Shown in pieces: positions 1 through 64,000 of a stretch of 64,000 nt of DNA. The position numbers were made by a program, and so were the translations under genes. The DNA comes from Erythrobacter rubeus. GTDB lineage: Bacteria; Pseudomonadota; Alphaproteobacteria; Sphingomonadales; Sphingomonadaceae. The DNA lies in the NCBI RefSeq assembly GCF_014705715.1, contig NZ_JACXLC010000001.1, forward strand, positions 478,457 to 542,456, written 5' to 3'. Under the pieces are notes generated by a model. That model did not search any database. It saw only the letters and a list, made by a program, of their open reading frames with translations, and was not told the origin of the DNA. The first letter of the stretch is position 1. Every line of letters starts with the position of its first letter.

Positions 1-2
1 TC

Positions 3-806
3 GATACAGGCGGAGTTGGCAGGGCGCGCGACGTTGTCGGCGATGATCCGCGCTTGATCGATATTCGTCCGATCGATGTTTTCGTGGATAGGCTGGCGTC
101 ATGGCGTCACACGGCGCGCGGCAAGGCGGTGCGGATCGCTGTAGTCGGCGGCGGTGCAGGCGGTGTGGAGCTCGCTTTCGCCCTACGCAATACCAGCGGT
201 TTCGATCCTCGGCCCGACATCGTCCTGGCGACCGGCGATGAGGGGTTGCTACCAGGATTTGCGGACCCTGTTCGCGAGCGCGTCTTGGCCGAAACGCGCG
301 ATCAGGAGATCAGGCTAATCGAGGGCAATGCACGTTTTGAAGACGGTTGGCTCGTCGCCGCTGACAGATCGATCGAACCGGTCGATCTGGTTGTTGCAGC
401 GACCGGCAGCGCTGCCCCGGACTGGCCGGGCGAAAGCGGGCTCGCTTGCGATGCGGACGGGTTCATAGCGGTCGACCGCCATCAGCGCTCGACATCGCAT
501 CCAAACATCTTTGCGGTGGGCGATGTCGCCGCCCGGCAGGACCGACACATTCCGCATTCCGGCGTGCATGCAGTCTTCGCCGGGCCTGTCCTTGCCGACA
601 ACCTGCGGCAGGTGCTTGCGGGAAAGGAACCTCAGCGTTCCTACCGGCGGCGCTGGAACAACCTTTATCTGCTCAACACCGGCAATGGCTCGGCTATCGC
701 GAGCTATGGCCCCTTCGCTGCCCAGGGACCATGGGTGGTGCAGCTGAAACATTGGATCGACAAGCGCTGGATAGCGACCTACGCGGAACTGGCGCGGGGC
801 GGATGA
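3..806 (+). CDS. FAD/NAD(P)-dependent pyridine nucleotide-disulfide oxidoreductase, 5' end cut by window
   Basis: The open frame runs in from the left edge, so the true start is outside the window; an internal TTG at 54 is not the likely start. The visible part has a second Rossmann fold (IAVVGGGAGGVELAFAL) and the FAD-binding signature NIFAVGDVAARQ. It ends in a tail containing NLYLLNTGNGSAIASYGPFA and a Trp-rich segment. This resembles type II NADH dehydrogenase-like flavoproteins of the family that is sometimes fused to selenophosphate synthase, but no SelD domain follows here. The substrate cannot be told from sequence. It sits 59 bp upstream of another flavoprotein gene on the same strand, so the two may be cotranscribed. 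Confidence 0.75.
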   Translation, partial: DTGGVGRARDVVGDDPRLIDIRPIDVFVDRLASWRHTARGKAVRIAVVGGGAGGVELAFALRNTSGFDPRPDIVLATGDEGLLPGFADPVRERVLAETRDQEIRLIEGNARFEDGWLVAADRSIEPVDLVVAATGSAAPDWPGESGLACDADGFIAVDRHQRSTSHPNIFAVGDVAARQDRHIPHSGVHAVFAGPVLADNLRQVLAGKEPQRSYRRRWNNLYLLNTGNGSAIASYGPFAAQGPWVVQLKHWIDKRWIATYAELARGG

Positions 807-865
807 TGCTCATGTGTAACCATCCGGCGGCAACCGGCGAACAGGCGCGCTAGAAGGGGCTTGAT

Positions 866-3004
866 ATGAAGAAAATTGCCATCATCGCCGCGTTAGCAGC
901 CATTGTTGCGGCATACTTTTATTTCGACCTTGGCGCCTATCTGACGATCGAAGGGATCAAGGAACAGGTCGCCAACGCGCAGCAGATCTATCGTGACAAC
1001 CCGGCATTGGTGATCGGGGTGTTCTTCCTGATCTATGTCATCGCGACCGCCGCATCTTTTCCAGGTGCAGCGCTGCTAACACTTGCAGCCGGCGCCCTGT
1101 TCGGCCTGCTGGTCGGGACGATCGTGGTTTCGTTCGCGTCGACCATAGGGGCCACCCTCGCTTTCCTCGCGTCCCGGTTTGTCCTTCGGGACACGATCGA
1201 GGCGAAGTTTGGGGACCGGCTGAAGGCAATCAATGATGGTCTCGAGCGCGATGGCCCGTTCTACCTTTTCACACTGAGGATGGTGCCCGCCGTTCCGTTC
1301 TTCGTGATCAACCTGGTCATGGGTCTGACGCGGATCCGGGTTTTGACCTATGCTCTGGTCAGCCAGATTGGCATGCTGCTCGGCACGATCATCTACGTGA
1401 ACGCAGGGACACAGCTCGCGAGCCTTGAAAGTGCCAATGGCATCTTCACGCCCACCGTTATCGGGTCGTTCGTACTACTGGGCATCGCGCCGTGGATCGC
1501 CAAAGGCATCATCGGCATTATCAAGCGGCGCAAGGTCTATGCCGACTTTACCAAGCCGAAGAGCTTCGACCGTAACCTGGTCGTTATCGGTGCAGGTTCG
1601 GCCGGGCTTGTTTCGGCGTATATCGCTGCGCAGGTGAAAGCGAAGGTCACACTCATCGAAGCGAACGAAATGGGCGGCGATTGCCTCAACACAGGGTGCG
1701 TCCCGTCCAAGGCCCTTATCAAGAGCGCCAAGGTTGCATCCACCATGCGCAACGCCGACCGATACGGCCTGAAGCCGGTCGATCCCGAAGTGCCGTTTCG
1801 CGAGACGATCGCACGCGTGATGGGCATCATCAAGGCCATCGAGCCGCATGACAGCGTGGAGCGTTACACCGAACTCGGCGTCGATGTCGTAAAGGGCTAT
1901 GCCACGATCATCGATCCATGGACGGTCGAGATTGCAGGCAATGACGGTCAGACGCAGCGCCTCACCGCGCGCAGCATCATCATTGCCAGCGGCGCAGAAC
2001 CGGTCGTGCCGCCGATCCAAGGGATCGACGGCAGCGGTTATCTGACGAGCGACACGATGTGGGATGCGTTTGCGCAAATGGATGCGCCGCCCGCGCGGGT
2101 CGCCGTGCTTGGCGGTGGCCCGATCGGCTGCGAGATATCTCAGGCGCTCGCCCGTCTTGGATCAAGCGTCTCGCAGGTCGAAATGAGCGACCGCGTGCTA
2201 GGCCGCGAAGACGAGGAAGTGTCAGCGCTTGCCCAATCTGTGCTCGAAGATTCCGGCGTGAAGGTGCTGACCAGTCACAAGGCTGTTCGCATCGAGGACG
2301 GAAATCTGATTGCCGAGGCGGATGGAGGGGAGACGAGCATTCCGTTCGACGCTCTTATCGTTGCCGTCGGGCGCAAGGCTCGGCTCACGGGCTTTGGCCT
2401 TGAAGATATCGGGGTCGACACGGACAAGACTGTCAACACGGACGAGTTCCTGGCGACCAAGTTTCCGAACATCTTCGCCGCCGGCGACGTGGCTGGGCCA
2501 TACCAGTTCACGCATACCGCCAGCCACCAGGCCTGGTTTGCCAGTGTCAACGCGCTGTTCGGCCAATTCAAGAAGTTCAAGGCCGACTACCGCGTGATCC
2601 CGGCGGTGACGTTCCTCGATCCGGAATTCGCGCGGGTCGGCGTGAACGAGATGGAAGCGAAAGAGCAGGGCACCGAATACGAGGTGACGACTTACGAGCT
2701 CGACGATCTGGACCGCGCCATTACCGAGAGCGAAACCAAGGGCTTCGTCAAGGTGCTGACGGTTCCGGGCAAGGACACGATCCTTGGCGCAACGATCGTC
2801 GGGAGCCATGCCGGTGAACTGCTCGCCGAATATGTGCTCGCGATGAAGCACAAGATCGGCCTGAACAAGATCCTTGGCACGATCCATTCGTACCCGACCA
2901 TGGCAGAGGCAAACAAGTTCGCAGCGGGCAATTGGAAGCGCGCGAACAAGCCCGAAGGCTTGCTCAACTGGGTCGAGAAATACCACTCCTGGCGGCGTAG
3001 ATAA
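866..3004 (+). CDS. TVP38/TMEM64 membrane domain fused to mercuric reductase/lipoamide dehydrogenase-like flavoprotein
   Basis: This 712-residue protein joins two families. Residues about 1-225 are hydrophobic with several membrane segments of the TVP38/TMEM64 (DedA-like) type, including FPGAALLTLAAGALFG. Residues about 235-712 form a class I pyridine nucleotide-disulfide oxidoreductase. They include the FAD motif VVIGAGSAGLVSAY, a redox-active CLNTGC pair (Cys273/Cys278), an NAD(P) Rossmann motif (VAVLGGGPIGCEI), the FAAGDV motif and a C-terminal dimerisation domain. It therefore probably acts as a membrane-anchored NAD(P)H-dependent disulfide reductase. There is no N-terminal heavy-metal domain and no C-terminal vicinal Cys pair, so mercuric reduction is not supported. 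The ATG has a GGGGC-rich upstream region. The substrate is unknown. Confidence 0.88.
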   Translation: MKKIAIIAALAAIVAAYFYFDLGAYLTIEGIKEQVANAQQIYRDNPALVIGVFFLIYVIATAASFPGAALLTLAAGALFGLLVGTIVVSFASTIGATLAFLASRFVLRDTIEAKFGDRLKAINDGLERDGPFYLFTLRMVPAVPFFVINLVMGLTRIRVLTYALVSQIGMLLGTIIYVNAGTQLASLESANGIFTPTVIGSFVLLGIAPWIAKGIIGIIKRRKVYADFTKPKSFDRNLVVIGAGSAGLVSAYIAAQVKAKVTLIEANEMGGDCLNTGCVPSKALIKSAKVASTMRNADRYGLKPVDPEVPFRETIARVMGIIKAIEPHDSVERYTELGVDVVKGYATIIDPWTVEIAGNDGQTQRLTARSIIIASGAEPVVPPIQGIDGSGYLTSDTMWDAFAQMDAPPARVAVLGGGPIGCEISQALARLGSSVSQVEMSDRVLGREDEEVSALAQSVLEDSGVKVLTSHKAVRIEDGNLIAEADGGETSIPFDALIVAVGRKARLTGFGLEDIGVDTDKTVNTDEFLATKFPNIFAAGDVAGPYQFTHTASHQAWFASVNALFGQFKKFKADYRVIPAVTFLDPEFARVGVNEMEAKEQGTEYEVTTYELDDLDRAITESETKGFVKVLTVPGKDTILGATIVGSHAGELLAEYVLAMKHKIGLNKILGTIHSYPTMAEANKFAAGNWKRANKPEGLLNWVEKYHSWRRR

Positions 3005-3009
3005 CAGCT

Positions 3010-4302
3010 TTGGAGGGGGTCGATCAGCTACGCGGAATATTCGGCATTGCGGTGCTGCTGCTGATCGCGTGGTCGATTAGCGAAGATCGCAAGGGACGGC
3101 CCGGCTGGCTGTGGATAGGAGGGGCGATCGCGCTGCAGGGCCTGCTCGCGCTCGCGATCGTGCGCGTACCCTTCATCTGGAGCGCCGTGACCCTGGCGAA
3201 TGACGGCGTGGCCGCGATCGAGCGCGCGGCGCTCGATGGGTCGTCATATATGTTCGGCTATCTCGGCGGCGCCCCGCTGCCGTTCGAGCTGAAAGAGGGT
3301 GCCGAGCCGCCGCTTATCATCGCGTTCCAGATCCTGCCGCTGGTCATCGTTTTCAGCGCGATTGCTGCGCTCCTTTGGCACTGGGGCGTGCTACGCTGGC
3401 TGGTGGGTGGTCTCTCCTTCCTTTTGCGAAGAACCCTCGGAGTAAGCGGGGTCGTGGGCCTGTCGGGCGGGGCCAATATGTTTCTGGGAGTGGTCGAGAG
3501 CCCGCTGGTGGTGCGGGCCTATCTTGAGCGGATGAGCCGGGCAGAGCTGTTTCAGATCATGGTGCTGGCGATGTCGACCATAAGCGGTGCGATCCTCATC
3601 CTTTACGCGACGACCTTGCGCGACACGGTCGATAATGCGGTCGGGCACATGATTTCTGCGTCTCTGGTCTCGCTTCCCGCCGCACTGCTTGTCGCGAGGC
3701 TCATGGTCCCGGCCAAGGCCGATGACACCGCGACCGAAACCGAGGGATCGGGCGTGGGCGGAGACGAGCCCGGCTTGAAATTCGAAAACAGCATAGATGC
3801 GATCATCAAGGGCACGATGGACGGAATGCAGCTGTTCCTGGCGGTCATCGCGGTGATCATCGTCGTCTTTGCACTCGTCTCCCTGACCGATCAAACCCTC
3901 GCTCTGCTGCCACTGGTTGCTGATGAGCCTTTGACGCTGAAGCGCATATTCGGCTGGATATTTGCACCGCTGATGTGGGCGATCGGCGTCCCGTGGGCCG
4001 AAGCGCAAGCTGCAGGCGGGCTGATGGGGACGAAGGCGATTCTCAACGAATATGTCGCGTATCTGGAGCTGGCGGCGCTTCCCGCCGGCAGCTTGTCGCC
4101 CCGCTCACTGCTCATCGTGACCTACGCGCTGTGCGGTGTCGCGAACTTGGCGAGTATCGGATTGCTGGTCTCGACCATCGGTACGCTTTGCCCCCAGCGC
4201 CGCGCGGAGGCTGCGGGGCTCGGTATAAAGAGCTGGATCGCTGGCAATTTCGCGACGGCGATGACAGGGGCGTGGATCGGCCTTGTCACGATCGGAAACT
4301 AG
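3010..4302 (+). CDS. Concentrative nucleoside transporter (CNT/NupC family)
   Basis: This hydrophobic protein of 430 residues has about ten membrane segments. It carries the CNT signature GGANMFLGVVESPLVVRAYL and, near the C-terminus, a YALCGVANLASIGLLVS segment typical of the gate and core domains. The family imports nucleosides with H+ or Na+ symport across the inner membrane. The start chosen is a TTG five bases after the stop of the preceding gene. It keeps the usual N-terminal LRGIFGIAVLLLIAWSISEDR stretch, whereas the next candidate (GTG near 3049) would delete part of it. The purine-rich TGGAGGGGG overlaps the start, so initiation is unusual and may depend on coupling with the upstream gene. 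Confidence 0.88.
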   Translation: MEGVDQLRGIFGIAVLLLIAWSISEDRKGRPGWLWIGGAIALQGLLALAIVRVPFIWSAVTLANDGVAAIERAALDGSSYMFGYLGGAPLPFELKEGAEPPLIIAFQILPLVIVFSAIAALLWHWGVLRWLVGGLSFLLRRTLGVSGVVGLSGGANMFLGVVESPLVVRAYLERMSRAELFQIMVLAMSTISGAILILYATTLRDTVDNAVGHMISASLVSLPAALLVARLMVPAKADDTATETEGSGVGGDEPGLKFENSIDAIIKGTMDGMQLFLAVIAVIIVVFALVSLTDQTLALLPLVADEPLTLKRIFGWIFAPLMWAIGVPWAEAQAAGGLMGTKAILNEYVAYLELAALPAGSLSPRSLLIVTYALCGVANLASIGLLVSTIGTLCPQRRAEAAGLGIKSWIAGNFATAMTGAWIGLVTIGN

Positions 4303-4314
4303 AGTTCGCACACT

Positions 4315-4920
4315 ATGCTGGATGCAAAGCTGAGACCGCTGATCGATCCGCCGCTCAACCGGGTTGGCCATGCCCTCGCATCGGCCGGCATCACCGCCAA
4401 TATGCTGACGCTAGGCGGTCTGGTTCTGGGCCTCGCTGGAGCAACGGCGATTGCGCTGGGTCATATCGGGGCGGGACTGGCGCTGATCATCGCCAATCGC
4501 ATTGCCGATGGGCTCGATGGAGCCGTGGCGCGAGTGAAGGGGCCGACCCCGCTCGGGGGGTATTTCGACATCGTAGCCGATTTCGCTTTCTATGTATCGA
4601 TCCCGCTAGGCTTCGGCGTGTTTGCAGCGGGCAATACTCTCCCCGCTCTCGTGTTGGTCGCCAGTTTCGTCCTAACCGGCGTGAGCTTTCTCGCTTTCGC
4701 GGTGATTGCTGCCAGTCGCGGGGAAGAGACCGACGCGCATGGCAAGAAGAGCTTCTTCTATTCGACCGGCCTGGCTGAGGGGACGGAGACCATCGCGGTC
4801 TTCATCGCCATGTGCCTCTTCCCGGCATGGTTCCCGGTACTCGCATATGGCTACGCGGCGCTATGCGTACTGACGGTGATCCAGCGCAGCGCGCTTGCCG
4901 TCATTCAGTTCAAGGACTGA
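4315..4920 (+). CDS. CDP-alcohol phosphatidyltransferase family protein
   Basis: This 201-residue integral membrane enzyme contains the full family signature D-x2-DG-x2-AR-x8-G-x3-D-x3-D in ADGLDGAVARVKGPTPLGG followed by YFDIVAD (about residues 64-90). Such enzymes transfer a phosphoalcohol from a CDP-linked donor to an acceptor alcohol during phospholipid synthesis. The donor and acceptor (phosphatidylglycerophosphate synthase or another type) cannot be assigned from the motif. It starts 12 bp after the CNT gene on the same strand, so it is likely its operon partner. It ends just before the convergent DUF1499 gene. Confidence 0.88.
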   Translation: MLDAKLRPLIDPPLNRVGHALASAGITANMLTLGGLVLGLAGATAIALGHIGAGLALIIANRIADGLDGAVARVKGPTPLGGYFDIVADFAFYVSIPLGFGVFAAGNTLPALVLVASFVLTGVSFLAFAVIAASRGEETDAHGKKSFFYSTGLAEGTETIAVFIAMCLFPAWFPVLAYGYAALCVLTVIQRSALAVIQFKD

Positions 4921-4926
4921 GGCGCC

Positions 4927-5721
4927 TTAGCGCTGACCGATTTGGCTCGACACTCGCTCGCGCAGCTCGGCGATCCGCGCAGCATTCGCGCCAAGGTCGC
5001 TTCGCCCTACGCGGCTGACCGAGCGGAAATCGATCTCATTCTCGCCAATGCGGGCGACAACGTCATCCTTGAACCCGAACCAGAAGGTTTCAGCCACGCC
5101 TTCAACCCGGCCGGCTTCGGCATCGGTGCGGATGTCCGCAAACCCCAGATTGCCCATCGCTGCCGCCACGGCTGCGATCGCATCTGCTCTGCTCGCCCCG
5201 CCAAGCGGGAGCGGCGAGAGATCGGCATAGGTTTCGTTGATGATCTGTGCGTGTGACTTGATTGCAAGCTCCGGCGCAGCCCCGGTGTACATGTCGAGTT
5301 CGCCCAGCGGCGTCTGGTAATCGCTTAGCGGATTGGCTTCGGATGCCGCACGTGCCTCCATCGTCGATGCGGAGAATTGAGGCGGGTTCGATGTATCCGT
5401 CGCGACATCGTGGATCGGGTTTGCTTCAGCTGTCGAGCCGGTTGTTGCAAGCATCGCGAAAACCGCCGCCGGGATCGCGATACCGGCTGCAGGAAGCAAC
5501 CATCCTTTGCGAGGTTTCTTCACCACCGCGAGGATCAGCGCGATGAGCGAGATCAGCGCCGTCAGGCCCAGCAGGATCGGACCGCCATCCCGGATCAGCG
5601 TGCCGAGACTGAATTGCCAGCTCCACAGACCGAACTTGGTCCCCAGGGCCGCGATCATGAAATAGAGCGGCAAGATGACAATCAGCACTGCGACGAGCTT
5701 GTTCAGCGATAGGTTCTTCAT
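4927..5721 (-). CDS. DUF1499 family membrane protein
   Basis: This 264-residue protein has about three N-terminal membrane segments (residues 8-105). A soluble C-terminal domain ends in the characteristic DUF1499 tail: FGFKDDVVARIG, IDFRSVSRVGRSDLGANAARI. The central linker is Ala/Ser/Thr-rich. The family function is unknown; the C-terminal domain faces either the cytoplasm or the periplasm. It is transcribed towards the CDP-alcohol transferase, with only six bases between the two stops, so there is no room for a terminator. Its ATG opens onto a 250-bp intergenic region shared divergently with the cupredoxin gene. Confidence 0.85.
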   Translation of the reverse strand: MKNLSLNKLVAVLIVILPLYFMIAALGTKFGLWSWQFSLGTLIRDGGPILLGLTALISLIALILAVVKKPRKGWLLPAAGIAIPAAVFAMLATTGSTAEANPIHDVATDTSNPPQFSASTMEARAASEANPLSDYQTPLGELDMYTGAAPELAIKSHAQIINETYADLSPLPLGGASRADAIAAVAAAMGNLGFADIRTDAEAGRVEGVAETFWFGFKDDVVARIGENEIDFRSVSRVGRSDLGANAARIAELRERVSSQIGQR

Positions 5722-5971
5722 GCCGCCTGTTTAGCGCCACCGCAGCGGTTGGCAATGATCGAACTTTTGTGCCACAAGTCAGGGCAGGGAAGCGGTCGCC
5801 CAATGGAGAGGAATTTTCTTGGGAAACTGAATACGGCTCGTGCGTTGAGGTCACGCGGAAGGGACGGACTGCGCGAGAGAGAAACTGTGCCACTCCACGA
5901 TTTTCACTGCCGCAAGAACTGGTTTATGCCTGCCCCCGTGCGGGTTTGAAGTCATAAAGAGGAATACAGAC

Positions 5972-6559
5972 ATGAAGCGTACTACCCTGATGAGCGCGAT
6001 CGCGCTGGCAAGTCTTGTTACGGTTTCGGCCTGTGGCGGCCGCACCGACGGAGAAACTGCACCGGCTGAAGAAACCGCTGCTGCACCGGCTGAAGTTGAA
6101 GCTGCGGCTCCGGAAACAGCTGCTGCGCCGACCGAGCCGGAAGTGGAAGCCAACGGTACGGTCATCGACATCAACATGTACACGCGCGACCCCGACGATT
6201 CGAGCGGTCTGCAGGTCTTCAAACCGCGCCTGATCACGGCACAGGTTGGCGATACGGTTCGCTTCATCCCGACCGATCCCACACACCAGTCGTCTTCGAT
6301 CGACGGCATGATCCCAGAAGGTGCACGCGGCTGGGAAGGCGAGATTAACCAGGAAGTTTCCTACGTGCTGCCGATGCCCGGCATCTATGGCTATCAGTGC
6401 GTCCCGCACTACGCAGCCGGTATGATCGGTCTGATCATCGTTGAAGGTGACGGCATGACCGACAACCTCGAAGCTGCAAAAGCCGTGAGCCACCCGGGTC
6501 TCGCTGGCCGTGAATTCAACGAGGTATTCGAAGAAGCGGAATCGGGCGGCATGCTCTGA
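5972..6559 (+). CDS. Pseudoazurin/plastocyanin-like blue copper lipoprotein
   Basis: This 195-residue precursor has a lipoprotein signal peptide ending in LVTVSAC (lipobox, Cys near residue 21). An Ala/Glu/Pro-rich linker (about 25-65) follows, then a cupredoxin domain. The type 1 copper ligands are visible: a His in PTDPTHQSSS and the C-x4-H-x4-M-like cluster in YQCVPHYAAGM. The protein is probably a membrane-tethered periplasmic electron carrier. It lies directly next to hemA at one end of the photosynthesis cluster, and the cluster has no pufC. Electron donation to the reaction centre is therefore an attractive but unproven role; a partner in respiration or denitrification is the alternative. 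A strong terminator follows. Confidence 0.9.
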   Translation: MKRTTLMSAIALASLVTVSACGGRTDGETAPAEETAAAPAEVEAAAPETAAAPTEPEVEANGTVIDINMYTRDPDDSSGLQVFKPRLITAQVGDTVRFIPTDPTHQSSSIDGMIPEGARGWEGEINQEVSYVLPMPGIYGYQCVPHYAAGMIGLIIVEGDGMTDNLEAAKAVSHPGLAGREFNEVFEEAESGGML

Positions 6560-6600
6560 GACCAAGTCTTCGGGGCCTTACGGCCAAGACCAAATAGAAA

Positions 6601-6635
6601 GGGCGACGCGGATTTCCGCGCCGCCCTTTTCTTTT
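6601..6635. terminator. Bidirectional rho-independent terminator between cupredoxin gene and hemA
   Basis: GGGCG-A-CGCGG and CCGCG-C-CGCCC form a 10-bp GC stem with an ATTT loop, flanked by an AAA run on the left and TTTTCTTTT on the right. It lies 41 bp after the cupredoxin stop and 42 bp past the hemA stop, so it can serve both convergent transcripts and marks the end of the bchF-hemA superoperon. Confidence 0.88.
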
Positions 6636-6676
6636 GCGAGAATTCCGCGCCCTGGCACGGCTCCGCAAATGCGTGA

Positions 6677-7897
6677 TCAGGCTGCCGTTGCCATTCGTGC
6701 CAGCTCGCACTGCGACCAGATTTCGCTGAGTGCGGTGATCAACGCATCGATATCGCCGTCGCCATGAACGGGTGAGGGCGTGAGGCGCAGTCGCTCCGTC
6801 CCCACCGGTACGGTTGGGTAATTGATCGGCTGCACGTAGATGCCGTGATTGTCCATCAGCCAATCGCTGATGCGCTTACACTTGTGCGCATCGCCGACCA
6901 TCACTGGGATGATATGGCTGGGATTGTCGAGGTGAGGGATGCCCATGATATCGAGCTGGCGGCGCACCTGGCGAACCCGGTCCTGCTGCGCCTCGCGTTC
7001 TTCATTGCTCATTTTGAGGTGACGAATGCTTGCCGCTGCGCCGGCTGCGACAGCGGGAGGCAGGGCGGTTGAAAAGATGAAGCCGCTTGCGAAGCTGCGA
7101 ACGAAATCTACAAGGTTGGCCGAGGCCGCGATGTATCCGCCCATTACGCCGAACGCCTTGCCCAGCGTCCCTTCGATCACCGTAATCCGGTCCATCAGCC
7201 CTTCGCGTTCGGCAATGCCGCCCCCGTGCGGCCCATAGAGACCGACGGCATGGACCTCGTCGATATAGCTCATCGCGCCGTGTTTTTCGCACACGTCGAG
7301 GATTTCGGCGATGGGCGCGATGTCGCCGTCCATCGAATACACACTCTCGAACGCGACAAGCTTCGGCACGTCGGGGCCGAATTCTGACAGCATCCGGTCG
7401 AGATCTTCGGGATCGTTATGTTTCCAGATCTTGTACGGCGCGCGGCTGTGGCGAATGCCTTCGATCATGGAGGCGTGATTGAGCGCGTCGGAAAACACGA
7501 CACAGCCGGGTATCTTCGCAGCCAGCGTGCCGAGCCCAGCCCAATTCGAGACATAGCCCGATGTGAATAGCAACGCGCTTTCCTTGCCATGGAGGTCGGC
7601 GAGTTCGGCCTCCAGCTCGACGTGATAGTGATTGGTGCCCGAGATATTGCGAGTGCCGCCTGCACCTGCACCGCATTCGTCGAGGCAATTGTGCATCGCT
7701 TCGATCACTTTGGGATGTTGACCCATGCCGAGATAGTCGTTGGAGCACCAGACTGTCACTGCCTGTGTCTCGTCATCGACGAAGCGCGTCGCATGCGGAA
7801 ACTTGCCGCGATGCCGCTTGATATCGGTAAAGACGCGGTACCGTCCTTCTTCGCGCACGCCGTCAAGCTCGCTTGCGAAATAAGCTTCGTAATCCAT
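6677..7897 (-). CDS. hemA: 5-aminolevulinate synthase
   Basis: This 406-residue PLP enzyme condenses glycine and succinyl-CoA to 5-aminolevulinate, the first step of alphaproteobacterial tetrapyrrole synthesis. The start at [20 protein letters not shown] matches the normal length of the family; a longer upstream extension of the frame is non-coding shadow. The PLP-binding lysine is Lys247 in [14 protein letters not shown]. Other conserved stretches are [14 protein letters not shown] and [16 protein letters not shown]. The ribosome site AGAGGG precedes the ATG. It is the last gene of the minus-strand superoperon, 23 bp after puhE, which ties precursor supply to photosynthetic expression. The genome may carry a second hemA elsewhere. 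Confidence 0.97.
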
Positions 7898-7920
7898 CGG
7901 ATTTCCCTCTGCTTGCATCT

Positions 7921-8724
7921 CTATGATCCTAAATCCGTGCTCGGCGGTCTGCCTGCATCGCGGCTCGGCAAAGCCCAACCCCACAGCATTCCGTCCCTGA
8001 AGGGGAGCGCGAGAAACAGGTGCTCGAGCGCTCCCAAAAAACACAAGGTCGTAAGCAAGCTCGCCCCGACCATTTCGGCGCTGCCGACGGGTGCCGCTAA
8101 CGCGAGCGAACCGAACCACCCACCCATGGCGGTGATGGCCGCGATTGAAAGAGCGAGAAGCGCGGTCATGCGATTCCGGCCGAAATAGGTTTTCAGATAG
8201 GCGAGGTGCAGCGGCAACATCTCTGCCGTGGAATTGGGTACGCCGACGAACATGTTGATCTTGGCCGTCAGCCTGAGGGCGAACAGCAAGACAAACACCG
8301 TTGCGCCGATCTGGTTGGGCGCGTTCCAAGAAAGCGAGATCAGCAAAAGCGCCGTAAGCGCCAGCGCAACCTCGTGATGGATCACTGTGGCGCTCGCCTG
8401 CGCAAACCGCCGCGCACCGCGCAATCCCGCGTCCGCAGGCTCTCGGCGCGGCCCGGCCGCTGCGCCTGTAAGGAAGCCGATCTCATGCCAGCCCCACACC
8501 ATCAGCGCGCCCAGGAATGCAAGGTAGACCGCCCAAAGCTCGGTCGATTGTGACGCGATCAGGATGGTGATCAGACCGGCAATTCCGCACGCACCGCCGA
8601 TCATGACACTGCGCGAAAAGGTCGCGCGTTCACGGTTGTCGGCCCAGGCGATTAGCCCGGTGGCGACGAACCAGATCGCAACCGTCACGATGAACGGAAC
8701 AATATGGCCGCTCCAGCTTACCAT
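7921..8724 (-). CDS. puhE: Photosynthetic complex assembly protein PuhE (DUF3623)
   Basis: This 267-residue, highly hydrophobic protein has about seven predicted membrane segments and the PuhE features [12 protein letters not shown] and [20 protein letters not shown]. In Rhodobacter, puhE mutants have altered reaction centre/LH1 and bacteriochlorophyll levels, and the protein is viewed as an assembly or pigment-flow factor in the intracytoplasmic membrane. It overlaps the end of acsF by 7 bp and precedes hemA, which fits translational coupling in the superoperon. Confidence 0.93.
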
Positions 8725-9779
8725 GCAGGCTGCAGCCGGATCGATTGGGGAAGGGAGTTTGGTTTGGTGCGCTGACGATACATTTTGGCGAAATTCCAGC
8801 CTGCACCCGCAGCGCCGCTCACGCGTTTTGCAAGGCCGCCAAGACCGCCCTGCGCTTTGCCTTCCTCGATCTTCAAGGCCGATTGGCGCAGAGCCTCCAT
8901 GTTCTTGCGGAAGGCCGGGCTGTCGATATCCAGCTCCACCGGGAAGACCTGGCGGCTGATCTGGTTGCAGATCGTAAAGACCTTGTAATCGTACTCGGTC
9001 GGATCGACGCCGAGGGCCCTGTGGAAGACCTCGCGGTTATGATCGCGGACGTACATGGTTGCGTAGACTGAAAGCAGGAAGAACCGGATCCACAGCTTGT
9101 TGTGGCCTTTCAGCAGCTTGGGATCTGCGCGCAAGAGCATTGCGAAAGCCTCGCCGTGGCGGAACTCGTCGTTGCACCATTCCTCGAACCAGTCGAAAAT
9201 CGGGTGGAACTTGTTCTGCGGATTGGCGGCGAGATGCCGGTAGATCGTGATGTAGCGGGCATATCCGATCTTCTCGGACAGATAGACCGCGTACCAGATG
9301 AACTTCGGTTTGAAATAGGTGTATTTCTTGGTGCGGGTCAGGAAGCCAAGGTCCACCCCGATGCCCGCATCCTTCAAGCTTTCATTGATGAATCCGGCAT
9401 GGCGGCTCTCGTCGCGCGCGAGCAGCTTGAACAGCTGCTTCACATCCGGGTTCTTGGTCCTCTTCGCGATCTCTGCGTAGAGCACGCAGCCGGAGAATTC
9501 GGAGGTCATCGAGCTGACGAGGAAGTCCTTGAACTCCTCGCGCAGTTCCGGCTCCAGATTTTCGATCACGCCTTTGAAGCTGTCATTGTGCTTGAAATGC
9601 TTTTTGTTCGGGTCGCCCAGCATGTCCGCGATCAGCTGGTCCCATTCTTCGCGCACCGGCGATACGTCGATCGCATCCAGTGCATCGAAATCGGTCGTGT
9701 AGAAGCGCGGGGTCAGCATTGTGTCCTGGGTCGCGAGCGCCATCGCGTCTTCGCTCGTCATCGGCTTGTAGGCGTTCAT
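8718..9779 (-). CDS. acsF: Aerobic Mg-protoporphyrin IX monomethyl ester oxidative cyclase
   Basis: This 353-residue diiron protein forms the isocyclic ring E of protochlorophyllide using O2. The diiron ligands are visible in the two four-helix-bundle motifs [14 protein letters not shown] and [14 protein letters not shown]. The N-terminal [14 protein letters not shown] and the stretch [12 protein letters not shown] are typical of AcsF. No bchE is present in the window, so ring closure depends on oxygen, as expected for an aerobic anoxygenic phototroph. The start overlaps the stop of the preceding 105-residue ORF in an ATGA junction. Confidence 0.97.
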
Positions 9780-10093
9780 CTGATCCTCCCGGGATTGAAG
9801 CTGACCTCGTAGAGTTCCTTGAGGTCGAAATAGGCGGCGAGGCGCGTGATCGCGCGCTCAAGCGGCCCGGCGCGCGTCACCGTGGCGGCGCGCTCGAAAA
9901 CGGCGCTGTGGCCGAAGGGAATGGTGATCGGTTCGCCGTGCACGCGGACCTTGTCGCCCGGCTGCAATTCAACCTCGCCGTCGAGTTCGACGTGTGCGTG
10001 GAAATGGTCGGAGCTCTGCTCGACCGAAATCGTACAGGGCGTATCAAACCGCCTTGCGCGGTGGTGCGGATGGTTGGCGCTGGATCCCATCAA
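9776..10093 (-). CDS. Conserved hypothetical protein of the puh-acsF operon
   Basis: This 105-residue soluble protein has no membrane segment or signal peptide. The N-terminus is His-rich ([10 protein letters not shown]). A compact beta-rich centre ([25 protein letters not shown]) resembles a small barrel, and an amphipathic helix with [19 protein letters not shown] follows. ATGA overlaps with puhC upstream and acsF downstream strongly support translation. Its position between puhC and acsF points to a role in cyclase function or reaction-centre assembly. An acsF partner subunit similar in role to BciE or Ycf54 is possible, but no clear homology was recognised. Confidence 0.85.
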
Positions 10094-10575
10094 CGCGTCT
10101 CCTCTTTTTCTAGCATGGCGGCAAACACCGCCCGGTTGTCTGACCCGAATGAGGCCAGTTCGACGCTTTCGCCGGTCGTGCTGTCGCGCAGTGTCAGCGA
10201 GCTATCGCTCCATTCGACGAGGTCGAACGGGGTCGCGGGGCCGATGCCGCGGATCCGGCGCTCATGCACGAGGCTGCGGAGGCTGGAGCGCACGAAACCG
10301 CCATGTCCGACCCCGAAACGCGCGACTTCCTCGCCGCTTATCGCATCCTCCACACGGACCGAGCCATCGGCCTCATCGTAGAATTTGAGGCTGCGTGTCT
10401 CGGTCGCGGTAACGCCTTCTTGGGCGCGAACATCGTTTGCGATGGCCGTACGATCGACGAACCCCAGGCTGACCGCCGCAGTCAGCGCCAGGCAAATCGC
10501 CGCCACGCTGCCCATCATGATGAGAGGCACTTTGTGGACGGTGATCTCGTCTTCTTCGTACTCGCGAACGATCAT
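10090..10575 (-). CDS. puhC: Photosynthetic complex assembly protein PuhC
   Basis: This 161-residue protein has one N-terminal membrane anchor (about residues 18-38, IMMGSVAAICLALTAAVSLG) and a periplasmic domain with the recognisable segments RSLKFYDEADGSVRVEDA and GEEVARFGVGHGGFVRSSLR. PuhC is needed for normal RC-LH1 levels in Rhodobacter and probably helps assemble or reorganise the core complex. ATGA overlaps on both sides link it to puhB and to the 105-residue ORF. Confidence 0.92.
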   Translation of the reverse strand: MIVREYEEDEITVHKVPLIMMGSVAAICLALTAAVSLGFVDRTAIANDVRAQEGVTATETRSLKFYDEADGSVRVEDAISGEEVARFGVGHGGFVRSSLRSLVHERRIRGIGPATPFDLVEWSDSSLTLRDSTTGESVELASFGSDNRAVFAAMLEKEETR

Positions 10576-11270
10576 GCGGGCGCTCCTTCAAGGCCGCGGT
10601 CCGGAAGCGCGCCTTTATCGGCGCGTGCAGCAGGGCCGTTCACCTGCTGGCCGTTTCCGGCTCGGTCTTCCTTGATCTCGGTCAAATTGCGTTCGATTGC
10701 CGAGAATTTCGCACACGCATCCGAAAGCGTTTGGGCAACTTCGGCAGCGTCCGGGACAGCGCGCAGCATTGGCTGAGGCTTCGTGAACTTCCATGGCCGC
10801 GCGTGCGGCCACAGGAGCAGGTTGCCGAGCATGCGTTCGCCATTCAGCTCCAACGCGATATCGCCGTGCCCCTTGCCGCGATTCTTGAGATGGGCCGCGC
10901 CGACATGCTTGAGCGGAATGTTGATCCGCGTCTCGATCGCCATGCCGATCCGCATGATGAGCCGCGTGTCGGTGAGGATGTAGAGCGTGCTGCGTGCGCT
11001 CAGCCATGCAAGCCCTTGCAGGATTGCAAGCGCCGCCACGCCGAGCACCGCGCAGACAATCGCGGCGTTCGTGTTCCCGAAAGCCAGCGAAACAGCGATC
11101 AGACCGGCGAAATAGATCGCCACCATGCGCGTGTGGAACGCGGTGCGGGCGAGGACCGACAGGTTTGGCCGGCCTTGCCACAGCACTTTCTCATCGGCCG
11201 CAGGCGTGCCCATGGGGTCGCCATCGGCGCTCGGGCCCATGGCTTCGGGAGAAGGCGTGTTTACAGCCAC
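10572..11270 (-). CDS. puhB: RC assembly protein PuhB (PH-domain membrane protein)
   Basis: This 232-residue protein contains EKVLWQGRPNLSVLARTAFH, two central hydrophobic segments (about residues 52-90) and a bacterial PH-type domain (STLYILTDTRLIMRIGMAI, INIPLKHV). PuhB acts as a reaction-centre assembly factor. The start is a GTG at 11270 that overlaps the end of puhA by 10 bp and has GGAGCG upstream; an ATG at 11240 is the alternative. Confidence 0.92.
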   Translation of the reverse strand: MAVNTPSPEAMGPSADGDPMGTPAADEKVLWQGRPNLSVLARTAFHTRMVAIYFAGLIAVSLAFGNTNAAIVCAVLGVAALAILQGLAWLSARSTLYILTDTRLIMRIGMAIETRINIPLKHVGAAHLKNRGKGHGDIALELNGERMLGNLLLWPHARPWKFTKPQPMLRAVPDAAEVAQTLSDACAKFSAIERNLTEIKEDRAGNGQQVNGPAARADKGALPDRGLEGAPA

Positions 11271-12061
11271 GGCTCGCTCCGTTCGGCCGTGGCATGCAGA
11301 TAACCGCCGCCGTAATAGGCCATGATCTTGTCCTCTTCGAGCCGGGTGATCTGACCGGCCTTGGCGAGCTGCGGCACCGCATCGAACTGCGCGGACGTGA
11401 TCGCGCTGATTTCGACCTGCTCGGGGTTGTCCGGCAGGATGCCTGTGAGGAGACCCTTGGTCTGAACCGCCACGACATTCATCGGAGCCAGAACCTTGGT
11501 ACCGGCATTGGTCGTAACTTCGATGTAGCGGATGATATGCTCGGACTGATCGACCCAGATGTCGCTGACGGTTCCGGCCACCTTCTTGTCGGCAGCAATC
11601 ACCGGCCAGCCGACGATGTTGGGATCGTTTGGCGCGATCACGATATCATGGCTGTCTGCGAGCGGTACGATGCGAAGGTTCCCATCGAAGGTGAGATCGG
11701 GATAGTCGTTGCGATTGGCATAGGATGCCGCACCGAACCCGTCCCTCATCGCATCTCCCGTCGGGGCGTAAGGCGCACCGCCTGCTCGGAACGTGCGGAC
11801 GCCGGGCACTTCGACCGGATCGCGTGCGACATCTTCGGGAACATAGACACCGCGGCCGTGCGGCAGCTTGAAGGTTTTCTTGCCCGCATCGGACAGCGGA
11901 AGGCCGGTTTCGACCTTGCCGGTGAATTCATCTTCCAGCGGATAGCCCTCGCGGCGGCTCTCGCGGTTGAGATAGATCACCAGGCCGATGAAGAAGAACA
12001 GGAAAAGAAAGAAGGCGAGTTCGGCGACGTCGAACGTCCCGACTATGTATGTGTTATCCAT
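11261..12061 (-). CDS. puhA: Photosynthetic reaction centre H subunit
   Basis: This 266-residue protein has one membrane helix near the N-terminus (VAELAFFLFLFFFIGLVIYLNRESRREGYPLE). A cytoplasmic PRC-barrel domain follows, with the stretches IVPLADSHDIVIAPNDPNIVGW and VSDIWVDQSEHIIRYIEV. The H subunit caps the L/M core and guides proton flow to QB. It follows lhaA by 45 bp on the minus strand, as in other purple bacteria. Confidence 0.97.
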   Translation of the reverse strand: MDNTYIVGTFDVAELAFFLFLFFFIGLVIYLNRESRREGYPLEDEFTGKVETGLPLSDAGKKTFKLPHGRGVYVPEDVARDPVEVPGVRTFRAGGAPYAPTGDAMRDGFGAASYANRNDYPDLTFDGNLRIVPLADSHDIVIAPNDPNIVGWPVIAADKKVAGTVSDIWVDQSEHIIRYIEVTTNAGTKVLAPMNVVAVQTKGLLTGILPDNPEQVEISAITSAQFDAVPQLAKAGQITRLEEDKIMAYYGGGYLHATAERSEPWL

Positions 12062-12106
12062 GGGTCACATCCTTTCGGTATTTGCGGCTGAGAACGGCGG
12101 CCGCAT

Positions 12107-13563
12107 TCATGTCGGGAATTCGCGCAAGCCGAACGGCTGGCCCGCGCCCTCCCGTAATTCGGTGGCGGATCTGCGAGCGCTACCGACAAGCGGTCCGATC
12201 GCGGCGAGGCCTGCGATAAGCAGCAGGATTTCGATCACGTAGACGGAGGTGTATCCCGTCGCCCGTGTGGAGATCGCGGCGGTCTGATCGCCGCTTGCGA
12301 CGATCGCGAAGATCGTGTCGCGCAGCGCCCCGCCAAGGGCGATGCCGGCGCCCGCGCAGGTCGCCTGAACGGCGCCCCATGCTCCAAGGGCGAGCCCGGC
12401 GGAGGCGTTCTGCGCGAGATTCATCGCCTCTATCAGGGTGCCGACTGAGAACAGGCCGAGCCCGAACCCGATCGCTCCGGCACCGACGAACAGCATGGCA
12501 GACGAAGCGAAGGGCGCGGCAAAGACGATGATGAGAAATGCAGCAATGCCGGTGACAAGGCCCAGCCCGGCAATACGCAGCGGATCGCCGCCGCGTGACA
12601 GCATGCGGCCGGACAGCATGAAGCCGATCAGCGCGCCGAATGCCCAGGCACCTGTAAGGCTGGTCGTGGCTCCGACGGACAGGCCGAGCACTTCGCCGCC
12701 ATAGGGCTCGAGCAGCGCATCCTGCATGGCAAAACCTGCAGCGCCGATCCCGATTGCCGTCAGCAGGCGGGCGTTGCGGCCATCCTTGACGAAGGCCTGC
12801 CACAGCTCGCGGAAGTCGGGCGTTTCGCGGTCGGGCGCGGTAATTTCCACATTGCGCGGCTCCTGCTTCCACAGCGCGACGATGTTGAGGATCATGGTCA
12901 GAACGGCAGCGCCCTGAATGACCTGCACCAGCCGCGTGGGGGTGAATTCGATCAGCAGCCCGCCGATCACGAAAGCGGAGAACATCATGCCGACCAGCAG
13001 CATGACATAAAGCAGAGCGACGGCGCGGGGGCGCTTGTCCTCGGGCGCAAGGTCGGTCGCCAGCGCGAGGCCCGCCGTTTGCGTGATGTGGAAGCCCGCG
13101 CCCGTCATCAGGAACGATACCGCGGCTGCAACGACCGCGATGGTGAAGCGGTCGGGATTGTCGAACAGCAGCAATGCGAACGGCATGATCGCAAGCCCGC
13201 CGAACTGCAGCAGCGAACCGAGCCAGATGTAAGGGACGCGGCGCCATCCGAGCACCGATTTGTGCGTGTCGGACTTGTGCCCGATCAGCGCGCGGAACGG
13301 GGCGACAAGCAGCGGCACGGCAATCAGCGTCGCGACGATCCACGCAGGCGTCTGCAATTCGACGATCATCACGCGGTTCAGTGTGCCGTTGAGCAAGACA
13401 GTCGCCATGCCCACGCTAAACTGGAACATGGCTAGTCGCAGCAGACGGCCCAGCGGCAGGTGCGCGCTCGCCGCGTCCGCAAATGGCAGCATCGCCATTA
13501 CGAACTCAGTCCAATTGGCCGGAGCCTTGGCCGGCGCGTTGGAAGGAGGGCGGGGCGAAACGC

Positions 13564-13567
<4 letters not shown>
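12107..13567 (-). CDS. lhaA: LH1 assembly protein LhaA (PucC/BCD family MFS)
   Basis: This 486-residue membrane protein has about twelve helices of the PucC-type major facilitator family. LRLAMFQFSVGMATVLLNGTLNRVMIVEL near residue 45 and IGHKSDTHKSVLGWRRVPYIW are diagnostic. LhaA is needed for efficient LH1 formation, probably delivering bacteriochlorophyll to the core antenna. It sits between bchM and puhA with an ATGA overlap to bchM. A second PucC-family gene lies at 25980-27353, downstream of bchG. Confidence 0.94.
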
Positions 13568-18823
<5,256 letters not shown>

Positions 18824-18834
<11 letters not shown>

Positions 18835-20392
18835 AATGCGCTTTCGCGTCGTAAAGCGTCTCTAGATCGATTTCGGCGCGGCCCTGATCGAGAGCGAACG
18901 CTTCGGTGTTGCGGCGCGCTTTCCCGCGCACGAAGAACGGGATTTTCTTGAGCTCGCGCTCGGCCTCGCTCGTCCAGATCGATCCGTCATTTGCAGCGAC
19001 GATCGGTTCTTCGGGACGATCGGCATTGGCGCTCTGCGCGGACCCTGTCGATGATCTGGGAGTATGTGCAGCGTGGTGCGACGGTCCGGCTTCGTCCGAG
19101 AATTCGAAGTCTTCTCGGAACATGGTGAGCAGGTGTTCCTCTAGCCCCATGACCAGCGGGTGGACCCAGGTGTCGAAGATTACGTTCGCGCCTTCGAAAC
19201 CCATTTGCGGTGAATGCCGTGCCGGGAAATCCTGCACGTGGACGGGCGAGGAAATGACCGCGCATGGCAGGCCAAGCCGCTTGGCGATGTGGCGCTCCAT
19301 CTGCGTGCCGAGCACCAGTTCAGGCGATGCCGCGGCGATGGCTTCTTCGACCGCGAGATGATCGTCGGTGATGAGCGGCTCGACGCCGTATTCCTTGGCA
19401 GCGGCGCGCACTTCGCGGGCGAATTCGCGGTTGTAGCAGCCAAGACCGCAAACCTCGAAGCCTAGCTCGTCGCGGGCGATGCGGGCGGCGGCGACGGCAT
19501 GGGTTGCATCGCCGAAGATGAAGACGCGCTTGCCAGTGAGATAGGTCGAATCGACGCTACGGCTCCACCAAGGCATCCGGGAATGATTGTCGCCGAGGGC
19601 AGGCGTGGGATCTGCACCTGCCAACTCGGCGACGTCGGTAATGAAAGCACTTGTGGCCCCCACTCCGATAGGGATGCTGCGAATGGCGGGCTGGTCGAAG
19701 GTCTTTTCGAGCCAGCGAGCCGCTTCGTCAGCAATCTCGGGATAAAGAACGATGTTGAAATCGGCCGCGCCGATCTGCGTTATGTCTTGCGGGGTCGCGC
19801 CCAGCGGGGCCACCAGATTGACCTCGACGCCCAGCGCACCCAGGATCTTACGGATTTCGACGAGATCGTCGCGGTGGCGGAAGCCGAGCGCACACGGGCC
19901 GAGGATGTTGGCACGCGCTGCGCGGCCTTCGCGGTCAAGGCGGACTACCTTCTTGTCCGCCAGCGAGCGGACGATCTGGTAGAAGGTTTCGGCAGCGCCC
20001 CAGTTCTCCTTGCGCTGATAACTCGGCAGTTCCAGCGGGATTGCAGGGCAGGGCAGGTCCATCGCTTCGCTGAGACCGGCGGGATCGTCCTGGATCAGCT
20101 CGGCGGTGCAGGACGCGCCGACGATCATGGCCTGCGGTTCGAACCGCTCGGCCGCTTCGCGCGCAGCGGTCTGGAACAGTTCGGCTGTGTCCTTGCCCAG
20201 GTCGCGTGCTTCGAACGTCGTGTAGGTAACCGGCGGGCGTTTTGCCCGGCGCTCTATCATGGTGAAGAGCAAGTCCGCATAGGTATCGCCCTGCGGTGCG
20301 TGGAGGACGTAGTGCAGCTTCTCCATCGCGGTCGCGACGCGCATCGCGCCGACATGGGGCGGGCCTTCATATGTCCAGACGGATAGCTGCAT
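18824..20392 (-). CDS. bchB: Protochlorophyllide reductase (DPOR) subunit B
   Basis: This 522-residue NifK-like protein makes the catalytic (NB)2 component of dark-operative protochlorophyllide reductase. Landmarks are [20 protein letters not shown] at the start, [19 protein letters not shown], and the C-terminal BchB-specific domain containing [21 protein letters not shown] low-complexity Ser/His/Ala stretch (about 435-460) separates the core from that domain. It starts three bases after the bchN stop. Confidence 0.97.
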
Positions 20393-20395
20393 CGC

Positions 20396-22233
<1,838 letters not shown>

Positions 22234-22289
22234 CTCTTCGAGACTACCTTTCCCTCTCGAGTCGATAACTACTCCATGACAACGCAGAG

Positions 22290-22307
22290 TGTCAATCAGA
22301 GTTGACG
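22290..22307. promoter_or_regulatory. PpsR/CrtJ-type operator between bchF and ppaA
   Basis: TGTCAATCAGAGTTGACG fits TGT-N12-ACA except for the last base and is palindromic in TGTCAA/TTGACG. It lies 57 bp upstream of the bchF ATG and 168 bp upstream of ppaA. A second short palindrome, CTTGACATCAAG, occurs at 22317-22328. The identical half-sites recur upstream of bchG. Confidence 0.75.
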
Positions 22308-22474
22308 TCTTGTTGACTTGACATCAAGTGCGCGCGGCTGTGATTGCTCATTGCTGGAAAAAGGCGTAAGTCTGAGTCGCTGGCGGGAGAGAAGTCGGAC
22401 ATCTTCCGGCTCCATCAGCAGCGACGCGATCCGCGCCGTTCCCGGCATTGTGGACCGGGAGACTGGAGGGTCTG

Positions 22475-23386
22475 ATGGCGAACACCAAAGGGAATGGCGT
22501 ATTCGAAGCAGGCCAGGCGGCGCTGCGAAGGGTGATGTCCAATCCGCTGGGTCTGCGAAAAGACGCCGAAACGGATCAGGAAGAGCGCGACGCCCGTCTC
22601 TCCGACGATTCAATAAACGCTATCATCGAAGGCGAGATTATTCCGCGCCTGCTGATGGCGCATGCCTCGGGCAAGTCGACGGGCCGATCCGGCCACGAGA
22701 TTGGCATTGCCTCGTCAGATGCGCGCGACTTCGCAAAGCTCCCGATTAGTCTCGAGGCGGCGAATCTCCTAGCGGAAGTCGATCGGTTTCTGGAAGACGG
22801 CGTGAGCGTCGAGACCATTTACCTCGATCTGCTTGCTCCGGCTGCGCGAAAACTCGGCGAAATGTGGGAAAACGACGAATGCGATTTCGTCGATGTCACG
22901 ATGGGACTGTGGCGGTTGCAGGAGGTGATGCGCGATCTTGCTTCCCGGGTGCCTGCCGCTCCGGTCGAAGACAAAGCAAATCAACGCCGTGCGCTATTTT
23001 CAGCGATGCCCGGCGACCAGCACAGCTTTGGGGCCCTGATGATCGACGAGGTGTTTTCACGTGCCGGTTGGCACAGCGAAGCGCTTCCCAATGGAGAGCG
23101 GCGCGAGCTGCTCGACCGGCTGGCCAACAATCACTTCGACGTGGCAGGATTGACCGTTTCGCGGCACTGCCCTAGCGCGACGATCACAAATTTGATCACA
23201 GCAATGCGAAGCGTTTCAGCCAATCCGGACATATCTGTTTTAATCGGCGGCAAGATGATCAACGAAGATCAATCGATTGTCGCCAAAGTGGGAGCCGATG
23301 GGACCGGCGCCGACGCTCGTGATGCGCTTGAGGAGGCCGACAGACTGGTCCGATCCAAGCCAGCGCGAGCGCAAGCTATGCGCTAA
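22475..23386 (+). CDS. ppaA: PpaA/AerR-family cobalamin-binding photosynthesis regulator
   Basis: This 303-residue protein is encoded directly upstream of ppsR. Residues about 95-150 form the helical B12-domain cap (TIYLDLLAPAARKLGEMWEND). Residues about 170-300 form a Rossmann-like cobalamin domain with a D-x-H-x-x-G motif in GDQHSFG (Asp181, His183, Gly186). AerR/PpaA proteins modulate PpsR/CrtJ in response to B12 and light. The start MANTKGNG is chosen because GGAGGG lies four bases upstream; an in-frame upstream start at 22448 lacks a ribosome site. The gene is divergent from bchF and shares its operator region. Confidence 0.93.
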   Translation: MANTKGNGVFEAGQAALRRVMSNPLGLRKDAETDQEERDARLSDDSINAIIEGEIIPRLLMAHASGKSTGRSGHEIGIASSDARDFAKLPISLEAANLLAEVDRFLEDGVSVETIYLDLLAPAARKLGEMWENDECDFVDVTMGLWRLQEVMRDLASRVPAAPVEDKANQRRALFSAMPGDQHSFGALMIDEVFSRAGWHSEALPNGERRELLDRLANNHFDVAGLTVSRHCPSATITNLITAMRSVSANPDISVLIGGKMINEDQSIVAKVGADGTGADARDALEEADRLVRSKPARAQAMR

Positions 23387-23398
23387 CCGGGACCATGA

Positions 23399-24829
23399 AT
23401 GCTAACACGTAAGCACAGTATCGAAGGCAAAAACCCGTTCGGTAAAGCGGCTGAATTGTTCAACAGCCTCGATGCCGATGCAGCGATGAAGCTCGCGATG
23501 GTTGCCGGCGACGTTACGCTGGTGCTCGACGATGCCGGCACGATCCTCGATGCCGCTTTCGATCCGTCCGATTTCCCCGAACTCGATGACTGGGTCGGCA
23601 CCAACTGGATCGAAACCGTGACCGAGGAAAGCCGGCCAAAGGTCATGGAGATGCTTGCCGCAGCGCGCCGCGGTGAGGTGCAGCACTGGCGGCAGGTCAA
23701 CCACCCCACACGCAAGGGTGATGTCCCGATCCGCTATGCTGTGCTGAGCGTAAATGGCGGTGAACACCGCATCGCGTTCGGGCGCGATCTGCGCGATGCG
23801 GGCAAGCACCAGCAGCGATTGCTGCAGGTCCAGCAATCGCTTGAGCGTGATTACCTGCGTATGCGCCAGCTTGAGGCGCGTTACCGAATGCTGTTCGAAC
23901 TGTCGTCCGAAGCGGTGATGATCGTCGAAGCGTCCACCCTGCGTATCAGGGAAGCCAACCCGGCTGCGCATTCGATGACCGGTCACCGCGCGGGCGCTCT
24001 CCCGGGCAAGAAACTGCCAAGCCTGATGGACAAGGGCTCACGCGATGCGCTGCAGGCACTCGCCGGTTCGGCGATGGCGTCGGATTCGGTGGCGCCGATC
24101 GAGCTTCGGCTGGCCAAGGGCTCCCGGCTTGTAAACGCGGCGATCACGGGGTTCACGCAGGATCGGGGTAAGTTTCTGCTGCTCAGGCTGATGCCGGCCG
24201 GCGAAAATGACGACAATGCGGATTCGCCGCTATTCGACCTGATCGACTGCATGCCCGATGCCTTCGTCATGGCGGATGCCAATCTCGAAATCATCAGCGC
24301 AAACCACGCTTTCGTTGAGCTTGTCCACGCGGCGAGCGTCGACCAGCTGCGCGGCAGGCACCTGTCCGAAACCATCGGGCGGCCCGGCATCGACCTCGAT
24401 TTGATCGAGGGACAAATTGACCAGCACGGAGCTGCGCGCAATGTCAGCACGGTGCTGCGGGCGGGCGGAGAGCCCGATGGCGAACCGGTCGAGCTCTCGG
24501 CCGTTCGCAGCAGCGGCGAGGAATCGCTTTATGCCTTCGTTATCCGGCCTATAGGACGCCGCCTGCGTGACTTGCCGCCCGGGGCGGAAGACCTGCCGCG
24601 TTCGGTCGAGCAGCTGACGGATCTCGTCGGGCGGATGTCCTTGAAAGATATCGTGCGGGAATCGACGGATCTGATCGAGCGGCTGTGTATCGAGGCTGCA
24701 CTGAATTATACTTCGGACAATCGCGCTTCGGCCGCGGAAATCCTGGGCCTTTCGCGCCAGAGCCTCTATTCGAAGCTTCATCGCTATGGGCTCGGCAATC
24801 TGCCATCCGATCCTGAAGATGGCGGTTAG
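23399..24829 (+). CDS. ppsR: PpsR/CrtJ-type redox-responsive transcriptional repressor
   Basis: This 476-residue regulator has PAS-like domains (about 30-125, 155-265 and 275-385), a linker helix and a C-terminal Fis-type helix-turn-helix (AAEILGLSRQSLYSKLHRYGL). It represses bch, crt and puf genes under aerobic or high-light conditions by binding TGT-N12-ACA palindromes. Only two cysteines are seen, Cys284 and Cys430. The second lies just before the HTH (ERLCIEAAL), equivalent to the redox Cys of Rhodobacter PpsR. It starts 12 bp after ppaA, so the two are probably cotranscribed. Confidence 0.96.
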   Translation: MLTRKHSIEGKNPFGKAAELFNSLDADAAMKLAMVAGDVTLVLDDAGTILDAAFDPSDFPELDDWVGTNWIETVTEESRPKVMEMLAAARRGEVQHWRQVNHPTRKGDVPIRYAVLSVNGGEHRIAFGRDLRDAGKHQQRLLQVQQSLERDYLRMRQLEARYRMLFELSSEAVMIVEASTLRIREANPAAHSMTGHRAGALPGKKLPSLMDKGSRDALQALAGSAMASDSVAPIELRLAKGSRLVNAAITGFTQDRGKFLLLRLMPAGENDDNADSPLFDLIDCMPDAFVMADANLEIISANHAFVELVHAASVDQLRGRHLSETIGRPGIDLDLIEGQIDQHGAARNVSTVLRAGGEPDGEPVELSAVRSSGEESLYAFVIRPIGRRLRDLPPGAEDLPRSVEQLTDLVGRMSLKDIVRESTDLIERLCIEAALNYTSDNRASAAEILGLSRQSLYSKLHRYGLGNLPSDPEDGG

Positions 24830-24955
24830 CACCAGCCGCTAAGGCGCGCGCCGACGCCGCGAGTTCGAGCGAGAGCGGGGCGCAGGCCATCAACGCTGGG
24901 ATCTGGCGTTCTCATCCGAAAATGTGTCGAACGTCATTCTGGGACGACACTGCCT

Positions 24956-24973
24956 TGTCAACTTGTGCAGACC
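24956..24973. promoter_or_regulatory. Weak PpsR-like site upstream of bchG
   Basis: TGTCAACTTGTGCAGACC matches TGT-N12-ACA with one change in the last base. It lies 105 bp upstream of the bchG start and 57 bp before the better site at 25031. Alone it would be weak evidence. Confidence 0.4.
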
Positions 24974-25030
24974 CGAAAAACCTCCGCGCGCCGAAAGTCG
25001 TGTGAGTTTTCTGCAATTGCCTCGAAAGTG

Positions 25031-25048
25031 TGTCAATTTAATTTGACG
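25031..25048. promoter_or_regulatory. PpsR/CrtJ-type operator upstream of bchG
   Basis: TGTCAATTTAATTTGACG has the same TGTCAA-N6-TTGACG half-sites as the bchF operator. It lies 30 bp upstream of the bchG ATG, where binding would block transcription of bchG-pucC-like-bchP. Confidence 0.75.
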
Positions 25049-25077
25049 CCCGAGACTGTCAGGCATAGCCTCTGACC

Positions 25078-25980
25078 ATGGAACGCTCTGCGGTCTCGAC
25101 TCGCCTCGCGCCGATTCCGGCGCTCCGCGATGTCGTCCAGCTCCTCAAGCCGATTACGTGGTTCCCACCGATGTGGGCCTTCATGTGCGGCGCGGTGTCG
25201 TCCGGTGTCGGGCTCGATGGGCGATGGCTGTTCGTCCTCGGAGGTATCCTGCTCGCAGGACCGCTCGTTTGCGGCACCAGCCAAGCAGTGAACGACTGGT
25301 TCGACCGCGAAGTCGATGCCATAAACGAACCTGACCGCCCGATACCTTCCGGCCGGATAGCGGGACGCTGGGGCCTTTACATCGCACTGATGGGCACCGC
25401 TCTTTCGGCTGCGGTCGCGTGGATGCTAGGCATATGGGTGTTCATCGCCGCGTTGATCGGACTGGCGCTTGCCTGGGGATACAGCGCGCCGCCTTTCCGG
25501 TTCAAAACGAGCGGTTGGACCGGCCCGGCGGTTGTCGGCCTGACGTACGAGGGTTTGAGCTGGTTTACCGGGGCGACCGTCATGCTCGGCGCTTTGCCGT
25601 CTTCGCAAGTGCTGGTCGTGCTGGTGCTCTACAGCCTGGGCGCGCACGGCATCATGACGCTCAACGATTTCAAGGCGGTCGAAGGCGACCGGGCGACCGG
25701 GCTTAGATCTCTGCCGGTGATCATGGGCGTTGGCGGTGCCGCCAGGTTTGCCTGCGCGGTGATGGCGGCGGCGCAGGTCGCGGTGATCGCGCTGCTCGCG
25801 TGGTGGGGATACACGCTTTCGGCAGTGCTCGTCAGCGTCGTTCTCGTTGCGCAATTCGCAGCCATGCCGCGCCTGCTGCGCGATCCGAAGAAATATGCGC
25901 CATGGTATAACGGCATCGGGGTGACGCTCTACGTGCTCGGTATGCTTGCCGCCGCACTCGGTCTTGGAGGCTATCTGTGA
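25078..25980 (+). CDS. bchG: Bacteriochlorophyll synthase (geranylgeranyl transferase)
   Basis: This 300-residue UbiA-family membrane prenyltransferase attaches the geranylgeranyl or phytyl tail to bacteriochlorophyllide a. The two Asp-rich motifs are NDWFDREVDAINEPDRPIPS (about residues 70-90) and LNDFKAVEGDRATGLRSLPV (about 197-216). About eight membrane helices follow the family pattern. It overlaps the next gene by one base in a TGATG junction and is preceded by PpsR-like operators. Confidence 0.97.
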   Translation: MERSAVSTRLAPIPALRDVVQLLKPITWFPPMWAFMCGAVSSGVGLDGRWLFVLGGILLAGPLVCGTSQAVNDWFDREVDAINEPDRPIPSGRIAGRWGLYIALMGTALSAAVAWMLGIWVFIAALIGLALAWGYSAPPFRFKTSGWTGPAVVGLTYEGLSWFTGATVMLGALPSSQVLVVLVLYSLGAHGIMTLNDFKAVEGDRATGLRSLPVIMGVGGAARFACAVMAAAQVAVIALLAWWGYTLSAVLVSVVLVAQFAAMPRLLRDPKKYAPWYNGIGVTLYVLGMLAAALGLGGYL

Positions 25981-27353
25981 TGGCGAGCTCAGGCATCACA
26001 AGCAAGGGCCTCGGCTGGCTCGCGATTATCAGGATCGGATTGGTCCAGGCGTCGATCGGCGCGATGGTGATGCTGACAACCACCGTGCTCAACCGGCTGA
26101 TGGTGGTCGAATACGCTCTCGCTGCGGCAATCCCGGCAGGCCTTGTCGGCTGGCATTATGCAGTCCAGTTGTGCCGTCCTTTATGGGGCCACGGATCAGA
26201 CAAAGGCGGAAGCCGCGCTGTCTGGGTTCTAGGCGGGATCGTAGTGCTCGGTCTGGGTGCGATCATGGCCGTGCAGACAACCGTGATGATGAGCGGCAGT
26301 TTCGCGCTGGCCATGGCTGTGGGCGTGATCGCGTACACGCTGATCGGTGTGGGTGTGGGTGCGAGCGGAACCTCGGCGCTGGCGCTCCTGGCCTCCGGCG
26401 TGGCACCGGAACGCCGCGCCGCTGCGGCGGCCGTTACCTGGATCATGATGGTTACGGGTATCGTGGTTTCCGCGATTACCGTCGGCGCGCTTCTGCAGCC
26501 CTATTCTCCTGAGCGGCTGCTCACCGTGGCAACAGGCCTGTTGATGACCTGCGTGGCTATCACCGCGCTGGCCGTGTTCCGGCTGGAGCCGCGCGGCGGC
26601 ATTCAGGCAAACAGTTTCGCCCAGACCGCAAAGGACGGTCCCACGCCGAGTTTCGGAGAAGCCCTGCGCGAAATCCTGCATGAAAAAGCTGCGCGGCGTT
26701 TCACGATCTTCATCTTCGTATCGATGATGGCGTTCAATATGCAGGACCTCATCCTGGAACCCTTTGCTGGCCTCGTCTTCGGGATGACGCCCGGTCAGTC
26801 GACCCAGCTCGGCGGAATGCAAAGCGGCGGGGTGCTGGCGGGGATGATTGTCGCCGGGATAGGCGGCAGCGCTTTTGCCGGGCGGATGCCAATCGAGCTG
26901 CGGCATTGGATCGTTTTCGGCTGCCTCGGTTCTGCGCTCGCGCTCGCCGGGCTTTCTGTGGCTGCCATAGCAGGGCCGGGCTGGCCGCTTGCACCGAATG
27001 TATTCGCGCTCGGGTTCTGTAACGGCCTGTTCGCCGTTGCGGCCATCGGCGCCATGATGGGTCTTGCCGGGTCGGGTCGGAAAACCCGCGAAGGCGTGCG
27101 CATGGGTGTATGGGGCGCAGCGCAGGCGATTGCGTTTGGGCTTGGCGGGCTGATCGGCGCGGTCGGTGTCGACGCCGCGCGCCGCGCGCTCGCCAGTGAC
27201 GGCAGCGCGTTTCAGCTGATTTTCGCCATCGAAGCGGGGCTGTTCGTGCTCGCCGCCGCACTCGCGATCCGCGCCACCAGCGCGGGCGCTCAGCCAGCAC
27301 ATCAAGAAAAGAGGAGCCTGGACACAGCAGGCGAGGGAGAGGTGTTCGCATGA
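25980..27353 (+). CDS. PucC-family MFS transporter (orf428/bch2-type) in bchG-bchP operon
   Basis: This membrane protein of about 457 residues has twelve predicted helices and the PucC-family words IIRIGLVQASIGAMVMLTTT, LNRLMVVEYAL and WGHGSDKGGSRAVW. Homologues encoded between bchG and bchP (orf428 in Rhodobacter) are thought to help pigment delivery or complex assembly; the substrate is not established. A GTG at 25977 directly before the ATG is an alternative start. It ends in an ATGA overlap with bchP. It is a paralogue of LhaA at 12107-13567. Confidence 0.92.
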   Translation: MASSGITSKGLGWLAIIRIGLVQASIGAMVMLTTTVLNRLMVVEYALAAAIPAGLVGWHYAVQLCRPLWGHGSDKGGSRAVWVLGGIVVLGLGAIMAVQTTVMMSGSFALAMAVGVIAYTLIGVGVGASGTSALALLASGVAPERRAAAAAVTWIMMVTGIVVSAITVGALLQPYSPERLLTVATGLLMTCVAITALAVFRLEPRGGIQANSFAQTAKDGPTPSFGEALREILHEKAARRFTIFIFVSMMAFNMQDLILEPFAGLVFGMTPGQSTQLGGMQSGGVLAGMIVAGIGGSAFAGRMPIELRHWIVFGCLGSALALAGLSVAAIAGPGWPLAPNVFALGFCNGLFAVAAIGAMMGLAGSGRKTREGVRMGVWGAAQAIAFGLGGLIGAVGVDAARRALASDGSAFQLIFAIEAGLFVLAAALAIRATSAGAQPAHQEKRSLDTAGEGEVFA

Positions 27354-28546
27354 ACGAGACAATCTATGACGCGGTCGTCGTCGGCGGCGGGCCATGCGGC
27401 GCGACCACCGCGACCGATCTGGCGCTGGCCGGCCATTCCGTCTTGCTGATGGAACGAGGCGGGCGCATCAAGCCGTGCGGCGGCGCGGTCCCACCGCGCA
27501 TGCTCGAAGACTTCGACATTCCGCAAAGCCTGCTGGTCGCGCGCGCACGCTGCGCCCGCATGATCGCGCCGTCCGGGCGCTCGGTCGATATGCCGGTGGG
27601 CGAGATCGGCTATGTCGGCATGGTCGACCGCGACGAATTCGACGAGTGGCTCCGCGAAAGAGCCCGGATGTCCGGCGCCGAGCGGCTTTGCGCGGTCTTC
27701 GAAAAGATCGAGCGTGACGAGCACCCGCACCCGCTGGTGACCTTTCGCCGCAAACGGGGCGGCCCGATCGAACGTGCGCGCGCGCGCTGCGTGATTGGTG
27801 CAGACGGCGCGCGATCGGCGGTCGCGAAACAGTCGCTGCCCGGCGCCGAGCGGGTAAAATGCGTGTTCGCCTATCACGAGATCATCAAGTCACCGGCCAA
27901 TGACAGCGAGGCTTTCGACGGCAATCGCTGCGACGTGTTTTACCAGGGCAAGCTTTCGCCCGATTTCTACGCTTGGGTCTTCCCGCACGGCGAGACGGCC
28001 AGCATCGGCGTGGGCAGCGCGAACAAGGGGTTTTCTCTGCGCGGCGCGGTATCGCAGATGCGCACCGAGCTCGATTTGACACGGTGCGAGACGGTGCGGC
28101 GCGAGGGGGCACCGATCCCGCTGAAGCCGCTCAAGCGCTGGGACAATGGCAAGGACGTGATCGTCGCGGGCGACGCGGCGGGCATCGTCGCGCCGGCATC
28201 GGGCGAGGGCATCTATTACGCCATGACCGGCGGGCGCTATGTCGCCGATGCCGCCAGCGAGTTCCTGAGAACCGGCGAGGCCAAGGCGCTGAAACGCGCG
28301 CGCAGCCGCTTCATGAAAGAGCATGGCCGCGTGTTCTGGATCCTCGGGATCATGCAATATTTCTGGTATTCCAGCGACAAACGCCGCGAGCGGTTCGTGA
28401 CCATGTGCGACGACAAGGATGTGCAGCAGCTCACTTGGCAGGCGTACATGAACAAGAAGCTCGTGCGTAAGAAACCGATGGCGCATGTAAAAATCTTCTT
28501 GAAAGATTGCGCGCACCTCTTGGGAATGCGGGCCGCCACGCGCTAA
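27350..28546 (+). CDS. bchP: Geranylgeranyl diphosphate/bacteriochlorophyll reductase
   Basis: This 398-residue flavoprotein saturates the geranylgeranyl tail to phytyl. The N-terminal FAD fold is VVVGGGPCGATTATDLALAGHSV (seen as GGGPCGA and the following helix). KPCGGAVPPRMLEDF, VIGADGARSAVAKQ and the GDAAGIVAPASGEGIYYAM stretch are typical of the ChlP/BchP group. It overlaps the PucC-like gene by ATGA and precedes tspO by 10 bp. Confidence 0.96.
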   Translation: MNETIYDAVVVGGGPCGATTATDLALAGHSVLLMERGGRIKPCGGAVPPRMLEDFDIPQSLLVARARCARMIAPSGRSVDMPVGEIGYVGMVDRDEFDEWLRERARMSGAERLCAVFEKIERDEHPHPLVTFRRKRGGPIERARARCVIGADGARSAVAKQSLPGAERVKCVFAYHEIIKSPANDSEAFDGNRCDVFYQGKLSPDFYAWVFPHGETASIGVGSANKGFSLRGAVSQMRTELDLTRCETVRREGAPIPLKPLKRWDNGKDVIVAGDAAGIVAPASGEGIYYAMTGGRYVADAASEFLRTGEAKALKRARSRFMKEHGRVFWILGIMQYFWYSSDKRRERFVTMCDDKDVQQLTWQAYMNKKLVRKKPMAHVKIFLKDCAHLLGMRAATR

Positions 28547-28556
28547 GCTTCTTCCC

Positions 28557-29039
28557 ATGAAGGGCAGCTGGTTTCTCACAGTATTCGTCGCGACCATCGC
28601 AGCGGGCTGCGTCGCGGCCTTGGGTGCAACGATTACCGATCTCGGGCCGTGGTATCAGAGCCTGCAAAAACCGGACTGGAACCCGCCCGACGGCATTTTC
28701 CCGATCGTCTGGACGATCATCTATGCGCTGATCTGGATTTCCGGCATCACCGCATGGCGCGCGGCGCCCACCAGCGCGAGCGCCCAATGGGTCATCAGCC
28801 TGTTTGCGCTCAACGGTTTTCTCAACATCACCTGGAGCCTGCTGTTCTTCCGCTTGCAGCGCCCCGATTGGGCCATGATCGAGCTGGTGTTCCTATGGCT
28901 CTCGATTCTCGCGCTGATCGTCTATTGCGGCCGGTTCTCTCGGCTCGCGGCGGCTTTGCTGGTCCCTTACCTGATCTGGGTGGGGATTGCGGGTGCGCTC
29001 AACTGGGCGGTTATCGACCTCAACGGTCCCTTCATTTGA
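28557..29039 (+). CDS. tspO: TspO/MBR family tryptophan-rich sensory protein
   Basis: This 160-residue protein has five predicted membrane helices and a high Trp content. Landmarks are WYQSLQKPDWNPPDGIFPIVW and NGFLNITWSLLFFRLQRPDWA (the classic TspO core). In Rhodobacter, TspO (CrtK) is an outer-membrane porphyrin-related sensor that downregulates photosynthesis genes in oxygen, partly through PpsR. It lies 10 bp after bchP in the same operon. Confidence 0.95.
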   Translation: MKGSWFLTVFVATIAAGCVAALGATITDLGPWYQSLQKPDWNPPDGIFPIVWTIIYALIWISGITAWRAAPTSASAQWVISLFALNGFLNITWSLLFFRLQRPDWAMIELVFLWLSILALIVYCGRFSRLAAALLVPYLIWVGIAGALNWAVIDLNGPFI

Positions 29040-29094
29040 TCGAGTACTGGACTGTCCCGGCGCTTGATGAGCACGTCGGCCCGGCAGAACTCAA

Positions 29095-29352
29095 ATGATG
29101 GACTGGTTCCTGCAATCGGGGCACGCGGCGGATATGATCCTGCTGGTCTTGGCATTAGAAGCGGTGTGGCTCCGGCTGCGCAATTGGCGCTGGGCGGAGA
29201 TTGCCGGGCTGCTTGGACCGGCGGTGCTGCTCGTACTCGGTCTGCGCGCAGCGCTGGTCGGTGCGGAGTGGTACTGGATCGCAGCGCCGCTCGCGCTGTC
29301 GCTACCGCTGCACCTCTTCGATCTGCGTATGCGGATGAAAGCTCGGCGCTGA
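29095..29352 (+). CDS. Small membrane protein downstream of tspO
   Basis: This 85-residue protein has about three hydrophobic segments (HAADMILLVLALEAVWLRL, IAGLLGPAVLLVLGLRAALV, YWIAAPLALSLPLHL) and a basic C-terminus (RMRMKARR). It starts 55 bp after tspO with a double ATG and only a weak ribosome site. A terminator follows, so it appears to be the last gene of the bchG operon. No function is recognised. Confidence 0.65.
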   Translation: MMDWFLQSGHAADMILLVLALEAVWLRLRNWRWAEIAGLLGPAVLLVLGLRAALVGAEWYWIAAPLALSLPLHLFDLRMRMKARR

Positions 29353-29414
29353 AGCACAGGCAGGCCCGCGGTCCCCAGCGCCGCGGCACATTTTCCGTTA
29401 AACTACACAAACAG

Positions 29415-29449
29415 AAAGCCCGGCGCCGCATCACACGGGCCGGGCTTTT
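29415..29449. terminator. Terminator closing the bchG-tspO operon
   Basis: AAAGCCCGG at 29415-29423 and CCGGGCTTTT at 29440-29449 form a 9-bp stem with a 16-nt loop, followed by TCTCT on the plus strand. The A-run on the left lets it also act on the minus-strand puf transcript. Confidence 0.82.
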
Positions 29450-29461
29450 CTCTATGCCGAC

Positions 29462-29496
29462 GGGTAGAGCGTATCGCCGTGGCTAAAGCTCTACCC
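29462..29496 (-). terminator. Stem-loop just downstream of pufM
   Basis: GGGTAGAGC (29462-29470) and GCTCTACCC (29488-29496) form a perfect 9-bp stem with a 17-nt loop, 12 bp past the pufM stop. It lacks a T-run directly after it, so it may protect the 3' end of the puf mRNA, with the hairpin at 29415-29449 acting as the true stop. Confidence 0.6.
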
Positions 29497-29507
29497 TCTC
29501 AGGCGCG

Positions 29508-30431
29508 TCACTTGGGAGCGTAATAGTGCTCCTGCGCCCATACATACCAGTTATCGACCACCGTTCCGGTCAGCAGGATGCCGATACCGCCGGTGAACGT
29601 CGTCAGCACCGCGAACCACCAGGCCCAGCGGTGGATCGATTCCATCGTTGCGTTGAAGCCCATGGTCCAGCGCCAGAACAGGCCGGCCCGTTCCGATGCT
29701 GTGCCGCGGTCGGTGATCTGCTCGATCTCCCGCTCGCCGCCATAGCGTCCGACCGCGAGGATTGTCGCGCCGTGCATCGCGAAGAGGACCGCGGAGCCAT
29801 AGAGGAACACGATCGAAAGCGCGTGGAACGGGTTATAGAACAGGTTGCCGTGGATCAGCGAGAAGTTGTTGGTCCAATCGAGGTGCGAGAACACGCCGTA
29901 AGGAACCGCCTCGGCCCAGCTGCCCAGCAGAAGTGGGCGGATGAAGCCCAGCACTAGAAACAGCCAGATCGCGCTCGCGAAGGCCCACGGAATGTGCATC
30001 CCCATGCCCAGCATTTTCGCCCGGCGATAGGTCCGCGCCCACCAGGCGAGCACCGATATCGTCAGAAACGCGCCGGTGAGGATGAACCACCCGCCTTCGT
30101 TAAGAGGCACGAACGGGCTGAACCCATATTCGGGGCCGGGCGGATCGAGCGATAGCCAGAACAGCTCTCGCATGAATGTCTGCGGGCTCCAGCCTGCTTC
30201 GGCCCAGAAATTAAGGCCGATGATCATGATCGCGGCGGCACCGAAAGCCAGCGAGATCACGCCCAGCGTGCCCAGATAGATCGGGCCGAACTGTGCCTGT
30301 CCGATCTTGCCCATCCAGTAATTGTACCCGGTGGAAGGGATGCGGATGTCTTCGCCCGGAGGGAGCGGTACGCCCATTTCGGGCGGACCCTTTACCTGCA
30401 CCTGTGTGAAGATGTTTTGATAGGTAGCCAT
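29508..30431 (-). CDS. pufM: Photosynthetic reaction centre M subunit
   Basis: This 307-residue protein has five membrane helices and binds the special pair, accessory pigments and QA. Landmarks are [44 protein letters not shown], and [25 protein letters not shown] with the His ligands of the special pair and the non-haem iron. The start [16 protein letters not shown] is used; the longer frame overlaps pufL. No pufC follows, so a tetrahaem cytochrome subunit is absent from this operon. Confidence 0.98.
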
Positions 30432-30432
30432 A

Positions 30433-31269
30433 TCAGATCGGCCCTCCTTCCCAGATTGGGATCTTTCTCCAGAAATCCCAGAATTCCGGCCAGCTGCCGA
30501 CATAAAGGGTTCCCGAGATCACGATGCAGATGGCGCTCCAGAACCCTGCGTTAAGCGCAAGGAACAGGCCCACCCGGTGAATGCCGAGTGTGCCGACCGA
30601 ATAGCCGATGAAATCGCGGAAATAGGTGTCTTCGTATTCCGGCGTTTTCACGTCGGTCCCGTCGCTTGGGTTGACGGCCGAAAGCACAAGTCCGCCGTGC
30701 AGCGCGAGGGCGAGGCAGTTCGTGAAGAAGAACGTGATCGCCAGCATGTGCACCGGATTGTAATGGAAGTTCGCATACATGTATCCGGTGTTCGACACCC
30801 AATCGAGGTGCGACCAGATACCGTAGGGAAACCCGTGATACCACGCGCCCATCCAGACCGGGCGAATGACGACCAGCGTGAAATAGGCGAAGACAGCGAA
30901 GCTGAACGCAATCGGGATGTGTAAACTCATGCCCAGCTTGCGAGAGATTTCCGCTTGCCTGAGTACCCACGAAGAGAATGCGACGATCGCGCAGGCCGTG
31001 ATGACCTGCCAATAGCCGCCTTCCGATAGCGGAGCGAGGCCGAGGCCATACGATTCCGCCGGTGGCTGAATGTCGATCAGCCAAGGGTTCAAGGTCGGAC
31101 CTTCGATGGCCGCAGCAAAAATCAGCATCGTTCCAAGAAGCGCGCTGATTGCCACCAAGACCCCAAAGAATCCGACATAAAACGGCCCGACCCAGAAATC
31201 GAAGAGGTCACCGCCGATCAATGTTCCACCGCGCACGCGGTATTTCCGCTCGAAACTAAGGAGCGCCAT
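30433..31269 (-). CDS. pufL: Photosynthetic reaction centre L subunit
   Basis: This 278-residue protein has five membrane helices. It begins with [34 protein letters not shown] (conserved words) and contains [45 protein letters not shown] carries the special-pair and iron His ligands. It ends one base before the pufM start. It is separated from pufA by a 97-bp gap containing two hairpins. Confidence 0.98.
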
Positions 31270-31281
31270 AGGTCCATCCTT

Positions 31282-31345
31282 CCCGCCTGATGGCGGGCTT
31301 TGTTGTTTTACCGAAAGAAGTAGGAGGCAGGCAGGCGAACCTGCC
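31282..31345 (-). promoter_or_regulatory. pufA-pufL intercistronic stem-loops
   Basis: Two hairpins lie in the 97-bp gap. One is CCCGCC-N4-GGCGGG (31282-31297). The other is GGCAGG-CGAA-CCTGCC (31330-31345), read as a UUCG-looped stem in the minus-strand mRNA. In Rhodobacter, hairpins at this position stabilise the 3' end of pufBA mRNA and set the high LH1:RC ratio. The same role is inferred here. Confidence 0.75.
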
Positions 31346-31366
31346 CCCTCGCATCTTTAGTGGCCG

Positions 31367-31561
31367 CTATAGAGCTACCGGCGCTTCCGATGATTCAATC
31401 ACAGCGGTCGCGGTCGGATTGCCAGTGGTCGAGTTATCGAGCCAGTTGTAGCGATCCGTGCTGAGCAGGATGAAGTGAATCGAAAAGGCCAGAACAGCCA
31501 GGCCGACGTGCAGAGCCACGAGAACGCGGCGGACGTCGAAATGAAGCCAAATACTCCACAT
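31367..31561 (-). CDS. pufA: Light-harvesting 1 alpha chain
   Basis: This 64-residue single-pass protein reads [20 protein letters not shown] and onwards. The BChl-ligating His is in [18 protein letters not shown] (ALHVG), and an aromatic C-terminal segment (YNWLDN) follows. It builds the LH1 ring around the reaction centre with pufB. AAGGAA lies seven bases upstream of the ATG. The 86-bp gap to pufB is longer than in Rhodobacter. Confidence 0.96.
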
Positions 31562-31647
31562 GATGAAATTCCTTTGAGATTTTCAGTTGCGTATTTCAGC
31601 CACGACCCGCGGATCTTTCCCCGGTCCATGACGGAGCAAGCGGAGGA

Positions 31648-31800
31648 TTAAATTGGGAACCAGGGCTTATCGAACCACACGAGTGCGTGTGCCACGACAG
31701 CGATCGCCACGTACAACGTGAACGTGCCCATAAACCCTTTGTGGATCTCCTTTGCCTCTTCAGGCGTCAGGTGAGTCCCAATGCGTTCAGGATCATTCAT
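31648..31800 (-). CDS. pufB: Light-harvesting 1 beta chain
   Basis: This 50-residue protein begins MNDPERIGTHLTPEEAKEIH and continues with FMGTFTLYVAIAVVAHALVW and FDKPWFPI. The conserved His ligand (VAHALVW) and the aromatic WFDKPWFP tail are diagnostic of LH1 beta. The ATG has GGAG upstream. It is the first puf gene here and lies 141 bp after bchZ. Confidence 0.95.
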   Translation of the reverse strand: MNDPERIGTHLTPEEAKEIHKGFMGTFTLYVAIAVVAHALVWFDKPWFPI

Positions 31801-31941
31801 AGAAATGTCTCCGTATCAGTTGGTTGGAGTGAAGGCCGAAGCCTCCGTCGGCATCCCCGCGTGATCCCCCACGTGGATTTGGTGTGCCCCGGATAAGGGC
31901 AATCTGGATGCCGGGCGCGGCGAAGGTGACTGCATGACAGG

Positions 31942-33423
31942 TCATACGGTCTCTCCCTCGAGCTGCGCCCCTTGATTCTGGCCAGAAAAATGTTTGTCGA
32001 GGCAGTCGGGCGTGACTGCACTTTGGCCGCGCATGCGCGCGGTGCGTTCGGCCGCGTCGCGAAGGCGTTTCGCGGCGGAAATGCGGATGAGGACGGGCTG
32101 CGCTTCGACGAGGGTGTCGAGCCTGACTTTAGCTGCTTCCTCCCAGGAAACTTCAGTTTCGCTGCGGGCAGGGGTCGCCTCTACCTTGTCCATTTCGGTG
32201 CCGAGCGGCAGGATGTGGAATAGCGCATCGAACAGCGCATTGCAGACCTCCTGCACGATGTAGGTCGCGCCGGAATAGCCCATGAAGGGTGTTCCAGTAT
32301 GCCGCCGGATCGCCGCCCCTGGAAAGCTTGCCGGGATGAAGGTGCCGGTCGGTCCGAAACCGCTCGGGCATTCGGCGAGATACATGCGTTCGTTGTAGCT
32401 GCCGAACAGCACCATCGGCGGGTTCGCGTGAATGGCTGCGCGCACATCCTCGTTTTTTGGTTTCACGCCCGCTTCGCGCGAAAATGCAAAAGCGCAGGGC
32501 AGCCCCATGTCCTCTTCGAGGAAGTGCCGCATACCGCGGGCATAGGTGCCGTTGGCGACTATCCCGAAACTGGCCGTGCCGAAGAAGTCCTGAGTGACCG
32601 AGCGCCACAGGTCCCACAGCGGCTTGATCGTGGTGTGCTTCTCGCGCTCGATGAACGGTTCGGGGTCGAGTCCGAGTTCCTCGCCAAGCGCACGCAGGAA
32701 TCTTGTGGTGCTGGAGAGCCCAAGAGGTGCCTGGAAATAGGGTCTCTCCAGCACTTCGCAGAGGTTGCGGCCGAACTCGCGGTACATGCAGACATTGGCG
32801 TCTGCAGTGCCGAGCTGGCGTATGTCGGCGAGGTGGCAGCCGAGCGGGAAAACGACGCCGACTTCCGCGCCGATCCCCTCGACGAGGCGGCGGATTTCGG
32901 CGAGGTCGGACGGCATGTTGAACATGCCGTAGCTCGGGCCGATGATGTTGACCTTGGGCTTTTCGCCTTCCTTGCGCTCTTTGGGTTTGGGCGCTTTTTT
33001 CGGGCCGAATTCGGTCCAGAGCCACGTCAGCGCGCGGTCCGCGCTTTCCCACTGGTCTTCGTCAATGGTGCGCGGCAGGAACCGCTTGATGTTCGTGCCT
33101 TCCGGGGTGACGCCGCCGCCGATCATTTCGGCGATCGATCCGGTGACGACCACGGCAGGCAGCTCCGGATCGAGCGTTTCCCAGGCGCGTTTCATCGCGC
33201 CTTCGGTGCCGGTCTTGCCGAGCTCTTCCTCGCCCAGGCCGGTGACGACGATGGGCAGCTCATGCGGGGGCAGGGCGTCGGTGTAGTGCAGCACGCTGGT
33301 CACCGGCAGGTTCTCGCAGCCGACCGGGCCATCAATGATGACCTGTAGGCCCTTCACCGCCGTGAAGACATAGGTTGCGCCCCAATATCCGCCGGCACGG
33401 TCATGATCGAGGACCAAGGTCAT
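31942..33423 (-). CDS. bchZ: Chlorophyllide a reductase (COR) subunit Z
   Basis: This 493-residue NifK-like subunit of the chlorophyllide reductase reduces ring B (C7=C8). It starts [20 protein letters not shown], which overlaps the bchY stop by ATGA; the longer frame upstream is rejected. Conserved words are [40 protein letters not shown] and [20 protein letters not shown], with Cys ligands in GCENL. It acts with BchX and BchY. Confidence 0.96.
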
Positions 33424-34964
33424 GTGCCCACCGCCTCGGACGCCTTGCGCGCCGCTTCGTTGAGAGCCGCGTATTTCTTGCGGAATTTGGGCCGGTCGAC
33501 AGGCGTGTCTTCCCATACGCCTGCCGCATGATCGTCGCCGACGCCTTCGAAGAAATCGCGCATCGTGTCGAAGCGCTCCTTGTTGGCCATCGCCGCGTTG
33601 ACGACCTGCGCGAGACTGCCTGCGCCTGCGGGCCCCATCAACGGACGCGCCGAGATCAGATTCGTGAAGTACAGCGCGGGAATGCCCTTGGCCTTTGCAT
33701 GCTGGACCACCGGAGTGGTGCCGATGGCGAGATCGGGACTGAATTCGTCGACAGCCGCAATGTCCTCTTCAAGGCTGGCGCGGTAATTGACCTTCACGCC
33801 GACCTCTTCGAGCCATTGCCGGTCCAAGTCCGACCACAACGTTGCCGGACAAGCGCTGCCGACATAGCGCACATCCGCGCCGCTTTCGATCAGCAGGCGG
33901 GCCACGAGCAATTCCGATCCCTCATATCCGGATACGGTGATCCGGCCCTTGATCGGATTGGCGGCCAGTGCCTGTTTGATCGCGCCAGCCATGGCGTTCT
34001 TGACCCCGTCGACTTTCGCCTGCGGGATGCCGAGTTCGTCGCGTACGCCCTGCAGCCATGCGACGGTGCCATCGCCGCCGACGGGTGCGGAGCCGATGAT
34101 CGGGCGCCCGGCCGCTTCGAATTCGCGGATGCTGGCGGTGTAGAACGGATGGATCGCAGCGACGAGCGAGCAATCGAGCGCGGAATAAAGCTCGCGCCAT
34201 TCGCGCGTCGGGACAACGGGACCTGCGGCGAGGCCAAGCGGTTCGAGCATCTGCCCGATCACGACCGGGTCTGCCGGGAACATTTCCCCGAGCAGCGCGA
34301 CGGTCGGTTTGTCCGAGCGCTCCTTCGGCGCGGCGACGGGGCCCTGCTCAACCTCGGTGCGGGCATATTGCAGCATCGCGCCGGCGAGGACGTCCTTCGC
34401 CTCGGCATGGGTGGGAATGCCGAAGCCGGGCACATCGATGCCGATGATGCGCACACCGTTGATTTGCTTCTTGAGCAGACGCAGCGGCACGCCGCTGGCG
34501 GTCGGCACGCAGAGGTTGGTGACGACGATCGCGTCGTATTGTTCTGGATCGGCGAGGTCTTCGACCGCTTCCTTGATATCCTCGAACAGCTTCCCGGTGA
34601 CGAGCGTTTCGGATGAGAACGGCACGTATCCGACCGTTCGCCGCGCCCCGTAGAAATGCGAGGTGAAAGTGAGGCCGTAAACGCAGCACGCGCTGCCCGA
34701 CAGCACGGTCGCAGTGCGTTTCATCCGCAGCCCTACTCGGAGCGACCCGAAGGCAGGGCACATGCTTTGCGGTTGGTCGTGCGGACCCCGCTCGGGATCG
34801 ACGGGATAGTCCGCGGCATACTGATCGAGGATTTCGCTCTTGCCCGCAGCGCGGGCGGCCTCTTGCATCCGGTCCTTGCCTCCATGGCAGCCATCACCGC
34901 TGCCGGAATCGAGCTCGATCCGGTCGGGGGTGCGTTCAGCGTCAGAGGCAGAGAAATCCGTCAA
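33420..34964 (-). CDS. bchY: Chlorophyllide a reductase (COR) subunit Y
   Basis: This 514-residue NifD-like subunit carries the family N-terminal word [27 protein letters not shown] and [20 protein letters not shown], including the cluster Cys residues. The start is a TTG directly after the bchX stop. It is preferred over a later ATG because GCHGG lies upstream of that ATG. It overlaps bchZ by ATGA. Confidence 0.96.
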
Positions 34965-35954
34965 TCAGACCTCGTCGTAGATCACTTCAAGCGATGGTTT
35001 CTGTTCGAAAACGCCGCCGCGCATGTCGGCCTGGGTGGCTGGGATCAGTTCGACATTCCCGCCGGTATCTTCGGGCGAGAACAGGTCGAGAAGGCCATCC
35101 TGGTCGAGGGGGGTGGGCTGGCGCGGCGGCGCCTCTGCGACATTGGTGGCGAGCTCTTCGAACAGGCTTCCCCATTCGCCGCCCGGCTTTCCGATGATCT
35201 GGTAGTTGGCGCTCTTGCGCCGGATGTCCTCGTCGGCCGGGATGGCCGTAAGCACCGGGATATCCACCGCCTCGGCAAAGGCTTGCGCTTCGCCCGTGCC
35301 GTCGTCCTTGTTCACGATCATGCCGGCAACCCCGACATTGCCGCCCATTTTGCGGAAGTATTCGACCGCGTGGCAGACATTGTTAGCTACGTAGAGCGAT
35401 TGCAGGTCGTTCGATCCGACCACGATCACTTTCTGGCACATGTCGCGTGCAATCGGCAGGCCGAACCCGCCGCATACCACGTCACCTAGGAAATCGAGCA
35501 GGACGTAGTCGAAGCCCCATTCGTGGAAGCCAAGCTTTTCGAGCAGTTCGAAGCCGTGGATGATGCCGCGCCCGCCGCAGCCGCGACCGACTTCGGGTCC
35601 GCCCAGCTCCATCGCGAACACGCCGTCACGCTGGAAGCAGACGTCTTCAATCGTGACTTCCTCGCCTGCGAGCTTCTTCTTCGAGGAGGTTTCGATAATG
35701 GTGGGGCAGGATTTGCCGCCGAACAGCAGGCTAGTCGTGTCCGATTTCGGATCGCAGCCAATCAGCAGCACGCGCTTGCCCTGCTGCGCCATCATGTAGC
35801 TGAGATTGGAAAGCGCAAAGCTCTTGCCCGAACCACCCTTGCCGTAAATTGCGATGACCTTCGTTTCGCTGGTCACTTCGCCGGTGTGGACGGGATCGGG
35901 CTCCTGCGACGCTTCTTCGCGCAGGCTTTCTGTGTGGACGTCCAGCATGGTCAT
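34965..35954 (-). CDS. bchX: Chlorophyllide a reductase (COR) iron protein BchX
   Basis: This 329-residue NifH-like ATPase has a P-loop, [20 protein letters not shown], near residues 34-53. The [4Fe-4S] ligands are in [10 protein letters not shown] and [14 protein letters not shown]. It delivers electrons to BchYZ. The start [10 protein letters not shown] at 35954 overlaps the bchC stop by ATGA. A second in-frame ATG at 35948 is possible; the long upstream frame is rejected. Confidence 0.96.
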
Positions 35955-36886
35955 GCAGCGGCACTCCAATCGAGAACCATTTTGAGACAGGCAGGGTCGT
36001 TGAAAGCCTGAGGATACGCTTCGCTTGCCGCGGAGGCAGGGCGGGCATCCGTGATGAGATTTGAGAGATCGAGCCTGCCTGTTTCGATCAGATCCAGCGT
36101 CTGGGTGAGATCGCGCGGTTGCCATTCGGCGGCGATGCGCAGGCGTGCTTCCTTCATGAAGGCGGCGGGGAAGGCGAAATTGACCCGCTCGGCGTAGAAG
36201 CCGGCGAGTGTGATCTCGCCGCCTTTAACCAGATGCGGGGTAGCAGCATCGACGATGCTCGCATCGCCGCTGGCATCGTAAATCGCGCTGTAATCGCGGC
36301 GTTCGTCCGCTTCGGGAGCGAGTACTTCATATCCCTGCGCCCCGGTTCTGCGGGCTTCGTTCGTTTCCCACACGGTCGGTGTTGGTGCACCAATCGCGGT
36401 TGTCAGGCGGGCGAGCAATCGGCCCAGCACACCGTGCCCGATGATGAGATCGGGCGGGGTTCCGCCGTTGATTGCATGAAGTGCGGTGGCAGCAAGCGCG
36501 CAGAGTACGCCCGATTGCCCGAGGCGTTCGGGCACAGGTAGTGCGCGGGCTGAGGGTACGACCACGCGGTTGGCCGTTCCGCCGAACAGCCCGCGTGCAT
36601 CGGTGTAGCAATTCGCGCCGGGGACAAAGACCCAGTCGCCGATCCGGCTCTGCGCATCGCAGCCTGCATCGATGATGCGGCCCAGCGATTCATATCCGGG
36701 GACAAGCGGGTAACCCATGCCGGGGAAATCAGGCATCCGGCCCGTCCACAGCAGTTTTTCAGTGCCGGAGCTGATACCGCTCCACGCGATATCGATCACG
36801 ACATCGCCCGGACCTGCTGGCGTCAACTCAAGCTCCCGAAGCGCAAGACGCTCGGGTCCTTCGAGTATGACTGCCAGTGAATTCAT
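35951..36886 (-). CDS. bchC: 3-hydroxyethyl bacteriochlorophyllide a dehydrogenase
   Basis: This 311-residue medium-chain dehydrogenase/reductase-like protein oxidises the C3 hydroxyethyl to the acetyl group of bacteriochlorophyllide a. Landmarks are [29 protein letters not shown] near the N-terminus (as [15 protein letters not shown] words), [16 protein letters not shown], and [16 protein letters not shown] for the nucleotide fold. It is the first gene of bchCXYZ-pufBALM. Two perfect PpsR operators lie 79-122 bp upstream. Confidence 0.95.
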
Positions 36887-36964
36887 CCTCTGCGCTTCCC
36901 CCTCTGCATCTTTCCGGCCCCGAAAACGGCGACTCGGTCAGTGGCAAGAGATACTTTCTCCAAG

Positions 36965-36982
36965 TGTGTGGTACGCCTTACA
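36965..36982. promoter_or_regulatory. PpsR/CrtJ operator 1 upstream of bchC
   Basis: TGTGTGGTACGCCTTACA is a perfect TGT-N12-ACA site 79 bp upstream of the bchC ATG, eight bases from the second perfect site. This tandem spacing matches the cooperative CrtJ arrangement described for the Rhodobacter bchC promoter. Confidence 0.88.
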
Positions 36983-36990
36983 AGCATAGG

Positions 36991-37008
36991 TGTCAATTTG
37001 ATCAGACA
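36991..37008. promoter_or_regulatory. PpsR/CrtJ operator 2 upstream of bchC
   Basis: TGTCAATTTGATCAGACA is a perfect TGT-N12-ACA site. It ends 10 bp before the crtF stop codon triplet on the map and forms a tandem pair with the site at 36965-36982. Confidence 0.9.
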
Positions 37009-37017
37009 CCGAAGGCG

Positions 37018-38160
37018 TCAGGCATGAGCGACAATGCAGCTGGCGATCACCGGTTGTGCAGTGGGGACGACCCGAGTGCGCGAGAATCCAGCCTCGCGCA
37101 TCATTGTGGAGATCTCGTCAGGCGTGCGGGGACGGCCCGATCCCATCGCCCAAAGATAGAGGCCGAAAAACGCGTCTCCCATGGCTTCTGCACCGGGGAT
37201 AGCCGCCATCGGTTCGGCCAGTAAAAGTCTGCCCCCGGGGCGGAGACTGCCGCGGATGTTTCTGAGCAGCGCCATTGCCGGTTCATCGTCGTGATCGTGG
37301 AGGATCCGTACCAGCGAGACGATGTCGTACCCCTCGGGGATCGGATTCTCGAAGAAGTTGCCGGGATGGCAGGTGAGCCGGTCTGCGCCGACTGACTGCG
37401 CCAGCGGTTCGCGCGCGGCCTCGGCCACTTCGGGCAGATCGAACAGGCCAAGGCGCATTTGCGGGTAGGCGGCGCCGACACGGCGGATGAATTCCCCGTG
37501 CCCTCCGCCGACATCGAGCAGGCTGGCGTGTCCGGGAAAGCGAAACGCTCCGATGACCTCGTCTGCGACGAAGCGCTGCGACGCGGCCATCAACTGCGAG
37601 TATTCCTGCGTTTCCGCCCCTCGTTCGGCCGCGCCGTGCAGGGCTCCGGCGTAAGACCAATAGCGCGAGAGTGCCGTCGGCTCCTTGCGGTCGCGGCGAA
37701 GCAGGTCGATCGGATCGGCAAGATCGGCGTAGAGCAGGCGGTGGTGCCGGATCATCGCCTGGGTACCGGGGTCGGCCTGAAGCACCGCCCCTTGCTGGCC
37801 CAGCATCCATCCATCGGGGCCGGCCTCTTCTGCCAGATCGAGAGCGCGCGTAGCCCTCAGCAAGCGTAGGGCGGCCTCTTCGCTCAGGTCGATCTCGCCT
37901 GCGACCACGCTCGCGCTCACCGGACCTTTTGCCAGCAGGTCGAGCAAGCCGCTCTCTACCGCCGCGCGCAGGACCTGCGAATAGGAAAAGCCGACAAGGT
38001 GGTCGAACATCTGAGTGGCGCGGGTGCGGGCGACCGAGCGAATGAAGGGTATCCGTGCGGCCCAGTACTGAAACCGAGAGCTGGCAAAAACCGCGTTGCG
38101 GCGCGCGATCCAGCGGACCTTCCATGACGGTTTTTCGGTCATTTCCGAGTGATTTGACAT
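37018..38160 (-). CDS. crtF: Demethylspheroidene/hydroxyneurosporene O-methyltransferase
   Basis: This 380-residue SAM-dependent enzyme methylates the C1 hydroxyl of acyclic carotenoids in the spheroidene/spirilloxanthin pathway. It has a plant-type O-methyltransferase dimerisation domain (about 55-150) and a catalytic domain with SAM motif HASLLDVGGGHGEFIRRVGA. Further conserved words are VSLVRILHDHDDEPAMALL and GGRLLLAEPMAAI. A PpsR site abuts the ATG; a second in-frame ATG six codons in (MTEKPSW, 38142) is a possible start. Confidence 0.94.
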   Translation of the reverse strand: MSNHSEMTEKPSWKVRWIARRNAVFASSRFQYWAARIPFIRSVARTRATQMFDHLVGFSYSQVLRAAVESGLLDLLAKGPVSASVVAGEIDLSEEAALRLLRATRALDLAEEAGPDGWMLGQQGAVLQADPGTQAMIRHHRLLYADLADPIDLLRRDRKEPTALSRYWSYAGALHGAAERGAETQEYSQLMAASQRFVADEVIGAFRFPGHASLLDVGGGHGEFIRRVGAAYPQMRLGLFDLPEVAEAAREPLAQSVGADRLTCHPGNFFENPIPEGYDIVSLVRILHDHDDEPAMALLRNIRGSLRPGGRLLLAEPMAAIPGAEAMGDAFFGLYLWAMGSGRPRTPDEISTMMREAGFSRTRVVPTAQPVIASCIVAHA

Positions 38161-38166
38161 CTCATA

Positions 38167-38184
38167 TGTCCATTTGATTGGACA
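38167..38184. promoter_or_regulatory. PpsR/CrtJ operator between crtF and crtD
   Basis: TGTCCATTTGATTGGACA is a perfect TGT-N12-ACA palindrome (TGTCCA/TGGACA). It lies only 6 bp upstream of the crtF ATG and 80 bp upstream of the crtD GTG, so one operator could control both divergent genes. Confidence 0.88.
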
Positions 38185-38221
38185 GATGATAGAGTAAGGT
38201 CAATGATATTGTCCGCACAGC

Positions 38222-38238
38222 GCCGCGAGACTCGCGGC
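38222..38238. promoter_or_regulatory. 17-bp palindrome in crtD leader
   Basis: GCCGCGAG-A-CTCGCGGC is a perfect 8-bp inverted repeat around one base, 26 bp upstream of the crtD GTG. It is too tight for a stable RNA hairpin without opening some pairs. An operator or simple GC-rich coincidence are both possible. Confidence 0.4.
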
Positions 38239-38264
38239 AATAGCGCGCAGCTCAGGGGAGAGCG

Positions 38265-39836
38265 GTGAGAGACAGGATCGCGATTATCGGAGCCGGAATG
38301 GGCGGGCTTGCCAGCGCCGCCATGCTGGCTGCGCGCGGCCATGACGTCACCGTGATCGAGAAAGAGGAATGGGTCGGAGGCAAAGCCCGGACGGTCGAGG
38401 TTGATGGCAAGGCTATCGAGGCCGGTCCGACCGTGTTCACGATGCGCGATGTGTTCGACCAGATCTTCCACACCTGCGGCGCGCGGCTCGACGATTATAT
38501 CGACGTTCGCTGCGCAGAGGTGATCGCGCGTCACGCCTGGGCTGACGGCGGCACGCTCGATCTCTTTGCCGATCCCGTGCGCAGCGAAGAGGCGATCGGC
38601 GATTTCGCTGGAGTCGATGCCGCCGCCGGATACCGCGCATTCCGTCAGGAAGCGCGCCGCATTTACGAAGTGCTGGACGAGCCTTTCCTGCGCGGCGACA
38701 GTGCTTCGACCCCGCTTCCGATGATGTGGCGCATGGGCCTGCACCGTATTGGCGATGCAATGGCGATGCGGCCGTTCGACAATTTGTGGAAGGCGCTGGG
38801 CGAGCATTTCGCCGATCCGCGCCTGCAGCAGCTCTACGGGCGCTACGCAACCTATTGCGGGTCCGATCCGTTTCAGGCGCCCGCGACATTGATGCTGATC
38901 GCGCACACCGAGGCGCGCGGCGTCTGGTTGATCGACGGCGGGATCAGCGCGCTCGCGAATGCGCTGCGCCAACTTGCCGAGAGCAAGGGCGTTCGCTTCA
39001 TGGCCGGATCCCACGCGGCGCAGATCCTGATCGAGAGCCGCCGGGTGAGCGGTGTCAGGCTGACCAATGGCGACACGGTCCCGGCCGATATCGTGATTTC
39101 CAACGCCGATCCCGCGGCGCTGTCCGATGGCAAGTTCGGCGAGCACGCCGCACAGTCTGTCCGCGCGATGCCCAAGAGCAAGAGATCCTTGTCCGCCCTA
39201 GTGTGGTTCGCTCACGCCGAAACCAGCGGCTTCGATCTCAGCCACCACAACGTGTTTTTCTCGCCCGATTACGCCCGCGAGTTTGCCGATATCGCAGGCG
39301 GACGCCCGCCATCCGACCCCACCGTTTACCTGTGCGCACAGGATCGCAGCGCCAGCGAGCGCGCCGCCGGGAATCCGCGACCGAGCAGCCGCGAGCGTAT
39401 CCAGATCATCGTCAACGCCCCTGCCAATGGCGACACCCATCACTACTCAGCCGAGGAGATCGAGACATGCACACTCGCCATGAGGAGCAGCCTTCGACGA
39501 TGCGGGCTGGCGCTGGAGGAGCAGATGCCGCACCAGCTGGCGACACCGGAAACGTGGGAAGGGTTGTTCCCGGCCACCGGCGGCGCCCTTTATGGCAGAG
39601 CGTCGCACGGCTGGGCGGCTTCTTTCCAGCGGCAGGGGCCGAAGACGAGGATACCGGGACTTTACTGCGCGGGCGGGGCGACGCACCCAGCGGCCGGGGT
39701 CCCGATGGCTGCCTTGTCAGGACTGCTGGCAGCGCGAACGATCGAACGGGACCTCGCTTCGATGCGGCGGTTCCACCGGGCGGCTACACCTGGTGGTATA
39801 TCGATGCGATCAGCGAAGACGGGCAGCACGGGCTGA
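38265..39836 (+). CDS. crtD: Hydroxyneurosporene/methoxyneurosporene dehydrogenase (C3,4 desaturase)
   Basis: This 523-residue flavin-dependent desaturase introduces the 3,4 double bond in hydroxylated acyclic carotenoids. It begins at a GTG with AGGGGAG upstream: FAD motif IAIIGAGMGGLASAAMLAAR, then GGKARTVEVDGKAIEAGPTV. The C-terminal GLYCAGGATHPAAGVPMAAL is typical of the CrtI/CrtD family. The usual family end falls near TIERDLASM; the frame continues about 23 codons further and overlaps the region encoding the conserved N-terminus of CrtC. Confidence 0.94.
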   Translation: MRDRIAIIGAGMGGLASAAMLAARGHDVTVIEKEEWVGGKARTVEVDGKAIEAGPTVFTMRDVFDQIFHTCGARLDDYIDVRCAEVIARHAWADGGTLDLFADPVRSEEAIGDFAGVDAAAGYRAFRQEARRIYEVLDEPFLRGDSASTPLPMMWRMGLHRIGDAMAMRPFDNLWKALGEHFADPRLQQLYGRYATYCGSDPFQAPATLMLIAHTEARGVWLIDGGISALANALRQLAESKGVRFMAGSHAAQILIESRRVSGVRLTNGDTVPADIVISNADPAALSDGKFGEHAAQSVRAMPKSKRSLSALVWFAHAETSGFDLSHHNVFFSPDYAREFADIAGGRPPSDPTVYLCAQDRSASERAAGNPRPSSRERIQIIVNAPANGDTHHYSAEEIETCTLAMRSSLRRCGLALEEQMPHQLATPETWEGLFPATGGALYGRASHGWAASFQRQGPKTRIPGLYCAGGATHPAAGVPMAALSGLLAARTIERDLASMRRFHRAATPGGISMRSAKTGSTG

Positions 39837-40675
39837 CGATCATTGCCTTTCTGGGCAGCGTCTTTTCCCCCTATTACAAGAAGAGCGGCCGCGGCGATCC
39901 GCTCGATCACTGCTCGCTGAACGTCGCACTTTATGGGCCGAGCGCGCGCTGGGCCATGACAGAGCGACCGGCGGGCAGCGTTTCGCACGATGTCACCAAC
40001 CTCCAGATCGGCCCCAGCCACGTCGAATGGAAAGGCGATGCGCTGGAAATCACGATCGAAGAGCGCGACAAGCGGCTGTTCAATCCGCTGCGCCGCAAAG
40101 TGCGCGGCAAGGTGCGGGTCATTCCCGAGGCGCTCAATCCGGCAAGCTTCGCACTCGATGCGCGCGAGAATCATATCTGGCACTGTATGGCCCCGCGCGC
40201 GCGGATCGAGGTCGCGATGGACGAGCCGCGCGTCCGCTGGAGCGGATCGGGCTATTTCGATCACAATCGCGGGTCGGAACCGCTCGAAGACGGCTTTCGC
40301 ACCTGGCACTGGTCGCGCGCGCATATGAAGAGCGGCGCGGTGGTCTGCTATGAAGGGGAACGCGGCGATGGTTCGGTTTTTGCCAGCGCCATTCGCTTCG
40401 GCGCGGACGGCATTCCCGACGAAACCGATTTGCCGCCGTCTGCTGATCTTCCAAGCAGCAAATGGGGCATTGCGCGCCGCACGCGGTCCGAAATCGGCTT
40501 TGCCGAGGTAAGCCGGACATGGGAGGATACGCCGTTCTATGCGCGTTCGGAGCTCGCCTCCAAGCTCTACGGCGAAGACGTCGTATCGGTGCAGGAAAGC
40601 CTCGACATGCGGCGCTTCGCATCGCCGCTGGTGCAGTTCATGCTGCCATACCGGATGCCGCGTCAGAAACGATGA
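39554..40675 (+). CDS. crtC: Acyclic carotenoid 1,2-hydratase (hydroxyneurosporene synthase)
   Basis: The conserved CrtC sequence begins at about 39750 (GPRFDAAVPPGGYTWWYIDA) and runs to IPYR-type end words LPYRMPRQKR. Core words are VFSPYYKKSGRGDPLDHCSL, RPAGSVSHDVTNLQIGPSHV and GYFDHNRGSEPLEDGFRTWH. It hydrates neurosporene or lycopene ends. The start is unclear. The nearest canonical in-frame start is the GTG at 39554, about 280 bp inside crtD. Between it and the conserved core there are only CTG codons (for example 39665) and an ACG at 39746 directly before GPRFD. The true protein is probably about 310 residues. Confidence 0.85.
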   Translation: MGRVVPGHRRRPLWQSVARLGGFFPAAGAEDEDTGTLLRGRGDAPSGRGPDGCLVRTAGSANDRTGPRFDAAVPPGGYTWWYIDAISEDGQHGLTIIAFLGSVFSPYYKKSGRGDPLDHCSLNVALYGPSARWAMTERPAGSVSHDVTNLQIGPSHVEWKGDALEITIEERDKRLFNPLRRKVRGKVRVIPEALNPASFALDARENHIWHCMAPRARIEVAMDEPRVRWSGSGYFDHNRGSEPLEDGFRTWHWSRAHMKSGAVVCYEGERGDGSVFASAIRFGADGIPDETDLPPSADLPSSKWGIARRTRSEIGFAEVSRTWEDTPFYARSELASKLYGEDVVSVQESLDMRRFASPLVQFMLPYRMPRQKR

Positions 40676-40678
40676 ACT

Positions 40679-40846
40679 CTATTCCTTTGACGCGTCGTCA
40701 CCGCCGTCGGCTTTGGCCTCGGCCTCGGCCTTTTCCTTGCGGATCTGCTTGAGGTCGCGGTCCATCTTCCACCATTGCCAAGCGCCGAAACTGATCGCGA
40801 TCCCGTAGAAGAAAACGATCTCGATCCAGCCGAAATTGCCATCCAT
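40679..40846 (-). CDS. Small single-pass membrane protein, photosynthesis cluster
   Basis: This 55-residue protein has an N-terminal membrane helix (IEIVFFYGIAISFGAWQWW) and a highly charged, Lys/Glu/Ala-rich helical tail. It starts 14 bp after the bchO stop and is the last gene of the bchI-D-O operon, ending three bases from the convergent crtC stop. No function is recognised. Its size and topology recall small accessory subunits of membrane complexes, but that is only an analogy. Confidence 0.75.
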   Translation of the reverse strand: MDGNFGWIEIVFFYGIAISFGAWQWWKMDRDLKQIRKEKAEAEAKADGGDDASKE

Positions 40847-40860
40847 GCGCGCGGTCCTCG

Positions 40861-41757
40861 TTAGCCGGCGCTTGCCATAGCATGGGCCGCGAGGAAGGGG
40901 GAGATGCGCTCCAGAACCTGCTCCGGTGCTTCTTCGTGCGCAAGGTGGCCAAGACCCTCGATCACCTCCAGCGTTGCTTCGCCCAGCCACCCCTGCGCCT
41001 CCCGCGCCCAGTCGAGCGGGATCGCCGCATCCCTGTCCGAATGCACCATGAGCACGGAATTATCGACCGATTGCATCCGGGTGCGCAGGGTCGGCAAATC
41101 CCAATTGGCCATCATTGCCAGCGCGCCTTTCGTGTGGCGCGAATTGGAAAGCAGCGCTTCATAGCAGGCGATGCCCTCTGCGCTGATCGACGAATTGGTC
41201 GCGCGCTTGATGAAGCGGTCGGTGTCGCCGGAAAGCGCCGCCGCCCCGGAAAAGAGCCGCGGGACGAGCGGGTTGACGAACAGCAGCTTGGCGACCGCCG
41301 GGAACAGCTGTGCCGCTAGCCCCGGAAACGGGCGCAGCGCAGAATTCAGCCCGACAATCGGCCCGGCATAAGCGTGATCGAGCGCCAGCTGGAGCGCCAG
41401 TGCGGCGCCAGCAGAATGGCCGATGATCGCCGATGGCACGGCGTCGATCGTGCGAAGCAGCCGGGTAAGGGCGCTGGCCATTCGTGGGAGTGACATGTCC
41501 TCGGGCGGATGTCCGCTCGTGAAAGCGTGGCGCGGCAGATCGGGCGCGATCACGTGATGCGTGTCGGCCAGCAGCGGCATCAACGGCCCCCAGGAATGCA
41601 CCGAGGCGCCTGTTCCGTGCAGCAGCAACAGGACCGGTTTATCGGGAGAGCCCATGCGCTGAAGGTGCCAGCGCGTGCGCCCCACCGGCACGAACGCGCT
41701 CGTGCTGCGGTTGGGCCAGATCGTGCCTTCGCGGTCCCAGGCGAGCGCGCGGCTCAT
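40861..41757 (-). CDS. bchO: Alpha/beta-fold hydrolase BchO
   Basis: This 298-residue alpha/beta hydrolase has an oxyanion-hole word LLLLHGTGASVHSWGPLMPL, a nucleophile elbow GHSAGAAL, a later Asp (MVHSDRDAAIPLD) and a His (GLGHLAHEEAPEQ). Its position after bchID identifies it as BchO, linked to Mg chelatase in purple bacteria, with an unproven biochemical role. The ATG overlaps the bchD stop; the longer frame into bchD is rejected. Confidence 0.94.
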   Translation of the reverse strand: MSRALAWDREGTIWPNRSTSAFVPVGRTRWHLQRMGSPDKPVLLLLHGTGASVHSWGPLMPLLADTHHVIAPDLPRHAFTSGHPPEDMSLPRMASALTRLLRTIDAVPSAIIGHSAGAALALQLALDHAYAGPIVGLNSALRPFPGLAAQLFPAVAKLLFVNPLVPRLFSGAAALSGDTDRFIKRATNSSISAEGIACYEALLSNSRHTKGALAMMANWDLPTLRTRMQSVDNSVLMVHSDRDAAIPLDWAREAQGWLGEATLEVIEGLGHLAHEEAPEQVLERISPFLAAHAMASAG

Positions 41758-43457
41758 GCCGCGGCGTGCGCAGGCTGCATTGCGGAAATCGCGCTGTGGA
41801 GCGATTTCGCATCGGCCCGGGGCAAAGCGAGGAAACGGGCCTGCATCACATCCGCGAGGGCAGGCGCATCGGATCCAGGCCGGGCGGAGATATCGACCAC
41901 CAGTGCATCGATCCCCTCGCGCGCGATCGCCCTGGCGGCGGCTTCCGCATCTTCCCTGGCCTGCTTTCGTCCCGGCGATCCGTCGGCGGCGATGTTGCCG
42001 CGTCCGTCGGTGAGTATGACGAGGCTCGCGCTGCGCCCACGGGCGATTACGCTCTGGGCGGTTTCGCGCGCGGCGTTGAGCCCAATCGCGAGCGGCGTGC
42101 CTCCGCCACCTGGCAATTCCGCCAGCGCCCGGCGCGCCCGCGTCAGCGAGCGGGTGGGCGGGAGCAGAAGTTCGGCGCTGTCCCCGCGAAACGCGATCAG
42201 GGCCACTTCGCTTCTGGTGACGTAGGCCTGCGCGAGCATCAGCTCGACCGCGCCCTTTGCCTCGGCAAGGCGAGCGGCGGCAGCCGAGCCGGAGGCATCG
42301 ACGGCGAAGATCGTGACGCGGGCGGCCTTTTCCTCGAACCGGCGGACCCGCAAATCGTCTTTCCGTGTGAGGATCGCGCCGACACTTGCATCCGGCTGCT
42401 CTCGGCGGCGAACTTCCTGCCACGGCACTGCAGCGCGCAGTGTGTCGATGAGAGCAAGGCGCGCTCCGCCGCGCGGCATGCCGGGACGCGCGCTCAGCGG
42501 CTTTCCGCGGATGCCCGATTTGCGCCGCTGTCCCGATCCGCTTCCCGAAGTCTGGCGCGGTGCCTGCCCCTTCGCCAGCTGAGCCAGCAGGTCTGCCGGG
42601 ATCGCCGCCGAAGCGGCTTCGACCAGCATTTCATCGAGCGGCTGATCGGGGCGCTTCGTGTCGGTATCCCGCTGCTCATCTCCGCGATCCTGCGGCGGCT
42701 CGGGCGGTTGGCTTTCCTGCTGAGGCTCATCCAGTGGCGGCAGCTGGGTTGCTCGCGGCGCCAGCACCAGCCGGGCCGCAGCAGTAAGGTCGGCGTCAGA
42801 GGCTCGAGTCCTTCCCGAAAGAGCTGCATGGGCCCGCGCGGCCTGCCCGGCCGACATAAGCGGGCGCAGCGAGGGAACGCCCAGCACAGCAGCGGTCGCG
42901 GCCAAAGCTTCGAGCGCTTTGTCCTCGAGTGGTTGGACGGCATCGAGGTCAGGCGCGTGCGAGGCTTCCAGATCATCGGTGGTGGAAGCGCGCGAATGCG
43001 TCAGGTCGCAGTGGAACGCGCATCTTTCCATCAGGCTGACGGGCGGTGTGTCTTCGCGCTCTGCCCCATCGTCGAGGAGCACCAGCGCAAGGTCTCCGCG
43101 ATCGAGCGCCTGGGCGAGCCGGCCTGCGATCGCATCGCCAATTCGCTCTGCCATCGGCACGATCAGCAAGCCGCCTTTCGCTTCTTCCAGCAGTCCGGAT
43201 TGCTCGACCGGGCGACCTGCTGAAAGGCTTGCGGCGAGATCGATCCCGCCGAGCAGGCGCTCATCGTCGATATGGCCGGGAAGCTTGCGCGTCTTCGCAC
43301 GGTCGCCGAGCGCCGCGATCAGCGCGTCGCGCGCCGGGCTCGATCCGCGCAGCACTATCCCGCTGAACGATGCGGGCGCGATGAGGAGCAATTGCGCCGC
43401 GAGGGCGGCATCGTGGATGGGATCGGGCGCGGTCCCCAAAGACCCGCCCCCGGTCAT
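41754..43457 (-). CDS. bchD: Magnesium chelatase subunit D
   Basis: This 567-residue subunit has an N-terminal AAA+-like domain without a canonical Walker A. A Gln/Pro/acidic linker follows (about 245-285). The C-terminal von Willebrand A domain (about 370-567) has the MIDAS-type start FAVDASGSAAAARLAEAKGA and ending LVVDISARPGSDA. It forms the ring complex with BchI that drives Mg insertion by BchH. It has ATGA overlaps with bchI and bchO. Confidence 0.95.
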   Translation of the reverse strand: MTGGGSLGTAPDPIHDAALAAQLLLIAPASFSGIVLRGSSPARDALIAALGDRAKTRKLPGHIDDERLLGGIDLAASLSAGRPVEQSGLLEEAKGGLLIVPMAERIGDAIAGRLAQALDRGDLALVLLDDGAEREDTPPVSLMERCAFHCDLTHSRASTTDDLEASHAPDLDAVQPLEDKALEALAATAAVLGVPSLRPLMSAGQAARAHAALSGRTRASDADLTAAARLVLAPRATQLPPLDEPQQESQPPEPPQDRGDEQRDTDTKRPDQPLDEMLVEAASAAIPADLLAQLAKGQAPRQTSGSGSGQRRKSGIRGKPLSARPGMPRGGARLALIDTLRAAVPWQEVRRREQPDASVGAILTRKDDLRVRRFEEKAARVTIFAVDASGSAAAARLAEAKGAVELMLAQAYVTRSEVALIAFRGDSAELLLPPTRSLTRARRALAELPGGGGTPLAIGLNAARETAQSVIARGRSASLVILTDGRGNIAADGSPGRKQAREDAEAAARAIAREGIDALVVDISARPGSDAPALADVMQARFLALPRADAKSLHSAISAMQPAHAAA

Positions 43458-44455
43458 CCGAACAATTCATCGATGGCGCGGGTAATCCGCACGGTCGATC
43501 CGGTTTCGTCGAGCACGTCGCGCCGCAGCCTGTGCCGGAGCGCCGATGGCGCAACCGCGATCAGGTGTTCGCGCTTTACCGAGCGGGCGCCCTTTAGCGC
43601 AGCCAGCGCGCGCGCCGCCCGCATCAGGGTAAGCTCGCCGCGCAGGCCGTCTGCGCCGACCGCCATGCACAATTGCGCAGCATCTCTAAGCACATCTTCG
43701 CCCGGCTCCAGCTTGGCAAGCTTCGCCTTGCCGCGCGCGATCTGTTTGAGGATCTTGTCGTCCTGTTCCGCCCATTCCTTGGCGAAGGCATCGGGATCGC
43801 GTTCGTTCGCGGCGACCAGCCGCATGATCTCCACCCGCGTTTCAATGTCCTCAGGCGTGCGCACTTCGACCGAAAGGCCAAAGCGGTCGAGCAGCTGCGG
43901 GCGCAGTTCGCCCTCTTCGGGATTGCCGCTGCCGATCAGCACGAACTTCGCGCGGTGGCGAACCGAAAGCCCTTCGCGCTCAACCACGTTCTCACCCGAA
44001 GCCGCGACATCGAGCAACAGATCGACCAGATGATCTTCGAGCAGGTTGATTTCATCGATGTAGAGAAACCCGCGATGCGCTTTCGCCAGAAGGCCCGGCT
44101 CGAACGCCTTCTCACCCGCTCTCAAGGCGCGCTCCAGATCGAGCGAGCCGATCACACGGTCCTCAGTCGCGCCAAGCGGAAGGTCGACGAAAGGCACGTC
44201 CCGCTTGCGCACTCGGCCCGACGTGCACGGATCGGGGCAGGTGCCGCGCTCTTCCCCGGTGCAGCCATAGCGGCAATCCTCGATCGCCGAGATCGGGGGA
44301 AGCAGTCCGGCGAGCGCGCGCGCCGCGGTCGATTTGCCGGTGCCACGATCACCGAAGACCATGACGCCGCCAACACTGGGATCGACCGCCGCGATGAGCA
44401 GCGCCTGCTTCATCTCGTCCTGTCCGACGATTGCAGAGAAAGGAAACCTAGCCAT
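43454..44455 (-). CDS. bchI: Magnesium chelatase ATPase subunit I
   Basis: This 333-residue AAA+ ATPase has Walker A GDRGTGKST at residues 35-43 and Walker B FLYIDEINLLEDHLVDLLLD. The words FVLIGSGNPEEGELRPQLLDR and EVRTPEDIETRVEIM are also typical. It is the first gene of bchI-D-O-orf. Its start codon lies two bases from a 268-bp inverted-repeat element that supplies the whole 5' leader. The ribosome site visible there (AGGCT) is weak. Confidence 0.97.
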   Translation of the reverse strand: MARFPFSAIVGQDEMKQALLIAAVDPSVGGVMVFGDRGTGKSTAARALAGLLPPISAIEDCRYGCTGEERGTCPDPCTSGRVRKRDVPFVDLPLGATEDRVIGSLDLERALRAGEKAFEPGLLAKAHRGFLYIDEINLLEDHLVDLLLDVAASGENVVEREGLSVRHRAKFVLIGSGNPEEGELRPQLLDRFGLSVEVRTPEDIETRVEIMRLVAANERDPDAFAKEWAEQDDKILKQIARGKAKLAKLEPGEDVLRDAAQLCMAVGADGLRGELTLMRAARALAALKGARSVKREHLIAVAPSALRHRLRRDVLDETGSTVRITRAIDELFG

Positions 44456-44457
44456 TT

Positions 44458-44725
44458 AGAGCCTGTCCCTTGCAGGCAGTGACGCCTCGATTGCGCTGTG
44501 CAGTTTCGTGGTGAGGTGCGGCGCGAAGCGCAGACTGGTTGTCCGCTCGAGCGACGCAACGCTGCCACGGGACTGCACAGCGCAACCCCGACGGGGCGGG
44601 CCAATTTTGGCCCAGCGCTGCGTCGATCGTCGGTCACTATGCATTGGCATGGCTTCCTCCTCACTCCTTCCGCTGAGCCAAAATTGACTCCGTCAAGGCA
44701 TCACTGCCTGCAAGGGACAGGCTCT
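44458..44725. repeat. 268-bp element of three nested inverted repeats immediately upstream of bchI
   Basis: Outer arms at 44458-44490 and 44693-44725 match as inverted repeats at 31 of 33 positions, with the terminal 25 bp (44458-44482 against 44701-44725) perfect. Inside lie a second pair, 44493-44511 with 44565-44583 (17/19), and a third, 44598-44617 with 44671-44690 (17/20). The layout A-B-B'-C-C'-A' folds into a cloverleaf-like multi-branch structure. No ORF with family similarity was seen inside and no clear target duplication flanks it. A MITE-like non-autonomous element or a structured regulatory RNA are the options. Confidence 0.8.
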
Positions 44726-44781
44726 CACGGCTCTTGTGAACGCTGCCGCACGATTGGACAAGCGCCTCTGACGAATTGATG

Positions 44782-44799
44782 TGACAATTCGCCCTGACA
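44782..44799. promoter_or_regulatory. Degenerate PpsR-like site beyond the bchI-proximal repeat
   Basis: Read on the bchI strand the site is TGTCAGGGCGAATTGTCA: TGT-N12-TCA, one change from the PpsR consensus. It is 327 bp from the bchI ATG now, but would be only about 59 bp away without the 268-bp repeat. The match alone is weak. Confidence 0.35.
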
Positions 44800-44810
44800 C
44801 TCGGGGCCGG

Positions 44811-46493
44811 TCAGCTTTTCGCTATTCGGTTGAGCAGCAGCACGGGGAGCAAGCCTGCCGCCAGCAAGATCAGCGCCGGGATCGATGCCTCGACCAGCCG
44901 TTCGTCGCTGGCGAGGCGGTATGTGCGGGTGGCAAGCGTTTCGAGATTGAAGGGCCGCAGGATCAGCGTAGCGGGCAATTCGCGCACCGTGTCGATGAAG
45001 ACGAGCGCCGCCGCACCGACGAGGCTTGGACGCAGAAGTGGGACATAGATCCGGGTGAGCACTCGCGACGGGGTGGCTCCCAGAGACCTTGCAGCCGCAT
45101 CGAGCGATGGCGGTATCTTCGACAGGCCACCATCGATCGAATTGTACGCCACGGTGAGGAACCGGACCGACAGCGCGTAAATCAGGATCACGCTCGTCCC
45201 CGTCAGCAGCAATCCACCGCCATAGCCCAGATTGTCGCGGGCAAATCGGGTGATGCCGACATCGACAGCCCCGAGTGGTGCGAGCAATCCGACAGCGAGC
45301 AAAGCGCCCGGCAGAGCGTAGCCGAGCGTTGCAAAGCGGATGGCGACTCTTACTACCCCACTGTGCGACCGCGCCTTGGCAAAAGCGAGCACGAGCGCGG
45401 TGAGCAGGCAGGTGATTGACGTCGCAAGACCGAGCCAAAGGCTGCCGCTTGCATAGGTACCCAGATCGCCAGCAGCCTGAAGCGCCACGTCGCTGAAGGA
45501 TAGCCAGAGCAGGTGCGCCGCTGGGATGACGAAACCAAGCAACACCGGCAGGGTGCAGGCGAACGCCGCCCAGGCCTTGCCCATAGGCGAAAGCGCGATC
45601 AGCGGGCCATCATTGCCGCCCGAAAGCCCGTCCCGGCTGTCGCTCCGGCCCCTGCGGGTCGACGCCTCCAGCGCAATCAGTACGATGACGAAAACCAGCA
45701 TCATCGCGGCGAGTTTGAGCGCCGCCTGCTTGTCCCCCATCAGCAGCCAGCTACGGAATATGCCGGTGCTGAAGGTCGGGATCGCAAAATATTGCGCGAC
45801 CCCGAAATCCGCGAGCACCTCCATCAGGACCAGCGCCAATCCGCCAGCAATGGCCGGGCGCGCGGCGGGAACGGCCACCCTGACGAACGCTTGCCCGGGC
45901 GACGAGCCGAGGCTGCGCGCGGCCTTGAACTGTGCCTGGCTCTGTGCGGCAAAGGCCGCGCGGGCCAGCAGGTAGACATAGGGGTAGAGCACGATCCCGA
46001 GCACGAACGCGCCGCCGGTGAGCGAGCGTATTTGCGGGAACCAATACTCTCCCGCTTGCAGCGATGTGACCATGCGAAGGCCCGATTGAACAGGTCCGGT
46101 AAAGTCGAGCAGGTCGGCATAGATATAGGCCGCGATATAGGCAGGCACGGTCAGCGGCAGGACCAGCGCCCAGCTCAAAATGCGCCGTCCCGGAAAATCG
46201 GCCGCGCTGACCAGCCAAGCGCACCCCGTCCCGGTGACCAGCGCCAGTCCGCCCGCCAAAATCATCAGCAGCAGCGTGTTGCCTGCATAGCGCGGCAGCA
46301 CGGAGCCTGCGAGGTGCGATAGCGCCTCCATCCCTCCGCTTGGCGCGGAAAACAGGATCGCGGCGATTGGCAGGCCCGCAAGCGCGGCGACGAGGATGGT
46401 GAGCACCAGCCAGCCATCCGCGCGCGCGCCTCGCATCGAAGCGCGAGGCACGCTTGCTTCGGATGCATCAACTTGCCTAAGGCGGCTTACCAC
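44811..46493 (-). CDS. Iron(III) ABC transporter permease (FbpB type)
   Basis: This 560-residue protein is a duplicated BPD-transport permease with about twelve membrane helices. The two EAA-type cytoplasmic loops are visible as ARSLGSSPGQAFVRVAVPAA (about residue 195) and ARSLGATPSRVLTRIYVPLL (about 485). It forms the inner-membrane channel for ferric iron brought by the binding lipoprotein encoded at 47606. The start used is a GTG at 46493; an ATG at 46436 (MRGARADGW) is an alternative. It is divergent from the ATPase gene with about 32 bp between starts. Confidence 0.9.
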   Translation of the reverse strand: MVSRLRQVDASEASVPRASMRGARADGWLVLTILVAALAGLPIAAILFSAPSGGMEALSHLAGSVLPRYAGNTLLLMILAGGLALVTGTGCAWLVSAADFPGRRILSWALVLPLTVPAYIAAYIYADLLDFTGPVQSGLRMVTSLQAGEYWFPQIRSLTGGAFVLGIVLYPYVYLLARAAFAAQSQAQFKAARSLGSSPGQAFVRVAVPAARPAIAGGLALVLMEVLADFGVAQYFAIPTFSTGIFRSWLLMGDKQAALKLAAMMLVFVIVLIALEASTRRGRSDSRDGLSGGNDGPLIALSPMGKAWAAFACTLPVLLGFVIPAAHLLWLSFSDVALQAAGDLGTYASGSLWLGLATSITCLLTALVLAFAKARSHSGVVRVAIRFATLGYALPGALLAVGLLAPLGAVDVGITRFARDNLGYGGGLLLTGTSVILIYALSVRFLTVAYNSIDGGLSKIPPSLDAAARSLGATPSRVLTRIYVPLLRPSLVGAAALVFIDTVRELPATLILRPFNLETLATRTYRLASDERLVEASIPALILLAAGLLPVLLLNRIAKS

Positions 46494-46525
46494 GTGCGCG
46501 CATCCATTTTAGCCGGAACCCACAA

Positions 46526-47545
46526 TTGACCCTCGAATTTCGTCATATTGCCCATGCTTACGGTCCCGTGCAGGCGCTCGAAGATATCAGCTTCACCGCG
46601 CCGACGGGTGAGATCACCTGTCTGCTTGGATCGTCGGGCTGCGGAAAGTCAACCTTGCTCAACCTCGCCGCCGGATTATTGCCGGTGCAGCAGGGAAGCA
46701 TTCGGCTGGGCGATGAACTGCTGGCGGAGGCGAGCCACAATCCGCCGCCCGAAAAGCGACCCGTCGGAATGGTGTTTCAGGATGGCGCGCTGTTTCCGCA
46801 CATGACGATCGCGCAGAATATCGGCTTTGGGCTGGGCGGAAAAAATGGCGGCACCATAGATAGGTGGCTCGATCACGCCGGTCTCGGCGGGCTGGGCGCG
46901 CGTTATCCGCATGAGCTTTCCGGCGGGCAGCAACAGCGCGCCGCGCTCGCCCGGGCCATGGCTCCCGGGCCGCAGGTCCTGTTGATGGACGAACCGTTTG
47001 CAAGCGTCGACATCGTCCTGCGCCGCCGCCTGCGCCGCGATTGCCGTATCCTGCTGCGAGAGCAGGGCGCGACGAGCGTTCTTGTGACGCACGACCCTTC
47101 CGAAGCGCTCGATATTGCCGACCGGATCGCGGTGATGGAGGCTGGCCGGATCGTGCAGTTCGGCACGCCCGATGAATTGCACCGGTCTCCTGCCGCCGCT
47201 TCCGTCGGTGCGATTTTCGGCGGCGCGCAGGTCGTGCCGGCGTCGCGCGAAGGCGCGGGATTACGCACGGCGTTCGGCACGTGGCTTCAGGAAACAGTTA
47301 CAGGCGCGCTGCCCGATACGGCGGAGATGGATTTGCTGCTGTTCGCGAATGCGCTCGACCTCGCGCCCGATCCAGAAGGACTTTCCGTGCGGGACGTCCA
47401 TCCGGTGGGCGATGGTTACCGTGTGCTGCTTTCGGCGCCGGACGGGCAGGAGATCACGGTGGAAACAGTTACAGAGGCAGTGGCTGATAAGCGCTATAAG
47501 GTGACTCCTAAATCGGACAGCGTTCGTGCATTTGCGCGCACATAG
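46526..47545 (+). CDS. Iron(III) ABC transporter ATP-binding protein (FbpC type)
   Basis: This 339-residue ABC ATPase has Walker A LLGSSGCGKSTLLNLAAGLL, signature ELSGGQQQRAALARAMA, Walker B VLLMDEPFASVD and the switch His (LVTHDPSEALDIAD). The C-terminal regulatory domain (about 240-339) is shorter than in sugar transporters. It starts at a TTG, with no better start that keeps the family N-terminus LEFRHIAHAYG. Neighbouring permease and binding protein genes point to ferric iron import. Confidence 0.9.
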   Translation: MTLEFRHIAHAYGPVQALEDISFTAPTGEITCLLGSSGCGKSTLLNLAAGLLPVQQGSIRLGDELLAEASHNPPPEKRPVGMVFQDGALFPHMTIAQNIGFGLGGKNGGTIDRWLDHAGLGGLGARYPHELSGGQQQRAALARAMAPGPQVLLMDEPFASVDIVLRRRLRRDCRILLREQGATSVLVTHDPSEALDIADRIAVMEAGRIVQFGTPDELHRSPAAASVGAIFGGAQVVPASREGAGLRTAFGTWLQETVTGALPDTAEMDLLLFANALDLAPDPEGLSVRDVHPVGDGYRVLLSAPDGQEITVETVTEAVADKRYKVTPKSDSVRAFART

Positions 47546-47562
47546 AGCTTGCGTCATTTCAT

Positions 47563-47581
47563 AATAATGATAATCAATCGC
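47563..47581. promoter_or_regulatory. Fur box upstream of iron-binding lipoprotein gene
   Basis: The 19 bases starting AATAATGATAATCAATCG match the consensus GATAATGATAATCATTATC at 15 of 19 positions, 24 bp before the ATG at 47606. The region is much more AT-rich than its surroundings, as expected for a promoter. Iron-repressed expression is inferred. Confidence 0.8.
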
Positions 47582-47605
47582 AAAACTTGGATGGAAGGGT
47601 CTTCG

Positions 47606-48640
47606 ATGAAAAAGAGTATTGCAGCCGGTCTGCTGGCATTTGCCATGACGGCGTGCGCGCCGGGCGAAGACGCCGAGACAGAAACCGATGCCGGAGAGGT
47701 CAATCTCTATTCCTCGCGCCATTACGACACCGATCTTGCGCTTTACGAGGATTTCACCGCGCAGACCGGCATCGAGGTCAATCTGATCGAGGCGGAGGCT
47801 GATGCCCTGATCGAACGGATCCAGAGCGAGGATGAATTCTCGCCCGCGGACATTCTCATCACGGTCGATGCGGGCCGCCTGTGGCGTGCGGAGGAGGCGG
47901 GGGTGCTCTCGCCGGTAGAAAGCGACGTGCTGGCAGAGCGGCTGCCGATCTATCTGCGCCATCCCGAAAACCTCTGGTTCGGCCTTTCGACGCGCGCCCG
48001 TGTGATAATCTACAACAAGGAAGCCGGAGAGCCCGAGGGACTGGAGACCTATGCCGACCTCGCCGATCCGGCATTCGAGGGCGAAATCTGCATTCGCTCT
48101 TCCTCCAACATCTACAACATTTCGCTGCTTTCCAGCATCATCGCCAATCGCGGCGCGGAAGCGGCGGAGGAATGGGCGAAAGGCGTGGTGTCTAACTTTG
48201 CGCGCGATCCGCAGGGCAATGACACGGCGCAGATCGAAGCGGTCGCCTCTGGCGAATGCCGCATCGCCGTGGTCAACACCTATTACCTCGCGCGCTTTGC
48301 CGGTGGCGACGAGGAGCAGAAAGCGATCTACGACCAGCTTGGCGTGATTTTCCCGGATCAGGACGGCGCCGGCACCCACATCAATATCAGCGGTGCCGGT
48401 GTGGTGAAGACGGCACCGAACCGCGCAAATGCGGTCCGTTTCCTTGAATACCTCACCTCGGAAAGCGCGCAGCGCTATTTCGCGGACGGCAACAACGAAT
48501 ATCCGGCGGTCAGCGGGCTCGAAGCGAACTCGGCGGTCGAGATGCTCGGCGATTTCAAACCGGACACGCTGAATGCTTCGGAAATCGGAAGCAATCAGCG
48601 CGAGGCGGTGCAGATATTCGACCGCGCCGGCTGGAACTGA
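47606..48640 (+). CDS. Iron(III) ABC transporter substrate-binding lipoprotein (FbpA/FutA type)
   Basis: This 344-residue protein has a lipoprotein signal (MKKSIAAGLLAFAMTAC, lipobox Cys near residue 17). The type II periplasmic binding fold starts VNLYSSRHYDTDLALYEDFT, and Tyr-rich iron-site words such as YYLARFAGG follow. The start MKKS is chosen over upstream starts because the Fur box and promoter would otherwise lie inside the coding region. It probably binds Fe3+ in the periplasm and hands it to the permease. Confidence 0.92.
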   Translation: MKKSIAAGLLAFAMTACAPGEDAETETDAGEVNLYSSRHYDTDLALYEDFTAQTGIEVNLIEAEADALIERIQSEDEFSPADILITVDAGRLWRAEEAGVLSPVESDVLAERLPIYLRHPENLWFGLSTRARVIIYNKEAGEPEGLETYADLADPAFEGEICIRSSSNIYNISLLSSIIANRGAEAAEEWAKGVVSNFARDPQGNDTAQIEAVASGECRIAVVNTYYLARFAGGDEEQKAIYDQLGVIFPDQDGAGTHINISGAGVVKTAPNRANAVRFLEYLTSESAQRYFADGNNEYPAVSGLEANSAVEMLGDFKPDTLNASEIGSNQREAVQIFDRAGWN

Positions 48641-48642
48641 GC

Positions 48643-49338
48643 GTGAAGTCCTCGCTCCTGCCTCTGGGTGCGCTCGCCGCTGCAGCGTCGCTTGCACTCG
48701 CCGGGTGCATGGGCGAAGCGCCCGCCGATGCACCCGCGACGGCGGAGGCTGCCGCCGATCCCGATGAGCTAGCAAAGCGGCTCGCCTTCATGGCGGGCCA
48801 TGTCGAAGCCGGCATCGCGCTGTACCGTGCGGGCGAAGGCGCAGCGGGCGGTCCGCATCTGCTCCACCCCGTCTCCGAAAGCTATGCGGAAGAGCGCGAA
48901 GGGCTGGATGCAATCGGGTTCGATCCCGCACCGTTCGAAGCGGTCTCCGAGGCGCTCGAAGCCGGGCGCCCGGCGGGCGAGATCGAGCCGCGACTGGCCG
49001 AGGTCGAGGCCAATCTCGCTGAGATGCGCGCAGCCGCGGGCGGCGATGCGGAAGTGCTGATCGCTTACCTGATGGACCTGGTCGCCGAAGAATACCGGGT
49101 CGGGGTGACCGACGGCGCGGTCACCGATGCGGGCGAGTATCAGGACGCATGGGGCTTTGCGGTGGTCGCGCGCCGGCTGGCAGACGGTCTTTCCTCGACC
49201 AAGGCGGCGGAGGTCAAATCAGACATCGATGCGCTGATTTCGCTCTGGCCGGAAGGCGCACCGAAGATCCCCAAAACACCCGCCGATCCCGATGCGGTTG
49301 CCGAGCAGGCGGCCAAGGTGACAGCGCAGCTTTCGTGA
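48643..49338 (+). CDS. Lipoprotein of unknown function in the iron-transport operon
   Basis: This 231-residue protein has a lipoprotein signal ending in LALAGC (Cys near residue 22), an Ala-rich linker and an all-helical domain. The domain contains FMAGHVEAGIALYRAGEG, GGPHLLHPVSESYAEEREGL and DAGEYQDAWGFAVVARRL. His, Glu and Tyr residues in these helices resemble the metal-binding extracellular helices of iron-permease-associated proteins, but no family was identified with confidence. It starts with GTG two bases after the FbpA-type gene, so it is almost certainly in the same iron-regulated operon. Confidence 0.8.
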   Translation: MKSSLLPLGALAAAASLALAGCMGEAPADAPATAEAAADPDELAKRLAFMAGHVEAGIALYRAGEGAAGGPHLLHPVSESYAEEREGLDAIGFDPAPFEAVSEALEAGRPAGEIEPRLAEVEANLAEMRAAAGGDAEVLIAYLMDLVAEEYRVGVTDGAVTDAGEYQDAWGFAVVARRLADGLSSTKAAEVKSDIDALISLWPEGAPKIPKTPADPDAVAEQAAKVTAQLS

Positions 49339-49480
49339 TGGGACCGGCGGCACCTGCCGCAAGCGGCTCTTTCACCCCTTATTACTAATCTACCTTGATG
49401 CAGCGGCGTGAAACGTCCATCTGCGCCACCGATATTGCCGCGCGATCTGCGGCGCAGACTTCACATTCGAGGCCCAAGTT

Positions 49481-50296
49481 TTGAACCAGCCCATCACTGA
49501 TCGTGAGCAATTTCAGGAAAGCGGCGCGCTTTCCGTCGAGACTGTCACGCATGTCCACCACTGGACCGACACGCTTTTCTCGCTGAAGATGACGCGTCCG
49601 CCGAGCTTCCGCTTCCGCTCGGGCGAGTTCGTGATGATCGGGCTGCCGGGCGACAATGGAAAGCCGCTGTTGCGCGCCTATTCGATGGCGAGCCCGAGCT
49701 ATGCTGAAGAGATCGAGTTCCTCTCGATCAAGGTGCAGGACGGCCCGCTGACATCGCGCCTCCAGCACATCAAGGAAGGCGATCCGATCTATCTCGGCAA
49801 GAAGCCGACGGGCACGCTCGTCACCGATGCGCTGCTGCCCGGCAAGCGGCTGTTTATGTTGTCGACCGGCACGGGCCTTGCCCCGTTCATGAGCCTGGTG
49901 CGCGATCCCGAAGTCTACGCGATGTATGACGAAGTGATCGTGGTCCACTCGGTTCGCCACAAGGATGAGCTTGCCTACCGCGAACTGCTCGAATCCAAGC
50001 TGGAAGGCGATCCGCTGCTCGAAGACGAAGACCGCGAACGCTTCATCTACGTGCCCACGGTAACGCGCGAGCCGTTCCGCACGACAGGCCGCATCCAGAC
50101 GCTGATCGACAGCGGTGAGCTGTTCAAGGAGAGCAAGGGTCCTCAGAAATTCGTCCCCGAGGATGACCGCGTGATGCTGTGCGGCTCGATGGCCATGATT
50201 AAGGACCACGCCGGCGATCTGGAAAACCGCGGTTTCGAAGAAGGCGCGAACAACAAGCCGGGCCAGTTCGTGATCGAGCGCGCGTTTGTGGGCTAG
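49481..50296 (+). CDS. fpr: Ferredoxin--NADP(+) reductase
   Basis: This 271-residue flavoprotein has the FAD-binding RAYSMASPSYAEEIEFLSIK region, the NADP-binding GTGLAPFMSLVRDPEVY and the C-terminal MLCGSMAMIKDHAGDLE. It exchanges electrons between NADPH and ferredoxin or flavodoxin and supports redox balance. It starts at TTG with no better upstream codon. The C-terminus FVIERAFVG is typical of the bacterial type. Sequence cannot decide whether it serves DPOR/COR, which need ferredoxin. Confidence 0.9.
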   Translation: MNQPITDREQFQESGALSVETVTHVHHWTDTLFSLKMTRPPSFRFRSGEFVMIGLPGDNGKPLLRAYSMASPSYAEEIEFLSIKVQDGPLTSRLQHIKEGDPIYLGKKPTGTLVTDALLPGKRLFMLSTGTGLAPFMSLVRDPEVYAMYDEVIVVHSVRHKDELAYRELLESKLEGDPLLEDEDRERFIYVPTVTREPFRTTGRIQTLIDSGELFKESKGPQKFVPEDDRVMLCGSMAMIKDHAGDLENRGFEEGANNKPGQFVIERAFVG

Positions 50297-50440
50297 GCCG
50301 TCATCAAGCTCGGCCCTGAGATAGTGGCTGACGCCTAGGCCTACCTGCCAATTGGCAAATTCCGTTTGCCGCAGCGGCCGGACAAGCCAATCCCAATGTG
50401 TTAAACGCGGCACGGGCCGCGAGACTAGGAGCTTGCTCGG

Positions 50441-51028
50441 ATGCCAATGCCTCATGTTCAAACAGCTGTTCCAGAAGAGCGGTCTTCGATCCTGCAGACA
50501 ATTACACTTGGTTTTGGTGCCGATCCGATTGCCCGGTGGGTCTGGCCTGATGCCGAGACCTTTCTAATTGCCATGCCGCGCTTCGCGTTGGCGTTCGGCG
50601 GCGCCGGCTTTGACCAGTCTGGCGTCTACAAAACAGACTGCGGACATGCTGCCGCAATGTGGCTGCCACCGGGTTCCTCGCCCGACGATGACGCGATCGA
50701 AGGCATTCTCGAAGAGACGGTCGCACCTGAACGCATGGAAGAGATCGGCTCCTTTTTCGCGCAAATGGACGATTTCCATCCGCACGAGGAGCACTGGTAT
50801 CTACCTCTGATCGCGGCTGACCCGTCCCAGGCGGGACGCGGTCTTGGGGCGGCACTGATGAAGCATGCGCTGCAAAAATGCGATGCGGAGGGTCTGCCCG
50901 CCTATCTCGAATCTTCCAATCCACGCAACATCTCGCTTTACGAACGACATGGCTTCGAAGTGATGGGTAAGATCGAAACGAAAAGCTCGCCGTTGATGAC
51001 ACCGATGTTCAGGCGGGCTCGCGGGTAA
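50441..51028 (+). CDS. GNAT family N-acetyltransferase
   Basis: This 195-residue protein has the acetyl-CoA binding motif in DPSQAGRGLGAALMKHAL and the GNAT C-terminal half YLESSNPRNISLYERHGFEV. The substrate is unknown. It lies alone between the ferredoxin reductase and acyl-CoA dehydrogenase genes, with intergenic gaps above 110 bp on both sides. Confidence 0.85.
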   Translation: MPMPHVQTAVPEERSSILQTITLGFGADPIARWVWPDAETFLIAMPRFALAFGGAGFDQSGVYKTDCGHAAAMWLPPGSSPDDDAIEGILEETVAPERMEEIGSFFAQMDDFHPHEEHWYLPLIAADPSQAGRGLGAALMKHALQKCDAEGLPAYLESSNPRNISLYERHGFEVMGKIETKSSPLMTPMFRRARG

Positions 51029-51142
51029 CCGTTGGTATACCGCCCGGGACCCTAAACTTGCATCTTTCGCGCTTGACCCGCGCGGTCGCAGCCGCTTCAT
51101 TCGGTTCCAGAACAAAACCCATCTCCGGAGAGAAACCGACCC

Positions 51143-52285
51143 ATGCTCGATACCTCGTACCGCACCGCCTACAATGAAGATCACGAGGCGTTTCGCGACA
51201 CCGTTCGCAAAGTTCTGTCAGAGCATATGGAGCCCTACCTCGACCAGCACGAAGAGGAGGGCGTCGTCCCGCGCGAAGCTTGGAAAGCGCTCGGCGAGGC
51301 GGGGATGCTGTGCCCGACCGTCAAGGAAGAGAATGGCGGGCTCGGCCTCGATTTCGGGTTCAATTGCGTGCTCGCGGAGGAACTGAGTTATCTCGGCACA
51401 TCCGCAGGCTTCACCCTGCAGAACGACATCACCGTCAACTATTTCGAGCGGCTCGGCAGCGACGAACAGAAGGAAAAGTACCTGCCCGGCATGATCTCGG
51501 GCGACATCATCACCGCGATCGCCATGACCGAGCCTGGGGCTGGCAGCGACCTGCAAGGCGTGAAGACCACCGCGATCGAGGATGGCAATCACCTCGTCGT
51601 GAACGGATCGAAAACCTACATCACCAACGGCCAGAACGCCGACGTGGTGATCGTCGTTGCCAAGACCGATCCCGCGCAGGGGGCCAAGGGCACCAGCCTG
51701 GTCCTCGTCGATGCCGATACGCCGGGTTTCGAGCGCGGGCGCAATCTCGACAAGATCGGCCAGCACTCCGCCGACACCTCCGAATTGTTCTTCCAGGATG
51801 TGCGCGTGCCCAAGACCAATATTCTGGGCGGCGAAGGGCGCGGCTTCGTCCACCTGATGGAGGAACTTCCGCAGGAACGCCTCAGCATTGCCGTCTCCGC
51901 ACAGGGCGGGGCGCAGCGCGCGTTCGATGAAGCGGTGAAGTTCACCAAGGACCGCAAAGCTTTCGGGCGCACGGTGTTCGAATTCCAGAACACCAAGTTC
52001 ACGCTCGCCGATCTCAAGGCGAAGTTGCAGGTCGGCTGGGCCCACCTCGACTGGGCGATCGCGCGTCACCTGCGCGGCGAACTCACCACTGACGAGGCGA
52101 GCGCCGCCAAGCTGTGGCACACCGAAATGCAATGGGAATGCGTCGATGCCGCGCTTCAGCTGCATGGCGGGGCGGGCTACATGAACGAATACGCCATCGC
52201 CCGCCTGTGGCGCGACGCGCGCGTGCAGCGCATCTATGGCGGCACGAGCGAGATCATGAAGGAAGTGGTGAGCCGCTCGATTTGA
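51143..52285 (+). CDS. Acyl-CoA dehydrogenase
   Basis: This 380-residue FAD enzyme carries ITAIAMTEPGAGSDLQGVKT, KTYITNGQNADVVIVVAKTD, the substrate-binding middle RLSIAVSAQGGAQRAFDEAV and the C-terminal RIYGGTSEIMKEVVSRSI. It introduces the alpha-beta double bond into an acyl-CoA; the chain length or branched substrate cannot be told. GGAGAG lies upstream of the ATG. It is the likely first gene of a short run with the following membrane protein. Confidence 0.93.
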   Translation: MLDTSYRTAYNEDHEAFRDTVRKVLSEHMEPYLDQHEEEGVVPREAWKALGEAGMLCPTVKEENGGLGLDFGFNCVLAEELSYLGTSAGFTLQNDITVNYFERLGSDEQKEKYLPGMISGDIITAIAMTEPGAGSDLQGVKTTAIEDGNHLVVNGSKTYITNGQNADVVIVVAKTDPAQGAKGTSLVLVDADTPGFERGRNLDKIGQHSADTSELFFQDVRVPKTNILGGEGRGFVHLMEELPQERLSIAVSAQGGAQRAFDEAVKFTKDRKAFGRTVFEFQNTKFTLADLKAKLQVGWAHLDWAIARHLRGELTTDEASAAKLWHTEMQWECVDAALQLHGGAGYMNEYAIARLWRDARVQRIYGGTSEIMKEVVSRSI

Positions 52286-52319
52286 GGACGCTCAAATCCA
52301 TATCGGTCCGATAAACTCA

Positions 52320-52994
52320 TTGCCCGAACCTCCACCATTGGTTTGGCCCGTGCTGGCGTGGGCCTGCATGGTGCTTATCGGCATTGTGGCTCCCGTCACC
52401 GCGACGCTTTTGATTGCGCAGGGGCAATCTTCATTGCCGCTGAATTCGGCGATTGGCCCGATACTCGCCATCGGCATGATGGGCACCGGAATGATCGCGG
52501 CGGCAGCGGCGGGACGCTTTGCTACAGGCGTGTGGCTCGGTCTGGCGGTCGGTATTGGCCTGCTGTTGCTAGCCGAGGCTCTCGGGCAGCCCCTGCTGCC
52601 CTATATGCCTGCGCTCGGTTTGGCGGTTCTTGCCGCGACTATCAGTTTCGCAGCGCGCGGCGCTCTGTTCGCAAAGAGCATGGGCGGCAAAGGCTGGTTG
52701 ATGGCCCTGTTCGTGGTCGCCGGTGAAGCGGCGATCGTGCTTACCGCTTTGGCAATGCCGGGCGCGCTGCCGGAATGGCTGCTGGCGTTGCTGCCCGCGC
52801 AATGGGCCAGTTTGGCAATTCAAACCGGTTTTGCCGAGGCCGGAATGTTCGGAGCATGGGCGGCCTTGCTCGCTCTGGGCGGAACGGCGGCGGCGACGCT
52901 CTTCGTGGCAAGGCTTTGGCCAAGCCGCTGGCCTTACCTGGTGATGTTTACAACGTGGCTAGGTTTGTCCGCACTGGTGTATTACCACTCGTGA
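52320..52994 (+). CDS. Hypothetical integral membrane protein
   Basis: This 224-residue protein has about seven hydrophobic segments and very little polar sequence between them, for example WACMVLIGIVAPVTATLLIA and LALGGTAAATLFVARLWPSR. It starts at TTG with no strong ribosome site, 34 bp after the acyl-CoA dehydrogenase. No family motif was recognised. Confidence 0.7.
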   Translation: MPEPPPLVWPVLAWACMVLIGIVAPVTATLLIAQGQSSLPLNSAIGPILAIGMMGTGMIAAAAAGRFATGVWLGLAVGIGLLLLAEALGQPLLPYMPALGLAVLAATISFAARGALFAKSMGGKGWLMALFVVAGEAAIVLTALAMPGALPEWLLALLPAQWASLAIQTGFAEAGMFGAWAALLALGGTAAATLFVARLWPSRWPYLVMFTTWLGLSALVYYHS

Positions 52995-53041
52995 TACCCT
53001 CATCCGATTGATCCGGGCGAACCAGCCAAAGGAACGGCATC

Positions 53042-53785
53042 ATGCTGACCAACCCACTCGAATTCACTGACAAGCGTATCCTCGTGATCGGCGGATCGAG
53101 TGGGATCGGCAATGGTATTGCGCAAGGCTTTCGCGCGCACGGGGCGGAGGTCATGGTCACCGGCACGCGGCCCGATGCGGGCGATTATCTTGAAGCTGAA
53201 GACAGCGATTTTCGCGGGCTCGCCTATCACTGCCTCGACGTGACGAATCGCGATGCTGCGTCGGCATTGGCGGAGGCAATCGGCGCGGTCGATGTACTCG
53301 TCCAGAGCCAGGGGATCGTGCGGTACAAGCGCCAGGAGTTCGAGCGCGAGGGCTGGGACGATGTCGTGGACGTCAACCTCAACTCGGTCATGGACGTGGC
53401 GCGCGCATTCCATCCCGCTCTTGCGGATCGCAATGGCGCGATGATCGTGGTGTCGTCGGTCGCGGCGTTCAAGTCGACCATCGGTACGCCTGCCTATGCA
53501 GCATCCAAAGCGGGCGCGGCGAGCCTCGTCAAAACACTCGGCGAAGCGTGGGCGCGCGATGGCATTCGTGTGAACGGTGTCGCACCGGGCCTCGTCCCGA
53601 CCAAGCTGACCAGCGTCACCACCGATCACCCCGACCGCCGCGAAGGCGCGCTGCGTTCAATCCCGCTCGGACGCATGGGCACGCCGGAGGATATGGCCGG
53701 GGCGGCTTTGTTCCTGGCGTCGCCGCTGTCGAGCTACGTCACCGGGCAGACGATCGTGGTCGATGGCGGTCTGACGCTGAGTTGA
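53042..53785 (+). CDS. Short-chain dehydrogenase/reductase (SDR family)
   Basis: This 247-residue classical SDR has the nucleotide motif VIGGSSGIGNGIAQGF near residue 15, catalytic Ser in VVSSVAAFKS, and YAASKAG with the catalytic Tyr and Lys. The C-terminus GQTIVVDGGLTLS is typical of FabG-like enzymes. The substrate is unknown. AAAGGAA precedes the ATG. Confidence 0.92.
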   Translation: MLTNPLEFTDKRILVIGGSSGIGNGIAQGFRAHGAEVMVTGTRPDAGDYLEAEDSDFRGLAYHCLDVTNRDAASALAEAIGAVDVLVQSQGIVRYKRQEFEREGWDDVVDVNLNSVMDVARAFHPALADRNGAMIVVSSVAAFKSTIGTPAYAASKAGAASLVKTLGEAWARDGIRVNGVAPGLVPTKLTSVTTDHPDRREGALRSIPLGRMGTPEDMAGAALFLASPLSSYVTGQTIVVDGGLTLS

Positions 53786-53789
53786 TCGC

Positions 53790-53814
53790 CGCGAGTTGAG
53801 CTTTCCTACTCGCG
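53790..53814. other. Stem-loop after the SDR gene
   Basis: CGCGAGT and ACTCGCG form a perfect 7-bp stem with an 11-nt loop, starting five bases after the SDR stop. No T-run follows, so termination is uncertain. Confidence 0.45.
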
Positions 53815-53979
53815 TCAATTCGTGCCAGATACCGCCATGACCAAAGCTCAGCAATCCAGGTCGGAAAGCATGCTCGAAACACAGCCCCGGTTTTTCGCCT
53901 TAGGACCGTGTAACATGCGGTCCATGTCTCGGCTAAGTCACTGTAATCGCTTGATCACCCTGTTGGAGAGGAAACGCGC

Positions 53980-55005
53980 ATGAAGTTCACCCGTCTCGGC
54001 AATTCCGGCCTCAAGGTCTCGCGCCTGTGTCTTGGTTGCATGAGCTATGGCGACACGACCAAGGGTTGGCATGGCGACTGGCTGCTCGGTGAGGAGGAAA
54101 GCCGCCCGTTCTTCCGGCAAGCGCTGGAGGCGGGCATCAACTTCTTCGACACCGCGAACCAGTATTCCGGCGGTACGTCGGAGGAGATGACCGGCAAGCT
54201 GCTGCGCGAGCTCGCCAAGCGGGACGAGATCGTCGTCGCGACCAAAGCCTATCTGCCATGGCGCAATGCTCCGAATACCGGCGGGCTGTCACGCAAGAGC
54301 CTGATGCAGGCAATCGATGACAGCCTTCTGCGACTGGGCATGGACTATGTCGATCTCTATCAGATCCACCGCTGGGATGACGCCACGCCGATTGAGGAGA
54401 CGATGGAGGCGCTGCACGACATCGTAAAGGCGGGCAAGGCGCGCTATATCGGCGCATCGTCGATGTACGCATGGCAGTTTGCCAAAGCGCAGGAGGTCGC
54501 GCGCGCGAATGGCTGGACGCGGTTCATAGCGATGCAGAACCAGCTCAACCTGCTGTATCGCGAAGAAGAGCGCGAGATGCTGCCGCTGTGCGAGGACGAA
54601 GGCGTGGGCGTGATCCCGTGGAGCCCGCTCGCCCGTGGTAGGCTGGCGCGGCCACCGGGCGAGGAGACGGTCCGCAGCAAGACCGACGGGTTCGGCAAGG
54701 TCCTCTACCAGGATGGCGATGAGCAAGACCGCGCCGTGATCGCCGCTTTGCATGAACTGGCAACAGAACGCGGAGTTGAAATGGCAAGCCTCGCACTGGC
54801 CTGGCAGTTTACGAAACCCGCCATGGTCGCGCCCATCGTCGGCGCGACCAAGCCGCATCACATCGACGCTGCTGTCGCGGCTCTGGAGATCGAGCTATCG
54901 GATGAGGAAGTGGAGCGCCTCGAGGCGCCCTATCGTCCGAAATGGCCGACCGGCATGGGAACGCCGATGAGCGGAATGGATCAGGTCAGCGTTGTCGGCG
55001 AGTGA
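53980..55005 (+). CDS. Aldo/keto reductase
   Basis: This 341-residue NADPH-dependent enzyme has the catalytic tetrad visible in NFFDTANQYSGG (Asp, Tyr), IVVATKAYLP (Lys) and DLYQIHRWDD (His). The nucleotide-binding C-terminus is PIVGATKPHHIDAAVAALEI. The family reduces aldehydes and ketones; the substrate is not predictable. GGAGAGG lies upstream of the ATG. Confidence 0.94.
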   Translation: MKFTRLGNSGLKVSRLCLGCMSYGDTTKGWHGDWLLGEEESRPFFRQALEAGINFFDTANQYSGGTSEEMTGKLLRELAKRDEIVVATKAYLPWRNAPNTGGLSRKSLMQAIDDSLLRLGMDYVDLYQIHRWDDATPIEETMEALHDIVKAGKARYIGASSMYAWQFAKAQEVARANGWTRFIAMQNQLNLLYREEEREMLPLCEDEGVGVIPWSPLARGRLARPPGEETVRSKTDGFGKVLYQDGDEQDRAVIAALHELATERGVEMASLALAWQFTKPAMVAPIVGATKPHHIDAAVAALEIELSDEEVERLEAPYRPKWPTGMGTPMSGMDQVSVVGE

Positions 55006-55014
55006 GCGTGCAAA

Positions 55015-55043
55015 CGGCGCGACAGCACACTGCCATCGCGCCG
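55015..55043. terminator. Hairpin in the convergent aldo/keto reductase-receptor gap
   Basis: CGGCGCGA and TCGCGCCG form an 8-bp perfect stem with a 13-nt loop in the 49-bp gap between the two convergent stops. T-runs are lacking, so it may be a weak bidirectional terminator or an mRNA-end stabiliser. Confidence 0.55.
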
Positions 55044-55054
55044 CTGCTCTGCCC

Positions 55055-57757
55055 TCAGAATTCGGCCTTCACGCCAAGCGAGAAGGAGGTGCCCACTTCG
55101 AACGTGTTGATTTCGATCCGGTTCTCGCCAAGCTCCTGAAACTCGAAGTTGTCGCGGCCGAAGATGTTGCGCACCTCGAATGACAGCTCAAGCGGAACGC
55201 CCCAGGCGCCCACGTCCGAGCGCGCGACGAGGTCGAAAGTGAAACCCGGGTCCTCGACCACGTCTGGCAAAGCGCCGCCGCGAAGAGTCACGCGCTCGCT
55301 CGCATAATTGACGAGGAAAGTGAGCTGCTGGGTCTTCTCCGTATCCTCGATCCCGATGGAGACATTGGCGACGTGATCGGACTGGCCGACCAGCGGAGCG
55401 CCATCGTCGAAAATGAGGGCGGAAAGCTGGTTCGGGTTGGATGTGGTCGGCGAGATGTCGTCGGGTCCGACCGAAATCTCGGACTGCGAGAACGTGTAGT
55501 TCGCGAGCAGCAAGAGCTGCTTGGTTTCGAAGAAGGTCCCGCCAAGGCTGTAAAGGTCGATCCCGTAAACGAAATCGAGCTCCGCGCCGTACAGCTCCGC
55601 CGCCGGTGCGTTGGCGAAACTGGTCAGGACTTGCCCGGAGGCCGAAACGAGCGTGTTCTCGATCGGATTGTCGATCTCCTTGTAGAACCCGGCGAGACTG
55701 ACGCGGTTTGGCCCGCCAAGGTAGTACTCGGCGCGCGCTTCAACATTGATGAGCTCACTGTCGTTGAGCAGCGGATTGCCGCGGAACCTGCGGTTCGATT
55801 CCGGATCGAAATAGGTCTGCTCGACGAGCTCGCGGAATTGCGGCCGGGCGATCGTCTGCGAAGCCGACAGGCGCAATTGCAGGTCGTCGATCGGCTCCCA
55901 GGTGACAGTGCCGCCGGGCAGGAAGTAGTCGTTGTCGAGGTTGGTCGGAGTAGCCCCTGCAATCGGTGTGTTGAAGATCGACTGATCGAGCGCGACAAAT
56001 TGCGAGGCGTCTTCGTAGCGAACACCCGCCTCGAGCGTCAGAGTGTCGGTCGGTAGCCAGCGAAAAAGCCCGTAGCCCGCAATGATCTCGATCCCTGCAT
56101 CGAAGACCGGGAAGGGCGAGGCTTCGGTCAGTGTGACATTGAACCCAGCCAGCGTCGCGTCATTGATGATGTCGCCGGGTCTGCGCAGGCCGAGCGCCGG
56201 GACGATCTCGTCCCCGAGCATATCGCCGGTAATGAAGGGGCGAAATTCGCGGCTCGACGAACGGCGTGTCGTGTCGGAATAGGCGCCGCCCACAGTCACT
56301 TCAAAATTGCTCGCCACTTCATAGGAAAGGTCGGCGCCGCCGAACCACAATTCTTCCTGAAGATCGTCGAATGCGATGGTCGTGATGCCAGCATCGGAAA
56401 GCTGGTTGAAGTAGGCGACGAAGCGATCGCCGAACGGATCACCGGGGATGTTGGTCCGGGTGTAGCTGACCGTCGTGTTGAACGGCGCTTCGCGGTCGGT
56501 CCGCGCATACCCACCACGCAGATCGACATTGATGGCGTCGAAGTCGAGCTCGGTAACAAGCTGCGTATCGATCAGCTGGCGTTCGAACCACGCGGTCTGC
56601 TGGTTCTGGAAGTCGAAGCCGCTGAAACCGGGCAGAATGTCCGTTCCCTCTTCGAGACGCGCGGTCTTCAAGGTGTCGCGGATGTACAGATTGGTCCAGC
56701 GGATCGTATGCGGACCGGTGTCGAGCCCGAACGATAGGAGCGCGTTGAACAGCACGTTCTCATCGGTGATGAAGGTGCGGAAATCCTGGAAAAGCTCTGA
56801 AAGGTCGGAACTGCCGCCCTGACTTATGACTGTGCGATTGCGCAGGCTGTTTTTCAGCGAAGCCGTGGCGATAACGCCGAGATAGGTGTCTCCGCCGAGC
56901 TCGAACGATGCGCCGCCGGTCAGCGAGCCAGAGAAATTGGGACGCTGCGAATTCTCCTGTTGCAAAGTCACGAAATTGACGGGCAGCAACTCCGCAGCGA
57001 TCCCTTCGCTGATGGCGATGGGCACCGAGCCCACACGCTCCCCGCTGTCCAGGAACGCCTGGAGGTTTGGCGGGATATCGCGATTTCCCGTGTCGAAACC
57101 GAATGAGTCGAGGTCCGATCCGAAATAGGTCAGGCCATTTTCGAATGTCGTTTCGGTGTCGCCGCTGACTGAAAAGCTGACGGTGAGGAAGTCCTCGACC
57201 GGTACGGCCTTCGTCGTGAGGTTGATGACGCCGCCACCGAATTCGCCCGGATAGTTTGCCGAGTACGTCTTTTGCACCAGAGAGGAGGCGATGACGTTGG
57301 TCGGGAAGATGTCGAGCGGAACGACCCGGCTCAGTGGCTCGGGACTTGGCAGCGGCAAACCGTTGAGCAGCGCAAGCGAATAGCGATCGCCAAGACCGCG
57401 AACGAAGACGCGGCCATCACCGACCACGGAGAGACCTGTCACGCGGCCGAGCGCGCCTGCAATGTCGCTCTCGCCGGTTCGCGCAATATCCGCTTCGGAG
57501 AGGACATTGAGAACCTGGGTCGATGAGCGTTCGGGGTTCCGGTTCCGGCGGCCGGTAACGATAATCCCGCCCCCGGGCACAGAGATTTCCGGCTCCTCGA
57601 CCTCATCCTCTTCCTGGCCAGCATCAACATCGTCGATCGCATCGTCGTCGTTTTGCGGAGGATCGGCAACATTAGCGGACTGCGCGTAGAGCGTGGTCGG
57701 GAATGCGAGCGAGGTGGAAAGAAGCAGCAGTCCTGCAAGACGCTTGCCAATCGACAT
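55055..57757 (-). CDS. TonB-dependent outer-membrane receptor
   Basis: This 900-residue protein has a signal peptide (MSIGKRLAGLLLLSTSLAFP to LYAQ), a TonB-dependent plug domain and a long beta-barrel. The plug contains STQVLNVLSEADIARTGESD and GDGRVFVRGLGDRYSLALLNG, plus EFGGGVINLTTKAV. The barrel ends at an aromatic-rich C-terminus (GTSFSLGVKAEF). It imports a ligand energised by TonB; the substrate is unknown. The start MSIG fits the signal peptide. A Pho-box-like repeat precedes the upstream cotranscribed lipoprotein gene, which suggests a phosphorus-related ligand. Confidence 0.92.
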   Translation of the reverse strand: MSIGKRLAGLLLLSTSLAFPTTLYAQSANVADPPQNDDDAIDDVDAGQEEDEVEEPEISVPGGGIIVTGRRNRNPERSSTQVLNVLSEADIARTGESDIAGALGRVTGLSVVGDGRVFVRGLGDRYSLALLNGLPLPSPEPLSRVVPLDIFPTNVIASSLVQKTYSANYPGEFGGGVINLTTKAVPVEDFLTVSFSVSGDTETTFENGLTYFGSDLDSFGFDTGNRDIPPNLQAFLDSGERVGSVPIAISEGIAAELLPVNFVTLQQENSQRPNFSGSLTGGASFELGGDTYLGVIATASLKNSLRNRTVISQGGSSDLSELFQDFRTFITDENVLFNALLSFGLDTGPHTIRWTNLYIRDTLKTARLEEGTDILPGFSGFDFQNQQTAWFERQLIDTQLVTELDFDAINVDLRGGYARTDREAPFNTTVSYTRTNIPGDPFGDRFVAYFNQLSDAGITTIAFDDLQEELWFGGADLSYEVASNFEVTVGGAYSDTTRRSSSREFRPFITGDMLGDEIVPALGLRRPGDIINDATLAGFNVTLTEASPFPVFDAGIEIIAGYGLFRWLPTDTLTLEAGVRYEDASQFVALDQSIFNTPIAGATPTNLDNDYFLPGGTVTWEPIDDLQLRLSASQTIARPQFRELVEQTYFDPESNRRFRGNPLLNDSELINVEARAEYYLGGPNRVSLAGFYKEIDNPIENTLVSASGQVLTSFANAPAAELYGAELDFVYGIDLYSLGGTFFETKQLLLLANYTFSQSEISVGPDDISPTTSNPNQLSALIFDDGAPLVGQSDHVANVSIGIEDTEKTQQLTFLVNYASERVTLRGGALPDVVEDPGFTFDLVARSDVGAWGVPLELSFEVRNIFGRDNFEFQELGENRIEINTFEVGTSFSLGVKAEF

Positions 57758-57796
57758 AACCTGAGACCCCTTCAATGCTAGGTCTTAAAACGTGGC

Positions 57797-57858
57797 GGGC
57801 CGATGACGGCCCGATAGATGCGATTGGGGAGGCACCGCGGTCCGCGCAGCGCCTCCCC
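57797..57858 (-). promoter_or_regulatory. Two stem-loops between lipoprotein and receptor genes
   Basis: GGGCCG-ATGA-CGGCCC (57797-57812) and GGGGAGGC-N17-GCCTCCCC (57826-57858) lie in the 120-bp gap. Read on the minus strand they follow the lipoprotein stop and precede the receptor start. They could attenuate or process the transcript and set different expression levels for the two genes. Confidence 0.6.
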
Positions 57859-57877
57859 ATGATTAAAGAGCGCGCCG

Positions 57878-59437
57878 TCAGTAAACCGGGAGCGAGGTGC
57901 ACGCGCCGGTCGCACTGCCGAAATCCATGATCGACGAGTTGCACGTCCAGTCGCCGAAATTGTCGGCTACGTTGTCGTCCTCTGCCCCGATGAATGTCGA
58001 AGTCGTGAAGAACGACGAGCGCGCTGTGGCATCGAAGACCGGATGCCCGTTTTCATTTGCTCCGTTCACGAATGTGTTCGTGAGCGACAGCATGAAGGTC
58101 AGATCGTTGTTCGTCCCGGCATCGACCTCTGCCTGGACTTCCGGATCGGAAACGCCGGCGTCGCCGCGAACTGGCCGTGTGACACCGTCGCACACGATGG
58201 AATCGAACCCGATAATGGCATCGAGCGTGATCTGTTCGTCGATCCGGATGCAAACGTCGTCATCGGTGTCGATGTCGATAACGCCGTTCGTCAGACCCAG
58301 AGCCGCCCCGCCGCGGGCGCGGACGGCCTGCCCGGAGGAAGACGAGCGCTGCACAAACGTGAAATTGTTCACCTGAAGCGTCGACTGCGGCAGCGCATTG
58401 CCCGGCGTCCCGTCGGCGAGATCATCGGGAGAGTCGAATTCGATGAGGCTGTCGCCGGTGCCGGTGCGCTGTACCACGACAACCGTTTCCAGATTGGCCT
58501 GCGCCCCGCTGTCCACGTCGAGCGAGTCGTCCGATGCGCCGATGACAGCGATGTTCCGCGCGTTGACGGAACCGCCGAAGAATTCGAGACCATCGTCCGA
58601 ACTGTTGAACGATTGCAGGTTCTCGATCACCGTGCCTGACCCGGTTCCACCGGTGGTCAGCGACTGAAGCTCGTTCGCCTGCTGCAGTTCAAAGCCCGAA
58701 AAACGGATTTGGTTGAAGGTAATGGAGCCGGAACTGTCCGCGCTGTCCGTGCCGCCGAACGGTGTGGCAACCACTGTCCCTTCGAGTTGCTGTTCACACT
58801 GCGAATTGGCGGTTGGGTTTCCAGGCGTGTTGAACGTCAGATCCGAGCAGTCCGACACAGGAGCCCGCCCGAGCAGAACGACGCCGCCCCACTGTGCCTG
58901 GCTGTTGTCGTTTGCAACGCCAAGGACGTTGTCTCGGCTTGTCCAGACGATCGGCATGGTCGCAGTACCGTTGGCTTCGATCGCATTGCCGCGGTTCACC
59001 ACAAAGAACGATTCGCCCTGCGCGAACAGGATGGCCCCAGGTTCGATCGAAACCGTGACATCGGTTCCAGTGCTGTTGAAGCCCTGGTCAGTGCCGACAT
59101 TCACCCGTCCGACGATCTCGTAAAGAAGACCGTTCACGAAGGGCAGATTGTCGTCCACGTCGAACGTGTTCGGCAATTGGCAGACGCGGTACTCTCCGGT
59201 CGGCCCGGAAATTGTGCCCGCATCGGTGAGCCCGCCCGCAGTGTTGATTGTCGGGCAGCCAGCGGCGGGTGTCACGCCGGATGCTGGAGGCGGTGTTGGC
59301 GTTGGCCCCGGTGTCGGGGTCGGGTTGTTGATGATGATATCGCCACTCGTACCCGGTGAGACGATTTCGTCCGCGCCGCAGCCTGAAAGAGCGATGATGC
59401 TGGCACCAAGGACGAGTGTATGTTGAATCTTTTTCAC
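57878..59437 (-). CDS. Large secreted lipoprotein paired with TonB-dependent receptor
   Basis: This 519-residue protein has a lipoprotein signal (VKKIQHTLVLGASIIALSGC, Cys near residue 20) and a Thr/Pro-rich linker of PTPTPGPTPTPP type. A long Gly/Asp/Asn/Thr-rich domain follows, predicted to be mostly beta-strand (parallel beta-helix-like) with several Cys residues. The GTG at 59437 is chosen because GAGGGG lies about ten bases upstream; a TTG six codons earlier would bury it. It is probably displayed on the outer membrane as a partner of the receptor encoded downstream. The catalytic role is unknown. Confidence 0.82.
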   Translation of the reverse strand: MKKIQHTLVLGASIIALSGCGADEIVSPGTSGDIIINNPTPTPGPTPTPPPASGVTPAAGCPTINTAGGLTDAGTISGPTGEYRVCQLPNTFDVDDNLPFVNGLLYEIVGRVNVGTDQGFNSTGTDVTVSIEPGAILFAQGESFFVVNRGNAIEANGTATMPIVWTSRDNVLGVANDNSQAQWGGVVLLGRAPVSDCSDLTFNTPGNPTANSQCEQQLEGTVVATPFGGTDSADSSGSITFNQIRFSGFELQQANELQSLTTGGTGSGTVIENLQSFNSSDDGLEFFGGSVNARNIAVIGASDDSLDVDSGAQANLETVVVVQRTGTGDSLIEFDSPDDLADGTPGNALPQSTLQVNNFTFVQRSSSSGQAVRARGGAALGLTNGVIDIDTDDDVCIRIDEQITLDAIIGFDSIVCDGVTRPVRGDAGVSDPEVQAEVDAGTNNDLTFMLSLTNTFVNGANENGHPVFDATARSSFFTTSTFIGAEDDNVADNFGDWTCNSSIMDFGSATGACTSLPVY

Positions 59438-59568
59438 AGCGAGCGGTCCCCTCAAAACCGAGAATCGATAAGTGCGATTGAGTTCGCAGGGGCCGCGCTA
59501 GTGATCGCGCATGACAGAATTTTTGCAGCATTACGTAACCGTGGCAAAACGCGACGATTTGCTCGTTT

Positions 59569-59586
59569 GTGACTCAAATGTGACAG
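59569..59586 (-). promoter_or_regulatory. Pho-box-like direct repeat upstream of lipoprotein gene
   Basis: On the minus strand the site reads CTGTCAC-ATTT-GAGTCAC: two 7-mers spaced by four, close to the PhoB consensus CTGTCAT-N4-CTGTCAT. It lies about 130 bp upstream of the GTG start at 59437. Confidence 0.65.
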
Positions 59587-59691
59587 GGATTTTGGAAAAA
59601 TCCCGCTTTGGCGCGAGCTGTGACGCTGATCAAACTCAGAAACATACCATAAAAACAAGATATTAGAGGACTTCATGGCTCTTAGATGACA

Positions 59692-59730
59692 ATGTTTCAT
59701 TTATATTGCATTTTGATGAAAGATGTTTCA
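59692..59730. promoter_or_regulatory. AT-rich promoter region with repeated ATGTTTCA
   Basis: ATGTTTCA occurs at 59692-59699 and 59723-59730, 31 bp apart, in the AT-rich leader of the TPR gene. The arrangement could be an operator; no regulator is identified. The rest of the 324-bp gap (59438-59761) holds the Pho-box-like site and no recognisable gene. Confidence 0.35.
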
Positions 59731-59761
59731 CATTACTCGAACACGAGATTGGAGACATGCA

Positions 59762-60160
59762 ATGACACTCACAGCTATCGCGATGGCAATTGCCGCCGCC
59801 AACCCGGTTATCGGCGAACCCGCGCCTGCGCTGTTGGGGGTCGAACCTGACGCAAAGCTGGGGGCCGCATCGCTTTCCGAAGGCAAGGGTGTCGAGGCTA
59901 TGCGGGTGCTGGAAAGTGAGCTCGATGCGAACCCGAATGATCCTGCCGTGCTTATCAATCTCGGTATCGCTCATGCTCATCGCGGGGACGATGTGAAAGC
60001 GCGCGCACTTTTCAAGGCAGCGTTGACGACGCCGGAACCAATCGAGCTCGAAACTGCAGGCGGTCAGCTGACGGATTCGCGCCGTCTCGCTCGCAAGGCG
60101 CTACGCATGCTTGATGCGGGCGACCTTCGTATGAGCAGCCGGACTGCGCTGCGCCAGTAA
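59762..60160 (+). CDS. Small exported TPR-repeat protein
   Basis: This 132-residue protein has an N-terminal hydrophobic segment (MTLTAIAMAIAAANPVIGEP), possibly a signal peptide. About two tetratricopeptide units follow (GVEAMRVLESELDANPNDPA and VLINLGIAHAHRGDDVKARA). GGAG sits seven bases before the ATG. Its partner is unknown. It lies between the receptor pair and the type IV secretion operon, outside either transcript. Confidence 0.8.
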   Translation: MTLTAIAMAIAAANPVIGEPAPALLGVEPDAKLGAASLSEGKGVEAMRVLESELDANPNDPAVLINLGIAHAHRGDDVKARALFKAALTTPEPIELETAGGQLTDSRRLARKALRMLDAGDLRMSSRTALRQ

Positions 60161-60398
60161 CACCTCCGATCATTCAGCTTGGGGCATTCCGTGCGAGCGG
60201 GGTGCCCCGAACTGTATCTGCACGGCACCTTTGACCAAGGCGCAGAGCAAGCGCTGTTAAGCGCACGTTTACCAATTTCACGTCAAATGAGCCGGTTATG
60301 ACCTGAGTGGTTTAGCGGGCGGGGCGCTGAAGATGCAGGTGCGTTTGCGCCATTGTCTCTCGATCTGACCGAGCTTTGCCTCTCTTGATCACTTGGAA

Positions 60399-60416
60399 CT
60401 GTCACCCGGCTGTCAC
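60399..60416 (+). promoter_or_regulatory. Perfect direct-repeat Pho box upstream of the virB operon
   Basis: CTGTCAC-CCGG-CTGTCAC is an exact 7-bp direct repeat with a 4-bp spacer, the PhoB-box geometry. It ends 36 bp before the ATG of the virB1-like gene, with TAGAAT just downstream as a possible -10. The 292-bp gap from 60161 holds nothing else recognisable. Confidence 0.75.
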
Positions 60417-60452
60417 TTAGAATAGCCAAAGGGGGGTGCTGGAGGGCTCAGG

Positions 60453-61079
60453 ATGATTCTTGCGAGAGCGAGCCAATTTTGTCTTGCTGCTGTTATTGCA
60501 GCGAGCGCTTGCCAGGCGAAGGCCGACGTAATGGAGGTCGATGGCAACGGCGCCCGGTGGGTTGCCGGCGATCTCGCTTCTCAGCCGCCCGTGACCGCTG
60601 AAATCGTGGCAGATCCGGAGACCGGCACGCTCAGCATACCCGACAGTATCGTCGCGCACCCTGCGCGCCACGCGTCTGTTGTTCCCGCCACTTATGCAGA
60701 CACCGTTCAGCAGCTAGCCCAGCGGTTCGATCTCAGCCCGAGCCTGCTCGAGGCGCTCGTCTGGCAGGAAAGCCGCTGGCGCGAGAACGCCGTATCGCAT
60801 GCCGGTGCGCGCGGGCTGGCGCAATTGATGCCGGGCACCGCGGCTTATCTGGGCGTCGATGCCGAAGACCCGATCCAGAACCTCGAGGGCGGGGCGCGCT
60901 ATCTCCGCGAACAGCTCGACCGCTTCGATGGCGATCTCGAAAAAGCGCTTGCGGCGTACAATGCCGGTCCGGGGCGCGTGATCCGCGCTGGCGGCATTCC
61001 GAACATCCGCGAAACCAAGCATTATGTCGCGGCCATTATCGGCCGCCTTTCCGATCATTCGCGCCCGGATGCGCCGTAG
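60453..61079 (+). CDS. Lytic transglycosylase, VirB1-like
   Basis: This 208-residue protein has a signal peptide and a C-terminal SLT domain (about 85-200). The catalytic Glu106 is in ALVWQESRWRENAVSHAGAR, followed by GLAQLMPGTAAYLGV and KALAAYNAGPGRVI. It cleaves peptidoglycan in the periplasm; in type IV secretion loci VirB1 opens a path for the channel. It is the first gene of the virB run, 37 bp after a Pho box. Confidence 0.92.
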   Translation: MILARASQFCLAAVIAASACQAKADVMEVDGNGARWVAGDLASQPPVTAEIVADPETGTLSIPDSIVAHPARHASVVPATYADTVQQLAQRFDLSPSLLEALVWQESRWRENAVSHAGARGLAQLMPGTAAYLGVDAEDPIQNLEGGARYLREQLDRFDGDLEKALAAYNAGPGRVIRAGGIPNIRETKHYVAAIIGRLSDHSRPDAP

Positions 61080-61125
61080 GGGCGGCGTATTCTCACGAGG
61101 CGATGTCTTAGAAAATGGGGACTTG

Positions 61126-61437
61126 ATGAATTCGATTGCTAGCTTTTCAGCCCGTGCGGCTGCTCTGTTTATGATGTTTGCAATGCCCACCGCCGCCTTT
61201 GCGCAGGGCACTGATCCTGCGGGCTCCGGGCCGATCAACAATGCGCTGCTTTGGCTTCAGGGCACGCTGCTTGGCACCGTTGCCACGACTGTCGCTGTCA
61301 TGGCGGTCGCGGCGATCGGCTTCATGATGCTAACCGGCCGCATGAACTGGCGTTTCGGTGCGACCGTCATCGTGGGCGTCTTCATCCTGTTCGGTGCGAC
61401 AACTATCGTTGCCGGTATCCAATCGGCGGCAGGATAG
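61126..61437 (+). CDS. virB2: Type IV secretion pilin VirB2 (TrbC family)
   Basis: This 103-residue protein has a long signal peptide (ending TAAFAQ) and two hydrophobic helices separated by a short polar loop (LTGRMNWRFG), the usual pilin organisation. It ends in IVAGIQSAAG. It builds the pilus or channel subunit. It lies 46 bp after the transglycosylase and 9 bp before virB3. Confidence 0.88.
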   Translation: MNSIASFSARAAALFMMFAMPTAAFAQGTDPAGSGPINNALLWLQGTLLGTVATTVAVMAVAAIGFMMLTGRMNWRFGATVIVGVFILFGATTIVAGIQSAAG

Positions 61438-61446
61438 CGAGCGCGC

Positions 61447-61731
61447 ATGAGCGATCTTTCCCGCCATCCGGTGCACCGCGCACTTACCCGCCCTCAGATG
61501 TTCGCGGGCGTGACGATGAACTTTTTCATCATCAACCTGATGGTGACGACGATCGCGTTTCTGATCCTGAAGAGCTGGTGGATATTGCCGGTTCCGGTGG
61601 TGATGCACGCTATTGGATACTTCGCATCGATCAGGGAACCGCGGATTTTCGATCTCTGGATCACCAAGGTTTCGAAATGCCCGCGCGTGCCGAATTTTAA
61701 ACGCTGGGGATGTAACAGCTACACCCCCTGA
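61447..61731 (+). CDS. virB3: Type IV secretion protein VirB3
   Basis: This 94-residue protein has the VirB3 pattern: a short polar start HPVHRALTRPQMFAGVTMNF, two adjacent hydrophobic segments (IINLMVTTIAFLILKSWWIL) and the conserved HAIGYFASIREPRIFDLW. It is an inner-membrane component that works with the VirB4 ATPase encoded next. Confidence 0.9.
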   Translation: MSDLSRHPVHRALTRPQMFAGVTMNFFIINLMVTTIAFLILKSWWILPVPVVMHAIGYFASIREPRIFDLWITKVSKCPRVPNFKRWGCNSYTP

Positions 61732-61773
61732 TTATCGAATTGCCAATGGCCACCCGAAGGAGGGCCGTTCGAA

Positions 61774-64000
61774 ATGAAGAAATGGATCGGACCAGCAGCG
61801 TGGAGCGCCAAGGAGGCGCGCGCCGGCGATCGCCTGCCTTATGCACGCCTGATCGACGAAAGCACCGTGTTGCTGCGCGATGGATCGGTGATGACCGCGA
61901 TCCAGGTCCCGGGCCTTTTGTTCGAAACCGAGGATTCCGATGCATTGAGCGCGCATGCAGCCACTCGCGAGGTGATGCTGCGCTCAACGCTCGATGCCCG
62001 GTTCGTGCTTTATCACCACGTCATCCGCCGCCGGGTCGAGGTGGAACTGGACGCGGAGTTCGACGATCCGCTTTCACGCCATATCGATACACGGTGGAAA
62101 GAGCGGCTCGCTGGCGGTTCCCTGTTCATCAACGACCAGTTCGTAACGCTCATTCGCCGCCCAGCGCGCGGTAAGACGGGGCTTCCTGAACGGCTGGGCA
62201 AATTCTGGCAGCGCCGCAGCAAGGAAGAGCCACTAGCCGATCCGAAAGACCTTCGCAGCCTGAAAGCGGCGGCGACCGGCCTCGTCGCATCGCTTTCCTC
62301 CTATGGCGCGAGCGTGCTGTCCGATTATGCGAGTCATGGCGGCGGGACCAACTCGGAAATGCTCGAATTGCTCTCCGCAATCTACAACGGCGAGATGCGA
62401 CCGGTGCGGCGGCCGCACGACGAAACCGATATCGGTCACATGCTTCCCTATCGCCGAGCGAGCTTCGGCTTGGATGCGATGGAATTACGCGGATCGGGCG
62501 AGCCTGATTTCTCCGCGATCCTCGGGCTAAAGGACTATCCCGAGGCGACCTCTCCCGGACTGCTCGACCCGTTGCTGCGGCTTCCATACGAAATGATCGT
62601 CACGGAAAGCTACGCCCCCAACGAGCGGACAACCGCGCGCGAGCGGATCGATCTTGCGCTGCGTAGGTCGCGGTCGGTCGACGAAGAGGCCGCGGCTGAG
62701 CGTGCAGACATGATGGCCGCGCGCGATGCCCTGGGGAACGGGGCGGTCGGCTTTGGCGATCATCACCTGACGGCGCTCGTGCGCGAACGAACACTCACTC
62801 AGCTGGACGACGCCACCGCAGCATGTGCGGCGGCGCTCGCCGATACCGGCGCCATCGCGGTGCGCGAAGATACCAATCTCGAACCATCCTTCTGGGCGCA
62901 ATTCCCGGGCAATGAAGACTATATCGTTCGCCGCGCATTGATCTCCTCTGCGAATATGGCGAGTTTTGGCAGCTTCCATGGGTTTGCGCTGGGGCAGGCC
63001 GGTGGCAACCATTGGGGAGACGCCGTTACGTTGCTCGAAACGACGAGCGCGACGCCGTTCTTCTTCAACTTCCATCACGGTGACCTTGGTAATTTCTCGG
63101 TCATCGGGCCATCGGGTTCGGGTAAGACCGTGGTGATGAACTTCCTCGCTGCGCAGGCGCAGAAATTCAAACCGCGCACAATCCTGTTCGACAAGGATCG
63201 CGGCGGGGAGCTGTTCATTCGCGGGATCGGCGGGCGCTATGACCGGATCTGTCCTGGCGAGCCGACCGGCTTCAACCCGCTGGCGCTTCCGGACACGCCC
63301 TCCAACAGGGCATTCTTGCGCGATTGGCTGGGCGTGTTACTCGAGGCAGATGGGCCGGAAGAATTTGCGCTCATAAACTCCGCTGTCGACGCCGCGTATC
63401 AGAACGATGCGAACCTGCGCCGTCTGCGCCATTTCAAGGAACTGCTTGCGGGCGCGAAACGTCCCGAGCCCGGCGATCTGGCCGACCGGCTGGGCGCGTG
63501 GATCGGTCACGCGTCGGGCGAGGGCGGCGAACACGCATGGCTGTTCGACAATGAACGCGACGCGCTCGATCTGGAACAGCGCGTGCTTGGCTTCGACATG
63601 ACGGCATTGCTCGAGAACCCGCGCCTGCGCACGCCTGTCATGATGTACCTCTTCCACCGCATTGATGAGCGGCTGGATGGCAAGCCGACGATGATCCTGA
63701 TCGACGAGGGCTGGAAGGCGCTCGACGATGAGGTGTTCGCCGCGCGCATTCGCGACTGGCTCAAAACCTTGCGTAAGCGCAATGCGCTGGTCGGATTCGC
63801 GACGCAATCGGCGCGTGATGCCTTGGAAAGCCGCATTTCGACCGCTCTCGTCGAACAGACGGCGACGATGGTGTTCATGCCCAACAGCCGCGCCCGCCCT
63901 GAGGATTATTGCGACGGCTTCGGTCTGACGGACCATGAACTTGCGCTCATCCGCAGCCTACCCGCGCATTCCCGTTGTTTCCTCGTGCGACAGCCCGATG
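61774..64000 (+). CDS. virB4: Type IV secretion ATPase VirB4, 3' end cut by window
   Basis: At least 742 residues are visible. The start MKKWIGPAAWSAKEARAGDR has GGAGGG upstream. The Walker A GPSGSGKT lies at about 445-452 and Walker B MILIDEGW at about Asp644/Glu645. LRKRNALVGFATQSARDALE and the C-terminal VFMPNSRARPEDYCDGFGL follow. It powers assembly and substrate transfer in the type IV channel. The right edge falls near the expected C-terminus, so the rest of the virB/trb operon lies outside the window. Confidence 0.93.
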   Translation, partial: MKKWIGPAAWSAKEARAGDRLPYARLIDESTVLLRDGSVMTAIQVPGLLFETEDSDALSAHAATREVMLRSTLDARFVLYHHVIRRRVEVELDAEFDDPLSRHIDTRWKERLAGGSLFINDQFVTLIRRPARGKTGLPERLGKFWQRRSKEEPLADPKDLRSLKAAATGLVASLSSYGASVLSDYASHGGGTNSEMLELLSAIYNGEMRPVRRPHDETDIGHMLPYRRASFGLDAMELRGSGEPDFSAILGLKDYPEATSPGLLDPLLRLPYEMIVTESYAPNERTTARERIDLALRRSRSVDEEAAAERADMMAARDALGNGAVGFGDHHLTALVRERTLTQLDDATAACAAALADTGAIAVREDTNLEPSFWAQFPGNEDYIVRRALISSANMASFGSFHGFALGQAGGNHWGDAVTLLETTSATPFFFNFHHGDLGNFSVIGPSGSGKTVVMNFLAAQAQKFKPRTILFDKDRGGELFIRGIGGRYDRICPGEPTGFNPLALPDTPSNRAFLRDWLGVLLEADGPEEFALINSAVDAAYQNDANLRRLRHFKELLAGAKRPEPGDLADRLGAWIGHASGEGGEHAWLFDNERDALDLEQRVLGFDMTALLENPRLRTPVMMYLFHRIDERLDGKPTMILIDEGWKALDDEVFAARIRDWLKTLRKRNALVGFATQSARDALESRISTALVEQTATMVFMPNSRARPEDYCDGFGLTDHELALIRSLPAHSRCFLVRQPD

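Follow-up and report, generated by a model that had tools for sequence, protein, structure and literature searches.

The window analyzed here, a stretch of 64,000 nucleotides from Erythrobacter rubeus, carries bchI on the minus strand, followed downstream on that strand by what we take to be a bchD-like gene and then by an alpha/beta hydrolase at the presumed bchO position. Directly in front of bchI lies a dense inverted-repeat element (Table 1). The original prediction had described three nested arm pairs (A, B, and C) ending two bases from the bchI ATG, and our inverted-repeat search found all three again at the same distance from the gene. We add a fourth, small hairpin (D), which makes the bchI element a four-way cloverleaf. 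Family comparison assigns the outermost A/T pair to a TA target site, so the mobile unit is trimmed to 266 nt, with the TA target present only on the bchI side in this copy. The reading frames that start inside these 266 nt have 64, 84, and 93 codons, and there is no transposase gene. The predicted fold of the bchI-sense strand has an energy of -181.7 kcal/mol (z -13.8), the opposite strand has a z of -9.4, and neither was equalled by any of 200 shuffles. On the bchI-sense strand, the loop region of hairpin C reads GAGGAGG-AAGCC-ATG, and this ATG opens the 64-codon leader frame.

Table 1. Features at and upstream of the bchI start, numbered by position in the window.
Feature	Positions	Strand	Basis and remarks
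bchI, Mg chelatase ATPase subunit	43454..44455	-	Mg_chelatase and AAA lid domains
TAA (target-site TA plus A), leader-frame stop abutting the bchI ATG	44456..44458	-	
64-codon leader frame (ATG to TAA), ending flush with the bchI ATG	44456..44650	-	
MITE copy, 266 nt, GAGCC...GGCTC	44459..44724	- (bchI-sense strand)	Arm search and family comparison
Arm A, outer terminal inverted repeat	44458..44490	+	Inverted-repeat search; A/A' pair over 33 nt with 94% complementarity; by eye, no mismatch in the outer 25 bp
Arm B	44491..44511	+	Inverted-repeat search, covariation; B/B' 21 nt, 90% complementary
Arm B'	44565..44585	+	Inverted-repeat search, covariation
Small hairpin D, CCCC-GAC-GGGG	44586..44596	+	Sequence, folding, covariation; missing from the original prediction
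Arm C	44598..44617	+	Repeat search 44602-44617; C/C' 16 nt, 94% complementary; sequence nearly invariant in family
Shine-Dalgarno-like GAGGAGG, 5 bases 5' of leader ATG, loop region of hairpin C	44656..44662	-	
Arm C'	44671..44690	+	Repeat search 44671-44686; sequence nearly invariant in family
Arm A', outer terminal inverted repeat	44693..44725	+	Inverted-repeat search
Far-side target dinucleotide, + strand TC (TA in most copies)	44725..44726	.	
Native promoter-like block CTTGTCC-N16-TCACAA	44734..44762	-	Conserved in relatives; putative promoter
TGTCAGGGCGAATTGTCAC, repeat upstream of promoter-like block	44781..44799	-	Kept in many relatives (by eye)

A genome search found a single full copy in the host, the other matches listed being its own arms or short chance matches. 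The search for further copies that the original prediction had proposed thus gave no second one at home, while a core covariance model matched in 43 of 114 genus genomes, host included, and in 66 of 296 genomes of the host's order (20 of 79 genera); its per-genome match counts include reverse-strand self matches. BLAST matched the element in 16 of 100 genomes, again including the host. An exact 21-base core pattern matched at least 114 stretches, and the titles among the matches listed were nearly all Sphingomonadales, mostly Erythrobacter, Porphyrobacter, Novosphingobium, Sphingopyxis, and Qipengyuania. The same 21-mer also occurs outside the order with no surrounding element, in a Psychrobacter sp. 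I-STPA10 contig (L050), as a chance match or a remnant. An exact arm search found none in viral contigs and none in plasmid records. Seven 108-base cores compared within one genome (G219) were 96-100% identical, four of them identical, which suggests recent spread of the family.

We assembled two sets of copies for comparison. The first comprised 116 pattern copies, of which 97 were kept after contig edges and weak arms were dropped; by placement these are 57 intergenic, 9 partial, 13 in a frame, and 18 at contig edges. The second was made up of 100 copies picked from the higher-scoring covariance-model matches listed, with 96 kept. The pooled 193 copies were reduced to 179 by removing duplicates, to 174 with clear ends, to 171 after further duplicates were taken out, and finally to 150 with 700-base flanks. 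The 23-nt Shine-Dalgarno/ATG consensus is matched with at most 8 mismatches in 84 of the 97 copies. A subfamily (L062, L074, L075, and L144) has a loop reading CTTGAAATA...TATTCC and lacks the Shine-Dalgarno/ATG.

Across 72 aligned copies, the four-helix structure is paired in 97.1% of 5183 base-pair cells, and 54 of 72 pairs show a two-sided change. Covariation reached 0.584; shuffling lowered it to 0.175 (sd 0.005) and sliding the partners to below 0.09. The copies are related to one another, and relatedness is dropped by the shuffles but kept by the slid-partner control. Since the same layout recurs with paired changes in 72 diverged copies, the architecture is beyond chance. Helices A and B remain paired across freely varying sequences, and helix C hardly varies. 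One-sided intermediates are scarce among the paired changes, a pattern that would also fit palindrome correction at replication. Mismatches, in + strand letters, were 43 A.C and 30 G.T in arm A and 17 A.C and 60 G.T in arm B, so that the two arms favor opposite RNA strands and the bchI-sense strand is not singled out. In five loci, Rfam gave no family at the gathering threshold, and a permissive threshold gave matches far below gathering scores; we reject a known RNA family on this basis.

The ends of the copies point to a particular transposase group. Counted in the 97-copy set only, because in the larger pooled set ends were picked with TA favored, TA occupies the left flank in 76 copies, the right in 70, and both in 62. 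At the third position outward, a pyrimidine is seen on the left in 89 of 97 copies, and on the right 84 of 97 have a purine, which gives the element consensus YTA-GAGC...GCTC-TAR. A DDE_3 (IS630-type) transposase matched at four loci in three genomes of a ten-genome set, and one of these loci, in Sphingopyxis indica, is a 1.05-kb element with TA-GAGCGTC ends. Relatives of this transposase were present in 39 of 296 order genomes, and 19 of the 30 IS630-type loci fetched had clear ends, reading YTA-GAG[CT], and elements of about 1.05 kb. When MITE arms were compared with 38 IS ends, 56 of 156 matched one of them at 20 or more of 26 bases (0.013% for shuffled arms). The arms of the bchI element match their best IS end at just 15-16 of 26 bases, and the host genome, when searched, had no matching IS630 transposase. 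Between the cores of 72 MITE copies and 19 IS630-type elements, matches spanned only 16-20 bases; the best had an E of 0.002 over 72 queries, and we take them to be due to chance. None of the 11 IS5-type (DUF4096) loci examined had TA-GAGC ends. One of the IS5-type loci (L198) has TA-GGGTCAGGACC ends 850 nt apart and shares GGGTC alone with a few MITE copies, which start with these bases. In Sphingopyxis indica, a second inverted-repeat pair (L203 214-1223; score 27 over 30 nt, 1010 nt apart, TAGGTGTTTAGTCCCAGC...) adjoins the IS630 element and is perhaps another insertion sequence. From these comparisons of copies and ends, we firmly assign the bchI element to a new IS630-type MITE family of about 266 bp with an unusual conserved cloverleaf.

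To place this copy in the history of the locus, we compared upstream regions of bchI, which is present in 84 genus genomes; 41 such regions were read. In 36 of 39 element-free loci, CTTGTC[CT]-N16-hexamer ends 8-11 bases 5' of the bchI ATG, and in the other 3 it is absent. If this block is the promoter, then the native bchI mRNA would be nearly leaderless. The block is intact beside the element, and the repeat upstream of it is of a TGTCA type that bears only a loose resemblance to PpsR/CrtJ-type sites. The element was present in 2 of the 41 loci, those of the host and of a second species (G389), and no further one was seen beside any bchI among the covariance-model matches listed for the genus.

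The related element in G389 occupies the same place in the same orientation. Aligned gap-free, the two agree at 84% of positions (73% for the next best 266-nt copy), and of their 90 shared pairs 8 have changed on both sides and 8 on one side. On the question raised with the original prediction, whether all relatives share one element with compensatory changes, the outcome is split: the element is absent from most relatives, yet its two bchI copies do show paired changes. An empty site is preserved in G104, which has CACAAGAGCCCGCAATGG where the window has CACAAGAGCCGTGA-element-TAAATGG. A 40-locus bchI tree places the host beside the empty G104 as its sister (support 100/99) and G389, in a different clade, beside the empty G111 (99/97). 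As both carriers are sister to empty species, at least two changes are needed. We read the two elements as probably separate insertions of one subfamily, with transfer or repeated loss as possible sources of the pattern. One ancestral insertion before bchI is not favored, because the carriers are sister to empty species in different clades. Taken together, the family, the ends, the target sites, the empty site, and the conserved cloverleaf indicate by comparison that a MITE almost certainly landed immediately 5' of the bchI ATG, separating it from the promoter-like block. The original prediction had left a MITE as one option, and the family, TA sites, IS630-like ends, and empty site all speak for it.

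Copies elsewhere are often found at gene ends. A long gene-like frame reaches the element boundary on 84 of 176 sides, and 48 of these frames end in TAG, which is composed of the TA target and the element's first G. Such a stop-codon side occurs at least once in 37 of 78 elements; of the other YTAR sites in those loci, 89 of 425 have one. Without the element, the G039 and G001 orthologues stop where G022 does with it, which gives a further empty site at a gene other than bchI (the gene end was readable in 3 of 12 loci). Many copies lie precisely within a stop codon, often where two genes converge, and yield TAG on both sides (for example, L046, L074, L086, and L097).

Start codons near the element were called with a crude gene caller. 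Of 150 distinct copies, 36 have a start codon no more than 15 nt from the left end (in bchI orientation) and 10 from the right end (binomial p 1.6e-4). At a limit of 3 nt, the counts are 12 and 2 (p 0.013), a class that was spotted in the same data before counting and was not planned in advance. Of the 12 left junction copies, 11 have an open, in-phase leader frame, compared to 27 of 114 copies without a near start (Fisher p 5.6e-6); dropping one of the two orthologous xerD-like loci gives 10 of 11 (p 1.7e-5). When the six closest relatives were taken for each junction copy, 32 distinct copies altogether, the frame was open in 13 of them (p 0.0025), so relatedness explains the excess in part but not as a whole. 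With the start 4-15 nt away, the frame is open in 8 of 24 copies against the same 27 of 114 (p 0.23), which limits the excess to direct junctions. At the right end, 4 of 10 near copies have an open frame, as does neither of the two junction copies (L143 and L329).

The junction sequences include TAAATG, TGAATG, TAATG, TGATG, and CAATGA, and three junction genes (L284, L327, and L344) start with GTG in the crude calls. The domain test covered seven proteins, six of them from junction genes, with L137, L327, and L344 outside the tested set. Pfam domains above the cut-off were found in five non-bchI junction genes (pyruvate kinase, PBP transpeptidase, Hpt, integrase, and TrkA_N), and L284 was sub-threshold. 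A further locus (L151) combines a TAATG junction with a YjeF_N domain, but its flank is too short for counting. Two species of the genus have the element at one xerD-like integrase gene, each with a TGATG junction (L286 and L294); it was apparently inherited, and the pair would serve for testing constraint. At bchI itself, we found the features of a coupled leader, namely a stop/start junction, an open upstream frame, and a Shine-Dalgarno-like site. Substitutions by codon position were 1257/1201/1316 in the family and 10/12/10 between the two bchI copies. The leader peptide is thus not conserved, and selection, if any, acts on the openness of the frame rather than on the peptide. A protein-coding small gene was rejected given the missing codon-position signal and a frame that is shut or out of phase in most copies.

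On balance, we consider it probable that the locus as a whole is best explained by a MITE insertion that acts as a translational hand-off leader for bchI; for the hand-off taken separately, which we read from the sequence features above, the chances appear slightly better than even. Transcription from the native promoter would start at or near the element, making it the entire bchI leader. This would agree with the claim in the original prediction that the element forms the whole 5' leader, which fits the conserved promoter-like block just upstream. The outer helix would close directly before the bchI AUG and hinder direct ribosome entry; ribosomes would load instead at the Shine-Dalgarno-like sequence and the AUG within hairpin C's loop. 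By translating the 64-codon frame through the remaining arms, they would open the outer helix, stop at the TAA, and restart at the adjoining bchI AUG. The leader peptide would be a by-product, with only an open, in-phase frame mattering. The rewired bchI control that had been suggested is thereby narrowed to a translational hand-off. More tentatively, and at somewhat less than even chance, we propose that the family is selfish and carries a portable hand-off (a ribosome-entry hairpin plus a frame ending at its own TA target) that creates a stop/start junction in front of an ATG and restores the stop when it lands in a YTAR stop codon, so that host genes, bchI at least twice among them, may have become dependent on the element for translation.

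The main competing explanation is a plain insertion in the spacer, tolerated with bchI expression lowered or unchanged and the reading frame unused. This draws support from a family whose placeable copies are mostly intergenic (57 of 97) and often at stop codons, whose leader peptide is not conserved, whose frame retention at 4-15 nt from a start is at background level, and which occurs at just 2 of the 41 bchI loci read. However, neither the orientation bias around start codons (36 versus 10) nor the frame retention at junctions (11 of 12) would be expected from it, and we consider it rather unlikely. In a second alternative, the element would bring its own outward promoter or a protein-binding site, which would be reflected in the near invariance of the C stem, beyond what pairing needs; for Neisseria elements, PMC2229807 describes an IHF site as well as putative promoters. 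Yet no sigma-70-like promoter was found at 44400-44900, in a weak scan that also misses the native block, and that native block stands intact beside the element, so we regard a mobile promoter or operator as improbable. Least probable is a regulatory structured RNA, of the riboswitch or thermometer type, selected at bchI itself. The original prediction had left a structured RNA open, and the part of it that stands is a strong fold kept by paired changes, with a common layout and 8 two-sided changes between the two bchI loci; on the other hand, five loci gave no Rfam family at the gathering threshold, 39 of the 41 bchI loci read are without the element, and copies occur at unrelated sites.

Comparable elements are known in other bacteria. 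The repeat unit of pneumococcus (RUP), a 107-bp element with 9-bp ends for which mobilization by IS630-Spn1 has been proposed, is like the bchI MITE family in being short, lacking a transposase, and having IS630-like ends and a TA target, and the account of it in PMC2229807 notes no other signature of structure or function. The bchI family differs in its length (about 266 bp), its ends of about 32 bp, its further hairpins, and its conserved Shine-Dalgarno-like site and ATG. ERIC and Correia (NEMIS) elements also have TA at their ends and fold strongly; according to their description in PMC2229807, they are transcribed and proposed to act on neighboring mRNAs, with orientation mattering for ERIC and with mRNA stability via RNase E or RNase III as the action described. 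The MITE family is set apart from that description by its signal, a reading frame that meets the next start codon. Within the same order, the IS630-family elements (L203/L207, L209, L211, L213, and L236) share the YTA-GAG[CT] ends and TA sites but carry a DDE_3 transposase, unlike the MITE family. In the open-access literature, we found no MITE paper for Erythrobacter or Novosphingobium, none on IS630 with Sphingomonas, nothing linking miniature inverted-repeat elements with translational coupling, and nothing on the Erythrobacter bchI promoter.

The MITE family provides a large data set for paired change in palindromic arms. If the proposed hand-off is true, then the family would be a transposable element that is harmless at both edges of a gene, rebuilding stops at gene ends and passing ribosomes on at gene starts, and it would offer a directly testable case of transposons providing translation signals. 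It would also mean that the first committed enzyme of bacteriochlorophyll synthesis has come under an acquired mobile leader, probably twice independently.
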